DNA from: Streptomyces tubercidicus
GTDB lineage: Bacteria; Actinomycetota; Actinomycetes; Streptomycetales; Streptomycetaceae
Assembly (NCBI RefSeq): GCF_027497495.1
Contig: NZ_CP114205.1
Location: 5,952,001 to 6,016,000, forward strand
Length of the DNA stretch: 64,000 nt
Reading direction: 5' to 3'
This document shows positions 1-64,000 of this stretch, in pieces (within the stretch, counting starts at the first letter, position 1; each line of letters begins with the position of its first letter). Both the position numbers and the translations under genes were made by a program. The notes beneath the pieces are model-generated. The model had not been told where the DNA came from. It worked only from the letters and a program-made list of their open reading frames with translations, and ran no database searches.

Positions 1-188
1 GTGGCCCAGGGCAGGGCGGCACGCCGTCCGCCCGCCGGGCGGGAACGGACCGGACCGGTCTCGGTCCTGACGGTGATCACAGGCATGCCCTCAGCGTGCC
101 AGCCGCCACTGACATTCGGCCCGCAGCTGTCGCGTCCGCCGCCGGCCACGGCGCGCAGCCGGACTCCGCCGCCCCGGCATGCGGCGGG

Positions 189-216
189 GCCGGACCTCTC
201 CGCATGCCGGTCCGGC
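189..216. terminator. weak hairpin downstream of glnII
   Basis: An 8-bp inverted repeat (GCCGGACC/GGTCCGGC, 12-nt loop) lies about 25 nt beyond the glnII stop codon and could act as its terminator. Nothing else between positions 1 and 241 looks like a gene. The open frames there lack a ribosome binding site and have no recognisable product. Confidence 0.35.
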
Positions 217-241
217 TCCGCTCCCGCGCTCTCCCGAGGCG

Positions 242-1264
242 TCAGATCTGCTCGCGCCGCGCCAGCTCGGTGCAGCAGGTGTCCACCATCAGCCGGGTGA
301 CCACGTACGGGTCGACGTTGGCGTTCGGCCGCCGGTCCTCGATGTAGCCCTTCTTGTCGACCTCGACCTGCCAGGGGATACGCACCGAGGCGCCGCGGTC
401 CGAGGCGCCGTAGGAGTACGCGTCCCACGGGGCGGTCTCGTGCGCGCCCGTCAGACGGTCCTCGATGCCGGTGCCGTACTGGCGGACGTGCTCCAGCGGC
501 TTGTCGTCCTGGCCCAGCGCCTCGCATGCGGTGATGATCGCGTCGTAGCCCTCGCGCATCGCCCGGGTCGAGAAGTTGGTGTGCGCGCCCGCGCCGTTCC
601 AGTCGCCCTTGGCGGGCTTGGCCTCCAGCGAGGCGGTGACGCCGTACTCCTCCGCCACCCGGTGCAGCAGCCAGCGCGCCACCCACATGTGGTCCGAGAC
701 CTCCAGCGCGGGCAGCGCGCCCACCTGGAACTCCCACTGGCCGGGCATGACCTCGGCGTTGATACCGGACAGGCCGAGCCCCGCCGCCAGACACAGGTCG
801 AGGTGCTTCTCGACGATCTCCCGGCCGAAGATCGCGTCGGCGCCGACGCCGCAGTAGTAGTCGGCCTGCGGGGCCGGGTAGCCGCCGCCCTCGGGGAAGC
901 CGAGCGGCCGGTCGCCCTTGAGGAAGGTGTACTCCTGCTCGATGCCGAAGATGGCTTCCTGGTCCGCGAACTTCTCCGCGACCGGGCGCAGCAGCGCACG
1001 GGTGTTGGAGGGGTGCGGGGTGAGGTCGGTGTGCAGCACCTCGCACAGCACCAGCAGGTGGTCGCCGCCGCGGATCGGGTCCGGGCAGCTGAACACCGGA
1101 TCCAGTACGAGGTCCGAGGCGTGTCCTTCGGCCTGGTTGGTGCTGGAACCGTCGAAGCCCCACTTCGGCAGCTTGCTGCCATCGCTCAGAATCTTGGTCT
1201 TGGAGCGGAGCTTGGCGGTCGGCTGGGTGCCGTCGATCCAGATGTACTCGGCCTTGATGGTCAC
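242..1264 (-). CDS. glnII: glutamine synthetase type II (GlnII)
   Basis: ATP-dependent condensation of glutamate and ammonium to glutamine in the cytoplasm, by the eukaryote-like, heat-labile GSII found in Streptomyces, Frankia and rhizobia. The 340-aa length fits this family, which is much shorter than the 469-aa GlnA at 24866-26275. Visible family features are the N-terminal KAEYIWIDG, the KWGFDGSSTNQA segment, DPIRGGDHLLVLCE, EQEYTFLKG with metal-binding glutamates, and NGAGAHTNFST. The start is GTG with AGAGGA just upstream (AGAGGACCCC then GTG). A longer in-frame ATG at 1402 has no ribosome binding site, would add 46 low-complexity residues and would overlap the promoter. A GlnR box lies 65-102 bp upstream, so transcription is expected to follow nitrogen supply. 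Confidence 0.96.
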   Translation of the reverse strand: MTIKAEYIWIDGTQPTAKLRSKTKILSDGSKLPKWGFDGSSTNQAEGHASDLVLDPVFSCPDPIRGGDHLLVLCEVLHTDLTPHPSNTRALLRPVAEKFADQEAIFGIEQEYTFLKGDRPLGFPEGGGYPAPQADYYCGVGADAIFGREIVEKHLDLCLAAGLGLSGINAEVMPGQWEFQVGALPALEVSDHMWVARWLLHRVAEEYGVTASLEAKPAKGDWNGAGAHTNFSTRAMREGYDAIITACEALGQDDKPLEHVRQYGTGIEDRLTGAHETAPWDAYSYGASDRGASVRIPWQVEVDKKGYIEDRRPNANVDPYVVTRLMVDTCCTELARREQI

Positions 1265-1328
1265 GGGGTCCTCTTCACGGTCGGTGCGGGTACGGTGCGG
1301 GCGTACCGACGCACTCTCGCAACGCGCC

Positions 1329-1366
1329 ATTTCTCGTCCGTTGCTCATTTGTGAACCGCAAGTTAC
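1329..1366 (-). promoter_or_regulatory. GlnR box upstream of glnII
   Basis: Read on the minus strand the sequence is GTAAC-n6-TTCAC-n6-GCAAC-n6-GAAAT. It has exactly the 5-6-5-6-5-6-5 spacing of the actinobacterial GlnR a-site/b-site tandem (consensus as I recall: gTnAc-n6-GaAAc-n6-GtnAC-n6-GAAAc). The second element (TTCAC) is the weakest. glnII is a classical GlnR target in Streptomyces, so site and gene agree. Confidence 0.75.
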
Positions 1367-1560
1367 CGAGCCGGACATCCAGCACTTTCCAAGGTGTTCC
1401 ACGCCACTAGCCTGCGATTAATCCCCAGGTGGCGCTGTCTCCTCACTATTTCCATGTGACGGAGACCTCAGTCGCAGCGCCCCGGCGGCCCCTCGAACCC
1501 CGGACGCCCGATCCGGCGGGCCACCGTCCCCCGCCCCGTCCCCCGCGAGACACTGACCCC

Positions 1561-2469
1561 ATGACGACCCTGCGCATCGGACTCCTCGGTACCGGCCCCT
1601 GGGCGCGGCGCGTCCATGCCCCGGCCCTCGCCGCGCACCCCGGCGTCGAGCTCGCCGGGATCTGGGGGCGCCGGGCGGAGGCCGCCGCGGCGCTGGCCCA
1701 GGTGCACGACACCCGCCCGTATGCCGACCCGGATGAGCTGTCCGCGGTCTGCGACGCCGTCGCCATCGCCCTGCCGCCGGCCGTCCAGGTCCCGCTGGCG
1801 GTCCGCGCCGCCGGGGCCGGCTGCCACCTTCTCCTGGACAAGCCGGTCGCCACCTCCGTGCCCGAGGCCCGTGCCCTCGCCGATGCCGCCGACCGGGCGG
1901 GCGTCGCCTCGGTGGTCTTCTTCACGGCGCGCTTCGGGGCGGAGGAGGGCGAGTGGATCGCCGCGCAGGCCGCGGCCGGGGGCTGGTTCACCGCGCACGC
2001 CGACTGGCTCGGCTCGGTGTTCGCCGAGGACAGCTCCAGCCCGTACGCCGATTCGCCCTGGCGCCGGGCCAAGGGCGGGCTGTGGGACGTCGGGCCGCAT
2101 GCGCTGTCGGTGCTGCTGCCGGTTCTCGGGGACGCGGAGGCGGTCACCGCCACCCGGGGCCCGGCCGACACCGTTCTGCTGACGATGCGTCACAGCAGCG
2201 GGGCGGCCAGTACGGCGACGGTCGGCCTGACCGCCCCGGCCGCGGCCGCCGGTGTCGACCTCACCCTCCGCGGCACCGCGGGTATCACCACCCTGCCCCG
2301 CCGCCTGGACGGCCCCGAACCGGCCTACCACCGCGCCGTCGACGCCCTGCTCGCCGCCGCCGCGACCGGTCTGCCGAACGCCTGCGATATCCACTTCGGC
2401 CTGCGGGTCACCGAAATCCTGGCGGCGGCGCAGGAGTCGCTGAGCCCGCTCATGCCTCTGGAGGCATGA
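1561..2469 (+). CDS. Gfo/Idh/MocA-family oxidoreductase
   Basis: A 302-aa NAD(P)-dependent oxidoreductase of unknown substrate, probably a sugar or inositol derivative. The N-terminus MTTLRIGLLGTGPWARRVH is a Rossmann GxGxxA-type fold. The family's DKPVATSVPEA segment (the usual EKP-like lysine motif) follows near residue 100. The C-terminal domain carries the DVGPHALSVLLPVLG helix, which supplies the histidine near the active site. ATG at 1561 is chosen over upstream in-frame starts because the added N-terminus would be proline/arginine-rich and atypical. The next gene, an acyl-CoA ligase, follows after 92 nt on the same strand, so the two may be cotranscribed. No substrate can be assigned from sequence. 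Confidence 0.88.
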   Translation: MTTLRIGLLGTGPWARRVHAPALAAHPGVELAGIWGRRAEAAAALAQVHDTRPYADPDELSAVCDAVAIALPPAVQVPLAVRAAGAGCHLLLDKPVATSVPEARALADAADRAGVASVVFFTARFGAEEGEWIAAQAAAGGWFTAHADWLGSVFAEDSSSPYADSPWRRAKGGLWDVGPHALSVLLPVLGDAEAVTATRGPADTVLLTMRHSSGAASTATVGLTAPAAAAGVDLTLRGTAGITTLPRRLDGPEPAYHRAVDALLAAAATGLPNACDIHFGLRVTEILAAAQESLSPLMPLEA

Positions 2470-2561
2470 CCACATGGCCAAATTGGTCGTGGAGGGCATC
2501 AGCGGCGGTCCGTAGCGTCGGGGGCGTCACCTGTCCGTACCGGCCCAGGGAGCCCCACGTC

Positions 2562-4124
2562 ATGAGGTCCGCCACCGGCTTCACCAGCTACACCGACGTC
2601 CTGCTCGACGTCCTCGCCCGCGACCGGGCCCGGCCCGTACTGACCATGGGCGACGGGGGTGCGGAGGTCACCGCCGGTGCGCTGCACGACACCGTCCACC
2701 GCATGGCGGCGGTGCTCGCCGGGCGCGGTATCGGCCCCGGACGGACCGTCAGCCTCCTCAGCGGCAACCGCCCGGAGGTGCTCGCCGCCCGCTACGCCGC
2801 CAACCTCCTCGGCGCCCGCGTCGTCTTCCTCTACGACGGGATGGCCGCCGAGACCCTGGCCCGGATCGCCGAGAGCGTGCAGACCGCCCTGCTCCTCGTC
2901 GACCCGGACCTCCACGGCACCGCACGGGCGCTGCTCCGGCACATCGGCGGACCCGCGCCCGAGGTCATGACCCTGGGCGCGGCGCCCGCGTTTGCCGACG
3001 GCCCGGTGCCCGACCTGTTGGCCGCCTGTGCCGCGCTTCCCGCCACGCCCGAGGTGCCGAGTGCGGCCCGTCCCGAGGACGACTGGTGCATCCGGCACAC
3101 CGGCGGCACGACCGGTATCCCCAAGGGAGTGCGGATGGCGCACGCCCCGTATGCCGGGATGCTGGTCAAGCCCATGGAAGGCGCCGGCGACCCGCCCCGT
3201 TTCCTTGCCTGCACCTCGCTCGCCCATCTTGCCGGTATCCTCACCGATGTCACACTCGCGGCCGGCGGCACCGTCGTCCTGCACCGCGCCTTCGACCCCA
3301 CGGCCGTCCTCACCGCCGTCGCACGCGACCGCATCACCCACCTCTGGCTGCTGCCCCCGCTCCTCTACCGCCTCCTCGACGACCCCGCGCTGCCCACCAC
3401 CGACATCGGCTCCCTCACCCGCATCACCTACGGCGGCTGCGTGGCCTCCCCCTCCCGGCTGGCGCGGGCCGCCGAGGTCTTCGGACCGGTGCTGTACGGG
3501 ATGTACGGGATGTCCGAGGCGCTGACCCTCACCGAGGCCCGTCCGGCGGACCATCTCGTCACCGGGCCCGGCGGCCGGGTCACCGTCGGCCGCCCGGTGC
3601 CCGGCGTGACGCTCGCCATCCGCGACGCGGACGGGCGGGACCTCCCGGCGGGGGAGCGGGGCGAGGTCCACGTACGCTCCGCCGGTGTGATGACCGGCTA
3701 CTGGAAACAGCCGGAGCTGACCGCGCGCGTGCTGCCCGGCGACGGCTGGCTGCGTACCGGCGACATCGGCGTGCTGGACGACGACGGGCGGCTCTACCTC
3801 GTCGACCGGGTCAAGGACCTGATCATCGTCGTCGGCGGCCATGTCCACCCGGCGGAGGTGGAGGATCTGCTGCACACCCACCCGGCGGTCGCGCACTGCG
3901 CCGTCTACGGGGTGCGCGGGCCGGACGAGACCGAGGAGGTGCACGCCGCCGTCGTCCCCGCCCCGGGCCACCGGCCGGACCCCGCCGCCCTGCGCGCCTT
4001 CGTCACCGAGCACCAGGGCGCCCTGTACGCCCCGGCCGTGGTCCACCTCGTCGACGCCATCCCCCTCACGCCCGTCGGCAAGCCGGACAAAACGCGGTTG
4101 CGCGCGATGGCTGCCACGGCCTGA
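2562..4124 (+). CDS. class I adenylate-forming enzyme (acyl-CoA ligase)
   Basis: A 520-aa AMP-binding protein predicted to activate a carboxylic acid as its acyl-adenylate and transfer it to CoA. The P-loop-like A3 motif is HTGGTTGIPKGVRM near residue 180. A5 is YGMYGMSEA, A7 is GWLRTGDIGVLDDDGRLYLVDR and A8 is KDLIIVVGGHVHPAEVE. The A10 catalytic lysine lies in PLTPVGKPDKTRLR at the C-terminus. All core motifs are present, so the enzyme should be active. The start ATG at 2562 follows CAGGGAGCCCCACGTC. No carrier-protein or condensation domain is fused. Its substrate class (fatty or aromatic acid) cannot be read from the sequence. Confidence 0.9.
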   Translation: MRSATGFTSYTDVLLDVLARDRARPVLTMGDGGAEVTAGALHDTVHRMAAVLAGRGIGPGRTVSLLSGNRPEVLAARYAANLLGARVVFLYDGMAAETLARIAESVQTALLLVDPDLHGTARALLRHIGGPAPEVMTLGAAPAFADGPVPDLLAACAALPATPEVPSAARPEDDWCIRHTGGTTGIPKGVRMAHAPYAGMLVKPMEGAGDPPRFLACTSLAHLAGILTDVTLAAGGTVVLHRAFDPTAVLTAVARDRITHLWLLPPLLYRLLDDPALPTTDIGSLTRITYGGCVASPSRLARAAEVFGPVLYGMYGMSEALTLTEARPADHLVTGPGGRVTVGRPVPGVTLAIRDADGRDLPAGERGEVHVRSAGVMTGYWKQPELTARVLPGDGWLRTGDIGVLDDDGRLYLVDRVKDLIIVVGGHVHPAEVEDLLHTHPAVAHCAVYGVRGPDETEEVHAAVVPAPGHRPDPAALRAFVTEHQGALYAPAVVHLVDAIPLTPVGKPDKTRLRAMAATA

Positions 4125-4183
4125 CCGGGCCCGCCGGGAAGGGTCTTCCCTGGCCGCCAAATACCCGCTGGCCAGGGGCTTTT

Positions 4184-4218
4184 GTCAGTGGTGGTCAGTA
4201 GAATGGGAACCAGTCAGT
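4184..4218 (+). promoter_or_regulatory. three GTCAGT repeats upstream of a small conserved gene
   Basis: GTCAGT occurs at 4184-4189, 4194-4199 and 4213-4218, i.e. 10 and 19 bp apart and so near one and two helical turns. A TAGAAT hexamer resembling a -10 element overlaps the second copy at 4199-4204. The array ends 31 bp before the start codon at 4250. The function is inferred only from position and spacing. Confidence 0.35.
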
Positions 4219-4249
4219 GAGGGTTCATCCACGCTCCAGGAGGTCGCCG

Positions 4250-4522
4250 ATGGCCGCTGCCACACTCATGACGAAGCCTCTCCCGGCCCACCCACTGCCC
4301 AAGAAACCGCTGCCCGCCGGATGGCCGCGCGAGCGCTATGAATCGCACAACCGCCGCCTGAAGGCCATGCGGCTGGCCATCGCCCTGCTCGACACCGGCG
4401 TCTACCGCCCCGAGCAGGCCCACAACCGCACCATCCGCAGCACCGCCGCCGACATAGGGGTCCACACCCCGTCCGACACGACCTGCCGTCTGGTGCGCGC
4501 CCTGCTCTACGACAACTGCTGA
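4250..4522 (+). CDS. small conserved actinobacterial protein, unknown function
   Basis: A 90-aa basic protein of unknown function. The N-terminal third is proline/lysine-rich (KPLPAHPLPKKPLPAGWP). The rest looks helical and conserved in style (RYESHNRRLKAMRLAIALLDTGVY, then DIGVHTPSDTTCRLVRALLYD). AGGAGG lies 6 nt upstream of ATG 4250, which decides this start over an in-frame ATG at 4217. No signal peptide, membrane segment or catalytic motif is visible. The gene stands alone between the acyl-CoA ligase and a strong bidirectional terminator. I recall similar orphan proteins in many Streptomyces, but no established role. Confidence 0.75.
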   Translation: MAAATLMTKPLPAHPLPKKPLPAGWPRERYESHNRRLKAMRLAIALLDTGVYRPEQAHNRTIRSTAADIGVHTPSDTTCRLVRALLYDNC

Positions 4523-4556
4523 CGGCTCCGGGGCGCATCACCCCGGCGCATCAACA

Positions 4557-4596
4557 GGGCGGCCGGCCCCGGGACTTCTCCCGGGGCCGGCCGCCC
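4557..4596. terminator. strong bidirectional terminator
   Basis: A perfect 18-bp GC-rich stem (arms 4557-4574 and 4579-4596) with a 4-nt CTTC loop sits between two convergent genes ending at 4522 (+) and 4620 (-). It can serve both. Confidence 0.85.
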
Positions 4597-4619
4597 CACA
4601 CCCTGCCCGCGGGCGCCGC

Positions 4620-5186
4620 TCACCCACCCGCATCGTCCCCCGGGCCCGTCACACCCTCCATCTGCGTCACCTCCGCCAGCGCCTCCTCCAGCCACTCCAC
4701 CCAGAAGGTCTCCAGCCCGATCCCGGCCCGCAGCACCAGCCGCCGCAACCGGTCCTCCGGGGCCGTCGCCGCCCCGAAGTCGCGGTCCTCGATCTCCTGG
4801 TACTCCGCCAACTGCCCCCGGTGCAGCGTCAGATGGCGCCGCAGTTCGGCATCGAGCCCGTCCCGCCCCACCACCGCCGAGGCCCGCAGCCGCAGCAGCA
4901 GCGCGTCCCGGATGGGCTTGGGGTCCTGCTCGCCGGAGGCCCAGCGGGTCAGCTCGGCCCGGCCCGCGGGCAGCACCTCGAACTCCTTCTTCTGCCCCCG
5001 CGACGGCTGTGCGCTCGGCAGCGCCCGGATGAACCCGGCCTGCTCCAGCTTGCCCAGCTCGCGATAGATCTGCTGATGGGTGGCCGACCAGAAGTAGCCG
5101 ATCGACCGGTCGAACCTGCGGGTCAGCGCCAGCCCCGACGACGGCTTCTCTAGCAGGGCGGTGAGGATCGCGTGCGGGAGTGACAT
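4620..5186 (-). CDS. PadR-family transcriptional regulator
   Basis: A 188-aa winged-helix regulator. The N-terminal part, MSLPHAILTALLEKPSSGLALTRRFD, followed by YFWSATHQQIYRELGKLEQAGFI, is the PadR wHTH (about residues 1-80). The C-terminal half (from about 90) is the helical dimerisation domain typical of the longer PadR subfamily. It lies 74 nt downstream of the FadH-like flavoenzyme in the same orientation, so it may be cotranscribed with that enzyme and could regulate it. Such regulators often respond to phenolic acids or drugs. The ligand here is unknown. Confidence 0.9.
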   Translation of the reverse strand: MSLPHAILTALLEKPSSGLALTRRFDRSIGYFWSATHQQIYRELGKLEQAGFIRALPSAQPSRGQKKEFEVLPAGRAELTRWASGEQDPKPIRDALLLRLRASAVVGRDGLDAELRRHLTLHRGQLAEYQEIEDRDFGAATAPEDRLRRLVLRAGIGLETFWVEWLEEALAEVTQMEGVTGPGDDAGG

Positions 5187-5260
5187 GGGGGAATCCTAGG
5201 CCGGGCCCCCGGCGTCCCGTCCGGCTCGCGGAGCCCGGCACGCCCGGGGCGGGCGGCGGC

Positions 5261-7468
<2,208 letters not shown>

Positions 7469-7528
7469 TCAACTGTGCTGCTCCCCAGTGGAGTTACCGA
7501 CGGTCTGCCCGCATGTGGAGAGGATCGA

Positions 7529-8398
7529 ATGAGCACTGCGCAAGCCCTCACACTCGACCAGGTGGTCGACACCGCCCGGTACCCCTTGCCGGAACCCGAC
7601 AGCGCCGGAGGACGGGCCGTGATCTCCCGGGCCCGGCACGAACTCCTGACGCTCGGCTGCACCGTGCTGCCGGACTTCATCCGCCCGGCGCTCCGCGAGG
7701 CGCTGGAGCAGGAGTGCGCCGCCATCGCCCCCCAGGCGCACTTCGACGTCGAAACGGTCAACGTCTACAACATCGCGGTGGACTCCACCCTGCCGGCCGG
7801 CCACCCCGGCCGGCGCACCTTCCAGCGGGGCAACGCCTTCGTCCCACGGGACCGCGTACCGGCCGACTCCCTCATCAGCCGGCTCTACGCCGACCCGGTG
7901 TTCCAGGACTTCCTGGCCCGCTGCTTCGGCCTGCCGCGGCTGCACGAGCTGGCGGACCCGCTCTCCGGGCTGGTGCTCAATGTCGTCGCCCCGGGCATGG
8001 AGCACCCCTGGCACTTCGACACCAACGAGTTCACCGTCAGCATGCTCACCCGGGAGGCGCAGGACGGCGGCGTCTTCGAGTACTGCCCGAACATCCGCTC
8101 CGCCCACGACGAGCGCTTCGACGACGTCCGGGACGTCCTGGACGGCCGGGGCGAGCGGCTGATCCGCCGCCTCCCGCTGCACCCCGGCGACCTCCAGCTG
8201 TTCAAGGGCCGCTACTCGCTCCACCGGGTGAGTCCGGTGCACGGCGAAACCGCGCGCCACTCCGCGATCTTCGCCTACAGCGAGCGGCCCGGCGTCATCG
8301 GCAGCGTCGCCCGCACCCGCCAGCTCTTCGGCCGTGTCCTGCCCGCCCACACCGCCGCCGAGGGCCGCGCCGTACGGGGCGACCAGCTGCTGGACTAG
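7529..8398 (+). CDS. Fe(II)/2-oxoglutarate-dependent oxygenase (PhyH-like)
   Basis: A 289-aa non-haem iron oxygenase. The facial triad is visible: H162 and D164 in HPWHFDTNEF, and distal H232 in RYSLHRVSPV. An arginine about ten residues later (GETARHS) suits 2-oxoglutarate binding. The HxD form predicts hydroxylation rather than halogenation, since halogenases replace the Asp with Gly or Ala. GGAGAGG lies 6 nt before ATG 7529. A carnitine/choline-type acyltransferase begins 186 nt downstream on the same strand, so the two may act on one substrate, for example hydroxylation creating the alcohol that is then acylated. That coupling is inference, and the substrate is unknown. Confidence 0.85.
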   Translation: MSTAQALTLDQVVDTARYPLPEPDSAGGRAVISRARHELLTLGCTVLPDFIRPALREALEQECAAIAPQAHFDVETVNVYNIAVDSTLPAGHPGRRTFQRGNAFVPRDRVPADSLISRLYADPVFQDFLARCFGLPRLHELADPLSGLVLNVVAPGMEHPWHFDTNEFTVSMLTREAQDGGVFEYCPNIRSAHDERFDDVRDVLDGRGERLIRRLPLHPGDLQLFKGRYSLHRVSPVHGETARHSAIFAYSERPGVIGSVARTRQLFGRVLPAHTAAEGRAVRGDQLLD

Positions 8399-8493
8399 CG
8401 GACGGCCCGGACCCCGCGCCGCCCCGAAACCTCCCCGCGCCCCACCCCACGGGATGACGTACACGGCGAGTGACGGCGCGACCATGAATAAGT

Positions 8494-8533
8494 GACAGCA
8501 CAGCTCCCCGAACAAGCGACAGCACAGCTCCCC
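8494..8533 (+). repeat. 24-bp-period direct repeat before the acyltransferase gene
   Basis: GACAGCACAGCTCCCC occurs at 8494-8509 and again at 8518-8533 (period 24 bp). It sits between the oxygenase stop codon and the acyltransferase start at 8585. It may be a duplicated regulator site. If translation began at the GTG at 8492 it would encode a repeated TAQLP peptide, but that start lacks a good ribosome binding site. Confidence 0.6.
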
Positions 8534-8584
8534 ACGACCCGAATCGAGAGAGCAGAATTGAATAACAGTCAGGAAAGGGCCGCC

Positions 8585-10399
8585 ATGACGACCTTCGCCC
8601 AGGAGGACAGCCTCCCGCGGGTGCCGCTGCCCACACTGGAAGCCAGCTGCGAAAGGTTCCTCGCCTGGTGCGCGCCGCTGCTGACCGCCGACGAGCGGGC
8701 TGCGACCGAGGCGGAGGTGGCCGCCTTCCTCCGCCCCGGCGGCCCCGGCCGGGTGCTGCACACGGCACTGGAGGAGTACGACGCCACCGAGGGCGTCCAC
8801 AGCTGGCTCGACACCTTCTGGCCGTACCGCTACCTGGGCCGCCGGGACCGGATCGCCCTCAACGCCAACTTCTTCTTCCTGTTCCGGGACCCCGCCCCCG
8901 AGCAGCCGCAGTCGCAGCTGGAGCGGGCGGCCGGACTCATCGCCGGCGCCGTCGGCTACAAGCGCCAACTCGACCAGGAGAGCATCCCTCCGGTGGTCCA
9001 GCGGGGCGTCCCCCAGTCGATGGTCCAGAACAAGTACCTGTTCTCCGCCACCCGGATCCCCGGAGCGGCACAGGACACCGTCCGCAGCCCCTACACCGAC
9101 GCCTGGCCGGGCCCCTCCGGCGCCCGGCACATCGTGGTCTTCCACCGCGGCAACATGTTCCGGATGGAGGTGCTCGGCGCGGACGGTGTCCCGCACAGCC
9201 TGGACGACCTCGAAGCGGGCCTGCGCGCCGTACAGAAGGCCGGCGCCGAACCGGCCGCGGCCGGCACCTCGGTCGGCCATCTCACCACCATGGCGCGCGC
9301 GGAGTGGGCCGCCGCCCGGGAGTCCCTGCGCACCCGCCACCCCCGCAACGCCGAGGCGCTGGACGACATCGAGACAGCCCTCTTCTGCCTCTGCCTGGAG
9401 GACTTCGCCCCCGAGGACACCCAGCAGGCCTGCGACCAGCTGCTGTACGGCGACCGCGGCAACCGCTGGTTCGACAAGGCCGTCTCCCTGATCGTCTTCG
9501 CGGACGGCCGGGCGGGCATCAACGTCGAGCACTGCGAGCTGGACGGCACCACCATCCTCAGCTTCACCGACGCCCTGCTCAGCGCCCCGGCCGAGGAACA
9601 CGCCCGCCGGTCCGGAGCCCGCTCCCAGGGACTCCCGTCCGTCGAGCCGGTCATCTTCGAGCTGGACGACACCCTCCGGGCACAGGTGCGCTCCGCCGCC
9701 GACGCCTTCGCGGAGTACGGGGCGCACACCGCCACCCGGACGGTCTCCTTCGACGACTTCGGCAGCACCACCGCCAAGGCGCTGGGCTCCTCCCCGGACG
9801 CCTTCGTCCAGCTCGCCTACCAACTGGCCCACCAGCGCGCCAAGGGACGGCTGGGCGCCACGTACGAGTCGATCGCCACCCGCCAGTGGCGGCACGGCCG
9901 GACCGAGGCGATGCGCGTGGTCACCCCGGAGATCCAGGCGTTCGTCGCCGCGATGGAGGACCCGACGGCCTCCCCGGACGCCCGCCGGACCGCCTTCCGG
10001 GCCGCCGCGGCGAAGCATGTGGCACGCGCCAAGGAGTGCCAGGCCGGTGACGCGCCCGAGCAGCACCTGTGGGAACTGGAGCTGATCCAGCGCCGCCGCG
10101 GCGCGGAACTCGGCGTCACCGAACAGCCCGCCCTCTACCGGACCCCGGGCTGGCTGACCATGCGGGACGACTACCTGAGCACCAGCTCCGCCCCATCCGA
10201 AAACATCCAGTACTTCGGCTTCGGCTCCACCAGCAGCCGCTGCATCGGCGTCGCCTACGTCCTGCTGCCGGACCGCTTCCACCTCTACCTGAGCACCCCG
10301 CTGGCGGTGGCCGACCAGATGCAGACCTTCGCCGACCGGCTCCGCGAGGCGGTAACCGAACTACGCGAGCTGCTCGCGACCGACGGCCCCGGGGACTGA
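8585..10399 (+). CDS. carnitine/choline-type O-acyltransferase
   Basis: A 604-aa member of the carnitine/choline acyltransferase family, uncommon in bacteria. These enzymes move an acyl group between CoA and the hydroxyl of carnitine or choline. The catalytic histidine is H316 in GINVEHCELDG. The family N-terminal signature is seen in LPRVPLPTLEASCERFL. The C-terminal part carries the family Ser/Thr tract (FGFGSTSSRCIGVAYVLLPD) and the length is normal. GGAAAGG precedes ATG 8585. No carnitine uptake or gamma-butyrobetaine genes are visible nearby. The only partner in sight is the upstream 2-oxoglutarate oxygenase, which suggests an acylated hydroxylated small molecule as product. Substrate specificity cannot be assigned. 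Confidence 0.87.
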   Translation: MTTFAQEDSLPRVPLPTLEASCERFLAWCAPLLTADERAATEAEVAAFLRPGGPGRVLHTALEEYDATEGVHSWLDTFWPYRYLGRRDRIALNANFFFLFRDPAPEQPQSQLERAAGLIAGAVGYKRQLDQESIPPVVQRGVPQSMVQNKYLFSATRIPGAAQDTVRSPYTDAWPGPSGARHIVVFHRGNMFRMEVLGADGVPHSLDDLEAGLRAVQKAGAEPAAAGTSVGHLTTMARAEWAAARESLRTRHPRNAEALDDIETALFCLCLEDFAPEDTQQACDQLLYGDRGNRWFDKAVSLIVFADGRAGINVEHCELDGTTILSFTDALLSAPAEEHARRSGARSQGLPSVEPVIFELDDTLRAQVRSAADAFAEYGAHTATRTVSFDDFGSTTAKALGSSPDAFVQLAYQLAHQRAKGRLGATYESIATRQWRHGRTEAMRVVTPEIQAFVAAMEDPTASPDARRTAFRAAAAKHVARAKECQAGDAPEQHLWELELIQRRRGAELGVTEQPALYRTPGWLTMRDDYLSTSSAPSENIQYFGFGSTSSRCIGVAYVLLPDRFHLYLSTPLAVADQMQTFADRLREAVTELRELLATDGPGD

Positions 10400-10440
10400 C
10401 GGTCGCCCCTGACGGACCGGCCGCCGACCCCCCGCTCGCC

Positions 10441-10485
10441 TACTTCACCTACTTCACCTTCGTCAGCTTCTTCAGCTACTTCAGT
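10441..10485. repeat. degenerate 9-bp tandem repeat across a stop codon
   Basis: Five 9-bp units (TACTTCACC, TACTTCACC, TTCGTCAGC, TTCTTCAGC, TACTTCAGT) run from the intergenic space into the last codons of the glycosylase gene. Read on the minus strand they extend its LLK ending into a lysine-rich peptide interrupted by TAG codons. Confidence 0.7.
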
Positions 10486-11345
10486 AGGCGGGACAGCCGC
10501 CGGTCCGCCAGGGGCTTGCCACCCGTCTGGCAGGTCGGGCAGTACTGCAGAGCCGAATCACTGAACGACACCTCACGCACCGTGTCCCCGCAGACCGGAC
10601 ACGGCTCCCCCTTCCGCCCGTGCACCCGCAGCCCACTCTTCTTCTCCGCCTTGAGATCCTTCAGCGCAAGTCCACGGGACCGCTCGACCGCCTCCCTGAG
10701 CGTGCTGCCCACCGCCGCGTACAGCCGCTCCACCTCCTCCTCGGAGAGCTTCGCCGCCAACTTGAACGGCGACATCCGGGCGGTGTGCAGAATCTCGTCC
10801 GAGTACGCGTTCCCGATCCCGGCGAGCACGCTCTGATCACGCAGCACCCCCTTGATCTGCCGCCGCTCACCGTCCAACAACGCACCGAAGTCCGCCAGAC
10901 TGAACCCCTCATCGAGCGGATCCGGCCCCAGCCGCGCCACCCCCGGCACCTCCCGCGGATCCCGTACGACATACACCGCAAGGTGCTTCTGACTCCCCGC
11001 CTCGGTCACATCGAACCCCGCCCCGTCATCCGGCCGCCCGAGCCGCACCCGAAGCGCCAACGGCCCCTTCCCGGGCCGCGGCGGCACCACCGGCAGCCTG
11101 TCACTCCACCGCACCCACCCCGCCCTGGCCAGGTGCAGGACCAGATGCAGCTCCCCGACCCGAAGATCGAGAAACTTCCCGCGCCGGGTCACGCCGTCGA
11201 ACGTCCGGCCTTCAAGCGCGGTGACCGGCGGGTCGTAGGTCTTGAGCGCATGGACGGCAACCGCATACACCCGGGCAACGGAACGGCCGACCAGCCGCTC
11301 ACCCAAAAACCGCGACAGCGACTCAACCTCTGGCAACTCGGGCAT
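10476..11345 (-). CDS. Fpg/Nei-family DNA glycosylase/AP lyase
   Basis: A 289-aa base-excision repair enzyme. The mature N-terminus PELPEVE carries the catalytic Pro and Glu. The H2TH segment DQSVLAGIGNAYSDEILH lies near residue 165, and the C-terminal zinc finger CPVCG...YCPTC is intact with four cysteines. The family removes oxidised bases and cuts abasic sites by beta/delta elimination. Streptomyces carry several paralogues, and this one is closer to the Nei-like/second MutM group than to classical Fpg. It ends inside a 9-bp tandem repeat and converges with the acyltransferase gene. Confidence 0.92.
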   Translation of the reverse strand: MPELPEVESLSRFLGERLVGRSVARVYAVAVHALKTYDPPVTALEGRTFDGVTRRGKFLDLRVGELHLVLHLARAGWVRWSDRLPVVPPRPGKGPLALRVRLGRPDDGAGFDVTEAGSQKHLAVYVVRDPREVPGVARLGPDPLDEGFSLADFGALLDGERRQIKGVLRDQSVLAGIGNAYSDEILHTARMSPFKLAAKLSEEEVERLYAAVGSTLREAVERSRGLALKDLKAEKKSGLRVHGRKGEPCPVCGDTVREVSFSDSALQYCPTCQTGGKPLADRRLSRLLK

Positions 11346-11423
11346 ACCTCCAGTTTGCCTCGAAACGGGTCAATCGGAGTGCCGAGGGGGAGGGGAGAGG
11401 GCTGTTGTGAGCCGAGTGTTTCC

Positions 11424-11873
11424 TCAGCCGAAAGTGCCGGCCAGGTAGGCGTTGCGGACTCTGATGAGGTGCGGCATGTACCGGCTCAGGAGGATTCTGT
11501 CGACGATGCGCCCGACCGGCCCCAGAGGCGAGGCGAAGTCAATAACGTCCCTCATCACGGTGCCACCGGCGCCGTCCGGCTCGAAGTGGTGGGCGTGATG
11601 CCATCGCTTGAAGGGCCCGGACTCCTGCTCGTCCACGAACCGTCGGGGCCGGTCGTATGCGGTGATACGGGCCTTGAGTCGCCAGGTCAGGCCGAAATGC
11701 CGAGCCTGGAAGGTCACTGTGTCACCGAGCGACAACTCGCCGCTGGTCTTGCCGTCGACCGCTCGCTCCGACGACGAGGCCATCGAGCGGGTGTGCGCCT
11801 GCGCATCCAGGCATACCGCGAACACCTGGTCCGGGGGTGCGGCAACGACTGTCACGACCTCGAAATTCGCCAC
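11424..11873 (-). CDS. SRPBCC-family protein (START-like fold)
   Basis: A 149-aa single-domain protein. The N-terminal FEVVTVVAAPPDQVFAVCLD is the first strand/helix of a polyketide-cyclase or START-like fold. FKRWHHAHHFEPDGAGGTVMRDVIDFASPLG is the characteristic central strand pair and loop. Members bind small hydrophobic ligands or act as cyclases. No catalytic assignment is possible. It lies at the left edge of the accessory island, upstream of a strong hairpin, and has ordinary high-GC codon use. Confidence 0.82.
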   Translation of the reverse strand: MANFEVVTVVAAPPDQVFAVCLDAQAHTRSMASSSERAVDGKTSGELSLGDTVTFQARHFGLTWRLKARITAYDRPRRFVDEQESGPFKRWHHAHHFEPDGAGGTVMRDVIDFASPLGPVGRIVDRILLSRYMPHLIRVRNAYLAGTFG

Positions 11874-11917
11874 CCTCTCACCCTAGACGCCCCGCTCTCC
11901 GAAGTCGCAGGCGCACA

Positions 11918-11959
11918 AGCGAGGGTCGCCACCTCCTGCTGGAGATGGCGACCCTCGCT
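11918..11959. terminator. strong hairpin at the left island edge
   Basis: A perfect 14-bp stem (AGCGAGGGTCGCCA 11918-11931 with its complement 11946-11959) extends internally by a further 4 bp around a TGCT loop. It resembles the hairpin at 24668-24707 near the right edge, which also starts GCGAGGGYCGC. It could stop transcription leaving the island. Confidence 0.7.
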
Positions 11960-12022
11960 GTCACACCTGACGGCAGTGCAAGTTGTGGTTGTGACCCCGT
12001 GCGCACCCGGGGCCGCCGCGCC

Positions 12023-12038
12023 CTTTAGGTGTCGAAGT
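12023..12038 (+). repeat. left copy of 16-nt direct repeat matching the glnA 3' end (possible att site)
   Basis: CTTTAGGTGTCGAAGT matches CTTTAGATGTCGAAGT at the glnA 3' end (24864-24879) in 15 of 16 positions and in the same orientation. The two copies bracket the whole accessory region. This is the pattern left by an element integrating into the end of a conserved gene. No integrase is seen, so the reading is tentative. Confidence 0.45.
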
Positions 12039-12135
12039 GCAGGTTGGGCAAGCCCTTGAACTGCAGCAATTGCCCATTGGGAGCCACCTTGCCGGTCCGG
12101 AGGCAGCCGACGACCTCCAGGCCGAAGTCGAACAT
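12025..12135 (-). CDS. 36-aa open frame ending in the putative att repeat
   Basis: A 36-residue frame from ATG 12135 to TAA 12025, beginning MFDFGLEVVGCLRTGK and ending LPNLHFDT. Its last codons and stop align with the glnA ending (LYFDI) through the 16-nt repeat. An in-frame stop lies two codons before the ATG and there is no clear ribosome binding site. It may be a chance frame or a chimeric stub made at an integration boundary. The rest of 11960-12509 shows no other convincing gene. Confidence 0.25.
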   Translation of the reverse strand: MFDFGLEVVGCLRTGKVAPNGQLLQFKGLPNLHFDT

Positions 12136-12509
12136 CTCTCACTGCCGCCCGCCGACACCACGGCGGCAATCGATCACTGGCCCTGGCGGACAGTCAGAGG
12201 GCATCGGGTCCGATCTTAGAAGGGCGATCCCGGCCCCTCCGTCGGATAGGTGACCACGCCGCCAACTCGGTCCGGCGCGACGCCCGTTCGGTGTGAGCGC
12301 AGCAGGACAGGCTGCGGGTTATCCCGGTGCGGTGGGTGATCGCGCTGTTACAGTCCGGTCGCCCGCGACTAGGTCAGTTGCCTTGAGTTCCGACTTCCCA
12401 GGGTCAGCACCTGTTCACTTCCGACGCATCGGTCGACTTCGGTTAACTCCTGCGCCAATGGCACGTGCGCTTCTACGATGTTCGCTCGGCTCAAATCCTC
12501 TGGAGCACC

Positions 12510-14663
12510 ATGCGCCTCGAACACATCAGGATTGATAACTTCCGCGGGCTGAGCCACGTGGACATGCCCTTCTCCCGGTTCGGCTGCCTCATCGGCGAGA
12601 ACAATGCTGGGAAGTCCTCGGTGTTCCAGGCCCTCAACATGTTCCTTCGCTCAGGATCTGCGGTCGACACCGACTTCTTGAACCCGGCGCGACCCATCCG
12701 CATCCAGCTCAGCTTCGCCGGTGTCGATGCGGCAGATCTGCAGCGTCTTGAGGACGGTCACCGCTCACGTATCGGGCCTGTGGTTGAGGATGGACGTCTC
12801 ACCCTGGTGCGGACGTACGAGGGAGTCGGCAAGGGCTCGATGAAGGTAGTCCGGAAAGTCCCGAGCGACCCGCGCTTCCATAAGAAGGTTTTGGAGGAGG
12901 TAATCAGGCCCAAGATCTCTGCCGAGGAGCTTGAGGCGAACGTCCAGCGCACCTATCCGGGGATCTTCGCCAAACTTTCCGGCAAGATCACCCGTTCTGC
13001 TGTGAGACGGCAATGGGACGAAGACGTCGCTAATCTCAAGGACAGTGAATACACCACGGGCGACGATCCGCTGATGACCGGCTTGGACAAGTCGGTTGCT
13101 CCGCTGCTACCAGAGCCGATCTACATCCCGGCTGTGAAGGAACTCAACGAAGATCTCAAGACGACCTCGACAGCGACATTCGGACGTCTGCTGTCCATCC
13201 TGTTCGGAGATATCAAGCATCAACTACCGCAACTGGAAGCCTCCTTCGAACAGCTTCGGAACCAGCTGAACGTCGTTTCACGGGAGGACGGCAGCGAGTC
13301 GGACGGTCGGCTGCCGGAGGTACGGAAGATCGAGTCGCTGATCCAACGAAACCTCCAGGACTCCTTCCCTCGTGCCAGCGTTCGCCTGGAGATTCCCCCG
13401 CCGCGCCTGCGTAGCCTGCTGGAAGAGGCGCAGATCGCTGTAAACGACGGCATCAGCGGCCCGTTCAAGACCAAGGGCGACGGCCTGCGTCGGTCAGTGG
13501 CGTTTGCCCTCCTGCGCGCCTACGTAGACCTGAAGACCGCAGAGCCGACCCAGTCGGACAGCGCCCAGCAGCCTTCTCTGCTGCTGTTCGAGGAGCCCGA
13601 GGTGTTTCTGCATCCGCAGGCACAGCGCAAACTCTTCGAGGCCCTGACCATGTTCTCCGGCTTCAACGATGTGCTGGTCAGCACACACTCGTCGGCCTTC
13701 TGTGCGCCCGGCGTGACCGGCACCTTTGTGAAGGTCGTCAAGGACCACACGTTGGAACCGCCAGCCAGCCGGACTTGTGTGATCGACCTGTCAGACATGG
13801 ACGCCCGCGATCAGTTCGAGATCATCACGCACGAGAACAACGAGGCAGCTTTCTTCGCCACCTCAGTGCTCCTCGTGGAAGGCCCTAGCGACCGCACTCT
13901 CATCCCTCACATCGCGCGTACCCTCAGCCCGCGGTGGGACTTCGACAAGCACGGTGCGGCGATCGCCAAGGTCGAAGGCAAAGGCAGCATCGAGCGGTAC
14001 CGCGGCTTCTTCCAGCGCTTCGAGATGCGAGTCGCGGTCGTCGCGGACCTGGACGCCGTGCTCGACGGGTTCGACAAACTTGGTGCGAGCGACGAGTGTC
14101 ACCGATTGCGTGACCGGGTTGTCACTAAGGTCAACGAACTGGTGGAGGACGAGGACGTCAACGTATCCGCTAGCACTCTCAAGAGCCTCAGCAAAAGCGG
14201 CAGCGCACGCGCTCTGTGGGAGCATGCGCAGCTCAAGAGCGAAGAGTACGCCCGAGGGCTATGCGAGTTCGAGGAAGTGGATGCAGCAGTGAGAGCGTTC
14301 TTCGCCCGCTCCGCTTCCGGCGCCGCTCGACGGATCCTCGCAGAAGCCAAAGATCCGGAGCTGAAGAAGATGAAGTTGGAGCTGCTGCGGATGCTTCGTC
14401 ACGAGGACGTCTACGTCTGGGAGCGCGGGGCAATCGAGGCGTACTACCCCGAGCTCCAGGTAAACGAGTCGAACAATAAGAACGACCGGGCCCGCACGTT
14501 CTGCGAGCGCTACACAACCGCCGAGGCCATTCGTGGGCTGCCCGTGTTCGAGGAAACGACAGCTTGCGAGTTCGATTTCATCTTCGAGGCTTTCTTTGGG
14601 ACGTCACCACTGCAGCCAGCAGCAGTTGAGGCTCCCCACCAAGCGACGGCGAGCAACGGGTAA
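12510..14663 (+). CDS. OLD-family ATP-dependent endonuclease (ABC ATPase + TOPRIM)
   Basis: A 717-aa single-chain class 1 OLD-type protein. An N-terminal ABC/SMC-like ATPase has Walker A GENNAGKSS (K35), Walker B LLLFEEPEVFLHPQ (E361/E362) and the LVSTHSS histidine switch. The C-terminal TOPRIM nuclease has E457 in LLVEGPSDRTLIP and the DxD pair D513/D515 in VVADLDAVLDG. OLD proteins are nucleases used in phage-phage exclusion and anti-phage defence (P2 Old; GajA of Gabija). No GajB-type UvrD helicase, retron or other partner is adjacent, so it would act alone. The codon use is less GC-biased than the flanking core genes, which suggests transfer. ATG 12510 gives the canonical MRLEHIRIDNFRG start. 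An upstream in-frame ATG (12465) would add 15 unconserved residues. Confidence 0.9.
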   Translation: MRLEHIRIDNFRGLSHVDMPFSRFGCLIGENNAGKSSVFQALNMFLRSGSAVDTDFLNPARPIRIQLSFAGVDAADLQRLEDGHRSRIGPVVEDGRLTLVRTYEGVGKGSMKVVRKVPSDPRFHKKVLEEVIRPKISAEELEANVQRTYPGIFAKLSGKITRSAVRRQWDEDVANLKDSEYTTGDDPLMTGLDKSVAPLLPEPIYIPAVKELNEDLKTTSTATFGRLLSILFGDIKHQLPQLEASFEQLRNQLNVVSREDGSESDGRLPEVRKIESLIQRNLQDSFPRASVRLEIPPPRLRSLLEEAQIAVNDGISGPFKTKGDGLRRSVAFALLRAYVDLKTAEPTQSDSAQQPSLLLFEEPEVFLHPQAQRKLFEALTMFSGFNDVLVSTHSSAFCAPGVTGTFVKVVKDHTLEPPASRTCVIDLSDMDARDQFEIITHENNEAAFFATSVLLVEGPSDRTLIPHIARTLSPRWDFDKHGAAIAKVEGKGSIERYRGFFQRFEMRVAVVADLDAVLDGFDKLGASDECHRLRDRVVTKVNELVEDEDVNVSASTLKSLSKSGSARALWEHAQLKSEEYARGLCEFEEVDAAVRAFFARSASGAARRILAEAKDPELKKMKLELLRMLRHEDVYVWERGAIEAYYPELQVNESNNKNDRARTFCERYTTAEAIRGLPVFEETTACEFDFIFEAFFGTSPLQPAAVEAPHQATASNG

Positions 14664-14784
14664 CGTGTCCGCACCTCAGCCCGTGCCCACGACAGTGCGC
14701 GAGCAGAGCAGCGATCGCAGCCAACGCCAAGCGCGTGGCGGACCACGCCATGGTCGGTGATATCGAGCCGTGAGCGGGCCTGCT

Positions 14785-15315
14785 TCAGCCCTGCCTGTGC
14801 TTGACCGAAGACAGCGCCACCACGAGTGCGTCCAGGTCTCCGGTACAGACGATGACCTCTTCATCGTCGCCCGGGGGGTCGAATCGGGCGAAGAAGTCGT
14901 CAAGGGCTTCGGGGGTGACGGTGAGAGCGTTGGCGTCCTCGCGCTGGTTGCGCTCGGCGAGGCGTCCCAGCAGCTCCTCCCTGCCGGCAGGGAGGTAGAC
15001 CACGACCGGGTAGCCGCCCGCTTCGCGGGCAGCCTGACGCCAGGCGTCGCGCTCTGAGAGCCGCCACAGCCCGTGGTCCAGGACGACGTCGTTCCCGGCC
15101 TCCAGCTCCTTGACGAACCGTGCCCGGACCGCCTCGACCACGGGCCGTTCGCGCTCGAAGTAGGTGTGCTCGGGATAGTCCACGCCGTATCGGCCGTGGA
15201 GGCGGTGCACCTCCTCGTCCACGGACAGTCGCGTGTAGCCGTGGTCGGCCAGGGCTTGGGCGACGGTGGTCTTCCCGGAGCCGGTAATACCGGCCAGGAG
15301 AACGGCGAGGGGCAC
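14785..15315 (-). CDS. P-loop kinase-like AAA protein
   Basis: A 176-aa small-molecule or nucleic-acid kinase-like ATPase. Walker A is GITGSGKTT at residues 9-17. An aspartate follows in RLSVDEEVHRLHG, and VVLDHGLW gives a Walker-B-like strand. GRLAERNQRED is an arginine-rich lid. This is the layout of the Zeta/PNK-like predicted kinases. No antitoxin is adjacent. It lies 39 nt downstream of the glycosyltransferase operon in the same direction and may be its last gene. The substrate is unknown. Confidence 0.8.
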   Translation of the reverse strand: MPLAVLLAGITGSGKTTVAQALADHGYTRLSVDEEVHRLHGRYGVDYPEHTYFERERPVVEAVRARFVKELEAGNDVVLDHGLWRLSERDAWRQAAREAGGYPVVVYLPAGREELLGRLAERNQREDANALTVTPEALDDFFARFDPPGDDEEVIVCTGDLDALVVALSSVKHRQG

Positions 15316-15354
15316 GCGGTCATCCCTTCCACGAGGAGCTGTGCGTGGGCGCCT

Positions 15355-16230
15355 TCATTGTCTCCAATTCTGCTGGTGCGCGACGTGCGGTCGCCAGGCC
15401 GTGACGATGCTGCGGGCCTCGCTGGGCCAGTTGAACGGCATGCGGTCCAGGCTCACCCGGCGGAAAGCGAACCGCGGATCGCTGGTGTTGATCACGCCGC
15501 CGTGTCGGCCGACGTGCGACAGGAGGCGGCCGGCCTCGTCGCGCACGGACGGGGTCTCTTCCTGCCATGTGCCGGTCGAGAAGTGCTTGACCCGGCGGCG
15601 GAGGTCATCCAGGACGCCCGAGCGCCACTTGAAGTGGTGAACCGCGCAGATGCGGTCGGCATCCGGCCGGTGCCCAGGGGCCCTGTGGTTGCCGCCCGCC
15701 ACGGTGACATCGTGGCGGGCGAGCACGATCTTGCGCGGGTCTCCGTGCAGGAGTCGGTGGGTGAGGTGCCCGCCGAGGGGATAGGCGAGGTCCAGTCCGC
15801 CTTCGGGCCGCCAGCCGGTCAGGCGCCCGCTCGCGGAGATCCGGTCGAGCATCAGGCCGCCCACCACGCGGTGCCCGGACTTCTCGGCCTGGGCGATCAC
15901 CTCACCCAGTGGGGCGGGGTACTGCTGGAACTCGTCAGCGTCGGCGAGCAGGTGCCAGCCCGGGCCGGCCCGGTGCCGCAGGGCGTCTCTGAGCTGGGTG
16001 TTGGTGCGCTCGTGCCACGGGCCGGTGCTGGTGCCGGTGGGGATGATGCCCAGTTCGCGGCTGGCGGCCTGGAGTTCGTGCCGCTGCTGGTCGGGCACGT
16101 GCTCGGGGAAGTGGAAGGCGATCAGGAATCGCTCGACACCCAGCCACCGGTAGTGGCGGACCCAGGCGGCCAGCAGGGCGGGTTCTACGGGGCCGACGAT
16201 GGCGATCAGCGCGGGAGGGGTGCTCAGCAT
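15355..16230 (-). CDS. GT-A glycosyltransferase, GT92/DUF23-like
   Basis: A 291-aa protein with the logic of GT92-type enzymes. ALIAIVGPVEPALLAAWVRHYRWLGVERFLIAFHF at the N-terminus matches the family's 'leave the desk and walk' strand-helix start. HLLADADEFQQYP contains the metal-binding DxD plus the EF pair typical of the group. The C-terminal part has VHHFKWR and other histidine-rich motifs. There is no signal peptide or membrane segment. Its ATG lies inside the stop of the upstream glycosyltransferase (ATGCTGA), so it is the fourth gene of a tightly coupled operon. Acceptor and product are unknown. Confidence 0.75.
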   Translation of the reverse strand: MLSTPPALIAIVGPVEPALLAAWVRHYRWLGVERFLIAFHFPEHVPDQQRHELQAASRELGIIPTGTSTGPWHERTNTQLRDALRHRAGPGWHLLADADEFQQYPAPLGEVIAQAEKSGHRVVGGLMLDRISASGRLTGWRPEGGLDLAYPLGGHLTHRLLHGDPRKIVLARHDVTVAGGNHRAPGHRPDADRICAVHHFKWRSGVLDDLRRRVKHFSTGTWQEETPSVRDEAGRLLSHVGRHGGVINTSDPRFAFRRVSLDRMPFNWPSEARSIVTAWRPHVAHQQNWRQ

Positions 16231-17459
16231 CGGGACTCCTTCGTACACAGTGAGGAGAAGGTTCGGGTGAGGAAGCCGGCCTGCTCGGCGGCCGATCGCA
16301 TCCCCAGCAGGCCGGGAGCTTCGGGGCCGGGCAGCGGAGGTGGCTGGCGGACGACGGTATGCAGAGCTTCGGCGAGGGCGGCCGGGTCGCCGGCGGGGAA
16401 CGTAAGGGCCCAAGGCTGGCTGCGAAGACGGGCGGTGAGGGCGGGGTCGTGGTCGGAGACGACCAGGGGAACCCCGAGGCGGGCGGCGTCCATGGCGAGC
16501 CCGGACTCCTTGCCGGTCCCGCGGTGGCGGGTGACGAGGGCGGCGTCGGCGGCGGCGTACACGAGCCGCAGTACGGCTTCGCTGACCGGGCCGGGCACGG
16601 TGTGCACCCGCAGGCCGGGCTGGGCTCGCCACCGCTGGAGGAGGGCTTCGTCGAGTGGGAAACCGGTGACCACCAGGTGCAGGGGCTCCTTGAGCCGGGA
16701 CAGGGCGGCGTCGATGACGGCGATGTCCTTGTAGGGCCACCACCCGCCCACGAGGCACACCACGGCCTCGGCGGAGGGGATGCCGAACGCGGCACGGCCG
16801 CCCTCGCGTTCGCCTGCGGTCAGGCGGTGGCCGTCATCGACCGAGAAGCCGCCGACCACGGCGGGCAGGCGGGGGAAGGCCGCGGCGAACTGGTCGGCGA
16901 CAGCCTGTGTCGGATACACCGCGATCACCCGCCCTTCGCCCTGGCGGGCGAGCCGGCCGAGCATCCGCACGACGGCGTCCTCGTCGGTGACCGCCTCGTG
17001 GACGAACCGCAGGTGTGGCTGGTCACCCAGGAGGGCGGCAGCTCCGTGTAGAGCCTCGCTGGCGGTCAGGATCACCACCGCGTCGGCCCGGGACTCCAGC
17101 CGACGCGCGGTCCGCAACGCTGCCCCTTCGGTGAGGCAGCGGGCGATGAGGGTGACCTGGTGCGGCAACCGCCGCATCCGGCGGGGCCAGCGGCGCGACC
17201 GGAGCAATCGCTGTCCGGCCGCGGAGATGCTGGCTGCCAGCCGGGAGGCGACCAGCAGGACGCACGCCTGATGCCCAGACGGTCCGGTGACCAACCGGGC
17301 CCCCGCCTCACGCAGGGCGTCGACCGTCTCGGTTGCAATCCCGTGCGGGGCGATGACCAGGCTGCCGGGTCGGACTCTGGCGAGGACTACCAGCGTGCGC
17401 TGGTGATGCCCGCCCAGGCGGTTCGCGTACGGCTCGATGAGAACGAGCGGGCCGGTCAT
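16224..17459 (-). CDS. glycosyltransferase, GT4/GT-B type
   Basis: A 411-aa GT-B fold protein. The N-terminal MTGPLVLIEPYANRLGGHHQ has the glycine-rich loop of GT4 enzymes. The C-terminal domain holds VVCLVGGWWPYKDIAVIDAAL, HLVVTGFPLDEALL and a GKESGLAMDAARLGVPLVVSDHDP segment in the donor-binding E-x7-E region. It overlaps the upstream gene by 4 nt (ATGA) and the downstream gene by 7 nt, so all are probably translated together. The donor sugar and the modified molecule are not predictable. Confidence 0.8.
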   Translation of the reverse strand: MTGPLVLIEPYANRLGGHHQRTLVVLARVRPGSLVIAPHGIATETVDALREAGARLVTGPSGHQACVLLVASRLAASISAAGQRLLRSRRWPRRMRRLPHQVTLIARCLTEGAALRTARRLESRADAVVILTASEALHGAAALLGDQPHLRFVHEAVTDEDAVVRMLGRLARQGEGRVIAVYPTQAVADQFAAAFPRLPAVVGGFSVDDGHRLTAGEREGGRAAFGIPSAEAVVCLVGGWWPYKDIAVIDAALSRLKEPLHLVVTGFPLDEALLQRWRAQPGLRVHTVPGPVSEAVLRLVYAAADAALVTRHRGTGKESGLAMDAARLGVPLVVSDHDPALTARLRSQPWALTFPAGDPAALAEALHTVVRQPPPLPGPEAPGLLGMRSAAEQAGFLTRTFSSLCTKESRC

Positions 17460-18160
17460 CCGGCCACCGCCTGGTCTCCGTGGGCGGTGGTGAACCTGGC
17501 CCGCAGCCAGGCAGGGTCATTGAGATGGCCGAACCGCTGCGGGGCGCAGGCGGCTTCGCGGGCGAAAGCGACGCCATCCCGGGCTCCGGTGGCCGCGTAG
17601 GCGGCGAACTCGCCGCTGTGACTGGTCGTCCACGCCTCCACCCGTCGGCGGGCGTCGTCGTCGGCCATCCCGTACTCGCTGCCGCGGGCGAGCATCGCGC
17701 ACTCGCGGAAACCGGCCTTCCACGCGTGGAAGGGGCTCTGGTTGAACCTCGTGATCCCCGCGGTCTGCTGGGCGAACTCGATCCGTCCGGGCAGGGCGGC
17801 GAGCACATCCACGGCCTCTCCCATCTCGCGCAGGGCACTGCGGCGGATGAGCTTGAGCCCGCCGTAGCCGTAGGTCAAACCGTTGACCGGGTTGACCGCC
17901 CGCCACACCCGCATCGACGCGCCCTCGTCCAGCGGCTCCACCGAGGCGGGGTCGAAGCCGGTGTCGATGGCAAAGTCTCCGTCGGCTAGGAAGAACTGCT
18001 CGTGGTCGACGACCTCGGCACACAGACGGTAGGCCCGACGCATCCCGTGTACGCCGTGCAGACGCTTGACCGCCCCGCCGAGCGTGCGCTGGAGCCGGGA
18101 GTGCAGAGAGGTGGCCATCGGCTCGTCGTACGAGAGGAGAACCGCGTCGAAGCTGTTCAC
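17456..18160 (-). CDS. GT-A-like protein of a phage-associated family
   Basis: A 234-aa protein. LLSYDEPMATSLHSRLQ, KRLHGVHGMRRAYRLCAEV, QFFLADGDFAID (DxD-like) and NPVNGLTYGYGGLKLIRR match, from memory, a domain seen in large tailed phages and scattered bacterial glycosyltransferases, in which a VDxD strand precedes NPVNGLxYGYGGVKL. The role is probably glycosyl transfer, but no family member's function is known to me. The start is GTG at 18160 (VNSFDAVLLSYDEP), overlapping the upstream stop by 4 nt. Its own stop overlaps the next gene by 4 nt (ATGA). It is the second gene of the operon. Confidence 0.65.
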   Translation of the reverse strand: MNSFDAVLLSYDEPMATSLHSRLQRTLGGAVKRLHGVHGMRRAYRLCAEVVDHEQFFLADGDFAIDTGFDPASVEPLDEGASMRVWRAVNPVNGLTYGYGGLKLIRRSALREMGEAVDVLAALPGRIEFAQQTAGITRFNQSPFHAWKAGFRECAMLARGSEYGMADDDARRRVEAWTTSHSGEFAAYAATGARDGVAFAREAACAPQRFGHLNDPAWLRARFTTAHGDQAVAG

Positions 18161-19314
18161 GAGACGGCCTCCAGGTAGCGGGCCGCGATCAGGGCGGGGG
18201 TGAAGTCGGCGGTGGAGGTGTGAGCCCGCTTTGCGTGCAGGGCATGGAATTCGGTGTCCGTGGCGAGCCGTTCGGCCAAGGCGACGGCCTCGGCCGGGGT
18301 GGTGAAGCACAGCTCGGGGTCGATGTGCTCGGCGAGCCAGCCAAGGCGGGGCGAGATGACCGGAAGGCCCATGCCCTGGCAGTCGATCACGCTCATGGAC
18401 CAGGGACAGCCCGGCCGGAACGGGGCGATGCCGAAGCGCGCGCCGGCCAGGAGTTCCTTGTAGCGGACGCGGTCGCCCCGGTCGGAGACGACCTGCACGT
18501 GCGGCAGGGCGGCGAGCTGGTCACGCATCTTCTCGGGGCTGTCGTCCAGACCCTTGCGCTCCGCCCGGCGCTGGCCGAATAGGTCCATGACCCGCAGTTT
18601 GACGGTGCCGGACGCGACCAGGTCGCGGGCCAGGTCCACGAACTGCCCGGTGCCGTAGTGCGCGTACAGCCGGTGGTTGTAGACGCCGATCGCCCCGGCG
18701 CCGGAGGCGGGCCGCGTGGTGGCGGGGTCGCGTACCAGACGCTCGTCACGCGGGGCAGGCACCACTCGCAGCTTCCCGCCAAGGTCCAGAGTGGTCCGGG
18801 CGGCCGCCGCCGACACCCAGGACGCCGCCGTGGAGGAGTGGACCAGCACTCGGTCACAGGCGGCCAGTCCGGCAGCGAACGCCAGCAGTACCGGCCGTCC
18901 GAGCGCCGCGTCGTTCAGGGACGGGTCGAGTTGAAGCTGGCCGCCGCCCGTGAAGGAGAACGGCAGGTAGTGGCAGTAGCCGGCCAGTAGGGCGTTGGAT
19001 CCGGCCTCCAGTAAGGCCGTGCGGATCGCCGGGGCCTCCTCGATCTGATTGGCCACGACCACGTCGGGCTTCTCCGCCCGGATCGGTGCCACCAGCTCGT
19101 CGATGTCCGCGGAGAAGCGGGCCCGGTACTTCGTCCCCGGCACCTTCGTCCGGTGGAATCCGCAGCGTGCATCCCCGGCCGGAGCCGGGGCCGCGACCGT
19201 CACCTCCGCTCCGGCATCCGCCAGCGCTGGGGCAAGCAGGTCCGCGAAGATCCACCCTGAGTCGGCCGAAAGCCGGTCGGGGTTGGAGATGTTGAGCAAG
19301 TAGAGCACGCGCAT
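18157..19314 (-). CDS. glycosyltransferase, GT-B type (first gene of operon)
   Basis: A 385-aa protein that begins MRVLYLLNISNPDRLSADSG, a GT4-like N-terminal Rossmann strand. The C-terminal domain shows LRVMDLFGQRRAERKG, VVSDRGDRVRYKELLAGARFGIAPFRPGCPWSMSVIDCQGMGLPVISP, the usual donor-site region where transferases of this class recognise the nucleotide sugar. AAGGAGG lies 9 nt before ATG 19314. It heads a four-gene overlapping operon and is divergent from the HTH/deformylase pair, with 140 bp between them. It may share regulation with that pair. Confidence 0.78.
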   Translation of the reverse strand: MRVLYLLNISNPDRLSADSGWIFADLLAPALADAGAEVTVAAPAPAGDARCGFHRTKVPGTKYRARFSADIDELVAPIRAEKPDVVVANQIEEAPAIRTALLEAGSNALLAGYCHYLPFSFTGGGQLQLDPSLNDAALGRPVLLAFAAGLAACDRVLVHSSTAASWVSAAAARTTLDLGGKLRVVPAPRDERLVRDPATTRPASGAGAIGVYNHRLYAHYGTGQFVDLARDLVASGTVKLRVMDLFGQRRAERKGLDDSPEKMRDQLAALPHVQVVSDRGDRVRYKELLAGARFGIAPFRPGCPWSMSVIDCQGMGLPVISPRLGWLAEHIDPELCFTTPAEAVALAERLATDTEFHALHAKRAHTSTADFTPALIAARYLEAVS

Positions 19315-19397
19315 GGTGCTTCGCCTCCTTCATCCGCCCGGGGGTCGATCCGGGCCAGTAAGGGAAGGAAAGCGGCGACGTAGGCCGTGACGGGATG

Positions 19398-19422
19398 GTG
19401 AACTTGGATCACTCACGGTTCA
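19398..19422. promoter_or_regulatory. inverted repeats in the divergent promoter between GT operon and HTH gene
   Basis: TGAAC (19399-19403) and GTTCA (19418-19422) are inverted around 14 nt. A second repeat, GTGA-n7-TCAC (19398-19412), overlaps the first. They sit in the 140-bp space between the divergent starts at 19314 and 19455. A regulator such as the adjacent HTH protein could bind here. Support is positional only. Confidence 0.35.
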
Positions 19423-19454
19423 TTCATGCTCACCAACGATGACGCGGGGCTTCG

Positions 19455-20426
19455 ATGGAAGCGCAAGGCGAGGAGATCACCGCCGAGCAGGCGGCCGAGG
19501 ACTACGCAGCCGAGGTGGCGCGCTGGCGGGAAGTACGCGGCATGTCCAAGAGGGCGTTGGCGCTGGCCATGGGCTTCGACCCGTCCTACGTCAGCCACGT
19601 GGAGTCGGGCCGCCACAAGCCCAGCGAGGAGTTCTCACGTCTCGCCGACGAGGCACTGAACGCCGGGAAGGCGATCTGGAGACGCTGGTGCGACTATGAG
19701 CAGGCAAAAGCTCGTAACCGGCGGCCGGCGGCGCCGCCCGCCCAGCGCGGGCCCGACCAGCCGTATGCGACCGGATCGGCCCTCGTCGTCGAACACGACG
19801 CGGCACGGCTCCAGTACGACGGCACCTCGTACCGGCTGACCATGCGCCGACGGCTGCGGAACACCGGCGAGGAACCGGTGACCCGCTACCTGATCCGTAT
19901 CTCCGTGGACCGCTACCCCGGCGACCCTGAGCAATCGAACGCGCACTACCGAGCCCACCCGCTGACCTGGGACGAACTCGACCTCACCGCCACCTGCCGC
20001 GGCGAGGCGATGCGGTGGCAGGCCAAGCACGACCGCGACGCTTTCAAGGAGGTGTGGCTGCTGTTCGACAACGAGCACGGCCGCTTCCCCCTCTACCCCG
20101 GCGAGTCCGTGTGGATCGAGTACGCCTACACCGTCGGCGATGACAAGTGGGGCAACTGGTTCCAGCGAGCCGTCCGCCTGCCCACCGAACAACTCGAAGT
20201 CCAGCTCGCCTTCCCTGCCGCCCTTGACCCCGTCGTGTGGGGCACCGAGACTTCCATGACCGCCGAAGCCTCCCCGCTGCGAACCCCTCCCGTCCGCAGC
20301 GACGACGGTGAACTACGGCAATTCACGTGGATCACGACTACACCGGCCCTGCACGCTCGGTACCGTCTGGAGTGGCGGTTTCGGGCACGGACCGAACGCG
20401 ACTCAGATCAAGGGGAGTTCAGGTGA
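19455..20426 (+). CDS. HTH (XRE-type) protein with novel C-terminal beta-rich domain
   Basis: A 323-aa two-part protein. Residues 20-75 form an XRE helix-turn-helix (VARWREVRGMSKRALALAMGFDPSYVSHVESGRHKPS). A linker rich in Ala and Pro follows. The remaining 220 residues alternate hydrophobic strands with many aromatic and charged residues (RYLIRISVDRYPGDPEQ, EVWLLFDNEHGRFPLYPGESVWIEYAYTVG). I do not recognise this domain. It could sense a ligand or peptide. The gene's stop overlaps the start of the peptide deformylase (GTGA), so the two products are made in fixed ratio. It is divergent from the glycosyltransferase operon. Confidence 0.75.
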   Translation: MEAQGEEITAEQAAEDYAAEVARWREVRGMSKRALALAMGFDPSYVSHVESGRHKPSEEFSRLADEALNAGKAIWRRWCDYEQAKARNRRPAAPPAQRGPDQPYATGSALVVEHDAARLQYDGTSYRLTMRRRLRNTGEEPVTRYLIRISVDRYPGDPEQSNAHYRAHPLTWDELDLTATCRGEAMRWQAKHDRDAFKEVWLLFDNEHGRFPLYPGESVWIEYAYTVGDDKWGNWFQRAVRLPTEQLEVQLAFPAALDPVVWGTETSMTAEASPLRTPPVRSDDGELRQFTWITTTPALHARYRLEWRFRARTERDSDQGEFR

Positions 20427-21007
20427 TTGACGTGCGGCCCAGCCAGCAGATGCGAGACCTCGGCGTCGTCCAACACGGTGCCGGCATCCTCACCGAACCA
20501 GCCCGCGCCTTCGACCTGCCCGCCGAACGCGACGAGGCAGAGCGCATCACAGACGAGCTCTTCGCCGCCATGGAACGGATCGGCCAGGTCCACCCCTTCG
20601 CCAAGGGAATGGGTATCGCGGCCCCGCAGATCGGTATCGCACGCGCCGCTGCGGTCGTACAACCGCCTGGCGACGCACCCGCGATCATCCTCCTCAACCC
20701 AAAGATCACCACCCGGTCCGGCAAGGTGGACGAGCACTACGAGGGTTGCCTGAGCTTCTTCGACGTTCGCGGCCTCGTCCCGCGCCCCCTGAAGATCACT
20801 GTCGAGACCACCGCCCTGGCCGGCGAGACCGTGACCACTGTGTACGAGCGTGGCCTCGCCAGACTCATCCACCACGAGGTCGACCACCTCGATGGCTTGC
20901 TCTACACCGCCCGCATGCGGACTGGTGTCGCACCGATCCCCGTGGAGGAGTACCGGCAGACCGGCCAGGCATGGGCTTATGACGGCACAGCCCGACCGGA
21001 AGCGTGA
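20423..21007 (+). CDS. accessory peptide deformylase
   Basis: A 194-aa metalloprotease-fold deformylase that removes the formyl group from N-formyl-methionine peptides. All three active-site motifs are intact: GMGIAAPQ (residues 62-69), EGCLS (107-111, metal Cys109) and HEVDH (151-155, His/Glu/His). The start is GTG 20423, overlapping the upstream stop by 4 nt. Because housekeeping def genes are not normally coupled to an HTH gene inside a genomic island, this copy is probably specialised, for example for a peptide product, resistance to deformylase inhibitors or an immunity role. Which of these applies cannot be decided from sequence. Confidence 0.88.
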   Translation: MIDVRPSQQMRDLGVVQHGAGILTEPARAFDLPAERDEAERITDELFAAMERIGQVHPFAKGMGIAAPQIGIARAAAVVQPPGDAPAIILLNPKITTRSGKVDEHYEGCLSFFDVRGLVPRPLKITVETTALAGETVTTVYERGLARLIHHEVDHLDGLLYTARMRTGVAPIPVEEYRQTGQAWAYDGTARPEA

Positions 21008-21029
21008 TGGTAGTTAGGGAGTTGCCCAT

Positions 21030-21120
21030 ACTCCGTTGCACTCCTGCACCAGTTCAAGCGCCTCGCCGTCCGTCGGGGAGGCCGTCTCGACGGGCGACGC
21101 CTCAAGAAGGCCATCGCATG
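21030..21120 (+). pseudogene. fragment of an IS5-type transposase C-terminus
   Basis: The plus strand reads VALLHQFKRLAVRRGGRLDG, the C-terminal signature of IS5-family DDE transposases. The first 26 nt of the conserved core (21047-21072) match the oppositely oriented copy at 23880-23905 in 25 positions. Only the tail survives. The remaining 21008-21325 space is AT-richer and holds the probable promoter of the next gene around 21205-21250, but no gene. Confidence 0.7.
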
Positions 21121-21325
21121 TTCGTGTTGCGAGCTTTTCGGGTGACTCGAAAGACTTTGCGGACCATGCAACCGCCATCGCGGCAGAATGGGACCATTGC
21201 AGTAACAGTCGGAAAATAGTACGACTAATTATTCGCGACTTTCACTTTGCATGCCGAGGCTATCACTGTTCGCAAGGTGGCGAGATGCTCCTGCCCCATG
21301 CTTCAATATCGCACGAAGCGGCGCC

Positions 21326-21922
21326 ATGGAGATTTCGATGATCGCAGCAATGGTAACGGCCTGTACCAGCATCCTGATTGCCATCATGGCTTACTGGCTG
21401 AACCATCAAGGGGAGACTCGCAGATCTTTGAGGGAAGCGCGAATCGACCGGGTGAGCAGTCAATTAAAAGACCTCTATGGCCCACTGCTCGTTCTAACGG
21501 AAACGAACGAGAAGGCGTGGAGAGAGTACTGTAGGCGCTACATTCTGCCTATTGGTGTAGGCCCGACCGAGATTCCGCTGCCGGAACTGGAGGAGGCTCG
21601 GTGGCGCATGTGGGTAGAAGCAGTGTTCGCCCCGACGGCCCAGAAGATGCGGGACATCATCACCGCCCGGGGTGACCTGATCATCGGGGGAGAAATGCCG
21701 CCCGTGATCCTCGAATTTTGCGCGCACGCAGCCACCTATGACGCCCTTTTGGCGAACTGGGACGGAGTCGGACCAAGCAAATCCACCCTGATTCGCCATC
21801 CAGGAAACAGGTTCCTGTCCTACGTCCGTGAGTCGTACGGATTGCTGAAGGCGGAACAGGCGCTCCTGCTCAAGGCGGCGCGTGAGGTCGGTCGATTCGA
21901 ATTCAATCAATCAGCCCGCTGA
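21326..21922 (+). CDS. small membrane-anchored protein preceding the TIR gene
   Basis: A 198-aa protein with one N-terminal membrane segment (MIAAMVTACTSILIAIMAYWL, about residues 5-25), then a basic stretch and a soluble helical domain. No known domain is recognised. It contains a rare TTA codon (21464-21466). The composition is far less GC-biased than the core genes. The TIR gene starts 21 nt downstream, so the pair is probably one transcript, with this protein a likely membrane anchor or effector. ATG 21326 is used because it places the hydrophobic segment at the N-terminus. ATG 21338 is an alternative. Confidence 0.72.
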   Translation: MEISMIAAMVTACTSILIAIMAYWLNHQGETRRSLREARIDRVSSQLKDLYGPLLVLTETNEKAWREYCRRYILPIGVGPTEIPLPELEEARWRMWVEAVFAPTAQKMRDIITARGDLIIGGEMPPVILEFCAHAATYDALLANWDGVGPSKSTLIRHPGNRFLSYVRESYGLLKAEQALLLKAAREVGRFEFNQSAR

Positions 21923-21943
21923 CCAAAATGGAAGGAGATCGCT

Positions 21944-22816
21944 ATCAAGGTATTTCTGAGTTGGTCAGGAGAGCGCTCCAAGAAGACCGCCGAAGCTCTG
22001 TGGTCCTGGTTACCGGACGTCCTCCAATACATCAACCCCTGGCTCTCTAGTCTGGACATTTCCGCAGGGAGGAGAGGGGTTCGAGAGATCACCGACGAGC
22101 TTTCTGAAACAAATTTTGGGATCATCTGCACAACCCCGGAGAATCAGTCTTCCACTTGGATTAACTTTGAGGCCGGGGCCCTTTCCAAGCAAGTCGAGGG
22201 TGGCTATGTCGTCCCGTTCTTAATCGGCATGAAAACGACCGATCTCATCAGCCCTCTCAGTCAGTTCCAGGCCGTCATCGGGGATAGCAAAGACGACGTA
22301 CAGAAGCTTCTTTTCGACCTCAATGACGCCTCGGTCGGCCTGGCAATCCCGCGCGAAAGGTTGGAACGCGCCTTCCAGAGAAGTTGGCCGGAGTTCGAGA
22401 ACGAAATGCGGAGCATCAGTGTAATTTCGTCGAGGGATAACCTCTCGAACACGGTGCAGCGATCCGAAGCGGACATGACGGAGGAGATCCTCCTTATTGC
22501 TCGACAGCTCGATCACCGCATGGCGGAGATCGAAAGATACGAGCTACGGGCGGACGGGGCACCGAGGCGGCCGTCTCGGGAAATTCGCCGGATCAGCGAA
22601 GAGAAGTTCATTGCGTCGTCATTCGCAAAGATCGGCTGGGAGGCCGTCCGCTCCTCCTGGGAAGGCGAGAGCGTAGTCATTGTAGCGCAGAGTTCAGATG
22701 GTTCCTCGCATTCGATTTCGCGCGATTTTGTCGAGCGGCTCGCCAAGTCCCTGGGCCGGGAGGTAGCCGTGCTGGGGGAGGCCGGCAAGGTGATTGTTCG
22801 CAGCGACCTGCCCTGA
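21944..22816 (+). CDS. TIR-domain protein with apparent ATC start codon
   Basis: A 290-codon frame. Residues 2-130 form a bacterial TIR domain: KVFLSWSGERSKKTAEAL, PWLSSLDISAG, ELSETNFGIICTTPEN and WINFEAGALSK with putative catalytic E76. This family often hydrolyses NAD+ or makes NAD-derived signals in phage defence. The C-terminal half is helical with a coiled-coil-like stretch (EEILLIARQLDHRMAEIERYEL) and a small alpha/beta end. The domain needs the codons from 21944 on, but no ATG, GTG or TTG is in frame there. GAAGGAGA ends 5 nt before an ATC codon exactly where homologues have ATG (M-K-V/I-F-x-S-W-S-G). So either ATC initiates, or a start mutation has crippled the gene. ATG 22229 would delete the TIR core. 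There are two TTA codons (22010 and 22220). Confidence 0.82.
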   Translation: MKVFLSWSGERSKKTAEALWSWLPDVLQYINPWLSSLDISAGRRGVREITDELSETNFGIICTTPENQSSTWINFEAGALSKQVEGGYVVPFLIGMKTTDLISPLSQFQAVIGDSKDDVQKLLFDLNDASVGLAIPRERLERAFQRSWPEFENEMRSISVISSRDNLSNTVQRSEADMTEEILLIARQLDHRMAEIERYELRADGAPRRPSREIRRISEEKFIASSFAKIGWEAVRSSWEGESVVIVAQSSDGSSHSISRDFVERLAKSLGREVAVLGEAGKVIVRSDLP

Positions 22817-22832
22817 GATCTCCAACGCGTTC

Positions 22833-23693
22833 CTAGCGCTCGAATTTCACCTCGACCGGAATCGGCATCTTCTCCCTCTTTCTCAAACGCCGAAGACGCA
22901 ATTCGCTGGCCTTCTCCGGCTCAACCCAGGAGTTCCATGCCTTGATATAGATTGCCACCTGGTCCCGCATGCCCATCCTGCGCTTGGAACCCCGCTTCTG
23001 TGTGTCCCTCGGCACCTCTCGCAGAGCGAGCCTCGCATCGCCAGGATCCAGACTCGCACCGGACTTGAGACCCGAAATCCACTCGTCGATATCCGCGGCA
23101 GGCGCCACATCAGTGGTCACGAAAAACCCCACCGCCGCCGCCGTCTGACTCGCGAACAGGTGCTTGGAAAGCTCACGACCGATGGTCACCGCCTCCCCGT
23201 ACCTGTCTCTATCCTCGTTGTATGCGGCTAGGATCCGGTCGTTCGATACGTGAGCCCGGGCACCGCTCCAGGGATCGTTCGGCATCGTCTTGAAGAGAAT
23301 CACGTGACGGATGGTGGAGGAAAGCAGGTGCAGGTATTTCGCGCCGGTCGACAACAGCGTATCCGCTGCACTCCGACGCTTTCCGGTGTCGAGAACCGGG
23401 AAAACTTCTCTCGCCACCCCGTCGAAGACGAGCATCTCTACGGGAGTGTTGGCCTCGATAATCGCATGGAGGCGATGCTGGCCGTCGAGGAGTGCACCGG
23501 TCTCGTCGAAGGCGATTCCCTGATGAGTCAACTTCCATTCACCACGGAGAATGGTCTCCGTCAGGGATCTCACCTGCCCCATGTCCAGTCGTCTATTGAC
23601 TGAATCCCGGGACAGGAAAGTTGCCGCAATTTCGGGGGTTACCTTGACGATTCGCGAGACGAAGTTTCCCTCCGGCTCCTCCGGCTCTGCCAT
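22833..23693 (-). CDS. ParB/DGQHR-like protein
   Basis: A 286-aa protein with a ParB/sulfiredoxin-like N-terminal region. NRRLDMGQVRSLTETILRGEWKLTHQGIAFDE leads into LLDGQHRLHAI (DGQHRL at about residues 70-75), the signature shared by phage ParB-like proteins and DndB/DGQHR proteins. The remainder is helical and ends in a lysine/arginine-rich tail. Such proteins occur on phages, plasmids and islands, sometimes with defence loci. It converges with the TIR gene (16 nt between stops). ATG 23693 is preferred because GAGG lies about 12 nt upstream. ATG 23705 sits directly on that site. Its role is unknown. Confidence 0.72.
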   Translation of the reverse strand: MAEPEEPEGNFVSRIVKVTPEIAATFLSRDSVNRRLDMGQVRSLTETILRGEWKLTHQGIAFDETGALLDGQHRLHAIIEANTPVEMLVFDGVAREVFPVLDTGKRRSAADTLLSTGAKYLHLLSSTIRHVILFKTMPNDPWSGARAHVSNDRILAAYNEDRDRYGEAVTIGRELSKHLFASQTAAAVGFFVTTDVAPAADIDEWISGLKSGASLDPGDARLALREVPRDTQKRGSKRRMGMRDQVAIYIKAWNSWVEPEKASELRLRRLRKREKMPIPVEVKFER

Positions 23694-23743
23694 AGCGATA
23701 GTCATCCTCTGATCTTAAAGTCACCGACACTTGAGCTCTGCGC

Positions 23744-23770
23744 TTTTGATTGCAAGTAATCAGTTTTGAT
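23744..23770. promoter_or_regulatory. 20-bp-period TTTTGAT repeats upstream of the ParB-like gene
   Basis: TTTTGAT at 23744-23750 and 23764-23770 are 20 bp apart. TGATT...AATCA forms an inverted repeat between them (about 23748-23762). The AT-rich block lies 50-80 bp upstream of the ParB-like gene and is a plausible autoregulatory operator. Confidence 0.35.
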
Positions 23771-23845
23771 CAATAAGGCGCTGCCCGAACGCCTCCGATG
23801 CCTTAATTCAGCAAGGCAGGGACTGTTTGGAAACTCGTAACATGA

Positions 23846-24470
23846 TCACGGTGCCTGTGGATTGAGACGTCGTTCCCAGCGGACGGCAAGGCGCTTGAAC
23901 TGGTGGAGTTGGGTGAAGGTCTGGTAGACGACGTAGCGGAGCTTGCCGAGGTCGATAATGTCGGGTTCATCCCGGCTGGAGGTGACCGGCATGCTGCGGC
24001 GTTTGCGCAGCTAACTGCGATGGGGGTTGCTGTCGTAGTCCTTGTCGCCCCGCAGGGCGTCCGGGCGCTTGCGGGGTTGTCCGGCCCGGACGGCGACCGG
24101 AGGAACACTGTCGATCAGTGTGAGGGTCTGCGTGACGTTGTTGACGTTGGCAGCGGTGGTGATCACGTGGAAGGGAATGTCGTCGCCGTCGCTGATCAGG
24201 GGGTGCTTGTTGCCTGTTTTGCGGCGGTCGACCGGGGACGGGCCCGTGGCCTCGCCCCCTTTTTCGCGCGCACGTAGGAGGCATCCACGCATGCGCGCGT
24301 CCAGTCGATCCGCCCGGCCGCGTGCAACTCGGCCAGGAGTCTGCGATGCGGGGCCTCGAACACCCCAGCCTCCTGCCAGCGGCCAAGCCTTTGCTAGTGG
24401 GTCTGCCCGTATCCGAAGCCCAGCTCCGGCGGCAACTGCTGTCAGGTGATGCAAGATCGTGTTACGAGCT
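23846..24470 (-). pseudogene. decayed IS5-family transposase
   Basis: Pieces of one DDE transposase are spread over different frames on the minus strand. PELGFGYGQTH is followed by a TAG stop, then GVFEAPHRRLLAELHAAGRIDWTRACVDASYV. After a frameshift come EKGGEATGPSPVDRRKTGNK, ISDGDDIPFHVITTAANVNN and GDKDYDSNPHRS. A further shift leads to KLRYVVYQTFTQLHQFKRLAVRWERR and TGA at 23846. The gene is dead. No terminal inverted repeats were identified. The tail matches the opposite-strand fragment near 21047, so the TIR module lies between inverted IS remnants. The space from 24471 to 24865 has no convincing gene, only a hairpin. Confidence 0.85.
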
Positions 24471-24667
24471 CTCAGCAGCCCGCGGCAGGAAGCGCTGGCC
24501 GGAGGGGGTTAACTGTCCGCGCAGTCCGCAGGACACCTGATGGAAACCGTCGCCCAATAGGCAAGGGCCAGGTCACCGTTCCACGGGGAAGATCCCCGCA
24601 AGTCACCGACCCGGCTCATCATTGTGAGGCCAAGGAGGCTGGCGCGGTACAGAGCTTGGGCGAACCA

Positions 24668-24707
24668 GCGAGGGCCGCTACCCCGATTACGGAGTAGCGG
24701 CCCTCGC
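24668..24707. terminator. hairpin downstream of glnA
   Basis: A perfect 14-bp stem, GCGAGGGCCGCTAC (24668-24681) with GTAGCGGCCCTCGC (24694-24707), with a 12-nt loop. It lies 159 nt beyond the glnA stop and may end glnA transcription. Its sequence resembles the hairpin at 11918-11959. Confidence 0.7.
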
Positions 24708-24863
24708 AGCGTTTCTGACACCAAGTCAGAGGATTGGCCGTCCGGTGCACACGCGGTGCACAAGGGGGTGGAAAGCAAGTAGTGACGATGAGAACTACTG
24801 AGCAGAGTTCTCGCAGGTCACGGCATGTTTCCAGGGCTCCCGCCCAGGCCGGCCGACCATGAT

Positions 24864-24879
24864 CTTTAGATGTCGAAGT
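24864..24879 (+). repeat. right copy of the 16-nt direct repeat, at the glnA 3' end
   Basis: CTTTAGATGTCGAAGT covers the last glnA codons and stop. It matches 12023-12038 in 15 of 16 positions, in direct orientation. It could be the attachment site of the element that brought the 12-24.8 kb island. Confidence 0.45.
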
Positions 24880-26275
24880 AAAGCTCGAACTCATGCGGGT
24901 GCGGCCGCAGCTGGATCGGGGCGATTTCGTTGGTGCGCTTGTAGTCGATCCAGGTTTCGATGAGGTCGGAGGTGAAGACGCCGCCCTGCTGGAGGTATTC
25001 GTTGTCGGCTTCGAGGGCGTCGAGGACGGCCGGGAGGGAGGTGGGGACCTGGGGGACGCCTGCGTGCTCTTCGGGGGCGAGCTCGTAGAGGTCCTTGTCG
25101 ATCGGCTCGGCCGGCTCGATCTTGTTCTTGACGCCGTCCAGGCCCGCGAGGAGGAGGGCGGAGAAGGCGAGGTACGGGTTCGAGGACGGGTCCGGGGCGC
25201 GGAACTCGACGCGCTTGGCCTTGGGGTTCGAGCCCGTGATCGGGATACGCATGGCCGCGGAGCGGTTGCGCTGGGAGTAGACCAGGTTGACCGGGGCCTC
25301 GAAGCCGGGGACCAGGCGGTGGTAGGAGTTCACCGTCGGGTTGGTGAAGGCCAGCAGCGACGGGGCGTGCTTGAGGATGCCGCCGATGTAGTAGCGGGCG
25401 GTGTCCGAGAGGCCCGCGTAGCCCTGCTCGTCGTAGAAGAGCGGGCTGCCGCCCTGCCACAGGGACTGGTGGACGTGCATACCGGAGCCGTTGTCACCGA
25501 AGATCGGCTTGGGCATGAAGGTCGCGGTCTTGCCGTTGCGCCAGGCGACGTTCTTGACGATGTACTTGAAGAGCATCAGGTCGTCGGCGGCGGCGAGCAG
25601 GGTGTTGAACTTGTAGTTGATCTCGGCCTGGCCGGCCGTGCCGACCTCGTGGTGCTGGCGCTCGACCTCAAGGCCGGCCGCCTCCAGCTCCAGGGAGATC
25701 TCGGCGCGCAGGTCGGCGAAGTGGTCGACCGGCGGGGCCGGGAAGTAGCCGCCCTTGTACCGGACCTTGTAGCCGCGGTTGTTCTCCTCCGAGCCGGTGT
25801 TCCAGGCGCCGGCCTCGGAGTCGATGTGGTAGAAGGATTCGTTCGACTTCGTCTCGAAACGGACATTGTCGAAGACGTAGAACTCGGCCTCGGGGCCGAA
25901 GAACGCGGTGTCCGCGATGCCGGTGGAGGCGAGGTATGCCTCGGCCTTCTTGGCGATGTTGCGCGGGTCGCGGCTGTACTGCTCGCCCGTGATCGGGTCG
26001 TGGATGAAGAAGTTGATGTTGACGGTCTTGTCGCGACGGAACGGGTCCACACGAGCCGTCGACAGGTCCGCGCGCAGCGCCATGTCGGACTCGTGGATGG
26101 CCTGGAAGCCGCGGATCGACGAGCCGTCGAAGGCGAGTTCCTCGGCCGGGTCGAACGCCTTCGCCGGGATCGTGAAGTGCTGCATCACACCGGGCAGGTC
26201 GCAGAACCTGACGTCGACGAACTTCACGTCCTCGTCCGCGATGAACTTCTTGGCCTCGTCGGCGTTCTGGAACAT
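24866..26275 (-). CDS. glnA: glutamine synthetase type I (GlnA)
   Basis: The dodecameric GSI-beta enzyme that makes glutamine from glutamate, ammonium and ATP, the main nitrogen-assimilation enzyme. At 469 aa it has normal length. Visible motifs are [88 protein letters not shown] and the adenylylation-loop region near the C-terminus ([16 protein letters not shown], where Tyr is the modified residue in the family). ATG 26275 is preceded by TAGGAGGAGT. A GlnR box lies about 100-137 bp upstream. The 3' end matches one half of a direct repeat flanking the island on its downstream side. Confidence 0.98.
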
Positions 26276-26374
26276 CCAACTCCTCCTAGCCCGGTCACCG
26301 GTCGGCGGACGCGGGATTGCTACTCGGAACGCGACCCTGTGCGGTGGCGCGATGCCCGACCATAGGCAGGCGGG

Positions 26375-26412
26375 ATTTCCCAAGCATGACCCATTTGTTT
26401 CGCCGAGGTTAA
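26375..26412 (-). promoter_or_regulatory. GlnR box upstream of glnA
   Basis: The minus strand reads TTAAC-n6-GAAAC-n6-GTCAT-n6-GAAAT, a close match to the GlnR tandem consensus with exact spacing. It is stronger than the glnII box, since the first b-site is perfect. The rest of the 26276-26678 gap shows no gene. Confidence 0.82.
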
Positions 26413-26678
26413 CCGGCGACGGCCGCCCATACCTCCCAGTGTGCGCCAAAGAGGGATGTTCCGGGCGGCTGCCGGCGGGCATCCCGGTGGCGGCCGGGCG
26501 GGGTGTCCTGGCTCCTCCCGGGCGGCCCGTCGCGCCCCGTCGCGCCCCGTTGCGCGCTTCCCGCCGTCCCCGTGGCGGCCGCGCCCGCCGTCGGGCCCGC
26601 GTGCCCTGTTGTCAGGCCCCCTGTGCCCTGTCAGGACCTCCGCGAAGGGAACGTATGCGGTCGCAGTACCGTTGTCGG

Positions 26679-27146
26679 GTGGACAACAGGCAAGCAATCG
26701 GATCGTGGATCTCCGGGCCTCGCGCGGCAGCCGAGGACATGGGTGTCGAGTTCGGATACCGCGGGCAGCAGCTCGGGCTCCCGGAGGAGGGGTCGGGCTC
26801 GATCGCGCGCCCCGGGCGGCGCTTCGCCGCGCTCTTCATCGACTGGGCGCTGTGCCTGCTTATCGCCTACGGCCTGCTCAGTGGCGGTAAGGCACAGGCG
26901 GCGAGCAACTGGGCGCTGGTGGTCTTCGCGGTGCTCAGCGTGCTGACGGTCGGCACGGTCGGCTTTACGCCGGGCAAGCGGCTGCTGGGCCTGCGGGTGA
27001 TCGCCGAGGGTGGTGGCCGGATCTCGCTGCCGCGGGTCGTGCTGCGTACGGTGCTGCTGGTGGTGGTCATTCCGGCGGTGGTCTGGGACCGGGACGGCCG
27101 CGGGTTGCACGATCGCCTCACGCGCGCCGTACAGGTTCGTATCTGA
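26679..27146 (+). CDS. RDD-family membrane protein
   Basis: A 155-aa inner-membrane protein of unknown function. The soluble N-terminus DNRQAIGSWISGPRAAAEDMG is followed by RPGRRFAALFIDWALCLLIAYGLL, which carries the R-x-x-A...D core of the RDD domain, then ASNWALVVFAVLSVLTVGTVG and VVLRTVLLVVVIPAVVW as further membrane segments. GFTPGKRLLGLRV between segments is also diagnostic. GTG 26679 gives the start usually seen for this protein next to glnA in Streptomyces. ATG 26655 is an alternative adding 8 residues. It is divergent from glnA. Confidence 0.85.
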   Translation: MDNRQAIGSWISGPRAAAEDMGVEFGYRGQQLGLPEEGSGSIARPGRRFAALFIDWALCLLIAYGLLSGGKAQAASNWALVVFAVLSVLTVGTVGFTPGKRLLGLRVIAEGGGRISLPRVVLRTVLLVVVIPAVVWDRDGRGLHDRLTRAVQVRI

Positions 27147-27250
27147 GCCGTTCGGGTCCGTATCTGTCCGTATCTGGGGCGGGGGCAGGTGGTGGGGCCC
27201 GTCGACATCCGCCCCCACACACGCACCACACACCAGCACCACACACCAAA

Positions 27251-27276
27251 CGCCCCGGAGCCAAAGCCCCGGGGCG
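27251..27276. terminator. terminator between convergent RDD and DUF4191 genes
   Basis: An 8-bp CGCCCCGG/CCGGGGCG stem lies between genes ending at 27146 (+) and 27336 (-). Just left of it a 13-bp CACCACACACCAG unit is tandemly repeated (27224-27249). Confidence 0.6.
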
Positions 27277-27335
27277 CTGTCATGCCATCAAGCAGTTGCC
27301 ATTCGAGCGGCCGTCGGCCGCAGGCCATCGCGCCC

Positions 27336-28055
27336 TCAGCGCATCTTCCCGCCGCCCTTGGGCATCCGCATGCCCTTCGGCATCGGACCCTTCGGGACCG
27401 GCATGTTGCTCATCAGGTCGCCCAGGGCCTTGAGGCGGTCGTTGACGGCCGTCACCTGCGCGCCGGGCAGTACGCGCGGCAGCTTCAGCAGGGTCGTACG
27501 GAGCTTCTTCAGCGGGACCTGGCCCTCGTCGTCGCCCACGATGATGTCGTGGACGGGGGCGTCGGCGACGGTGCGTGCCATCCGCTTCTTCTCGGCGGCC
27601 AGCAGGCCGCGGAGCCGGTTCGGGTTGCCCTCGCCGACCAGCACGATGCCGGCCTTGCCGACGGCACGGTGGACCACGTCCTGGCTGCGGTTCATGGCCA
27701 CCGCGGGGGTGACCGTCCAGCCGCGGCCGACGTTCTCCAGCACGGCCGCCGCCGCACCGGGCTGGCCCTCCATCTGCCCGAAGGCAGCTCGCTCGGCGCG
27801 CCGTCCGAAGACGATCGCCATCGCGAGGAAGGCCAGGACGAAGCCCAGGATTCCCGCGTAGATGGGGTGGCCGATCGCGAAGCCGATGGCAAGGAGAACG
27901 CCGAATACGACGATGCCTACACCAGCGACGACAAGACCGACCTTGGAGTCGACCCGACGGGTCATCTTGTAGGTCAGGGCGATCTGCTTCAGCCGCCCGG
28001 TGTTCTCAGCGCCGGCAGCGCCGACAGCGCCCTCAGCGTTTACCTTCCTCGCCAT
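27336..28055 (-). CDS. DUF4191 membrane protein
   Basis: A 239-aa conserved actinobacterial membrane protein. A cytoplasmic N-terminus (MARKVNAEGAVGAAGAENTGRLKQIALTYKMTRRVD) precedes two membrane helices (VGLVVAGVGIVVFGVLLAIGFAI and IYAGILGFVLAFLAMAIVFG). A soluble domain with NRSQDVVHRAVGKAGIVLVGEGNPNRLR follows. The tail is a methionine/lysine/glycine repeat (PKGPMPKGMRMPKGGGKMR). Always near lipA/glnA in Streptomyces as I recall. Function unknown. Confidence 0.88.
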   Translation of the reverse strand: MARKVNAEGAVGAAGAENTGRLKQIALTYKMTRRVDSKVGLVVAGVGIVVFGVLLAIGFAIGHPIYAGILGFVLAFLAMAIVFGRRAERAAFGQMEGQPGAAAAVLENVGRGWTVTPAVAMNRSQDVVHRAVGKAGIVLVGEGNPNRLRGLLAAEKKRMARTVADAPVHDIIVGDDEGQVPLKKLRTTLLKLPRVLPGAQVTAVNDRLKALGDLMSNMPVPKGPMPKGMRMPKGGGKMR

Positions 28056-28065
28056 ACAGCGCAGT

Positions 28066-28293
28066 CTACGTGGCGCGCGGACGGCGGGTGGCCGCGGCCT
28101 CCAGTACGTACTCGGCCTCGTGGCGGTCCTTCGCGCGGCGGCGGTCCTCCAGGACCGACGTCCAGGCGTTACGACGGGCGGTGCGCTGTCCGCCACGCAT
28201 CAGCACGGCCTCGACGGCACGCAGGGCGCCGGTGACCGAGGGGAGCGGGAGGGCGGGGTTGGCGGGGGTGGCGCGGAGCGGCGCGGCCTGCAT
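28066..28293 (-). CDS. small conserved basic protein
   Basis: A 75-aa protein, MQAAPLRATPANPALPLPSV at the start, then a helical region (TGALRAVEAVLMRGGQRTARRNAWTSVLEDRRRAKDRHEAEYVLEA). No known domain. GAGGGAG 8 nt before ATG 28293 decides this start. A longer form from GTG 28365 or ATG 28359 is possible. It ends 10 nt before the DUF4191 start, so the two are one transcript. Confidence 0.7.
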   Translation of the reverse strand: MQAAPLRATPANPALPLPSVTGALRAVEAVLMRGGQRTARRNAWTSVLEDRRRAKDRHEAEYVLEAAATRRPRAT

Positions 28294-28371
28294 GGTGGTG
28301 ACTCCCTCTGATCTGTTCGGAGAAGCAGGGGTAGGTGCGGGAGCGGTGCGTGCATCCATCGTCACCGAAAG

Positions 28372-28400
28372 GTGTTACCAACGGATGACCTGCCGGTCAA
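28372..28400 (-). promoter_or_regulatory. sigma-70-like promoter
   Basis: TTGACC (28395-28400), a 17-bp spacer and TAACAC (28372-28377) on the minus strand form a housekeeping-type promoter. It lies 79 bp upstream of the small gene at 28293 and would drive it together with the DUF4191 gene. Confidence 0.5.
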
Positions 28401-28504
28401 ACACCGATGAAACGTTGACGCGGCCCCCACGCCCCCCGTCCTGGGGGAGTGCGGGCCGCGTCATCAGCATGTGCCACGCTTCACAAGAAGGCGCGCCGGG
28501 AGCG

Positions 28505-29455
28505 TCAAACCGCCTGACTGGACGCCTCGACCTCGCGCTGCTCGACGGCCTGCTGGTAAAGGCGGCCGGCGCGGTAGGAGGAGCGGACCAGCGGGCCGGA
28601 CATGACACCCGCATAGCCGATCTCATCGGCCTCTTCCTTGAGCTCCACGAACTCGGCGGGCTTGACCCAGCGGTCGATGGGGTGGTGCCGCACCGTCGGG
28701 CGCAGGTACTGGGTGATCGTGATCAGCTCACAGCCCGCGTCGTAGAGGTCCTGCAGCGCCTGGCTGATCTCCTCGCGGGTCTCGCCCATGCCCAGGATCA
28801 GGTTGGACTTGGTGACCAGACCGGCCTCGCGGGACTTGGAGATGACCTCCAGCGAGCGCTCGTAGCGGAAGCCGGGGCGGATCCGCTTGAAGATCCGCGG
28901 GACCGTCTCGACGTTGTGCGCCAGCACCTGCGGGCGGGACGAGAAGACCTCGGCGAGCTGCTCGGGCACCGCGTTGAAGTCGGGGATCAGCAGCTCGACG
29001 CCCGTGTCGGGCATCGTGGCGTGGATCTGCCGGACCGTCTCGGCGTAGAGCCAGGCGCCGCCGTCGTCCAGGTCGTCGCGCGCGACGCCGGTGATCGTGG
29101 CGTACTTCAGGCCCATGGTCTGCACGGACTCGGCGACCCGGCGCGGCTCGTCGCGGTCCAGTTCCTGGGGCTTGCCGGTGTCGATCTGGCAGAAGTCGCA
29201 GCGGCGGGTGCACTGGTCACCGCCGATGAGGAAGGTGGCCTCGCGGTCCTCCCAGCATTCGAAGATGTTGGGACAGCCCGCCTCCTGGCAGACCGTGTGC
29301 AGACCCTCGCTCTTGACCAGGCCCTGGAGGTGGTTGTATTCGGGACCCATTTTCGCCCGGGTCTTGATCCACTCGGGCTTGCGCTCGATGGGGGTCTGGC
29401 TGTTCCGGACCTCCAGACGCAACATCTTGCGTCCGTCGGGTGCGACTGCGGACAC
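28505..29455 (-). CDS. lipA: lipoyl synthase
   Basis: A 316-aa radical-SAM enzyme that inserts two sulfurs into protein-bound octanoyl groups. Both iron-sulfur sites are present: the auxiliary cluster C-x4-C-x5-C ([12 protein letters not shown]) and the radical-SAM C-x3-C-x2-C (CTRRCDFC). [11 protein letters not shown] near the C-terminus holds the family's conserved serine/arginine. GTG 29455 ([15 protein letters not shown]) matches the usual Streptomyces start and has AAAGGGG upstream. An in-frame ATG at 29485 would add 10 residues. It lies 150 nt downstream of lipB and serves the lipoate-dependent complexes encoded further right. Confidence 0.96.
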
Positions 29456-29605
29456 GACCGGCGCCCCTTTCTGCTTACGCGGCATTCGATTCTGCGGCGC
29501 ACACCAGAGTACGCCCGTTGATTCGCACGTCTTTACGTGCCATGCAACCCCGTATGGCGGGGGTGCATTCCCGGCGGTCCACGGGAGGCATGACCGGCGC
29601 CCCCT

Positions 29606-30421
29606 TCAGACCGCGCGGGGGAGCAGCTCGGCGCCTTCGAGTACGTCCCGTAGATGCTTCTCGGCCACCGGCAGCACCTCGGCGATGGTGATCTCGCGGC
29701 CGAGCTCGTTGGCCAGCGAGGCCACGCCGGCGTCCCGGATGCCGCACGGCACGATCTTGTCGAACGAGGTGTTGTCCGGGTTCACGTTCAGCGCGAAGCC
29801 GTGCATCGTGACGCCCTTGGCGACGCGGATGCCGATCGCGGCGAGCTTGCGGTCCTCACGGCGCTGGCCGGCGTTGGACGGCGCGTACTCCGGACCGTTC
29901 AGCCGCGGATCGAAGAGCTCGTCCGCGACCCGCGGGTCGAAGTCGAGGTTCAGCCCGCCCAGCGCCGCCCGCTCCTCGACCGGGTCGCCCAGCACCCACA
30001 CCCCGCTGCGGCCCTCGACCCGGGTGCCCTCGACGCCGAACTCGGCGCAGACCCGGATCAGCGCCTCTTCGAGGCGGCGGACATGGGCCACGACGTCAAC
30101 CGGGCGCGGCAGCTTCTGGATGGGGTAGCCCACCAGCTGGCCGGGCCCGTGCCAGGTGATCTTCCCGCCGCGGTCCACGTCGACGACCGGGGTCCCGTCC
30201 AGCGGACGCTCGTCGTCGGACGTACGCCGCCCCGCGGTGTAGACGGCCTGGTGTTCCAGCAGCAGACAGGTGTCGGGCAGCTCGTCGGCGAACCGGGCGG
30301 CATGCACCCGGCGCTGCTCCTGCCAGGCGGATTCGTACTCCACGGCCTCGGCGCCGAAGCCCAGATGCACAAAGTGCAGCCCCTCGGGTGCGGGGGTCTC
30401 CCCCCGAGAGATCGCAGTCAC
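29606..30421 (-). CDS. lipB: octanoyl-ACP:protein N-octanoyltransferase
   Basis: A 271-aa transferase that moves octanoate from acyl carrier protein to lipoyl domains such as those of SucB and the PDH E2. Family motifs are [36 protein letters not shown], the catalytic lysine in KLAAIGIRV and the catalytic cysteine in [10 protein letters not shown]. The start GTG 30421 is preceded by GAGGAG. Longer frames upstream lack a binding site. It precedes lipA in the same direction. Confidence 0.95.
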
Positions 30422-30699
30422 GGCAGCTCCTCTTCGAACCTTCGTTGCACGGTGCTGCAACGTTGATGCCACTTCGCGCCCATGCCACTGTACGGCGGCC
30501 GTCTCCGGTTTCCGCAGGCGGTGGGGTGTCCCGGCCGGTACGTCCCTGCTCACACGATCGGATGAACGCGGGTCACACGCCGCGATCGGGCCTCCGAAGG
30601 CCGTTACATTCACGCCGTTCCACAAGGGCGATGAGCATGCCGGACAGGGTCCGCCGAACCCGGCAGTGCGGCCCGGAAGGCAGGAGACCGGTAAAGCTG

Positions 30700-32157
30700 A
30701 TGACGGAACGACCCCCGCACCACACGCCCAACCGCCAGCTCGCCGCGCTCATCGCCGAGGCCGGATTCTCCAATGCCGGGCTGGCCAGACGCGTCGATCA
30801 GCTGGGTATCGAGCACGGACTCGACCTCCGTTACGACAAGACGTCGGTGACCCGCTGGCTGCGCGGCCAGCAGCCCAGAGGCACCACCCCCGCACTGATC
30901 GCGGAGGTGTTCACCCGCCGGCTGGGGCGCCGGCTGTCCGCCCAGGACCTCGGCCTGGACGCCTGTGCGCCGGTCTACGCCGGGCTGGAGTTCGCCGCGA
31001 CCCCCAGCGAGGCGGTGGACATCGTCAGCGGCCTGTGGCGCAAGGACTCCGGCAGCCACGCCGAGCTCCGCAAGATCGCCTTCACCCCGGCCGGGCTGGT
31101 GGTGCCCAGCCGGGACTGGCTGATCGGCCGCGCCGACGAACGCGTCGCCCGCGGTGAGACCGTCTCCGACGGCGCGGTCCGGGTGCCCGCACAGGGCGGT
31201 CGGGCCATGGTGCCGCGCCAGCGCCACAACGACCGGGTCGACCGCACCCAGGGCTCCCGGGTCACCTCCGGCGACATCGCGGCGCTGCGCTCGGTGGGCG
31301 AGCTGTTCCGGGCGCTGGACCACGCCTACGGCGGCGGCCACGCCCGGCAGGCCCTGGTGCGCTATCTGGAGCACGAGGCCGAGCCGATGCTGCGCGGCAG
31401 CTACGGGGAGGCCACCGGCCGCCGGCTGTTCGCCGCCGCCGCCGATCTGACCCGGCTGGCGGGCTGGACCTCGTACGACATCGCGGCCCACGGCCTGGCG
31501 CAGCGGTACTTCGTCCAGGCCCTGAGGCTGGCCCAGGCGGCCGGCGACCGGGCGTACGGGTCCTACGTCCTGGTGACGATGAGCCGGCAGGCCGTCTATC
31601 TGGGGCACGGCAGAGAGGCCGTCCAGCTGGCGCGCGTCGCCCAGCAGGGCATCGGCAGCAGCGCACCGCCCACGGTGCAGGCGCTGCTGCACTCCGCGGA
31701 GGCCCGCGGCCATGGCGTCCTGGGCGAGGTCCGGGCCTGTACGGCCGCGCTGGCCCGCGCCGAGCGGGCGCTGGAGACCGTCCGCCCCGGCGACGACACC
31801 CCGTACTGGGCGCGCTTCTTCGACGAGGCGCAGCTGGCCGACGAGCTGGCGCACTGCCACCGCGATCTCCAGCAGTACCGCGCGGCCTCCCAGCACGCCG
31901 AACGCTCCCTCCAGCTGCGGGCGGCCGGGTTCGCCCGCAGCCGGCTCTTCTGCCGGGTGGTGCTGGCGACCGCCCGGCTGGGCCTGGGCGAGCTGGAGCA
32001 GGCCTGCACGCTGGGGGCCGAGGCGGCGCTCCAGGCTTCCGAGATGCGGTCCGTACGGGCCCATGAGTACGTCCGGGAGTTCGAGCGCCGACTGGAGCCG
32101 TACCGGGACGCGGCGGCGGTCCGGGGGTACCAGGAACGGGTGGCGGCGCTGGGGTGA
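30700..32157 (+). CDS. HTH/TPR-type regulator (NsdA-like)
   Basis: A 485-aa cytoplasmic regulator. Residues 10-75 ([26 protein letters not shown], then [16 protein letters not shown]) form an HTH of the kind found in NsdA-like Streptomyces regulators. From about residue 190 on, helical TPR-like repeats dominate ([74 protein letters not shown]-like units). NsdA itself represses sporulation and antibiotics. This paralogue's targets are unknown. ATG 30700 follows GGAGA. The gene is divergent from lipB. Confidence 0.8.
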
Positions 32158-32190
32158 CCCCCGGCCCCGGCCCCCGGCCCGGCCCCGGGG

Positions 32191-33621
32191 TCAGGCCGCC
32201 GTGGGCAGGGTGTCCGGTTCCGTCGTGAGGCCGGGCAGGCCGAAGTCCTGGAGGACGGCGCGGGCCGCGCGCCGTCCCGAGTTCAGGGCGCCCTGGAGCG
32301 TGCTGGTGTCGCGGTGGTCGCCGCACACATAGAGACCGGCGAGCACCCGCACCGTGCGCTCCGGGTCGTACGGTGCGGGCATCGCGGGGACCGCATACGG
32401 GTGGTGATGGGCGGTCAGCAGCTGCCGGTCCCCGGTGTGCCCGCCGTAGATCCGGTCGAGCCGGTGCCGGACCGTCCGGTCGAGCACGGACAGCGGCAGC
32501 GCCGCCGCGGCGCCGAGCACGGCCGTGGTGATCAGCGTCCGGCCCGGCGGCGTACGGGACGGGTCGATCGCACCGGCGGCATAGGTGTACGCGACCGGGC
32601 CGTCCGTCGGCAGGATCAGCGCCGTGTCGCGGGCCTGCGTGCCGCGGCTTCCGGAGGCCACCGCCGCGGTGTGGTGCAGCACGGTCACGGGGTGGAAGGC
32701 GGGCACCCGCAGCCCCGGCAGCAGCTCGGCCGCCTCCCGCGCGCCGGTCGCCACCAGCACCGCCCGGCAGGGGACATGGCCGTGCTCGGCGGTGCTGACG
32801 CCGGTGGTGGAGACCGCGGTGACCTGCACGGACGTGCAGACCGTGCCGGGTGGCAGGGCGGCGGCGAGCAGTTCGGGGACGGCCGCGGCGCCGCCGGCCG
32901 GCAGCCACAGCCCGCCCTCCGCGTAGCCGCGCAGCGCGGCCGCGGCACCCCGGCTGGAGCCGTCCAGCTGCGGATCGCACAGCAGCGCGCCCAGCAGCGG
33001 ACGCAGCAGCGCGTCATGGGTGCGCGGCGGGAAGGCGGGGCGGCCCGCCAGGACGTCGCGGACCGGGCGGTCGGCGGGCCGGGCGGGGGTGGCGGAGGCC
33101 GGGGGAGTGACGGGGGTGACGGCGGGCCGGTCGGGGCGGCGGTCCGTACGGCGGCTGTCGGTGCCCTGTTCGGCCCGCCGGTCGGTGAGACGGCCTACCT
33201 GGCGGGCCACCTGGCGGCCGGTCGGACGGCCCGCCTGACGGTCCGTCCGGCGCTCCGTACGACGGTCGGCGCGCGAGAGGGCGCGGGCTGCGGACAGCGC
33301 GCCCCTTGTGCTCCGGGCGGCGCTGATCCGCTGCGTCCGCTGGCCGTTGTGGAGGCTCAGACCGGGGGCGAACGGACGCGGTGTCAGCTCGCCGAGCCCC
33401 GGAGTACGGCGCAGCTCGGCGGCGGAGACGGCCAGCGGCCGCCCACAGCGGTCCAGCCGGAAGCCGTCGAGATCGTCGGTGGCGGAGCGGCCGCCGATCC
33501 GTGGCGCGGCCTCCAGGACGGTGACCGACAGCCCTGCTCCGGTCAGATGGCGGGCGGCGGCGAGACCGGCCGGGCCGGCTCCCACGATGACGACGTCCAC
33601 GGCCGATGCGGTGCGCAGCAC
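32191..33621 (-). CDS. FAD-dependent amine-oxidase-like protein with basic repetitive insert
   Basis: A 476-aa flavoprotein. [19 protein letters not shown] at residues 8-26 is the dinucleotide-binding fold and EAAPRIGGRSATDDLDGFRLD the next family motif. The C-terminal GLYVCGDHRDTSTLQGALNSGRRAARAVL is the FAD-closing motif. So the fold is that of phytoene-desaturase/amine-oxidase-like enzymes. Residues about 117-188 are an insert of repeated R/T/D/G (RRTERRTDRQAGRPTGRQVA and onward), rich in Arg, then Pro/Ala. GGGAGGGG precedes GTG 33621. The substrate is unknown. Confidence 0.82.
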   Translation of the reverse strand: MLRTASAVDVVIVGAGPAGLAAARHLTGAGLSVTVLEAAPRIGGRSATDDLDGFRLDRCGRPLAVSAAELRRTPGLGELTPRPFAPGLSLHNGQRTQRISAARSTRGALSAARALSRADRRTERRTDRQAGRPTGRQVARQVGRLTDRRAEQGTDSRRTDRRPDRPAVTPVTPPASATPARPADRPVRDVLAGRPAFPPRTHDALLRPLLGALLCDPQLDGSSRGAAAALRGYAEGGLWLPAGGAAAVPELLAAALPPGTVCTSVQVTAVSTTGVSTAEHGHVPCRAVLVATGAREAAELLPGLRVPAFHPVTVLHHTAAVASGSRGTQARDTALILPTDGPVAYTYAAGAIDPSRTPPGRTLITTAVLGAAAALPLSVLDRTVRHRLDRIYGGHTGDRQLLTAHHHPYAVPAMPAPYDPERTVRVLAGLYVCGDHRDTSTLQGALNSGRRAARAVLQDFGLPGLTTEPDTLPTAA

Positions 33622-33827
33622 TTGCCCCTCCCGAGGTCGGTCCCAAATGGCGGCACCGAGTGTCATGCCCGGTACAGCTGTGAGAGATGCCGCGTGGTGG
33701 GTGTGAGGTGAGACGACGTAGGGAGGAGGCTGCCCGGGTCTCCAGGGGCGTGCGGGGGGCGCGCCTGCCACGCCGTTGGCCGGAATGGTGCCGTCGCGGC
33801 CGGGAGGGCCTCGCCGCACGGGCTCCC

Positions 33828-34757
33828 CTATACGGCCGCCCGGATCGCTTCCACGATGCGGGGGTGGCGGAAGGAGAACCCGGAGTCCAGCAGTCGCCGC
33901 GGGATGACGCGCTGGCTGCCCAGCACATCCCCGGCGAACTCACCGAGGGCGATCCGCAGCACCGGCGCGGGGACGGGGAACAGCGTGGGGCGGTTGAGCA
34001 CCTTGCCCATCACGGCGGTCACCTCGCGGTTGGTGACCGGTTCCGGGGCCGTGAGGTTGACCGGCCCGGACAGGTCCTCGGTGTCCAGGAGATGGCGGAG
34101 GGCCGCGATGTGGTCGTCCAGGGAGATGAAGCTCCAGTACTGGCTGCCGTCGCCGAGCCGCCCGCCCAGGCCGAGCCGGAAGACCGGGAACAGCCGGCCC
34201 CAGGCGCCGCCGGAGCGCGCCACGACCAGACCGGTACGGGCGAAGACCGTACGGATCCCCGCGTCCCGGGCCGGTTTCGCGGCGTCCTCCCAGGCCACAC
34301 AGACCTCCGGCAGGAAACCGTGGCCGGCCGGCGCGCTCTCGTCCGTACGCCGGTCGCCGGTGTCGCCGTAGTAGCCGATCGCGCTGCCGCACACGAAGAC
34401 GCGCGGCGGGGTGTCCATGGCGGCGAGGGCGGTCGCGAGAGCCCGGGTGCCCAGCACCCGGCTGTCGCGGATCTCCTGCTTGTAGGCGGCCGTCCAGCGG
34501 TGGTCGCCGACTCCGGCGCCGGCCAGATGGACCACCGCCTCGCAGCCGGCCAGCCCAGCCGTGTCGACCTCCTGGCGCCCGGGGTCCCAGCGCACCTCGT
34601 CGGCGGCCCTGGGCGCCCGCCGCACGAGCCGGACGACGTCATGGCCGCCCCCTGAGCCTCCCGTCGGCCCGTCGGCCCCGGAGGGGTCCCCGGTGCGCAG
34701 GGACCGTACGAGCGCCGTGCCGATGAGTCCGGTCGAGCCGGTGATCGCGATCCGCAT
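33828..34757 (-). CDS. TIGR01777-family epimerase-like (SDR39U1) protein
   Basis: A 309-aa atypical short-chain dehydrogenase. MRIAITGSTGLIGTALVRSL is the NAD(P)-binding start. VVHLAGAGVGDHRWTAAYKQEI and SAIGYYGDTGDRRTDESAPAG with the Tyr motif follow. The C-terminal DUF1731 region is visible as VLRIALGEFAGDVLGSQRVIPRRLLDSGF. A glycine-rich insert (GADGPTGGSGGG) is near residue 40. The enzymatic reaction is unknown for the family. ATG 34757 is chosen because it starts the Rossmann strand. Confidence 0.9.
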   Translation of the reverse strand: MRIAITGSTGLIGTALVRSLRTGDPSGADGPTGGSGGGHDVVRLVRRAPRAADEVRWDPGRQEVDTAGLAGCEAVVHLAGAGVGDHRWTAAYKQEIRDSRVLGTRALATALAAMDTPPRVFVCGSAIGYYGDTGDRRTDESAPAGHGFLPEVCVAWEDAAKPARDAGIRTVFARTGLVVARSGGAWGRLFPVFRLGLGGRLGDGSQYWSFISLDDHIAALRHLLDTEDLSGPVNLTAPEPVTNREVTAVMGKVLNRPTLFPVPAPVLRIALGEFAGDVLGSQRVIPRRLLDSGFSFRHPRIVEAIRAAV

Positions 34758-34844
34758 GGAGCCATACTGCCCGCAGAGGTGGGCCGGTGGCGGCATCCGC
34801 GGCCTTCGGCCCGCGACGCGCTACGGCCTGAGGCGTCCCGGAGC

Positions 34845-35363
34845 CTACGGCCGGAAGCGGTCCCAGAGGCTGGGGAAGCGCTCCGCCATGGTCCGCTCGT
34901 CGTCGAAGTCCAGGTAGCCGCCGAGCGGTTCGCGGGGCGGCGGGGGCAGCTCCAGGTCCGGCATCACCCCGCCGGTCAGCTGCTCGTACGCCTCGTCGGC
35001 CGCGTAGCCCAGCTCCTCGGCGTCGCCGTCCACCGTCTCGTCGAAGTCGTCCACCAGCTCGGCGAGCTGGTCCGGGTCGTGCAGCGCGCCCTCGAAGACC
35101 TCCCGGCCCTGGCCGATCAGCCAGCAGCGGAAGTAGTCGAAGGCGTCATCGCTGGCGCCGCCCAGCATCACCGAGGCGGCGGCCCACAGGTCCCAGGAGT
35201 ACGCCCGGTTGTAGCGGGCCTCGAAGTGGCGGGCGAAGTCCACGACGGCGTCCGGATCGAGCCCGAGCAGCCGCTCGACCAGTGCGTCGGCCTGCTCCTC
35301 GGGGTCGCCCTCAGCGGCCTCGCGGGAACCGTCGATCAGCTCCCAGAACTCCGTCTCGTCCAT
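34845..35363 (-). CDS. DUF4240 domain protein
   Basis: A 172-aa acidic protein. MDETEFWELIDGSREAAEGDPEEQADALVERL at the start, then YSWDLWAAASVMLGGASDDAFDYFRCWLIGQGREVFEGAL, is the DUF4240 signature. The tail is proline-rich (ELPPPPREPLGGYLDF). Related Streptomyces proteins occur with immunity-like or toxin-related genes, but none is near here. ATG 35363 follows GGAGCGGTG. Function unknown. Confidence 0.85.
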   Translation of the reverse strand: MDETEFWELIDGSREAAEGDPEEQADALVERLLGLDPDAVVDFARHFEARYNRAYSWDLWAAASVMLGGASDDAFDYFRCWLIGQGREVFEGALHDPDQLAELVDDFDETVDGDAEELGYAADEAYEQLTGGVMPDLELPPPPREPLGGYLDFDDERTMAERFPSLWDRFRP

Positions 35364-35598
35364 CACCGCTCCAGCATCTGCCCTGCCGGCGCCCGCCGCA
35401 TGCGGAGTACCCCGGATGCGACGGGGTCGTTATCCGGATTGGTGACGGGCCGTCCGCGAGGGTGACGGGGTGTTCGGACCGGCACTCGCGCACCCCGGTC
35501 GGTGATCCGTCTTGTGACCGTCCCAAGAATCACTCGTTGGAAGGCGTGCAACGGACACGACCGCATATCCCCCATTTCGCGAAGGGCTGTTCCAGGCC

Positions 35599-37503
35599 AT
35601 GCCCATGGACGAACGCACCCGGGCCGATGTCGAACGGGCCGAGGCGGCCATCGTCGAGCACTATCCACGGCTCGTCCGCCTCACCTACCTCGTACTGCCC
35701 CCGTCGATGGGCCGCCACCGCCGGGTCCTGACCGCACACGGCCTGGTCCAGCGCGCGCTGCCCCGCACCCGGCTGCGCCGCCCGGACGGCGGGCTCCCGG
35801 CGCAGCGCGGCCCGGCCCCCGAGTCCGGCTACGACCTGGTCCGGCAGCGGGCCCTGCGGCTGGCGCTGGCGTACGAGGCACAGCCGGGCCGGGTGCTGCC
35901 CGCCCTGCCGCTGGTCTGGGGGCTGCGGCTCTTCCCGCGGGCCGGCGGCGCCGATGAACTCGCCCTGGACCAGGCGCTGTCCGCCGTCCCGGCAGCGGTA
36001 CGGGCCGCCCTCGGGCTGGGGCATCTGGAGGGCCTGGACGAGGACGCCGCGCGCGCCGTATTGGCGCGGGCCGGGGCGGAGGACCCGGACGCGGCGCAGC
36101 GGGCGGCCGCGCAGCTGGACCGGGAGACCGAAGCCGGGGCGGCGGCTCTGCTGGGCTCGGGGGAGTTCGACCCGTGCATGGTGCAGACCCGGCCGACGGA
36201 TCTGCTGCGCCGCCGGCAGCGGGTGCGGGCGGTGGCCGCGGTGGCGGCCGTGCTCGTGATCGGTGCGGCGGTGGCCGCGGCCTGGCCCGGCACCGCGGAC
36301 CCGTCGGGGCGCGCCGGGACCGCCGCCCAGCAGGCGCTGGACCCGGACCGGCTGCTGCGCACCCCCAACGAGCAGTGGGCGGACACCTCCCGGGTCGACT
36401 TCACCGCCTGGCCCGTGCGCGGACGGCAGGCCGGCGACCGGAAGCTGCTGGCGCGGGCGCTGCGGGTCTGGGCGGCGCCGCCCCCCGACACCCGGATCAC
36501 GGCGGCCGCGGGCACCTCCACCCGGCCGCCCGGCCATCCGCCGCAGCTGCTGTACGCGGGCCTGATCGACAACGTCATGGTGGTCGTCCTCTACGACGGG
36601 GAGCGCCTGGTCCGCTACGCCGAGCCCGAAGACGCCACGCCCACACTGCACTTCGCCCGGGTCGACAACGCGGATCTGACGACCGGCGCCGCGCTGGTGA
36701 TCGGGCGCGGCAACGGCTGGATGCGCTATCTGCTCGCGCCGTGGATCTCCGAGATCACCACCCGCGATCTGCTGGCACCGGCCGCCCCGCCGCACGGGCT
36801 GCATGTCGCCCCCGACGGCGTCACCGACCGGATTCCGATCCCGCCCCCGGCGGGCGCCGGCTGCGGGCGGTGGCCGGTGGCGCAGCTCCGGCCCTCGACG
36901 CGCATCGTGGCGGCCGCCCCGGACACCGCCTTCCTGGTAGCCGACCTCGATGACCTCGTCCCCGTCCACCTCACCTCCGGGGCCCCGTTGTCCGGTGGCG
37001 CCCCGGAAGGTGCGACCGGCGCGCCCGCGCTGCGGAACTGGGCCCGTACGGCCTGCTCGCTCGGGTCGCTGCGGGGCACCGGCGTACGGTCCGTCAACAC
37101 CTGGGAGTTCGCCCGGCAGCAGCTTCCGGAGGACGGCGGCAGCGCGGCCTGGGTGTGCACCCGCGCCGACACCTGGCGCGGACCCGGCAGCGTGACCCTG
37201 CGGTTCCTGCCGCCCGCCGCGCGCCCGGCCGACCCCGGGCGGACCGCCGGACGGGCCGTGAACACCGCCGCCTGCAGCCGGTTCGGGCCGGATGTGGTGG
37301 GCGGCATCCACTGGCAGGCGAAGTCCGGTAAGTGGTATCTGCTCGCGGCCGGCAGCCCGGAGGTCGGCGGCCTCGACGCCACGGGCGGCGTCCGCGCCAC
37401 CGCCGACGAAGGCACCCTCGCCACACCGGCCGAGCCGGCCGCCCCGGCGGAGGTCGTCGGGCGGCTGCGGACCGGAGGGAGCGTACGGGCGCTGCATCCG
37501 TAG
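35599..37503 (+). CDS. single-pass membrane protein with sigma-like N-terminal region
   Basis: A 634-aa protein. The N-terminal 200 residues are helical and leucine/arginine-rich (RAEAAIVEHYPRLVRLTYLV, DQALSAVPAAVRAALGLGHLEGL), recalling the helices of ECF-type factors. A membrane segment follows near residue 210-230 (VRAVAAVAAVLVIGAAVAAAW). The C-terminal 400 residues are predicted outside and are rich in Thr, Pro and Trp, with several Cys (RTACSLGSL, NTAACSRFG). I do not recognise a catalytic domain. The ATG codons at 35599 and 35605 are both possible. The gene is alone on its strand. Confidence 0.8.
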   Translation: MPMDERTRADVERAEAAIVEHYPRLVRLTYLVLPPSMGRHRRVLTAHGLVQRALPRTRLRRPDGGLPAQRGPAPESGYDLVRQRALRLALAYEAQPGRVLPALPLVWGLRLFPRAGGADELALDQALSAVPAAVRAALGLGHLEGLDEDAARAVLARAGAEDPDAAQRAAAQLDRETEAGAAALLGSGEFDPCMVQTRPTDLLRRRQRVRAVAAVAAVLVIGAAVAAAWPGTADPSGRAGTAAQQALDPDRLLRTPNEQWADTSRVDFTAWPVRGRQAGDRKLLARALRVWAAPPPDTRITAAAGTSTRPPGHPPQLLYAGLIDNVMVVVLYDGERLVRYAEPEDATPTLHFARVDNADLTTGAALVIGRGNGWMRYLLAPWISEITTRDLLAPAAPPHGLHVAPDGVTDRIPIPPPAGAGCGRWPVAQLRPSTRIVAAAPDTAFLVADLDDLVPVHLTSGAPLSGGAPEGATGAPALRNWARTACSLGSLRGTGVRSVNTWEFARQQLPEDGGSAAWVCTRADTWRGPGSVTLRFLPPAARPADPGRTAGRAVNTAACSRFGPDVVGGIHWQAKSGKWYLLAAGSPEVGGLDATGGVRATADEGTLATPAEPAAPAEVVGRLRTGGSVRALHP

Positions 37504-37616
37504 CCGCTGGACGGATTGCCGGGAGCGCGCGCCGAATCCGGACAGAAGGTGTCGGGTATCGCTGTCAGGGTCGCCCTGCGGACAGACAAGGCACCTGACA
37601 GCGAGGAGTGGCGTAC

Positions 37617-39817
<2,201 letters not shown>

Positions 39818-39847
39818 CTAGGTCCTGTCGTAAGCGGCAGGACGGGG

Positions 39848-42520
39848 TCACAGGCCGTAGCGCTCCCTGGCCTCCTTGACGGTCTCCGGCTTGACCTGGC
39901 CGCGACGGGCCAGGGCGGCGAGCGCCTGGACGACCACCGACTGCGGGTCGACGCCGAAGTGGCGGCGGGCCGCCTCGCGGGTGTCGGAGAGGCCGAAGCC
40001 GTCGGTGCCGATGGAGGTCCAGTCCTGCTCGACCCAGGGGGCGATCTGGTCGGGGACCGCGCGCATCCAGTCGCTGACCGCGACGACCGGGCCGGGGGCA
40101 CCGGCCAGGGCACGGGTGACGTACGGCACGCGGTCCTCGCCCTCCAGGCGGGCGGCGTCGCACTCCAGGGCGTCGCGCCGCAGCTCCGTCCAGGACGGGG
40201 CCGACCAGACGTCCGCCGCCACGCCCCAGTCGGCGGCCAGCAGCTGCTGTGCCTCCAGGGCCCAGTGGATGGCGGTGCCGGAGGCCAGCAGCTGGAGCTG
40301 CGGGCTGTCGGCCTCGGGCCTGGTGCCCTCGTTGAAGCGGTACAGGCCCTTGAGGATGCCCTCTTCGACGCCCTCCGGCATGGCCGGCTGGACCTTGGTC
40401 TCGTTGTAGACCGTGAGGTAGTAGAAGACGTCCTCGGCGTCCGGGCCGTACATCCGGCGCAGACCCTCCTTGACGATCACCGCGACCTCGTAGGCGAAGG
40501 CCGGGTCGTAGGAGAGCGCCGCCGGGTTGGTGGAGGCGATCAGGTGCGAGTGGCCGTCGGCGTGCTGGAGGCCCTCGCCGGTCATCGTCGTACGGCCGGC
40601 GGTGGCGCCGATGACGAAGCCGCGGCCCAACTGGTCGGCCAGCGCCCAGAACTGGTCGGCGGTGCGCTGCCAGCCGAACATCGAGTAGAAGATGTAGAAG
40701 GGGATCATCGGCTCGCCGTGCGTCGCGTACGAGGTCGCGGCGGCGGTGAAGTCGGCGAGCGAACCGGCCTCGGTGATGCCCTCGTTGAGGATCTGGCCGT
40801 CCTTGGCTTCCTTGTACCAGAGCAGCTGATCGCGGTCGACCGGGTCGTAGGTCGCGCCCTTGGGGGAGTAGAGACCGGCCGTCGGGAAGAGGGACTCCAT
40901 GCCGAAGGTGCGGGCCTCGTCGGGGACGATGGGGACCCAGCGCTTACCGGTCTCCTTGTCCCGCATCAGGTCCTTGATCAGCCGGACGAACGCCATGGTG
41001 GTGGCGATCTCCTGGCTGCCGGAGCCCTTCTTGAGCGCGTCGAAGGGCTTGTCGGCGGGCATCGGCAGCGGCTTGGCGACGACCTTGCGGGCGGGGGCCG
41101 GGCCGTCGAGGGCGGCGCGCCGTTCGCGCAGGTAGACCATCTCGGGGGAGTCGTCGGCCGGGCGCCAGTACGGCACCTGGTCGCCCTCCAGCGCGCTGTC
41201 CGGGATGGGGAGTTCGAGCACGTCACGCATGGTGCGGAACTCCGCCATGGTGAGCTTCTTCATCTGGTGGTTGGCGTTACGGGACTCGAAGCCCGCGCCG
41301 AGGGTGTAGCCCTTGACGGTCTGCGCCAGGATGACGGTCGGCGCGCCCTGGTGCTCGACGGCGGCCTTGTAGGCGGCGTACACCTTGCGCGGTTCGTGGC
41401 CGGCCCGGGAGGTCTGGAACAGCTCCAGCAGCTGGGCGTCGGTCAGACGGCTGGCGAGCGCGCGCAGCGAGTCGTTGCCGCCGAAGAAGTGCTCGCGCAG
41501 GTAGGCGGCGTCGCGGGTGGCGTACGTCTGGAACTGTGCGTCGGGGGTCTCGCCGAGGCGGCGGATCAGGGCACCGTCGGTGTCGAGCGCGAAGACCTCG
41601 TCCCAGGCGCGGCCCCACAGCGACTTGACGACGTTCCAGCCGGCCGCGCGGAACTGGGCCTCCAGCTCCTGCACGATCTTGAAGTTGGGGCGGACCGGTC
41701 CGTCGAGCCGCTGCAGGTTGCAGTTGATGACGAAGGTCAGGTTGTCCAGGCCCTCGCGGCCGGCCAGCGCCAGGGCGGCGGTCGACTCGGGCTCGTCCAT
41801 CTCGCCGTCGCCCAGGAAGGCCCAGACGTGGGAGTTGGCGGTGTCCTTGATGCCGCGGTGCTCCAGGTAGCGGTTGAAGCGCGCCTGGTAGATCGCGGAG
41901 AGCGGGCCGAGCCCCATGGAGACGGTGGGGAACTCCCACAGCCAGGGCAGCCGCCGCGGGTGCGGGTAGGAGGGCAGGCCCTCGCCGCCGGCCTCCTGGC
42001 GGAAGCGGTCGAGGTGGTCCTCGGTGAGGCGGCCTTCGAGGAAGGCGCGGGCGTAGACGCCGGGGGAGGCGTGGCCCTGGATATACAGCTGGTCGCCGCT
42101 GCCGTCGCCTTCCTTGCCGCGGAAGAAGTGCTGGAAGCCGGTCTCGTAGAGCCAGGCCGCCGAGGCGAAGGTGGCGATATGGCCGCCGAGGCCCAGCGCG
42201 GAGCCGCGGGTGACCATCGCGGCGGCGTTCCAGCGGTTCCAGGCGGTGATCCTGGCCTCCATCGCCTCGTCGCCCGGGAAGGCGGGCTCGGCGGAGGTCG
42301 GGATGGTGTTGACGTAGTCCGTCTCCAGGAGGGACGGCAGGGCCGTGCCCTCCGTGCGCGCGGTGTGCTCCAGGGCACGGCGCATCAGGTAGGCGGCGCG
42401 ATGCGGGCCCGCTGCCTTGGTGACGGCGTCGAGCGAATCGCGCCACTCGCTCGTCTCCTCGGGGTCGCGATCCGGGAGCTGGTCGAGCTGGCTGTACGGC
42501 AGGCGCACGGGATCGGGCAT
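39848..42520 (-). CDS. aceE: pyruvate dehydrogenase E1 component (homodimeric)
   Basis: An 890-aa thiamine-diphosphate enzyme that decarboxylates pyruvate and passes the acetyl group to the lipoyl domain of E2. The ThDP-binding motif [10 protein letters not shown] (near residue 235, with the [11 protein letters not shown] end) is intact. [16 protein letters not shown] and [16 protein letters not shown] are E1 signatures. The length is that of the AceE type used by actinobacteria. The matching E2 is not in this window; sucB here is the 2-oxoglutarate/actinobacterial-type acyltransferase and lpdA is the shared E3. Its regulator is probably the divergent GntR gene, and a palindrome lies between them. 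ATG 42520 is preceded by GGAAAGGGG. Confidence 0.96.
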
Positions 42521-42663
42521 GGGTGGCCCCTTTCCGGACGGGAGGGTAGCTCGGGGGTGCCGTCATGGGCGGGCCGCGTCCTTCAGGGTGGACGGGCCCG
42601 CGACGACACCCCCTACAAGTTCGGCAGGCAGGGTTGTCGCGCCCCGAGAGGACGATACGCCTC

Positions 42664-42680
42664 TGATCGATGATCGATCA
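42664..42680. promoter_or_regulatory. 17-bp palindrome between aceE and the GntR gene
   Basis: TGATCGATGATCGATCA is a perfect palindrome about a single central base. It lies 144 bp upstream of aceE and just past the stop codon of the GntR gene (42782). GntR/FCD regulators bind short palindromes of this size, so it is a candidate operator for aceE. Support is symmetry and position only. Confidence 0.45.
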
Positions 42681-42781
42681 ACGCTCAACGAAGGAAAAAC
42701 CGCAGGTCGGCACGGGGTGCCGCGAATTCGGGCACCGCGTGCCAGCTCTGATGCGGGCCGAAAACCCCTCCGGACCCCGCC

Positions 42782-43405
42782 TCAGACCCGGGGTGCGCAG
42801 CTCAGCACATGCGACTTGAGCAGGTCACCGATCTTCGGATCGCGCCGCCGGAACGCGTCCACGATCTCCTGGTGATCCTGGGCGTGCGAGCGCGGCTCCG
42901 GGCTGAACCAGCGGATCGACAGCGTCGTCCAGACCTCGATGCCCAGCGACTCCCAGGTGTGCAGCAGGACGGCGTTCCCGGCCGCCCGCACGATCTCCCG
43001 GTGGAAGGCCACCGTGTGCCGCACCTGCGCCTCCCCGTCACCCGTCAGATCCGCCTCGCGCAGCGCCGCCACCTCCCGCTCCAGCGCCGTGGTGTGCTCG
43101 GCCAGCCGCCCCGCCGCCAGCTCGGCGGCCACCTGCTCCAGCCCGGCCCGCACCGGGTAGCTCTCCTTGAGGTCGTCGGCGGTCAGATTCCGCACCCGTA
43201 CGCCCTTGTTCGGCGCCGACTCGATCAGCTGCAGCGACTCCAGCTCACGCAGCGCCTCCCGTACGGGCGTCTGGCTGACCTCCAGCTCCACCGCGATCCG
43301 CCGCTCCACGATCCGCTCACCCGGCTGCCAGCGGCCGCTGACGATCCCCTCAAGGATGTGCTCGCGGATCTGCTCGCGCAGCGAATGGACGACGGGCGGG
43401 GTCAT
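42782..43405 (-). CDS. GntR-family (FCD) transcriptional regulator
   Basis: A 207-aa regulator. Residues 8-75 are the winged helix (LREQIREHILEGIVSGRWQPGERIVERRIAVELEVSQTPVREALRELESLQLIE). The C-terminal FCD effector domain is seen in AALREADLTGDGEAQVRHTVAFHREIVRAAGN. It sits upstream of aceE in the same direction (261 nt gap), so it is a natural candidate to control pyruvate dehydrogenase, perhaps in response to pyruvate or an organic acid. Confidence 0.9.
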   Translation of the reverse strand: MTPPVVHSLREQIREHILEGIVSGRWQPGERIVERRIAVELEVSQTPVREALRELESLQLIESAPNKGVRVRNLTADDLKESYPVRAGLEQVAAELAAGRLAEHTTALEREVAALREADLTGDGEAQVRHTVAFHREIVRAAGNAVLLHTWESLGIEVWTTLSIRWFSPEPRSHAQDHQEIVDAFRRRDPKIGDLLKSHVLSCAPRV

Positions 43406-43501
43406 GAGGTGCTCCGTAAGTTGTGAGACGGCCCGGGAGGGCCATTATCCGGGAGGCGCAAAGGGGCCGGGCGCGCACGCGGCCCGCCCCCGGGAACGCA
43501 A

Positions 43502-43541
43502 AGGGGCCGGCCCCGGCTCATACGAACCGGGGCCGGCCCCT
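43502..43541. terminator. terminator downstream of sucB
   Basis: A perfect 15-bp AGGGGCCGGCCCCGG stem with a 10-nt loop, 30 nt beyond the sucB stop. A GCAAAGGGGCCGG unit is also repeated in the 40 nt to its left. Confidence 0.85.
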
Positions 43542-43571
43542 GGGACACGCCTGCTGCGCGGCTGCCGGGAC

Positions 43572-45302
43572 TCAGAGACCGATCTCGGTCTCGAACTCCG
43601 CGGCCTCCAGGATCTGCTTGACCGTGGTCAGGTAGCGGGCGGCGTCGGCGCCGTCCACCAGACGGTGGTCGTAGGAGAGCGCCAGGTACGTCATGTCGCG
43701 CACCGCGATGGTCTCGCCGAGGTCCGGGTGGTTGATGACCACCGGGCGCTTGACGGTGGCACCGATGCCCAGGATGCCGACCTGGTTCGGGGGCACGATG
43801 ACGGTGTCGAACAGGGCGCCGCGCGAACCGGTGTTGCTGATGGTGAAGGTCGCACCGGACAGCTCGTCCGGCGTGATCTTGTTCGCGCGGACCTTGCCCG
43901 CCAGGTCCGCCGTCTTGCGGGCGATACCGGCGATGTTGAGGTCACCGGCGTCCTTGATGACCGGGGTCATCAGGCCCTTCTCCGCGTCCACCGCGATACC
44001 GACGTTCTCGGTGTCGAAGTAGGAGATGGTGCCCTCGTCCTCGTTGATCCGGGCGTTGACGACCGGGTGGGCCTTCAGCGCCTGGACCGCGGCCTTGACG
44101 AAGAACGGCATCGGGGAGAGCTTGACGCCCTCACGCTGCGCGAACGCGTCCTTGGCCTGGTTGCGCATCCGCATGATCTTGGTGATGTCCACCTCGACCA
44201 CGGTGGTCAGCTGCGCCTGGCTGTGCAGGGCCTTCATCATGTTGTCGCCGATGACCTTGCGCATCCGCGGCATCTTGACGGTCTGACCGCGCAGCGGCGA
44301 CGCCTCGATGGCCGGAGCCTTCGACGCGGCCGGAGCGGCGGCGGCCGGCGCGGCGGCCTTGGCGGCCTCGGCGGCGGCGATGACGTCCTGCTTGCGGATA
44401 CGGCCACCGACGCCGGTGCCCTTGACCGTGCCCAGGTCGACGCCGTTCTCGGCGGCGAGCTTGCGCACCAGCGGGGTGACGTACGCGCCCTCACCGGCGG
44501 CCGGAGCCGGGGCAGCGGGGGCGGCAGCCGGGGCCGGAGCGGCCGGAGCCGGCGCGGGGGCCGGAGCCGGAGCGGCCGGGGCGGCGGGCGCCGGGGCGGC
44601 AGCGGCCGGAGCGGGCGCCGGGGCCGGGGTGGGCTCCGGAGCGGGCGCGGCGGCGGGGGCCGGGGCGGCCGGAGCCGGCGCGGCGGCCGGAGCGGCACCG
44701 GCGGCACCGATGACGGCGAGCTTGGCGCCCACCTCAGCGGTCTCGTCCTCGCCGACGACGATCTCCAGCAGGGTGCCGGAGGCCGGCGCCGGGATCTCGG
44801 TGTCGACCTTGTCGGTGGAGACCTCCAGCAGCGGCTCGTCGGCCTGGACCTCCTCGCCGACCTCCTTCAGCCAGCGGGTGACGGTGCCCTCGGTGACGCT
44901 CTCACCGAGCGCGGGGAGGACGACGTCCGTGCCCTCGGCGCCGCCCGCGGGGGCAGCGGCGGGGGCCTCGGCCGCGGGGGCCGGGGCGGGCTCGGGCTCG
45001 GGCTGGGCCTCGGGCGCGGGCGCCTCGGCGGCGGCAGGCGCCGGAGCGGCAGCCGGCGCACCGGTGCCGTCGTCGATGACGGCCAGCTCGGCGCCGACCT
45101 CCACGGTCTCGTCCTCGGCCACCTTGATGGCGGTCAGGACGCCGGCGGCCGGGGCCGGGATCTCGGTGTCGACCTTGTCGGTCGAGACTTCGAGCAGCGG
45201 CTCGTCGGCCTCGACGCGCTCACCCTCGGCCTTGAGCCAGCGAGTGACGGTGCCCTCGGTGACGCTCTCGCCGAGCGCCGGCAGGGTTACGGAAACCGCC
45301 AT
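43572..45302 (-). CDS. sucB: dihydrolipoamide acyltransferase (E2) with two lipoyl domains
   Basis: A 576-aa actinobacterial E2. Two lipoyl domains (residues 1-75 and about 125-200) each carry the lipoylated lysine in [14 protein letters not shown]. Alanine/proline-rich linkers separate them and lead to the E3-binding domain ([24 protein letters not shown]). The catalytic domain follows, with [16 protein letters not shown] (HxxxDG) near the C-terminus. It transfers succinyl (or in actinobacteria also acetyl) groups to CoA. LipA/LipB make its cofactor and the upstream lpdA reoxidises it. ATG 45302 is preceded by AAGGAGC. Confidence 0.95.
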
Positions 45303-45358
45303 GGTTTCAGTTGCTCCTTACAAGTGTGGTGCGGATGTGGTCGCGCCCGGGACTGGGG

Positions 45359-46747
45359 TCAGTCGTGGGAGTGGAGAGGCTTGCCGGCCAGGGCCAGGTG
45401 GGCCTCGCCGAGCGCCTCGTTCTGGGTCGGGTGCGCGTGCACGAGCTGCGCAACCTCGGCCGGCAGGGCCTCCCAGTTGTAGACGAGCTGGGCCTCACCG
45501 ACCTGCTCGCCCATACGGTCACCGACCATGTGGACGCCGACCACGGCACCGTCCTTGACCTGGACGAGCTTGATCTCGCCCGTGGTCTTCAGGATCTTGC
45601 TCTTGCCGTTGCCCGCGAGGTTGTACTTGAGAGCGACGACCTTGTCGGCGCCGTACAGCTCCTTGGCCTTGGCCTCGGTGATACCCACCGAAGCGACCTC
45701 GGGGTGGCAGTACGTGACGCGCGGCACGCCGTCGTAGTCGATCGGCACGGTCTTCTGACCGGCCAGCCGCTCCGCCACCAGCATGCCCTCGGCGAAGCCG
45801 ACGTGGGCGAGCTGGAGGGTGGGAACGAGGTCACCGACGGCCGAGATGGTCGGCACGTTGGTCTGCATGTACTCGTCGACCAGGACATAGCCGCGGTCCA
45901 TCGCGACGCCCTGCTCCTCGTAGCCCAGGCCCGACGAGACCGGCCCGCGGCCGATCGCGACCAGCAGCACCTCGGCCTCGAAGGTCTTGCCGTCGGCCAG
46001 GGTGACCTTGACGCCGTCGGCGGTGTACTCGGCCTTGTCGAAGAAGGTGCCGAGGTTGAACTTGATACCGCGCTTGCGGAAGGCCCGCTCCAGCAGCTTG
46101 GAGCTGTTCTCGTCCTCGACCGGGACGAGGTGCTTGAGGCCCTCGATGATGGTCACGTCGGTGCCGAAGGACTTCCACGCGGAGGCGAACTCGACGCCGA
46201 TGACGCCGCCGCCCAGCACGATCGCGGACTTCGGCACGCGGTCCAGCGTGAGCGCGTGGTCCGAGGAGATGATGCGGTTGCCGTCGATGTCCAGGCCCGG
46301 CAGCGACTTCGGCACGGAGCCGGTCGCCAGCAGGACGTGGCGGCCCTGGACACGCTGGCCGTTCACATCGACGGAGGTCGGGGAGGACAGCCGGCCCTCG
46401 CCCTCGATGTAGGTCACCTTGCGGGAGGCGACCAGCCCCTGGAGGCCCTTGTACAGGCCCGAGATGACCTCGTCCTTGTACTTGTGGACGCCCGCGATGT
46501 CGATGCCCTCGTACGAGGTCTTGACACCGAACTGGGCGGCCTCACGAGCCTGATCCGCGATCTCACCGGCGTGCAGCAGCGCCTTGGTGGGGATGCAGCC
46601 GTTGTGCAGGCAGGTGCCGCCGAGCTTGTTCTTCTCGATCAGGGCGACGTCCAGGCCCAGCTGCGCCCCGCGCAGGGCAGCGGCGTAACCACCGCTACCG
46701 CCTCCGAGGATCACTAGGTCGAAAACGGTGCTGGCGTCGTTCGCCAC
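45359..46747 (-). CDS. lpdA: dihydrolipoyl dehydrogenase (E3)
   Basis: A 462-aa flavoprotein that reoxidises dihydrolipoamide with NAD+. The redox disulfide GGTCLHNGCIPTK has C46 and C51. FAD binding is VILGGGSGGYAAAL at the start, NAD binding is IVLGGGVIGVEFASAW near 180, and the C-terminal HAHPTQNEALGEAH carries the catalytic His/Glu pair. The start GTG 46747 has GGAGG 2 nt upstream, which is close but usual for this gene. It precedes sucB by 56 nt, so the two are cotranscribed. Confidence 0.96.
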   Translation of the reverse strand: MANDASTVFDLVILGGGSGGYAAALRGAQLGLDVALIEKNKLGGTCLHNGCIPTKALLHAGEIADQAREAAQFGVKTSYEGIDIAGVHKYKDEVISGLYKGLQGLVASRKVTYIEGEGRLSSPTSVDVNGQRVQGRHVLLATGSVPKSLPGLDIDGNRIISSDHALTLDRVPKSAIVLGGGVIGVEFASAWKSFGTDVTIIEGLKHLVPVEDENSSKLLERAFRKRGIKFNLGTFFDKAEYTADGVKVTLADGKTFEAEVLLVAIGRGPVSSGLGYEEQGVAMDRGYVLVDEYMQTNVPTISAVGDLVPTLQLAHVGFAEGMLVAERLAGQKTVPIDYDGVPRVTYCHPEVASVGITEAKAKELYGADKVVALKYNLAGNGKSKILKTTGEIKLVQVKDGAVVGVHMVGDRMGEQVGEAQLVYNWEALPAEVAQLVHAHPTQNEALGEAHLALAGKPLHSHD

Positions 46748-46988
46748 GTCACGTCCTCCATGCATGGGTACGCCGGAGCCGGTCTCCGATGACCGGGCGG
46801 CGGCTGTGGTTCGGCCGCTTTTACTTCGGCCCTGGGTAAGGGGGGCCCTGTCCTGCCGAGAACCCATCTTCGCACTTGTTCCACGAAGCCGGGACGGCGG
46901 GAGGGGCACTGAGGCGGTGATCAGCCGCCCCGTAAGGGTTACTGAAGCGTATGTGTGTACGGATTTCGTTGAGGGCGAACGCGCGCCA

Positions 46989-47017
46989 ACGGCCCCGGGC
47001 GAGCTGCCCGGGGCCGT
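46989..47017. terminator. terminator between pepA and lpdA
   Basis: A 12-bp stem (46989-47000/47006-47017) with a 5-nt loop. It lies 43 nt beyond the pepA stop. The rest of 46748-47059 has no gene and should hold the lpdA promoter. Confidence 0.7.
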
Positions 47018-47059
47018 GGCGGATATCACGGGCCGGGGCGAGCGGCCCCGGCCCGGCCG

Positions 47060-48598
47060 TCAGCCCAGGTCGCCCGCGGCGGTGCGCTCCGCGAGCCGGA
47101 CCAGGGTGCGCACCGCGGATCCCGTACCGCCCTTGGGGGTGTAGCCCCAGGGTGCGCCCTCGTGGAAGGCCGGTCCTGCGATGTCCAGGTGGGCCCAGGG
47201 GATGTCCTCGCCGACGAACTCCTTCAGGAACAGACCGGCGACCAGGCCGCCGCCCATCCGCTCACCCATGTTGGCGAGGTCCGCGACCGGGGAGTCCATG
47301 CCCTTGCGCAGCTCGGACGGCATCGGCATCGGCCAGGACTGCTCGCCGACCTCCTCGGCGATCTCGTGGACCGAGGTACGGAAAGCGTCGTCGTTGGCCA
47401 TGATCCCGAAGGTGCGGTGGCCCAGCGCCAGCACCATCGCGCCGGTCAGGGTGGCCACGTCCACGATCGCGTCCGGCGACTCCTCCGAGGCGCGGGTCAG
47501 CGCGTCGGCCAGCACCAGACGGCCCTCGGCGTCGGTGTTGAGCACCTCGACCGTCTTGCCGCTGTACATGGTCAGCACATCACCGGGACGGGTGGCGGAG
47601 CCGGACGGCATGTTCTCGGCGAGCGCCAGCCAGCCGGTGACGTTCACCGCCAGGCCCAGCCGGGCGGCGGCCACGACCGCGGCGAACACCGCGGCGGCAC
47701 CGCTCATGTCGCACTTCATGGTCTCGTTGTGGCCGGCCGGCTTGAGCGAGATGCCGCCCGAGTCGTAGGTGATGCCCTTGCCGACCAGCGCCAGGGTCTT
47801 GTCGGCCTTGGGGTGGGTGTAGGCGATCCGCACCAGCCGCGGCGGGCTCTGCGAGCCCTGGCCGACGCCCATCAGGCCGCCGTAGCCGCCCTTCTTGAGC
47901 GCCTTCTCGTCGAGCACCTCGACCTTGAGGCCGAACTCCTTGGCCGCGGTCTGCGCCTCGGCCGCGAAGGTCTTCGGGTCCAGGTCGTTGGGGGGCAGGT
48001 TGATCAGGTCGCGGGCGCGGTTGATCTCGGCGGCCAGCGACTCGGAGCGCGCGGCGGCGGCCTTGAACTCCTTGTCGCGCGGCTTGCCGCCGAGGAGCGC
48101 GACCTCACCGAGCGGCGCCGACTTGGCGTCGTCCTTCTTGCCCTTGCCGTTCGAGGCTCCGTTGCCGCGGTTCGGGGTGTAGGTGTACGCGCCGAGCAGC
48201 GCGCCCTCGCCCACCGCGGCGGCCGCCTCGGGGTCCTCGACGGGCAGCGCGAAACCGGCCTTCTTGCTGCCGGTCAGCGCGCGGGCGGCGCTGCCAGCGG
48301 CGCGCCGCAGCGCCTCGTGGCCGAAGCCGTCGCCCTTGGCCGGCGTCTCACCGAGGCCGACCGCCAGTACGACCGGTGCCTTGAGGCCGTCCGCGGCGGG
48401 CAGCTTGGTCACCTCGCCCTCGGCACCACTCGCGCCGAGGGTCTCCAGCACGGCGGCGAGCTTGCCGCCGAAGGCCTTGTCCACGGCCTCCGCGCCGGGG
48501 GCGACAACGACGCCCTTGGCGCCCTTGGCCACGCCGACGACGACGGCATCCGCGCGCAGCGTCGCGGCGGAAGAAGTACTGAGGGTCAGTGCAGTCAC
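47060..48598 (-). CDS. pepA: leucyl aminopeptidase
   Basis: A 512-aa M17 zinc/manganese aminopeptidase. The metal-binding and catalytic core is intact: ALVGKGITYDSGGISLKPAG, MKCDMSGAAAV and NTDAEGRLVLADAL, with the family Arg in the last motif. The N-terminal domain (about 1-170) is the poorly conserved macro-like domain. A lysine/glycine linker (NGASNGKGKKDDAK) is near residue 155. It trims N-terminal residues in peptide turnover. The start is GTG 48598. Confidence 0.95.
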   Translation of the reverse strand: MTALTLSTSSAATLRADAVVVGVAKGAKGVVVAPGAEAVDKAFGGKLAAVLETLGASGAEGEVTKLPAADGLKAPVVLAVGLGETPAKGDGFGHEALRRAAGSAARALTGSKKAGFALPVEDPEAAAAVGEGALLGAYTYTPNRGNGASNGKGKKDDAKSAPLGEVALLGGKPRDKEFKAAAARSESLAAEINRARDLINLPPNDLDPKTFAAEAQTAAKEFGLKVEVLDEKALKKGGYGGLMGVGQGSQSPPRLVRIAYTHPKADKTLALVGKGITYDSGGISLKPAGHNETMKCDMSGAAAVFAAVVAAARLGLAVNVTGWLALAENMPSGSATRPGDVLTMYSGKTVEVLNTDAEGRLVLADALTRASEESPDAIVDVATLTGAMVLALGHRTFGIMANDDAFRTSVHEIAEEVGEQSWPMPMPSELRKGMDSPVADLANMGERMGGGLVAGLFLKEFVGEDIPWAHLDIAGPAFHEGAPWGYTPKGGTGSAVRTLVRLAERTAAGDLG

Positions 48599-48799
48599 GG
48601 TGATGAGGGTCCTGTTCCGTCCGGGGAATCCGTCTGCGCGCAGCGCGCTGCTCCGGCTGAGCCTACGCTCGGCGGCGCCACAAGGCCCGCCCGATATCAC
48701 ACCTGCCCATGACGGCGCCCCGGCAGTTGTCGGCGTTCCGGCTGAACTGGCTTGCCGCGTATGCCAGTTGGGGGTGCCGAAAAGCGGCGCCGGGGCGCG

Positions 48800-49594
48800 T
48801 TAACCGAGCGTCAGCGCGACCAGTGCCGCGAGCCCCGCGCTCTCCGCGAGTGCCCCGAACACATCGCCGGTCACCCCGCCGAACCGCCGTCGGCAGTGCC
48901 GGAGCAGCAACTCGCCCAGCCCCAGACCGCACAGCGCCGCGAGCCCGGTGTGCAGCGCGCCGTACGGGCCGTAGCCGGCCCCGGCGGCCGCGCATCCGGC
49001 GGCCACCAGCACCGCGCACAGCAGCGCCGCTCGCGCCGGAACCGTGCCCGCGACCACCGCGCCGAGCCCCTCCGGACGGGCGGCCGGCACCCCCGCGCGG
49101 GAGGCGAGGGTCAGCGCACCGCGGGCGGTGACCGCCGCGACGGCCGCCGCGACCGCGCCCCGCGCCCAGCCGTCCGCGTACAGCTCTGCCAGCGCGGCCA
49201 CCTGGGCGAGCAGGGTGAACAGCAGCGTGATCACGCCGAACGGGCCGATGTCGGACTGCTTCATGATGCGCAGCGCGTCCTCGGCGGGCTTGGCGCTGCC
49301 CAGGCCGTCGGCGGTGTCGGCGAGCCCGTCCAGATGCAGTCCGCGGGTCAGTACGGCGGGCACCGCGGCGGTGCCGACCGCGGCGAGCAGCGGTCCGGCG
49401 CCGAGCACCAGCAGCCCCGCGCCGACCGCGGCCGCGCACAGCCCGACGACCAGCCCGGCCAGCGGTGCGCAGAGCATCCCGCCGCGCGCCGCCGCCCGGT
49501 CCCAGCGGGTGACGCGGACCGGCAGCACGGTCAGCGTGCCGAACGCGAAGCGCAGGGCGTCGGACGGGGCCGGGGGAGCGGGGGTGTCGGTCAT
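48800..49594 (-). CDS. cobS: adenosylcobinamide-GDP ribazoletransferase
   Basis: A 264-aa membrane enzyme joining adenosylcobinamide-GDP and alpha-ribazole in the last steps of cobalamin assembly. GLHLDGLADTADGLG near residue 90 is the diagnostic metal-binding motif. MKQSDIGPFGVITLLFTLLAQ and RRFGGVTGDVFGALAE follow. There are about six hydrophobic segments. It stands 202 nt downstream of the pepA start region in the opposite part of the cobalamin set (cobT and cobU lie at 53-56 kb). Confidence 0.93.
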   Translation of the reverse strand: MTDTPAPPAPSDALRFAFGTLTVLPVRVTRWDRAAARGGMLCAPLAGLVVGLCAAAVGAGLLVLGAGPLLAAVGTAAVPAVLTRGLHLDGLADTADGLGSAKPAEDALRIMKQSDIGPFGVITLLFTLLAQVAALAELYADGWARGAVAAAVAAVTARGALTLASRAGVPAARPEGLGAVVAGTVPARAALLCAVLVAAGCAAAGAGYGPYGALHTGLAALCGLGLGELLLRHCRRRFGGVTGDVFGALAESAGLAALVALTLG

Positions 49595-49702
49595 CGCGGC
49601 AGGCTATCCGGGCGTCCGTCGCGTTTGACTGCCGGTTCCGGCCGCCCGGACAGGGCCTAATGGTGGCTATGTGTCCTTACGCGACAAAGGGGAGCGTGTG
49701 GG

Positions 49703-50440
49703 ATGGGCCACTGGTGGTACCGCAATATCGTCGAGCCCGGGAAGCTGCCGCTGCTGCTCGCGCTCGCCTCGTTCGTGCTGACCTTCCTCGTGACCCGGAC
49801 CGTCACCCGCCTCATCCGCGCCGGCCGGGGCCCGTTCCGCAACATCACCCCGGGCGGGGTCCATATCCACCATGTCGTCCCCGGTGTGGTGCTGATGGTG
49901 ATCGGCGGCTTCATCGGACTGGCCGGTGCCCGGCGCGGTTTCGGCACCGGGGTGGCGGCGGTGCTCTTCGGGATGGGAGTGGGCCTCGTCCTGGACGAGT
50001 TCGCGCTCATCCTCCACCTGGACGACGTGTACTGGACCGAGGAGGGGACCAAGAGCGTCGAGATCGTCATCCTCACCGTCGCCCTGGTCGCCCTGATCCT
50101 CGGCGGCTTCCTGCCGTTCGGCGTCAATGAGCTCAGCCCGGACGAGGAGACCGACCGCTTCACGGTGGTGCGGACGGTGGCCGTCAACTTCCTCTTCGCG
50201 GTCATCGCCCTCATCAAGGGCAAGGGCCGGATCGCGGTCATCGGGGTGTTCGTGCCGTTCGTCGCGCTCTTCGGCGCGGTCCGGCTGGCCCGGCCGCACT
50301 CGCTCTGGGCCCGGCGCTTCTACCGCACCCGCCCGAAGGCGCGGGCCCGCGCCCGGGTCCGCGCCTACCGTCACGACCGCCGCTGGTCGGCGCTGCGCCG
50401 CAGGGTCGGGGACTTCATCGGGGGTGCGCCGAGCCGCTGA
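49703..50440 (+). CDS. conserved multi-pass membrane protein with HIHH motif
   Basis: A 245-aa integral membrane protein with at least four hydrophobic segments (LPLLLALASFVLTFLVTRTVT, VVPGVVLMVIGGFIGLAGA, VAAVLFGMGVGLVLDEFAL, VEIVILTVALVALILGGFLPFG). PGGVHIHHVVPG clusters three histidines at the membrane face, and LDEFALILHLDDVYW adds acidic residues, which together suggest metal or proton binding. The C-terminus is strongly arginine-rich. Function unknown. Its end overlaps the convergent gene by 26 nt. Confidence 0.82.
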   Translation: MGHWWYRNIVEPGKLPLLLALASFVLTFLVTRTVTRLIRAGRGPFRNITPGGVHIHHVVPGVVLMVIGGFIGLAGARRGFGTGVAAVLFGMGVGLVLDEFALILHLDDVYWTEEGTKSVEIVILTVALVALILGGFLPFGVNELSPDEETDRFTVVRTVAVNFLFAVIALIKGKGRIAVIGVFVPFVALFGAVRLARPHSLWARRFYRTRPKARARARVRAYRHDRRWSALRRRVGDFIGGAPSR

Positions 50441-51191
50441 CCCGCCGCGTGCCGCGCCCGGTGCGCGACCGCCACAGCTCCTGCACTCCGCACAGCACCA
50501 GCACCGCCAGCACCGCCGCGACATGCTCCTTGCCCGCGAGGTTGTTCTTGATGGACACCACCTCGACGACCATCGCCACCACCACCGCGGCACAGGTGAA
50601 CCACGCGCGATAGCGCCAGCACACGAACACCGCCAGCCCCACCACGGCCGCCGACGGCCCGGTGTCGGTGACGTACTTGTCCGAGTCCGGCAGCCCGACC
50701 GGGCTCACCGGGCCGATCCAGATGCCGATCCGGGCGTACATCGTCCCGGCGAGCGTGGCGAGGTACGCGACGGCCAGCAGCAGCCGCCGGCCCACACAGA
50801 TCTCGGCGATCCCGAAGACCACCAGGATCTGCGCCAGGGCACCCCACACCGGCAGGTCCAGCGCGGGCACGAACAGCGACAGCGGGGTGCGCAGCAGGGC
50901 CAGCCACAGATGCTCATCGGCCTGTACGGAGCCGATGTTCTGGACGGCCTGGTAGCCCCAGTCCTGGTTCTGCACGAACTGGAAGACCAGGGTCAGCGCC
51001 ACCGCGGTGAGCGTCATCGGGATCGCCCGCAGCCGCGAGGCGGCCAGCGCGGACCGTACCGTCCGCAGCAGCGCGCCCCATTCGGCGCGCGCGGCACGAC
51101 GCAGCACGGGCACCGCTTCCCGGCCCGGCACGGGCACCGCGTCCCGGCCCGGAAGGGGTTCTTCCCGTGGCCCCGCCCCAGCCGACGTCAT
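50415..51191 (-). CDS. rhomboid-like membrane protein
   Basis: A 258-aa protein with about six membrane segments. The layout LPVWGALAQILVVFGIAEICVGRR, DTGPSAAVVGLAVFVC and NNLAGKEHVAAVLAVLVLCG matches the Rhomboid_2-like family from memory. The serine in GPSA and the histidine in KEHV occupy the places of the catalytic pair, so proteolysis is possible but unproven. Its ATG overlaps the stop codon of the MprF-like gene (ATGA), so the two are made together. Confidence 0.7.
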   Translation of the reverse strand: MTSAGAGPREEPLPGRDAVPVPGREAVPVLRRAARAEWGALLRTVRSALAASRLRAIPMTLTAVALTLVFQFVQNQDWGYQAVQNIGSVQADEHLWLALLRTPLSLFVPALDLPVWGALAQILVVFGIAEICVGRRLLLAVAYLATLAGTMYARIGIWIGPVSPVGLPDSDKYVTDTGPSAAVVGLAVFVCWRYRAWFTCAAVVVAMVVEVVSIKNNLAGKEHVAAVLAVLVLCGVQELWRSRTGRGTRRVSGSAHPR

Positions 51192-52936
51192 CGCACATTC
51201 TCCAAGTGCTTGCGGTTCAGCCATTTGGGCAGACCGGGTGCTTCCAGAAAACCTTCCGCGCGGCCGGCGGCGATTCCGATCCGCAGCAAATCGGTGCTCT
51301 TTTCGAAGAGCATGTAGCGCGGCTCCCAGATCGGCCGGTATTTCGCATTGGCGCGATAGAGCGATTCGATCTGCCACCACCGGGAGAAGAAGCTGAGCAG
51401 CGAACGCCACAGGCGCAGTACCGGGCCCGCGCCGAGCCGCGATCCACGTTCGAAGACGGAACGGAACATCGCGAAGTTGAGCGAGAGTTGGGTGACCTCC
51501 ACCTCTTTCGCCCGCTGGATCAGCTCCAGCACCATGAACTCCATCAGCCCGTTCTCGGAGTTCCGGTCCCGCCGCATCAGATCCAGCGAAAGGCCCTTGT
51601 CGCCCCACGGCACAAAGCTGAGCAGGGCCCGCAGCTCGCCTTCCGCACCGGTACATTCGAGCATCACGCAGCGCCCGTCCCCCGGGTCACCGAGCCGCCC
51701 CAGCGCCATCGAGAATCCGCGCTCCGTCTCCCCGTCGCGCCAGTCGTCGGCCAGCCGCAGCAGCCGCTCCATCTCCGGCGCCGGGATGTCCTCGTGGCGC
51801 CGGATACGGACGGTGTAGCCGGCCCGCTCGATGCGGTGGTAAGCCTGCCGTACGGTGCGCATCGCCCGGCCGCCGAGGGTGAACTCCGCGGTGTCCACGA
51901 TCGCTTCGTCGCCCAGCTCCAGGGCGTCCAGACCGTGCCGGGCGTAGATCGTGCCGCCCTCCTCGCTCGCCCCCATCACCGCGGGCGCCCAGCCGTGCTC
52001 CCGCGCCTCGGCCAGCCACACCTCGATCGCCCCCGGCCAGGCCTCGGGGTCGCCCAGCGGATCGCCGGAGGCCAGCGACACCCCGCCCACCACGCGGTAG
52101 GTGACCGCGGCCTTGCCGCTGGGGGAGAACAGCACGCTCTTGTCCCGGCGCAGCGCGAAGTAGCCCAGCGAATCGCGGTCGCCGTGCCGCGCAAGGAGGG
52201 CCCGCAGCCGTTCCTCGCCGTCCGCGGTGAGCGCCTCGGTGCTCCGTACGGACCGGAACGCCGCCCACAGGACCGCGATCAGCAGCAGCGTGCTCAGCAC
52301 ATTGATCACGACATTGACCCAGTTCGGGGTGGCGATCTCCGGGAACGCACGGTCGTCGGCGGCCAGCGACACCAGCCGCATCAGGCCGTAGCGCCAGCGC
52401 TGCCCAAAGGTCGAGGAGCCCGCCGCGGTGTTGGTGACGGTCACCAGCAGCGCCGCGAGCAGCGAGGCGGCCAGCAAACCGCCGGCCGCGACCGCCGCCG
52501 CCAGTTTCGGGTTCGACCGGTCGCCCTTCGCGGAGAACTCCCGGCGCCCGGCCACCAATGCGGCGGCGAACAGCGCGGTCAATCCCAGCGACACCCAGTT
52601 CTGCACATGTCCGCGGAACTCCGGGGCCACCGCCATCCCGAAGGCGAACAGCAGCGTCAGCAGCCCGGAGAGCACCAGATTCAAAATCCACGCCGCCCGC
52701 TTGCCCCGCCGCAGGGTGACCGAAAGGAACAGCGAGAAGGCGGCGGACGCGAAGCCCGCCGTCAGCAGATACGGCGTGAAGAATTCCGCGATGTTGTGCC
52801 GGCGGATGCCATTACCGAGCGACACCCACACCGCACTCAGGAAATTGAGGAAGGTGACCGTGCGCAGATACCAGATGCCGAACGCGGCACCACGCTGTGA
52901 CCATGAGCCGCGCGGGCGGCCTTCGTCCGGACTCAA
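51188..52936 (-). CDS. MprF-like membrane protein with DUF2156 aminoacyl-transferase domain
   Basis: A 582-aa protein. The N-terminal half has about six membrane helices (for example IAEFFTPYLLTAGFASAAFSLFL, AAWILNLVLSGLLTLLFAFGMAV). The C-terminal half is the GNAT-like DUF2156 domain: YFALRRDKSVLFSPSGKAAVTYRVVGGVSLASGDPLGDP, VDTAEFTLGGRAMRTVRQAYHRIERAGY and LNFAMFRSVFERGSRLG. MprF-type enzymes add lysine or alanine from aminoacyl-tRNA to membrane phosphatidylglycerol, lowering surface charge. The start is TTG 52936 after GGGGAGA. It is followed by the coupled rhomboid-like gene. Confidence 0.85.
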   Translation of the reverse strand: MSPDEGRPRGSWSQRGAAFGIWYLRTVTFLNFLSAVWVSLGNGIRRHNIAEFFTPYLLTAGFASAAFSLFLSVTLRRGKRAAWILNLVLSGLLTLLFAFGMAVAPEFRGHVQNWVSLGLTALFAAALVAGRREFSAKGDRSNPKLAAAVAAGGLLAASLLAALLVTVTNTAAGSSTFGQRWRYGLMRLVSLAADDRAFPEIATPNWVNVVINVLSTLLLIAVLWAAFRSVRSTEALTADGEERLRALLARHGDRDSLGYFALRRDKSVLFSPSGKAAVTYRVVGGVSLASGDPLGDPEAWPGAIEVWLAEAREHGWAPAVMGASEEGGTIYARHGLDALELGDEAIVDTAEFTLGGRAMRTVRQAYHRIERAGYTVRIRRHEDIPAPEMERLLRLADDWRDGETERGFSMALGRLGDPGDGRCVMLECTGAEGELRALLSFVPWGDKGLSLDLMRRDRNSENGLMEFMVLELIQRAKEVEVTQLSLNFAMFRSVFERGSRLGAGPVLRLWRSLLSFFSRWWQIESLYRANAKYRPIWEPRYMLFEKSTDLLRIGIAAGRAEGFLEAPGLPKWLNRKHLENVR

Positions 52937-53003
52937 GCGACGTCTCCCCGTAAATCGTGTAAAGCGCGATCTTATGGGGCGCTCGCCGGTAGTCCGGCCC
53001 GGG

Positions 53004-54050
53004 TCAGTCGCGTACGGGCAGTTCTGCCGCCAGGGCCGCGGCCGCCTGCACCAGTGGCAGAGCGAGCAGCGCCCCCGTCCCCTCACCCGCAGTGACGCCG
53101 TGGTCGAGCAGAGGGTTGAGCGCGATCCGGTCCAGGGCCTTCGCCTGCGCCGGCTCCCCGCTCGCCTGCCCGGCCAGCCACCAGTCCGGCGACCGGAACG
53201 CCACCCGCTGCGCCACCAGCGCACAGGCCGCCGAGACCACCCCGTCGAGGATCACCGGCGTACGGCGCACCGCGCTCTGCAGCAGGAAACCGGTGATCGC
53301 GGTCAGATCCGCGCCGCCGACCGTGGCCAGCAGCTCCAGCTGGTCACCGAGCACCGGACGGGCCCGCCGCAGGGCGTCGCGGATCGCCGCGCACTTGCGC
53401 ATCCACGCCAGATCGTCGATCCCGGCGCCGCCCCGCCCGGTGACCACCGAGGCGTCCGTCCCGCACAGCGCGGCGATCAGCGTGCTCGCCACCGTCGTCC
53501 CGCCGACGCTCAGATCTCCCAGCACCACCAGGTCGGTACCGGCGTCCGCCTCCTCGTCCGCGACGGCCATCCCGGCCCGGAACGCCGCCTCGGCCTCCTC
53601 GGCCGTCAGCGCGTCCTCGATGTCGATCCGGCCCGAACTCCGGCGCACCCGGTGCCGGGTGACCTCCTCGGGCAGCTCCTCCGGATCGCAGTCCACCGCC
53701 AGATCCACCACGCGCAGCGGCGTCCCGGTGTTCCGGGCCAGCACCGCGGCCGGGCTCGCCCCGTCCAGCACGGCCCGTACGAGATCCTTGGTGCCGCCGG
53801 CCGGCCGGGCCGACACCCCCAGCTCCGCCACCCCGTGATCGCCCGCGAACAGCAGCACCCGCGGCCGCTCCACCGGCCGCACCGGCACCTGCTGCTGTGC
53901 GGCGGCCAGCCATTCGCCCAGCTCGTCGAGGCGGCCGAGGGCGCCCGGCGGGACGGCCAGCCGCGCCCGCCGCTCCTCGGCGTCACGGCGCACACCCCCG
54001 TCGGGGCGCTCGATCAGATGGGCGAAGTCATCGAGGTTCAGGGCGCTCAT
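53004..54050 (-). CDS. cobT: nicotinate-nucleotide:dimethylbenzimidazole phosphoribosyltransferase
   Basis: A 348-aa enzyme that makes alpha-ribazole phosphate for the lower ligand of cobalamin. PPGALGRLDELGEWLAAAQ, LFAGDHGVAELGVSA and VLGDLSVGGTTVASTLIAAL are family motifs. The catalytic glutamate is E323 in TAGEGTGALLALPL. It starts 16 nt after the methyltransferase gene and belongs to the cobU-methyltransferase-cobT transcript. Confidence 0.94.
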   Translation of the reverse strand: MSALNLDDFAHLIERPDGGVRRDAEERRARLAVPPGALGRLDELGEWLAAAQQQVPVRPVERPRVLLFAGDHGVAELGVSARPAGGTKDLVRAVLDGASPAAVLARNTGTPLRVVDLAVDCDPEELPEEVTRHRVRRSSGRIDIEDALTAEEAEAAFRAGMAVADEEADAGTDLVVLGDLSVGGTTVASTLIAALCGTDASVVTGRGGAGIDDLAWMRKCAAIRDALRRARPVLGDQLELLATVGGADLTAITGFLLQSAVRRTPVILDGVVSAACALVAQRVAFRSPDWWLAGQASGEPAQAKALDRIALNPLLDHGVTAGEGTGALLALPLVQAAAALAAELPVRD

Positions 54051-54066
54051 TGGGCGCAGATTACCG

Positions 54067-54777
54067 TCAACGCACCGCTGACGAGGCCCGCCGGGGGGAT
54101 CCGGCCGCCGCGAACCGCACCTCGCACACCAGCGGCGTCAGCGCACCCAGCACCGGCATCCGGCGCCGCAGCCACCCCGCCGGGCCGACCTCGCGCACCA
54201 CGGCGATGCCCGGGTGCGCACCGGCCACCCGCGGCAGCTCCGCACGGTTGAGCCCCCAGCGCACCGGACCGGGCCACCGCCCGCCGCCCGGCCCGGCGGC
54301 CCGCCGCGCCAGCGCCATCGCCGGCCGTGGCAGTACGTCAAAGACCAGCGCACCACCGGGAAACCGTTCCGCACACACCGCCAGCAGCGCGCGCACGGAG
54401 GGCGGCGACAGCCGCATCAGCACCCCCGGCGCGGTGACCACGACCCCGCGCTCCGGCTCCCGCACCGCGTCCAGCCAGCGGTGATCGGTCACCGCGCGGG
54501 CGACCGTACGGCGCCGGGGCCCGTCCGGCAGCAGCATCCGGCGCACCGCGGCGGTCTCCGGCGCCACCACCGTCAGCCAGTTCAGCCGCCCGTTGTCCAG
54601 CCGCCAGAACCCCATACCGAGCCCCTCCCCGAGCGCGACCACGGTCGCCTCCGGGTACCGCGCCAGGTAGCCGCGTACGGCCGTGTCGAAACGCCGTCCG
54701 CGGGCCCCCGGCTCCCGGCGGGCACCCGCTGCCCACCCGTCCGGCGCTGCGGTCCGGTTCCGCTCGGATTCGGTCAC
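54067..54777 (-). CDS. class I SAM methyltransferase, LCM/PPM-like
   Basis: A 236-aa protein of the leucine carboxyl methyltransferase/tetracenomycin methyltransferase-like group. FDTAVRGYLARYPEATVVALGEGLGMGFWRLDNGRLNWLTVV is the N-terminal signature with the SAM loop (LGEGLG). VLMRLSPPSVRALLAVCAERFPGGALVFDVLP follows. The N-terminal disordered tail is arginine-rich. Methylation target unknown. Its place between cobU and cobT may only mean shared transcription. Confidence 0.8.
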   Translation of the reverse strand: MTESERNRTAAPDGWAAGARREPGARGRRFDTAVRGYLARYPEATVVALGEGLGMGFWRLDNGRLNWLTVVAPETAAVRRMLLPDGPRRRTVARAVTDHRWLDAVREPERGVVVTAPGVLMRLSPPSVRALLAVCAERFPGGALVFDVLPRPAMALARRAAGPGGGRWPGPVRWGLNRAELPRVAGAHPGIAVVREVGPAGWLRRRMPVLGALTPLVCEVRFAAAGSPRRASSAVR

Positions 54778-54839
54778 GGGTCAAGAGCACCCGGCGCCGC
54801 GCCCCCGGGCAAGCGGACACGGTGCCCGCCGGGCCTCCG

Positions 54840-56108
54840 TCATCCACGCAGCGCAAGCGCCTGGCCCGCGACGACCAGCAGCACCTGCTCGCACTCCGCG
54901 CCGAACGCCGCGTTCAGCCGCCCCAGTTCGTCCCGGAACCGCCGGCCCGCCGGGGTCGCGGGCACGACACCGGAGCCGACCTCGTTGCTGACCGCCACCA
55001 CCCGTCGGCGCGTCGCGCGCACCGCCGCCACCAGCGCGTCGGTCCGCTCCCGCAGCGCCCCCCGCCCGCCGGCCTCCCAGGTCCCGTCGTCCCAGGCCCC
55101 GACCTCGTCCATGACATGCGTCAGCCACAGCGCCAGACAGTCGATGAGCAGCGGTGCCGCCTCGGCCGGGCGCCCGCCGCCGGAGTCCGCGCCGGGCCCG
55201 GCCGCCGCCAGCAGCGGCACCAGATCGCAGGTTTCGACGGTGCGCCAGCTGCTGGGCCGCCGCTCGCGGTGCAGCGAGACCCGCTGCGCCCAGTCCTCGT
55301 CGCCGTCCCGGGTGCCCCCGGTGGCCACGTACACCACGTCCGGGAAGGCCGCCAGCCGCCGCTCCGCCTCCACCGACTTCCCGCTGCGCGCCCCGCCCAG
55401 CACCAGCGTGCGCCTCGGCAGATCCGGCACCGCGTGGAACTCGCCGACCAGCAGCGTGCTGCCGTCCGGCACCGCGCGGGCACCCACCGCCGCCAGCCGC
55501 CGGTGCAGTTCGGGCCCCGGCGGCACCTCGTGGTCCAGATGCACCGCGAGCACATCCGTCGCCGCGTCGACCGCCCCGCTCGCCCGCAGCCGGGCCAGCG
55601 CGTCGGGCCGCCCCAGCACATCGAGCAGCACCAGGTCGTACGGGCCGCCCGCGCCCTCGTCATCGCCCGCCCGGCCGTTCCCGTCGCCCAGTCCGGACGG
55701 CGCCGCGCCCGGCGGAAGATACAGCAGCCGCTCGCCGTCGACGCCGGAGATCTCGTAGCCGGTCCCCGGGATGTCCACCGCGACGGCCCGCACCCGGTGC
55801 CCGTCGAGCAGCGCCAGCTCCCGCCCGTCCGCGACCCGGCCCGGCTGCGGCAGCCCGGCCGGCACCTCCAGCGCCGGACCGTCGTGCGGATGCGAGAGCA
55901 GCACCTGCCGCACGCCCGCCAGCGACTGCCCGGCGCGGGCGGCCGCGAAGGCCGGTCCCGGGGTCAGATCGATCAGCAGGGCGCCGTCGACGAGCAGCGC
56001 GGTGGCCGCCCGCGCCTCGTCGCCGACGGCGGTCGCACAGGCGGCACAGGGGCAGCCGGGCCGCGGCAGCCCCTGCGGGGCCCCGGTGCCGAGGAGAGTC
56101 ACATCCAC
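54840..56108 (-). CDS. cobU: CobU kinase/guanylyltransferase fused to an MBL-like domain
   Basis: A 422-aa bifunctional protein. The C-terminal half is CobU: GGARSGKSVEAERRL (Walker A, K244), VVYVATGGTRDGDEDWAQRVSLHRERRPSSW and IDCLALWLTHVMDE. It phosphorylates adenosylcobinamide and adds GMP. The N-terminal 200 residues resemble a PhnP/PqqB-type metallo-beta-lactamase fold (TLLGTGAPQGLPRPGCPCAACATA, then VLLSHPHDGPALEV), but the HxHxDH motif is degenerate (SHPHDGP), so hydrolase activity is doubtful. GTG 56108 is the best start. The first gene of the cobalamin transcript. Confidence 0.88.
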   Translation of the reverse strand: MDVTLLGTGAPQGLPRPGCPCAACATAVGDEARAATALLVDGALLIDLTPGPAFAAARAGQSLAGVRQVLLSHPHDGPALEVPAGLPQPGRVADGRELALLDGHRVRAVAVDIPGTGYEISGVDGERLLYLPPGAAPSGLGDGNGRAGDDEGAGGPYDLVLLDVLGRPDALARLRASGAVDAATDVLAVHLDHEVPPGPELHRRLAAVGARAVPDGSTLLVGEFHAVPDLPRRTLVLGGARSGKSVEAERRLAAFPDVVYVATGGTRDGDEDWAQRVSLHRERRPSSWRTVETCDLVPLLAAAGPGADSGGGRPAEAAPLLIDCLALWLTHVMDEVGAWDDGTWEAGGRGALRERTDALVAAVRATRRRVVAVSNEVGSGVVPATPAGRRFRDELGRLNAAFGAECEQVLLVVAGQALALRG

Positions 56109-56269
56109 ACCGCCGAGTTTCTCGCGTCCCCGCCCGGCAGGCGCGGCGGGGGCGGACTCGACACGGCCGTTAGGCTGCCGGTCAGCACGCAAGCACGGCC
56201 CCGTGGAGGGCGTTCCGACGCGCTCCACGGGGGCACAAACCCGTACCCGGTGGGATCCAGGAGGCGCAG

Positions 56270-56485
56270 ATGGCGTGGACGTGGCGGTTCGAGAAGGCCG
56301 ACGGTGCGGAGACCGCGCCGGCCGTGCAGCCGGAGGAGTTCACCACGCAGGGCGACGCGGAGTCCTGGATCGGCGAGGAGTGGAAGGCCCTCCTGGAAGG
56401 CGGCGTCGACCAGGTCAGGCTCTTCGAGGACGGCACCGAGATCTACGCGGGGCCGATGAGCCTGCACGCGGACGCGGAGGGCTGA
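56270..56485 (+). CDS. small conserved protein (71 aa)
   Basis: A 71-aa acidic protein starting MAWTWRFEKADGAE, with DAESWIGEEWKALLEGGVDQVRLFEDG and ending SLHADAEG. No catalytic motif. GGAGG lies 7 nt before ATG 56270. I recall it as a small conserved Streptomyces protein. Function unknown. Confidence 0.85.
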   Translation: MAWTWRFEKADGAETAPAVQPEEFTTQGDAESWIGEEWKALLEGGVDQVRLFEDGTEIYAGPMSLHADAEG

Positions 56486-56508
56486 GAACGCGGAGGGCGG
56501 AGAACGAA

Positions 56509-56547
56509 GACGCCGGGCCGGATCCCCGAGGGGTCCGGCCCGGCGTC
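56509..56547. terminator. terminator between convergent 71-aa gene and DUF3043 gene
   Basis: A 14-bp perfect stem (56509-56522/56534-56547) with internal CCCC/GGGG pairing in the loop serves both genes. Confidence 0.85.
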
Positions 56548-56564
56548 ATGTCATACGGCTCGCC

Positions 56565-57161
56565 TTACGGCTTCTCGCCCCGCTTGACCTGCGGCTTCGG
56601 CAGTCGCAGCCGCCGCATCTGCAGCGTCCGCATCACCGCGTACGCCTTCACACCCTTGAGGTTCTCGTTCGGGAAACGCTCCTGGAGCAGCTTGCCGAGC
56701 CGGAACCAGATCAGCACCGAGTCCAGCACGATCAGCACGATGATCACGAGCCAGAGCAGCAGCGCGATGCTCTGGATCGACGGCACCCGGATCATGGTGA
56801 GCACCAGGATCAGCACGGCCATCGGCAGGAAGAACTCCGCGACGGCCCAGCGGGAGTCGACATAGTCCCGCGCGAACCGGCGCACCGGACCCTTGTCGCG
56901 CACCGGCAGATACCGCTCGTCGCCACTGGCCATCGCCTCCCGCTGGCGGGCCATGTCGGCGCGGCGCGCTTCACGCTGGGCCTTGGCCGCGTCCTTGCGG
57001 TTGGCCGGCGTATGCGCACGCGAGCGGCGCTGCGACTGGGCATCGCTGCGCTTCGGCGTCGGGCGGCCCTTGGGGGCCTGCGGGTCGCGGGGCTGCTGGG
57101 GCTGGTCCGCGGTCACCTTGGCGGTCGCGGCCTGCTCATCCTTCGAACGGCTTCGGAACAC
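56565..57161 (-). CDS. DUF3043 membrane protein
   Basis: A 198-aa protein. The N-terminal half is a charged, disordered stretch rich in Lys, Arg, Gln (KDEQAATAKVTADQPQQPRDPQ..., then REARRADMARQREAMASGDERYLPVRDKGPVRRFARDYVDSRW), the DUF3043 signature. Two membrane helices (FFLPMAVLILVLTMIRV and ALLLWLVIIVLIVLDSVLIWF) follow and a basic tail ends the protein. GTG 57161 is the likely start (VFRSRSKDEQ). Divergent from pspA. Function unknown. Confidence 0.87.
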   Translation of the reverse strand: MFRSRSKDEQAATAKVTADQPQQPRDPQAPKGRPTPKRSDAQSQRRSRAHTPANRKDAAKAQREARRADMARQREAMASGDERYLPVRDKGPVRRFARDYVDSRWAVAEFFLPMAVLILVLTMIRVPSIQSIALLLWLVIIVLIVLDSVLIWFRLGKLLQERFPNENLKGVKAYAVMRTLQMRRLRLPKPQVKRGEKP

Positions 57162-57390
57162 AACACCCAAGGGTACGTGCTCGCCGCGGGTGAACCATGG
57201 TCCGACGGGCACGATCCGGCAACGGCGCGCCGCGCAATCGGGGCCCTACCAGGACAGAAGCCGTTTCCTATCAGGACAGAGCGGACATCGCGCGGCTTGT
57301 CCGGACTCTCCCTACTCCTTGCGCGGGAGGAACCACGGCCCGCGATCGTCCTGGAGGAGGAGCGCATCCGGGCCCGAACAGTGCGGTAAT

Positions 57391-57419
57391 GGAACCAGGG
57401 CCCGTACTGTGGGGTCTGT
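57391..57419 (+). promoter_or_regulatory. SigE-like ECF promoter upstream of pspA
   Basis: GGAAC (57391-57395), 17 nt, then GGTCTGT (57413-57419) matches the Streptomyces SigE-type promoter (GGAAC -35, CGTCT -10 as I recall), except for the first base and the end. The start would lie about 50-60 bp before the pspA ATG. An envelope-stress sigma factor would suit PspA. The remaining 57162-57476 has no gene. Confidence 0.45.
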
Positions 57420-57476
57420 AGATGTGCTGGAGCCTAAGCCCGAAGTGATTCGGTCAGAAGGGGGCGCGCGAGGCCC

Positions 57477-58277
57477 ATGAGCGATGGTGTCATGAAGCGG
57501 ATGGGGATGATCTTCCGCGCGAAGGCCAACAAGGCCCTGGACCGGGCCGAAGACCCGCGCGAAACCCTCGACTACTCGTACCAGAAGCAGCTGGAGCTGC
57601 TGCAGAAGGTACGCCGCGGTGTCGCCGACGTGGCGACCTCCCGCAAGCGCCTGGAGCTGCAGCTCAACCAGCTCCAGGGCCAGTCCGCCAAGCTGGAGGA
57701 CCAGGGCCGCAAGGCGCTGGCGCTCGGCCGCGAGGACCTGGCCCGCGAGGCGCTGACCCGGCGCAGCGCGCTGCAGCAGCAGGTCACGGACCTGGAGGCG
57801 CAGCACCAGACGCTGCAGGGTGAGGAGGAGAAGCTCACGCTCGCGTCACAGCGGCTGCAGGCCAAGGTCGACGCCTTCCGTACGAAGAAGGAGACGATCA
57901 AGGCCACGTACACGGCCGCCCAGGCGCAGACCCGGATCGGCGAGGCGTTCTCCGGCATCTCCGAGGAGATGGGCGACGTCGGCATGGCCATCCAGCGCGC
58001 GGAGGACAAGACCGCGCAGCTGCAGGCCCGCGCCGGTGCCATCGACGAGCTGATGGCCTCCGGTGCGCTGGACGACCCGTCCGGTATGGCCAAGGACGAC
58101 ATCACCGCCGAGCTGGACCGGCTCTCCGGCGGCAGCGACGTCGAGCTGGAGCTGCAGCGGATGAAGGCCGAGCTGTCGGGCGGTTCGTCGGACGGCCAGC
58201 AGGCCATCGAGAGCGGTCAGAACGGTGCGGCGCAGTCCTCGCCGCAGCAGGACCGGCCGCGTTTCGACAAGCAGTGA
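57477..58277 (+). CDS. pspA: PspA/IM30 phage-shock protein
   Basis: A 266-aa ESCRT-III-like membrane-binding protein. MKRMGMIFRAKANKALDRAEDPRETLDYSYQKQLELLQKVRR is the N-terminal amphipathic helix and first coil. Long coiled coils with Q/E/A/L patterns follow to about residue 240, then an Asp/Gly/Gln tail. It protects the membrane under stress. The gene is followed by pspAA and then a two-component pair. ATG 57477 follows a GAAGGGGGCG stretch. The envelope-stress promoter upstream is possible. Confidence 0.95.
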   Translation: MSDGVMKRMGMIFRAKANKALDRAEDPRETLDYSYQKQLELLQKVRRGVADVATSRKRLELQLNQLQGQSAKLEDQGRKALALGREDLAREALTRRSALQQQVTDLEAQHQTLQGEEEKLTLASQRLQAKVDAFRTKKETIKATYTAAQAQTRIGEAFSGISEEMGDVGMAIQRAEDKTAQLQARAGAIDELMASGALDDPSGMAKDDITAELDRLSGGSDVELELQRMKAELSGGSSDGQQAIESGQNGAAQSSPQQDRPRFDKQ

Positions 58278-58333
58278 GGCACGGCGGCGGTTAGCCTCGC
58301 AGAGATCGTCGGACCGGACCAAGGGAGACCGTC

Positions 58334-58612
58334 GTGATCGTACGGATCATGGGGGAGGGTCAGGTGAAGCTGGACGACGCCCACTTCACCGAGCTCAACA
58401 AGCTGGACGATGAGCTGCTCGCCGAGATGGAGAGCGGCGACGAGACGGGCTTCCGGCGCACCCTCGGCGCACTGCTGGAAGCGGTGCGCCGGATGGGCAC
58501 ACCGCTTCCCGACGACGCTCTGGAACCGTCCGAACTCATCCTGCCCTCCCCGGACGCGACCCTGGGGGAGGTCCGGGAGATGCTCGGCGACGACGGCCTC
58601 ATCCCGGGCTGA
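58334..58612 (+). CDS. pspAA: PspA-associated protein PspAA
   Basis: A 92-aa protein that accompanies PspA in actinobacteria. MIVRIMGEGQVKLDDAHFTELNKLDDELLAEME at the start and ILPSPDATLGEVREMLGDDGLIPG at the end are typical. It starts 56 nt after pspA. The partner is known only by association, with no enzymatic role. Confidence 0.9.
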   Translation: MIVRIMGEGQVKLDDAHFTELNKLDDELLAEMESGDETGFRRTLGALLEAVRRMGTPLPDDALEPSELILPSPDATLGEVREMLGDDGLIPG

Positions 58613-58698
58613 AAACCTGGCCGGTCCCGGCCTGCACACTCCACTCCAGCGCACAGCGCCCCGGCCCGCGAGGGACCGGGGCGCTACCGTTTGCTCTT

Positions 58699-59991
58699 GT
58701 GAGTCTCCTCGACCCCCGCCCGGACGCGCCCAGCGCCGGCCGCTTCCGGTGGTACCGGAAGCATCCGCTCGCCTTCGACGCCGTCCTGGCCGTGGCCGTT
58801 TTCGCGTGCATCCTGGGCGGCGCGGTGGCCGATCCGCACGGTCCGCACGGCCCGCGGATCGTCGCGGACGAGCCGTCCGTCAGAACGGTGGTGCTGGCCG
58901 TGCTGGCCTGTAGCGCGCTGGTCCTGCGCCGCCGGCTGCCCCGTACGGTCCTGGCGGTCACCGGCTCGCTCACCATCGTCGAACTCCTCGCCCGCGCCGG
59001 CGACCCGCGCGCCCCGGTGTCCGCCGCCGCCGTGGTCGCCCTCTACACCGTCGCCTCGCGCACCGACCGGCCCACCACCTGGCGGGTCGGCGCGCTCACC
59101 GTCGTCGTCCTGACCGCCGCCGCGATGCTCCACGGGCCCCGCCCCTGGTACGCGCAGGACAACCTCGGCATCTTCACCTGGACGGGCATGGCCGCGGCGG
59201 CCGGTGACGCGGTCCGCAGCCGACGCGCCTATGTGGCCGCCATCCGGGAGCGCGCCGAACGGGCCGAGCGCACCCGGGAGGAGGAGGCCCGGCGCCGGGT
59301 CGCCGAGGAGCGCATGCGGATCGCCCGTGAGCTGCACGATGTCGTCGCCCATCACATCGCGCTGGTCAACGTCCAGGCCGGGGTCGCCTCGCATGTCATG
59401 GACAACCGCCCCGACCAGGCCAAGGAGGCGCTGGCCCACGTCCGTGAGGCGTCCCGTTCGGCGCTGGAGGAACTCCGCGCCACCGTCGGCCTGTTGCGGC
59501 AGTCCGACGACCCCAAGGCGCCGACCGAGCCCGCACCGGGCCTCGGCGTGCTCGATCAGCTCGTCGACGGGTTCGTCCGGGCCGGGATCCCGGTCGACCT
59601 GGAGATCCCGCAGGCGCCCCGGCCGCTGCCCGCCTCCACCGACCTCACCGCCTACCGTGTCGTCCAGGAGGCGCTGACCAATGTCCACAAGCACGCCGGT
59701 GAGGGGGCCCGTGCCACGGTACGGATCCGCCACTCCGACACCACGCTGACCGTGACCGTCCTGGACGACGGCGCGGGCCGGGCCGGAGTCCCGCGGCAGA
59801 AGGGCGGCGACCGGCCGCCCGTGGGGCCCGGCGAGCCGGAGGGCAGCGGCGGCGGCCACGGCCTGATCGGGATGCGTGAGCGGGTCTTCGCGCTGCGCGG
59901 CACGGTCGTGACCGGCCCGCGCGCGGCCGGCGGCTTCCAGGTGCGGGTGACCCTTCCACTCCAGACCGTCCGTACGGGGGAGACGCTGTGA
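58699..59991 (+). CDS. NarL-type sensor histidine kinase
   Basis: A 430-aa kinase. Hydrophobic segments in the first 150 residues (LAFDAVLAVAVFACILGGAVA, VVLAVLACSALVL, ALTVVVLTAAAML) form the sensor. The dimerisation/phosphoacceptor helix is RIARELHDVVAHHIALVNVQAG with the phospho-His in RELHD. The ATPase is VVQEALTNVHKHAG (N-box), DDGAG and GHGLIGMRERV (G-box). GTG 58699 is the start. Its stop overlaps the response regulator start (GTGA), so the two are coupled. Confidence 0.95.
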   Translation: MSLLDPRPDAPSAGRFRWYRKHPLAFDAVLAVAVFACILGGAVADPHGPHGPRIVADEPSVRTVVLAVLACSALVLRRRLPRTVLAVTGSLTIVELLARAGDPRAPVSAAAVVALYTVASRTDRPTTWRVGALTVVVLTAAAMLHGPRPWYAQDNLGIFTWTGMAAAAGDAVRSRRAYVAAIRERAERAERTREEEARRRVAEERMRIARELHDVVAHHIALVNVQAGVASHVMDNRPDQAKEALAHVREASRSALEELRATVGLLRQSDDPKAPTEPAPGLGVLDQLVDGFVRAGIPVDLEIPQAPRPLPASTDLTAYRVVQEALTNVHKHAGEGARATVRIRHSDTTLTVTVLDDGAGRAGVPRQKGGDRPPVGPGEPEGSGGGHGLIGMRERVFALRGTVVTGPRAAGGFQVRVTLPLQTVRTGETL

Positions 59992-60674
59992 CGATCAAGG
60001 TGCTGCTCGTCGATGACCAGGCGCTGCTGCGCAGTGCCTTCCGGGTGCTGGTCGACTCCGAACCCGACATGCGGGTGGTGGGGGAGGCTTCCGACGGGGC
60101 CCAGGCGTACGAGCTGACCCGGGCCGAGCGGCCGGATGTGGTGCTGATGGACATCCGGATGCCCGGTGTGGACGGCCTGGCGGGCACCCGCATGATCAGC
60201 GAGGACCCGGAGCTGACCGACGTCCGGGTGGTCATCCTGACCACCTTCGAGGTCGACGACTATGTGGTGCAGTCGCTGCGGAACGGCGCCAGCGGCTTCC
60301 TCGGCAAGGGCGCGGAACCGGACGAGATGCTGAGCGCGATCCGGATCGCCGCGGCCGGTGAGGCGCTGCTCTCGCCGGTCGCCACCAAGGGCCTGATCGC
60401 CAAGTTCCTGGCGCAGGGCGGCAGTTCCGCCGACGGCGGGCCCGGCGACCGGGGCGGTGAGCGGCTGGCGACGCTGACCGGCCGGGAGCGTGAGGTGCTG
60501 ATCCTGGTGGCCGGCGGGCTGTCCAACGACGAGATCGCCGAGCAGCTCGCGGTCAGCCCGCTCACCGTGAAGACCCATGTGAACCGCGCGATGGCCAAAC
60601 TGCGCGCCCGCGACCGTTCCCAGCTGGTTGTCATCGCCTACGAGTCCGGACTCGTACGCCCACGGGTGCAGTGA
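59988..60674 (+). CDS. NarL/FixJ-family response regulator
   Basis: A 228-aa two-domain regulator. The receiver has the Asp pair LLVDDQ at the start, the phospho-Asp in VVLMDIRMPG, Thr in VVILTTF and Lys in GASGFLGKG. The C-terminal GerE/LuxR HTH is LTGREREVLILVAGGLSNDEIAEQLAVSPLTVKTHVNRAMAKL. It is coupled to the kinase by a 4-nt overlap, and its targets may include the following RND permease or the psp genes. Confidence 0.95.
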   Translation: MTIKVLLVDDQALLRSAFRVLVDSEPDMRVVGEASDGAQAYELTRAERPDVVLMDIRMPGVDGLAGTRMISEDPELTDVRVVILTTFEVDDYVVQSLRNGASGFLGKGAEPDEMLSAIRIAAAGEALLSPVATKGLIAKFLAQGGSSADGGPGDRGGERLATLTGREREVLILVAGGLSNDEIAEQLAVSPLTVKTHVNRAMAKLRARDRSQLVVIAYESGLVRPRVQ

Positions 60675-60824
60675 GGGCGGGGCACTCTCTACTCCGAACG
60701 CGGTACGACTTCCGGCCGGAAACCGACTTGCGAGCGAGGAAAACCCGCCACCGCATGCCGGAAGGTGTAGGTGGGCCCGAGAACGGTCCCGCCGACCTCG
60801 TAGAACAGAAGAGAGACCCCACCC

Positions 60825-63800
60825 ATGACCTGGCTGTCCCGACTCAGCCTCGTACAACGGGGCCTGATAGCGCTGATGTCGATCGTGGCGATCGCCTTCG
60901 GCGCCATCGCGATCCCCCAGCTGAAGCAGCAGCTCCTGCCGTCCATCGAACTTCCCATGGTGTCCGTCGTGGCGCCGTACCAGGGCGCCTCGCCGGATGT
61001 CGTCGAGAAGCAGGTCATCGAACCGCTTGAGGACGGCGTCCAGGGCGTCGACGGCATCAAGTCCGTCACCTCCACGTCGAGCGAGGGCTCGGGCGTCATC
61101 ATGGCCCAGTTCGACTACGGCAACGACTCCAAGAGCCTGGTCGCCGACGTCCAGCAGGCCGTGAACCGCGCCCGCGCGAAGCTGCCCAAGGACGTCGACC
61201 CGCAGGTGGTGTCCGGTTCGACCGACGACATCCCCACCGTGGTCCTCGCCGTCTCCTCCGACTCCAAGGACCAGCAGACGCTGGCCGACCAGCTCAACCG
61301 CAGCGTCGTGCCGGACCTGAAGAACATCGACGGCGTCAGCCAGGTCACCGTCGACGGCGTCCAGGACCGGATCGTCGCGGTCACCCCCGACGACAAGAAG
61401 CTCGCCGCCGCCGGGCTGAGCGCCCAGTCGCTGGGCCAGGCGCTGCAGAACGGCGGGACGTCGGTGCCGGCCGGCTCATTCTCCGAGGACGGCAGGAGCA
61501 AGACCGTCCAGGTCGGCGCCGGCTTCACCTCCGTCGAGCAGATCAAGGACCTCAGGCTCGCCCCGTCGGCGGGCGGCGGCGCGGGCGCGGGTGCGTCCGC
61601 CGGCGGTGACGCCTCCTCGGGCGCCGGCGCGTCCGCAGGCGGTGCTCCCTCCGCGGGCGGCGGTCCGTCCGCGGGCGGGAGTCCGGGCGGCGCGGTCCGC
61701 CTCGGCGATGTCGCCACCGTCAAGGAGAAGCAGGCCACTCCGACGTCCCTGACCCGCACCAACGGCAAGCCCAGCCTCGCCCTGAACGTGACGATGGACA
61801 AGGACGGCAGCGCGGTCGCCATCTCCGACGCCGTCAAGGACAAGCTCCCCACGATCCGTCAGGACCTGGGCAAGGGCACCCACGTCACGGTCGCCTCCGA
61901 CCAGGGCCCGCAGGTCTCCAAGTCGATCGACTCGCTGACCACCGAGGGCCTGCTCGGCCTCGCCATGGCGGTCATCGTCATCCTGGTCTTCCTGCTCAGC
62001 CTGCGCTCCACACTGGTGACCGCGGTCTCCATCCCGCTCTCGGTCGTCATCACCCTGATCGTGCTGTGGACCGGTGACCTCTCCCTCAACATGCTCACCC
62101 TCGGCGCGCTGACCATCGCGATCGGCCGCGTCGTCGACGACTCCATCGTCGTCCTGGAGAACATCAAGCGGCACCTGGGCTACGGCGAGGAGCGCCGCGA
62201 GGCCATCCTCAACGCAGTCAAGGAGGTCTCCGGAGCGGTCACCTCCTCCACCCTCACCACGGTCGCGGTCTTCCTCCCGATCGGCGTGGTCGGCGGCATG
62301 GTCGGCGCCCTGTTCGGCTCCTTCTCGGTGACGGTGACCGTCGCCCTGCTCTCCTCCCTGATCGTCTCCCTGACCGTCGTCCCGGTGCTGTCCTACTGGT
62401 TCCTGCGGGCCCCGCAGATCCCCGAGGGCAGCACGGTGGACGACCTGCGCCGGGCGGCCGAGGAGAAGGAGGCCAAGAGCCCCCTCCAGCGGTTCTACGT
62501 CCCGGTCCTGCGGTTCGCCACCCGCCGCCGGCTCACCAGCCTGGCCATCGCCGTGGTGGTCCTCCTCGGCACCTTCGCCATGGGCCCCCTGCTCAAGACC
62601 AACTTCCTCGACCAGGGCGCCCAGGACACCCTCACCCTCAAGCAGGAGCTCAAGCCCGGCACCAGCCTGGGCGCGGCCGACAAGCAGGCCAAGCGGGTCG
62701 AGAAGGTGCTCGCGGCCAACGACGACATCGCCGACTACCAGGTCACCGTCGGCTCCTCCGGCTTCATGGCGGCCTTCGGCGGCGGCACCGGCGCCAACCA
62801 GGCCACCTACCAGCTCAAGCTGAAGGACTCCGGGGACTCCGACAAGGTCACCGAGGAGCTGCGCACCGACCTCGACAAGCTCGGCAAGTCCATCGGCGAC
62901 ACCAGCTTCGCCACCGGCGGCGGCTTCGGCAGCCAGGACCTGAGCGTGGTCGTCAAGGCCGGTGACGCCGACGTCCTCAAGACGGCCAGCGAGCAGGTCC
63001 GCAAGACCGTCGCCGGTCTCGACGACGTCACCGACGTCCAGAGCGACCTCTCGCAGAGCGTGCCCCGGATCTCCGTGAAGCCCAACGCCAAGGCGGCCGC
63101 GGCCGGTTACGACCAGGCGTCGCTCGGCGCGGCGGTGACCCAGGCGGTCCGCGGCACCACCAGCGGCAAGGCGGTCCTGGGTGACACCGAGCGGGACATC
63201 GTCGTCCAGTCGGCCCACCCGGCCACCACCGAGGGCGAGCTGAAGAACCTGACCCTCCAGACCCCGTCCGGCCCGGCGAAGCTCAGCAGCCTGGCCACCG
63301 TGCGGACCGTCCCCGGTCCGGTCCAGATGACCCGGATCGACGGCGCCCGCTCGGCGACCATCACCGCCAAGCCGACCGGCGACAACACCGGCGCGGTCAG
63401 CACCCAGCTGCAGCAGAAGATCGACGCGCTGAAGCTGCCCGATGGCGCCACCGCGACGATCGGCGGCGTCTCCCAGGACCAGTCCGACGCGTTCTCCTCG
63501 CTCGGCCTGGCGATGCTGGCGGCCATCGCCATCGTCTTCATGCTCCTGGTGGCCACCTTCCGCTCGATGATCCAGCCGATGATCCTGCTCGTCTCGATCC
63601 CCTTCGCGGCGACCGGCGCGATCGGCCTGCTGGTCGCCACCGGCACCCCACTGGGCGTCCCGGCGATGATCGGCATGCTGATGCTGATCGGCATCGTGGT
63701 CACCAACGCCATCGTGCTGATCGACCTGATCAACCAGTACCGCGCGCAGGGTTACGGCGTCGTCGAAGCGGTCATCGAGGGCGGCCGCCACCGTCTCCGC

Positions 63801-64000
63801 CCGATCCTCATGACCGCCCTGGCCACGATCATGGCGCTGCTCCCGATGGCCCTGTCCATCACCGGCGACGGCGGCTTCATATCCCAGCCGCTCGCCGTGG
63901 TCGTGATCGGCGGTCTGATCACCTCCACCCTCCTCACCCTTCTCCTCGTCCCGACGCTCTACGCGATGATCGAGCTCCGCAAGGAGCGCCGGGCGGCGAA
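60825..64000 (+). CDS. RND-family efflux permease (MMPL/AcrB-like), partial
   Basis: At least 1058 codons, open to the window end. The membrane segment LIALMSIVAIAFGAIAIP and SIELPMVSVVAPYQGASPDVVEKQVIEPLEDGVQGVDGIKSVTS are the N-terminal signature of AcrB/CzcA-like permeases. The DD pair of the proton relay is in TIAIGRVVDDSIVVLENIKRH, and later segments follow. Residues about 246-290 are a Gly/Ala/Ser-rich insert (GGGAGAGASAGGDASSGAG and onward) in the outer domain. AAGAGAG lies before ATG 60825. No MFP or outer-membrane partner is expected in a Gram-positive. Follows the two-component genes. Confidence 0.93.
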   Translation, partial: MTWLSRLSLVQRGLIALMSIVAIAFGAIAIPQLKQQLLPSIELPMVSVVAPYQGASPDVVEKQVIEPLEDGVQGVDGIKSVTSTSSEGSGVIMAQFDYGNDSKSLVADVQQAVNRARAKLPKDVDPQVVSGSTDDIPTVVLAVSSDSKDQQTLADQLNRSVVPDLKNIDGVSQVTVDGVQDRIVAVTPDDKKLAAAGLSAQSLGQALQNGGTSVPAGSFSEDGRSKTVQVGAGFTSVEQIKDLRLAPSAGGGAGAGASAGGDASSGAGASAGGAPSAGGGPSAGGSPGGAVRLGDVATVKEKQATPTSLTRTNGKPSLALNVTMDKDGSAVAISDAVKDKLPTIRQDLGKGTHVTVASDQGPQVSKSIDSLTTEGLLGLAMAVIVILVFLLSLRSTLVTAVSIPLSVVITLIVLWTGDLSLNMLTLGALTIAIGRVVDDSIVVLENIKRHLGYGEERREAILNAVKEVSGAVTSSTLTTVAVFLPIGVVGGMVGALFGSFSVTVTVALLSSLIVSLTVVPVLSYWFLRAPQIPEGSTVDDLRRAAEEKEAKSPLQRFYVPVLRFATRRRLTSLAIAVVVLLGTFAMGPLLKTNFLDQGAQDTLTLKQELKPGTSLGAADKQAKRVEKVLAANDDIADYQVTVGSSGFMAAFGGGTGANQATYQLKLKDSGDSDKVTEELRTDLDKLGKSIGDTSFATGGGFGSQDLSVVVKAGDADVLKTASEQVRKTVAGLDDVTDVQSDLSQSVPRISVKPNAKAAAAGYDQASLGAAVTQAVRGTTSGKAVLGDTERDIVVQSAHPATTEGELKNLTLQTPSGPAKLSSLATVRTVPGPVQMTRIDGARSATITAKPTGDNTGAVSTQLQQKIDALKLPDGATATIGGVSQDQSDAFSSLGLAMLAAIAIVFMLLVATFRSMIQPMILLVSIPFAATGAIGLLVATGTPLGVPAMIGMLMLIGIVVTNAIVLIDLINQYRAQGYGVVEAVIEGGRHRLRPILMTALATIMALLPMALSITGDGGFISQPLAVVVIGGLITSTLLTLLLVPTLYAMIELRKERRAA

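Follow-up and report, generated by a model that had tools for sequence, protein, structure and literature searches.

What does an accessory peptide deformylase (PDF) do when its gene is coupled to that of a DNA-binding protein? The question is raised by a locus of Streptomyces tubercidicus, which was analysed within a window of 64,000 nucleotides, corresponding to bases 5,952,001-6,016,000 of the 8.28-Mb single-contig genome. A preliminary description of this DNA had reported a helix-turn-helix (HTH) gene whose stop overlaps the start of a PDF gene by 4 nt, and had proposed that the pair shares divergent control with a set of glycosyltransferases, as one system that may act on formylated peptides. 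The gene coordinates and the overlap proved exact. The two genes do form a unit, but the unit is larger than described, as it takes in a five-gene divergent operon (14785-19314). The features of the locus are the following.

14785..15315, minus strand: P-loop kinase AAA_33, cluster C6 (PF13671, E 3.3e-24)
15355..16230, minus strand: family-2 glycosyltransferase, cluster C5 (PF13704)
16224..17459, minus strand: glycosyltransferase group 1, cluster C4 (PF13692)
17456..18160, minus strand: 234-aa protein, cluster C3 (no Pfam match for the longer frame P0004)
18157..19314, minus strand: glycosyltransferase (GT4/GT1-like), cluster C2, first gene of the divergent operon (first divergent gene in 51 loci)
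19399..19422, plus strand: operator-like site TGAACTTGGATCACTCACGGTTCA between the divergent genes (conserved pattern)
19455..20426, plus strand: P0001, gene of the HTH + beta-saddle regulator (323 aa)
19503..19685, plus strand: HTH_31 / Cro-C1-type DNA-binding domain, residues 17-77 (PF13560, E 5.9e-11)
19779..20384, plus strand: beta-saddle domain, residues ~109-310 (AF2, Foldseek, VIA-align; no Pfam match)
20423..20426, plus strand: GTGA, PDF start codon overlapping the HTH stop codon (4-nt overlap)
20423..21007, plus strand: P0002, accessory PDF gene (194 aa, GTG start)

The regulator and its deformylase

By domain score, P0001 belongs to the Cro/C1 (XRE) HTH regulators, with 43 bits for HTH_31 (PF13560) against a Pfam cut-off of 27 and 29.4 bits for HTH_3 against 23. 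P0002 reaches 109.9 bits with PF01327, for which the Pfam gathering cut-off is 22.8, and it retains, as had been described, all of its active-site motifs (GMGIAAPQ, EGCLS and HEVDH); by family and by the motifs GxGxAAxQ, EGCxS and HExDH it is a peptide deformylase. Since it passes the Pfam cut-off and falls below the curated NCBIfam ones (94.1 versus 103.95 for TIGR00079, 101.7 versus 125 for NF001159), P0002 can be assigned to a divergent PDF subfamily with intact motifs. Its accessory nature was confirmed, as the genome encodes three PDFs, namely P0002 and two others at 406,757 and 2,714,378.

The actinonin-contacting position was matched in these enzymes as the fifth residue after EGCxS (EGCxS+5), which we take to be position 97 of E. 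coli PDF. An Arg occupies it in 102 of 102 PDF hits, a set that includes the best 80 of 337 relatives of the regulator, whereas the two other PDFs of S. tubercidicus have Glu and Tyr. According to the available part of one survey, Arg97Tyr in the PDF of Vibrio cholerae leads to a higher actinonin MIC (PMC12690207), and this signature of Def2-type enzymes (Tyr for Arg at E. coli position 97) was absent from all 102 hits. Judged by this one residue, P0002 would be the most inhibitor-sensitive of the three PDFs of the genome, as expected of a sensor.

The beta-saddle domain

The C-terminal part of P0001 had been called unrecognised and beta-rich. No Pfam family was found for residues 98-323 at E up to 0.1, and structure prediction by AF2 (40 aligned sequences, 215 residues) bore out the beta-rich character with a mean pLDDT of 92.0 and a pTM of 0.87. 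The top PDB matches in Foldseek were M1 aminopeptidases (best E 7.5e-7). VIA-align placed ribophorin I/Ost1 first (Z 15.7, rmsd 4.1, 175 aligned), the putative protease 3kd4 second (Z 13.6) and the N-terminal domain of LTA4 hydrolase (LTA4H) third (Z 13.2, rmsd 3.2, 162 aligned). The M1_N-like fold was recognised with Z 12-13 over ~165 residues, a statement on fold only, and the identity to the fold relatives is ~10%. As modelled, the middle domain of P0001, ~205 residues long, has the fold of the M1-aminopeptidase N-domain and ribophorin I, a likeness that is no evidence of function. A search for sequence relatives with solved structure gave nothing convincing, with three matches (best E 0.0024), the top two of which are apparently designed proteins by name.

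In M1 enzymes, the beta-saddle domain stands before an HExxH catalytic domain. Its place before another HExxH enzyme, here the PDF, offers a parallel that is suggestive only; no Pfam peptidase M1 match was found in P0001 or P0002.

Fused and split forms of one module

The beta domain, scanned against 84,980 species genomes, has 337 relatives. The best 80 of these were analysed, so that close relatives are over-represented in the locus set, and all 80 came from Actinomycetota, judged by their record titles; viral contigs with a beta-domain match contributed 11 loci. Genes were called in 104 loci (the window, 12 plasmid stretches, the 80 genome loci and the 11 viral ones) with a caller trained on nine window genes, the predicted starts being approximate, and the main gene was absent from the calls at two of them (L070 and L098). 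In this set, which includes the best 80 of 337 relatives, 95 of the 102 loci with the main gene carry a full-length HTH-beta protein, a PDF lies within 2.5 kb by tblastn in 99 of 102, and all three catalytic motifs are present in 96 of those 99, the misses being L088 (at a contig end), L009 (followed by an IS3 element) and L089 (truncated). The fixed coupling proposed in the preliminary description is borne out by the 95 full-length loci, where HTH, beta domain and PDF are fused in 31, the PDF is called as the next gene in 60 and there is no PDF call in 4. The overlap, too, is more than chance, as 59 of 64 full-length split HTH-beta genes terminate in GTGA, ATGA or TTGA and many relatives are fused. 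A tblastn search of plasmids with P0001 yielded 21 records; in 14 of these, a single place spans 80% or more of the query. Several records have a ‘peptide deformylase’ annotation that extends over the HTH as a single gene. From these comparisons, the pair in the window is the split form of a protein that is fused in many relatives, among them most of the divergent ones. A tree of 107 beta domains, from which loci lacking a full beta domain were excluded, accounts for the fused or split state with 2 changes, one split and one re-fusion, the latter inside the split clade in the group of L005, L041 and L101 (clade support 100). The AF2 model of the fused protein (510 residues, mean pLDDT 80.6, pTM 0.47) has linkers of pLDDT <50 on both sides of the beta domain, at 89-106 and 311-324, and says nothing firm on the domain arrangement.

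A housekeeping role for the pair was considered and ruled out by its distribution together with the three PDFs of its own genome: full-length HTH-beta occurs in 19 of 199 Streptomyces genomes (a tally of 176 of 199 for P0001 consists mostly of matches to the HTH alone), and the beta domain at E up to 1e-10 in 3 of 396 genomes of the phylum. The two halves are also met apart. PDFs of the P0002 family exist without a full HTH-beta in 9 of 28 Streptomyces genomes, five of the nine adjoining beta remnants, and HTH-beta exists without a PDF at L157 and L113. The former of these (L157:9361-10332, genome G395) is a distant HTH-beta, with a beta domain 41% identical, that has neither PDF nor operator-like site, and its genome also contains a fused copy (L158). 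One orphan PDF of the P0002 family (L184:4241-4810) shows HDIDH in place of HE-DH, and some orphans of this kind may be decaying or altered. Another locus (L146, genome G159) comprises an intact-looking PDF with the tail of a beta domain only, in two copies near both ends of the chromosome contig.

A candidate operator

A binding site had been pointed out at 19398-19422. The pattern TGAN8CAYTCACNNTTCA has its sole exact match in the 8.28-Mb genome precisely there, at 19399-19422, with two one-mismatch matches elsewhere; when up to 2 mismatches are allowed, the window holds 2 matches versus 0.23 expected. Upstream of the HTH start, mostly no more than 65 nt away, loci of very different kinds have TGA-N8-CA(C/T)TCAC-..-TCA in common. 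A shorter form, TGAN7-9CA[CT]TCA[CT], read by eye from the same loci in which it was counted, is found in 78 of 95 upstreams versus a mean of 0.21 in first-order Markov controls, and in 33 of 44 non-redundant upstreams versus 0.17. In an enlarged set of 105 loci, 85 contain the full operator-like pattern, 12 the core only and 8 neither (L008, L009, L043, L113, L116, L157, L158 and L159). Among nine loci that lay outside the reading of the pattern, six carry it, and one is a duplicate of L129; the three without it include the two most divergent proteins.

When 21 relatives were searched, G000, G006 and G010 each gave a single exact match and the others none; of the 13 same-genus genomes in that set, these three are the ones with full-length HTH-beta. 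Its local occurrence, together with the HTH-beta gene, argues for a dedicated operator rather than a regulon site. We infer that 19399-19422 is a candidate dedicated operator of the HTH-beta regulator, to which the HTH would bind.

The divergent cargo

In 80 of 82 full-length cellular loci, a set that includes the best 80 of 337 relatives, the gene upstream of the regulator is transcribed divergently. In the cassette type of the window, C2 comes first in 51 loci, C2-C3-C4 stand in this order in 46 and C2-C6 are complete in 20; the C3 protein contains an LADGDF stretch and is glycosyltransferase-A-like by eye only. The C2 protein (E up to 1e-60) was detected in 15 of 199 Streptomyces genomes, 14 of which hold a full-length HTH-beta (Fisher p 1.5e-16, a value that ignores shared ancestry). 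The fifteenth genome, G158, has the whole C2-C6 cassette without HTH or PDF (L189:8817-13368). In the leader of the glycosyltransferase operon (19310-19375, minus strand), CCUUCC can pair with the GAAGGAGG Shine-Dalgarno region around an inner CCCGG hairpin; the hairpin is kept in an alignment of 12 sequences, with weak covariation (2 of 11 pairs changed on both sides), and could hide the ribosome site of the cargo.

The link between the pair and the glycosyltransferases thus stood, in 14 of 15 genomes. The further proposal of one pathway acting on formylated peptides did not, as cassettes of unrelated kinds are found opposite this regulator, which also occurs in prophages; for this reason the PDF goes with the regulator and not with glycosylation, and a simple glycosyltransferase-deformylase pathway is ruled out. 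With split regulators of the L091 type, the cargo comprises two Mur ligases, a D-Ala-D-Ala ligase, a PLP enzyme and a C39-like peptidase, and a fused regulator on a Nonomuraea plasmid faces a set of D-Ala ligase, dehydratase and peptidase. Elsewhere there are the 7-deazaguanine genes QueD, QueE, FolE and QueC with varied partners, ketosynthases with an AMP-binding protein, a GFO/IDH/MocA oxidoreductase with a DegT aminotransferase (sugar aminotransferase type), and a radical-SAM/glycosyltransferase set; an NRPS and an amino-acid racemase adjoin a truncated regulator copy.

When cargo labels in seven groups, one of them ‘none’, were placed on the tree, 18 changes were counted, below all of 200 shuffles, the labels resting on few signature proteins and ‘none’ (20 rows) meaning unclassified. 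The Mur/Ddl label accounts for 3 changes and 7-deazaguanine for 4. Two labels need qualification: L060 was labelled as glycosyltransferase by tblastn, and the operon called there is not an intact cassette, while L043 was labelled as phage by signature matches and is actually a plasmid. On this reconstruction, cargo is mostly inherited with the regulator yet exchanged at times.

Mobility and phage copies

On the right-hand side, 44 different neighbour clusters were found in 48 loci; therefore the module moves, and the pair has, at its many sites, no housekeeping location. The regulator occurs on Streptomyces chromosomes, on plasmids and in temperate-phage contigs. All 11 viral contigs carry the fused HTH-beta-PDF protein, 8 have an HK97-type capsid family, 8 a tyrosine integrase and 1 a TerL_ATPase match, and the neighbours of the regulator include a DnaB-like helicase, a DnaA-like ATPase and an FtsK/SpoIIIE-like protein. 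In 8 of 12 phage-type loci (the 11 viral ones and L120, which equals L131), the regulator follows a gene of its own orientation, so that the site can only be autoregulatory there. The setting suggests that the phage copies act as a lysogeny or early-region regulator. In deposited phage records, P0001 gave matches in 0 of 50,697 by tblastn.

In some phages (L132:11218-11838 and L128:11206-11817), the gene that overlaps the HTH-beta-PDF stop by 4 nt encodes a T5orf172/MUG113 domain, the L132 protein having in addition a weak sigma-70 region 4 match; a NUDIX protein takes the overlapping place in another (L137:11215-11616). As regards a role in defence, PADLOC matched P0001 only weakly, through its HTH (E 1.1e-4), and left P0002-P0007 without a match. 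Two other genes of the window did respond. An OLD-family AAA_15 + TOPRIM nuclease (12465-14663; PADLOC ‘Old’, E 2.9e-93) adjoins the glycosyltransferase cassette and is likely a stand-alone defence gene, in a lower-GC stretch. P0010 (22229-22816) matches TIR-TM of PADLOC over its first 97 residues (E 1.4e-15) and has no Pfam or NCBIfam family.

Proposed mechanism and alternative explanations

We lean, with some reserve, towards the view that the HTH-beta-PDF module is a mobile one-component switch, autorepressing and probably also repressing the divergent cargo, in which the PDF serves as sensor or trigger enzyme; the proposal is built on sequence comparison. The HTH would bind the operator-like site upstream of its own gene, repress its own promoter and probably also repress the divergent operon, which in the window encodes three or four glycosyltransferases and a kinase. 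The beta-saddle and the PDF would form the sensing half: a ligand, either an N-formyl peptide or a PDF inhibitor, bound or turned over in the PDF pocket would alter DNA binding, and the altered binding would switch the cargo on, as in bifunctional trigger enzymes. A wider version, in which the PDF is the ligand-sensing half of a repressor by which prophages, plasmids and cassettes of Actinomycetota read formyl-peptide levels (the translation state) or PDF-inhibiting antibiotics, and release cargo biosynthesis or lytic growth, is put forward only tentatively.

The main rival to the switch is a regulated spare PDF. Here the enzyme would be the effector, inducible against natural actinonin-like inhibitors or providing self-immunity, and HTH-beta would only autoregulate, which we regard as rather unlikely. 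Precedents exist in the available parts of two papers, where lydA, a PDF gene bordering the lydiamycin cluster, is suggested to confer self-immunity (PMC12130866) and actinonin susceptibility is reduced by accessory PDFs carried on mobile elements (PMC12690207). The PDFs kept without full HTH-beta in 9 of 28 Streptomyces genomes point the same way and, together with the HTH-beta proteins without PDF at L157 and L113, indicate that the enzyme may have value of its own. Sensing is nevertheless favoured over a spare enzyme, because a PDF chained to a repressor follows it through unrelated cargo and phages, and because the actinonin-contacting Arg is invariant where the other two PDFs of the host have Glu and Tyr; fusion to a DNA-binding domain and constancy across unrelated cargo and phages are unexpected of a resistance enzyme, and the Def2 Arg97Tyr resistance signature is lacking in all 102 hits.

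Two further explanations appear improbable. The PDF might be a processing enzyme of the cargo, deformylating cassette or phage proteins or a cassette intermediate, in keeping with the position of the pair beside the cargo and with the PDFs of marine phages known from the available text of PMC12690207; against this stand the single PDF subfamily that accompanies unrelated chemistries and phages and the cassette that can exist without a PDF in G158. With equally little likelihood, the beta-saddle alone would be the sensor and the PDF a tolerated passenger, as HTH-beta proteins lacking a PDF, the separate PDF of the split form and the low-confidence AF2 linkers could suggest. Such a passenger would hardly have persisted at 99 of 102 loci, with all three motifs intact in 96 of them, or have been fused again within the split clade (L005, L041 and L101).

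Relation to known systems

The proposed switch has relatives in arrangement among several known systems. The ImmR/ImmA modules of ICEs and prophages combine an XRE repressor with an HExxH metalloprotease. The module described here likewise couples an XRE-type HTH gene to the gene of an HExxH metal enzyme on mobile elements, but the metal enzyme is a PDF (PF01327), often fused, and there is an extra M1_N-like domain. The ImmA partner (Peptidase_M78) gave no match in P0001 or P0002, for which Pfam at E up to 0.1 yields only HTH and Pep_deformylase. In the trigger enzymes BirA, PutA and NadR, an enzyme and a DNA-binding domain are joined in one chain and the ligand state sets transcription. The fused HTH-beta-PDF protein joins an enzyme and a DNA-binding domain in the same way, and on the proposed reading would likewise switch with its ligand; we know of no PDF among trigger enzymes. 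The beta-saddle shares its fold with the N-domain of M1 aminopeptidases (LTA4H, ERAP1) and with ribophorin I/Ost1, but here it lies between HTH and PDF, with no M1 catalytic domain.

Other comparisons concern the enzyme. LydA, the stand-alone PDF of the lydiamycin cluster for which an immunity function is proposed in the available text of PMC12130866, is similarly an actinobacterial accessory PDF adjoining a biosynthetic operon, whereas the PDF described here is tied to an HTH regulator and common to many unrelated cassettes. The Def2-type PDFs of plasmids and integrons, as presented in the available text of PMC12690207, are also mobile accessory PDFs with all catalytic motifs, and they differ by the Arg97Tyr signature, absent here, and by the fusion of our PDF to HTH-beta or its coupling with it. 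In the available main text of that survey of accessory PDFs, the terms ‘HTH’, ‘helix-turn-helix’ and ‘transcriptional regulator’ are absent, and the PDF fusion described is def-fmt (PMC12690207). A full-text search of the literature found no description of an HTH-deformylase regulator. As a mobile genetic switch, the HTH-beta-PDF module looks undescribed; its parts are of known kinds (an XRE repressor, a PDF and an M1_N-like fold), and their arrangement resembles the HTH-plus-metalloenzyme modules of mobile elements.

Implications

If the proposed switch is real, it would provide a regulatory role for a family of accessory PDFs of Actinomycetota, enzymes for which resistance and immunity are mostly discussed. 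One repressor family would then be linked on one side with temperate phages and on the other with a series of small, uncharacterised biosynthetic cassettes. In that case, a single handle, consisting of one operator and one possible class of inducer, would be available to wake silent cassettes of differing chemistry.
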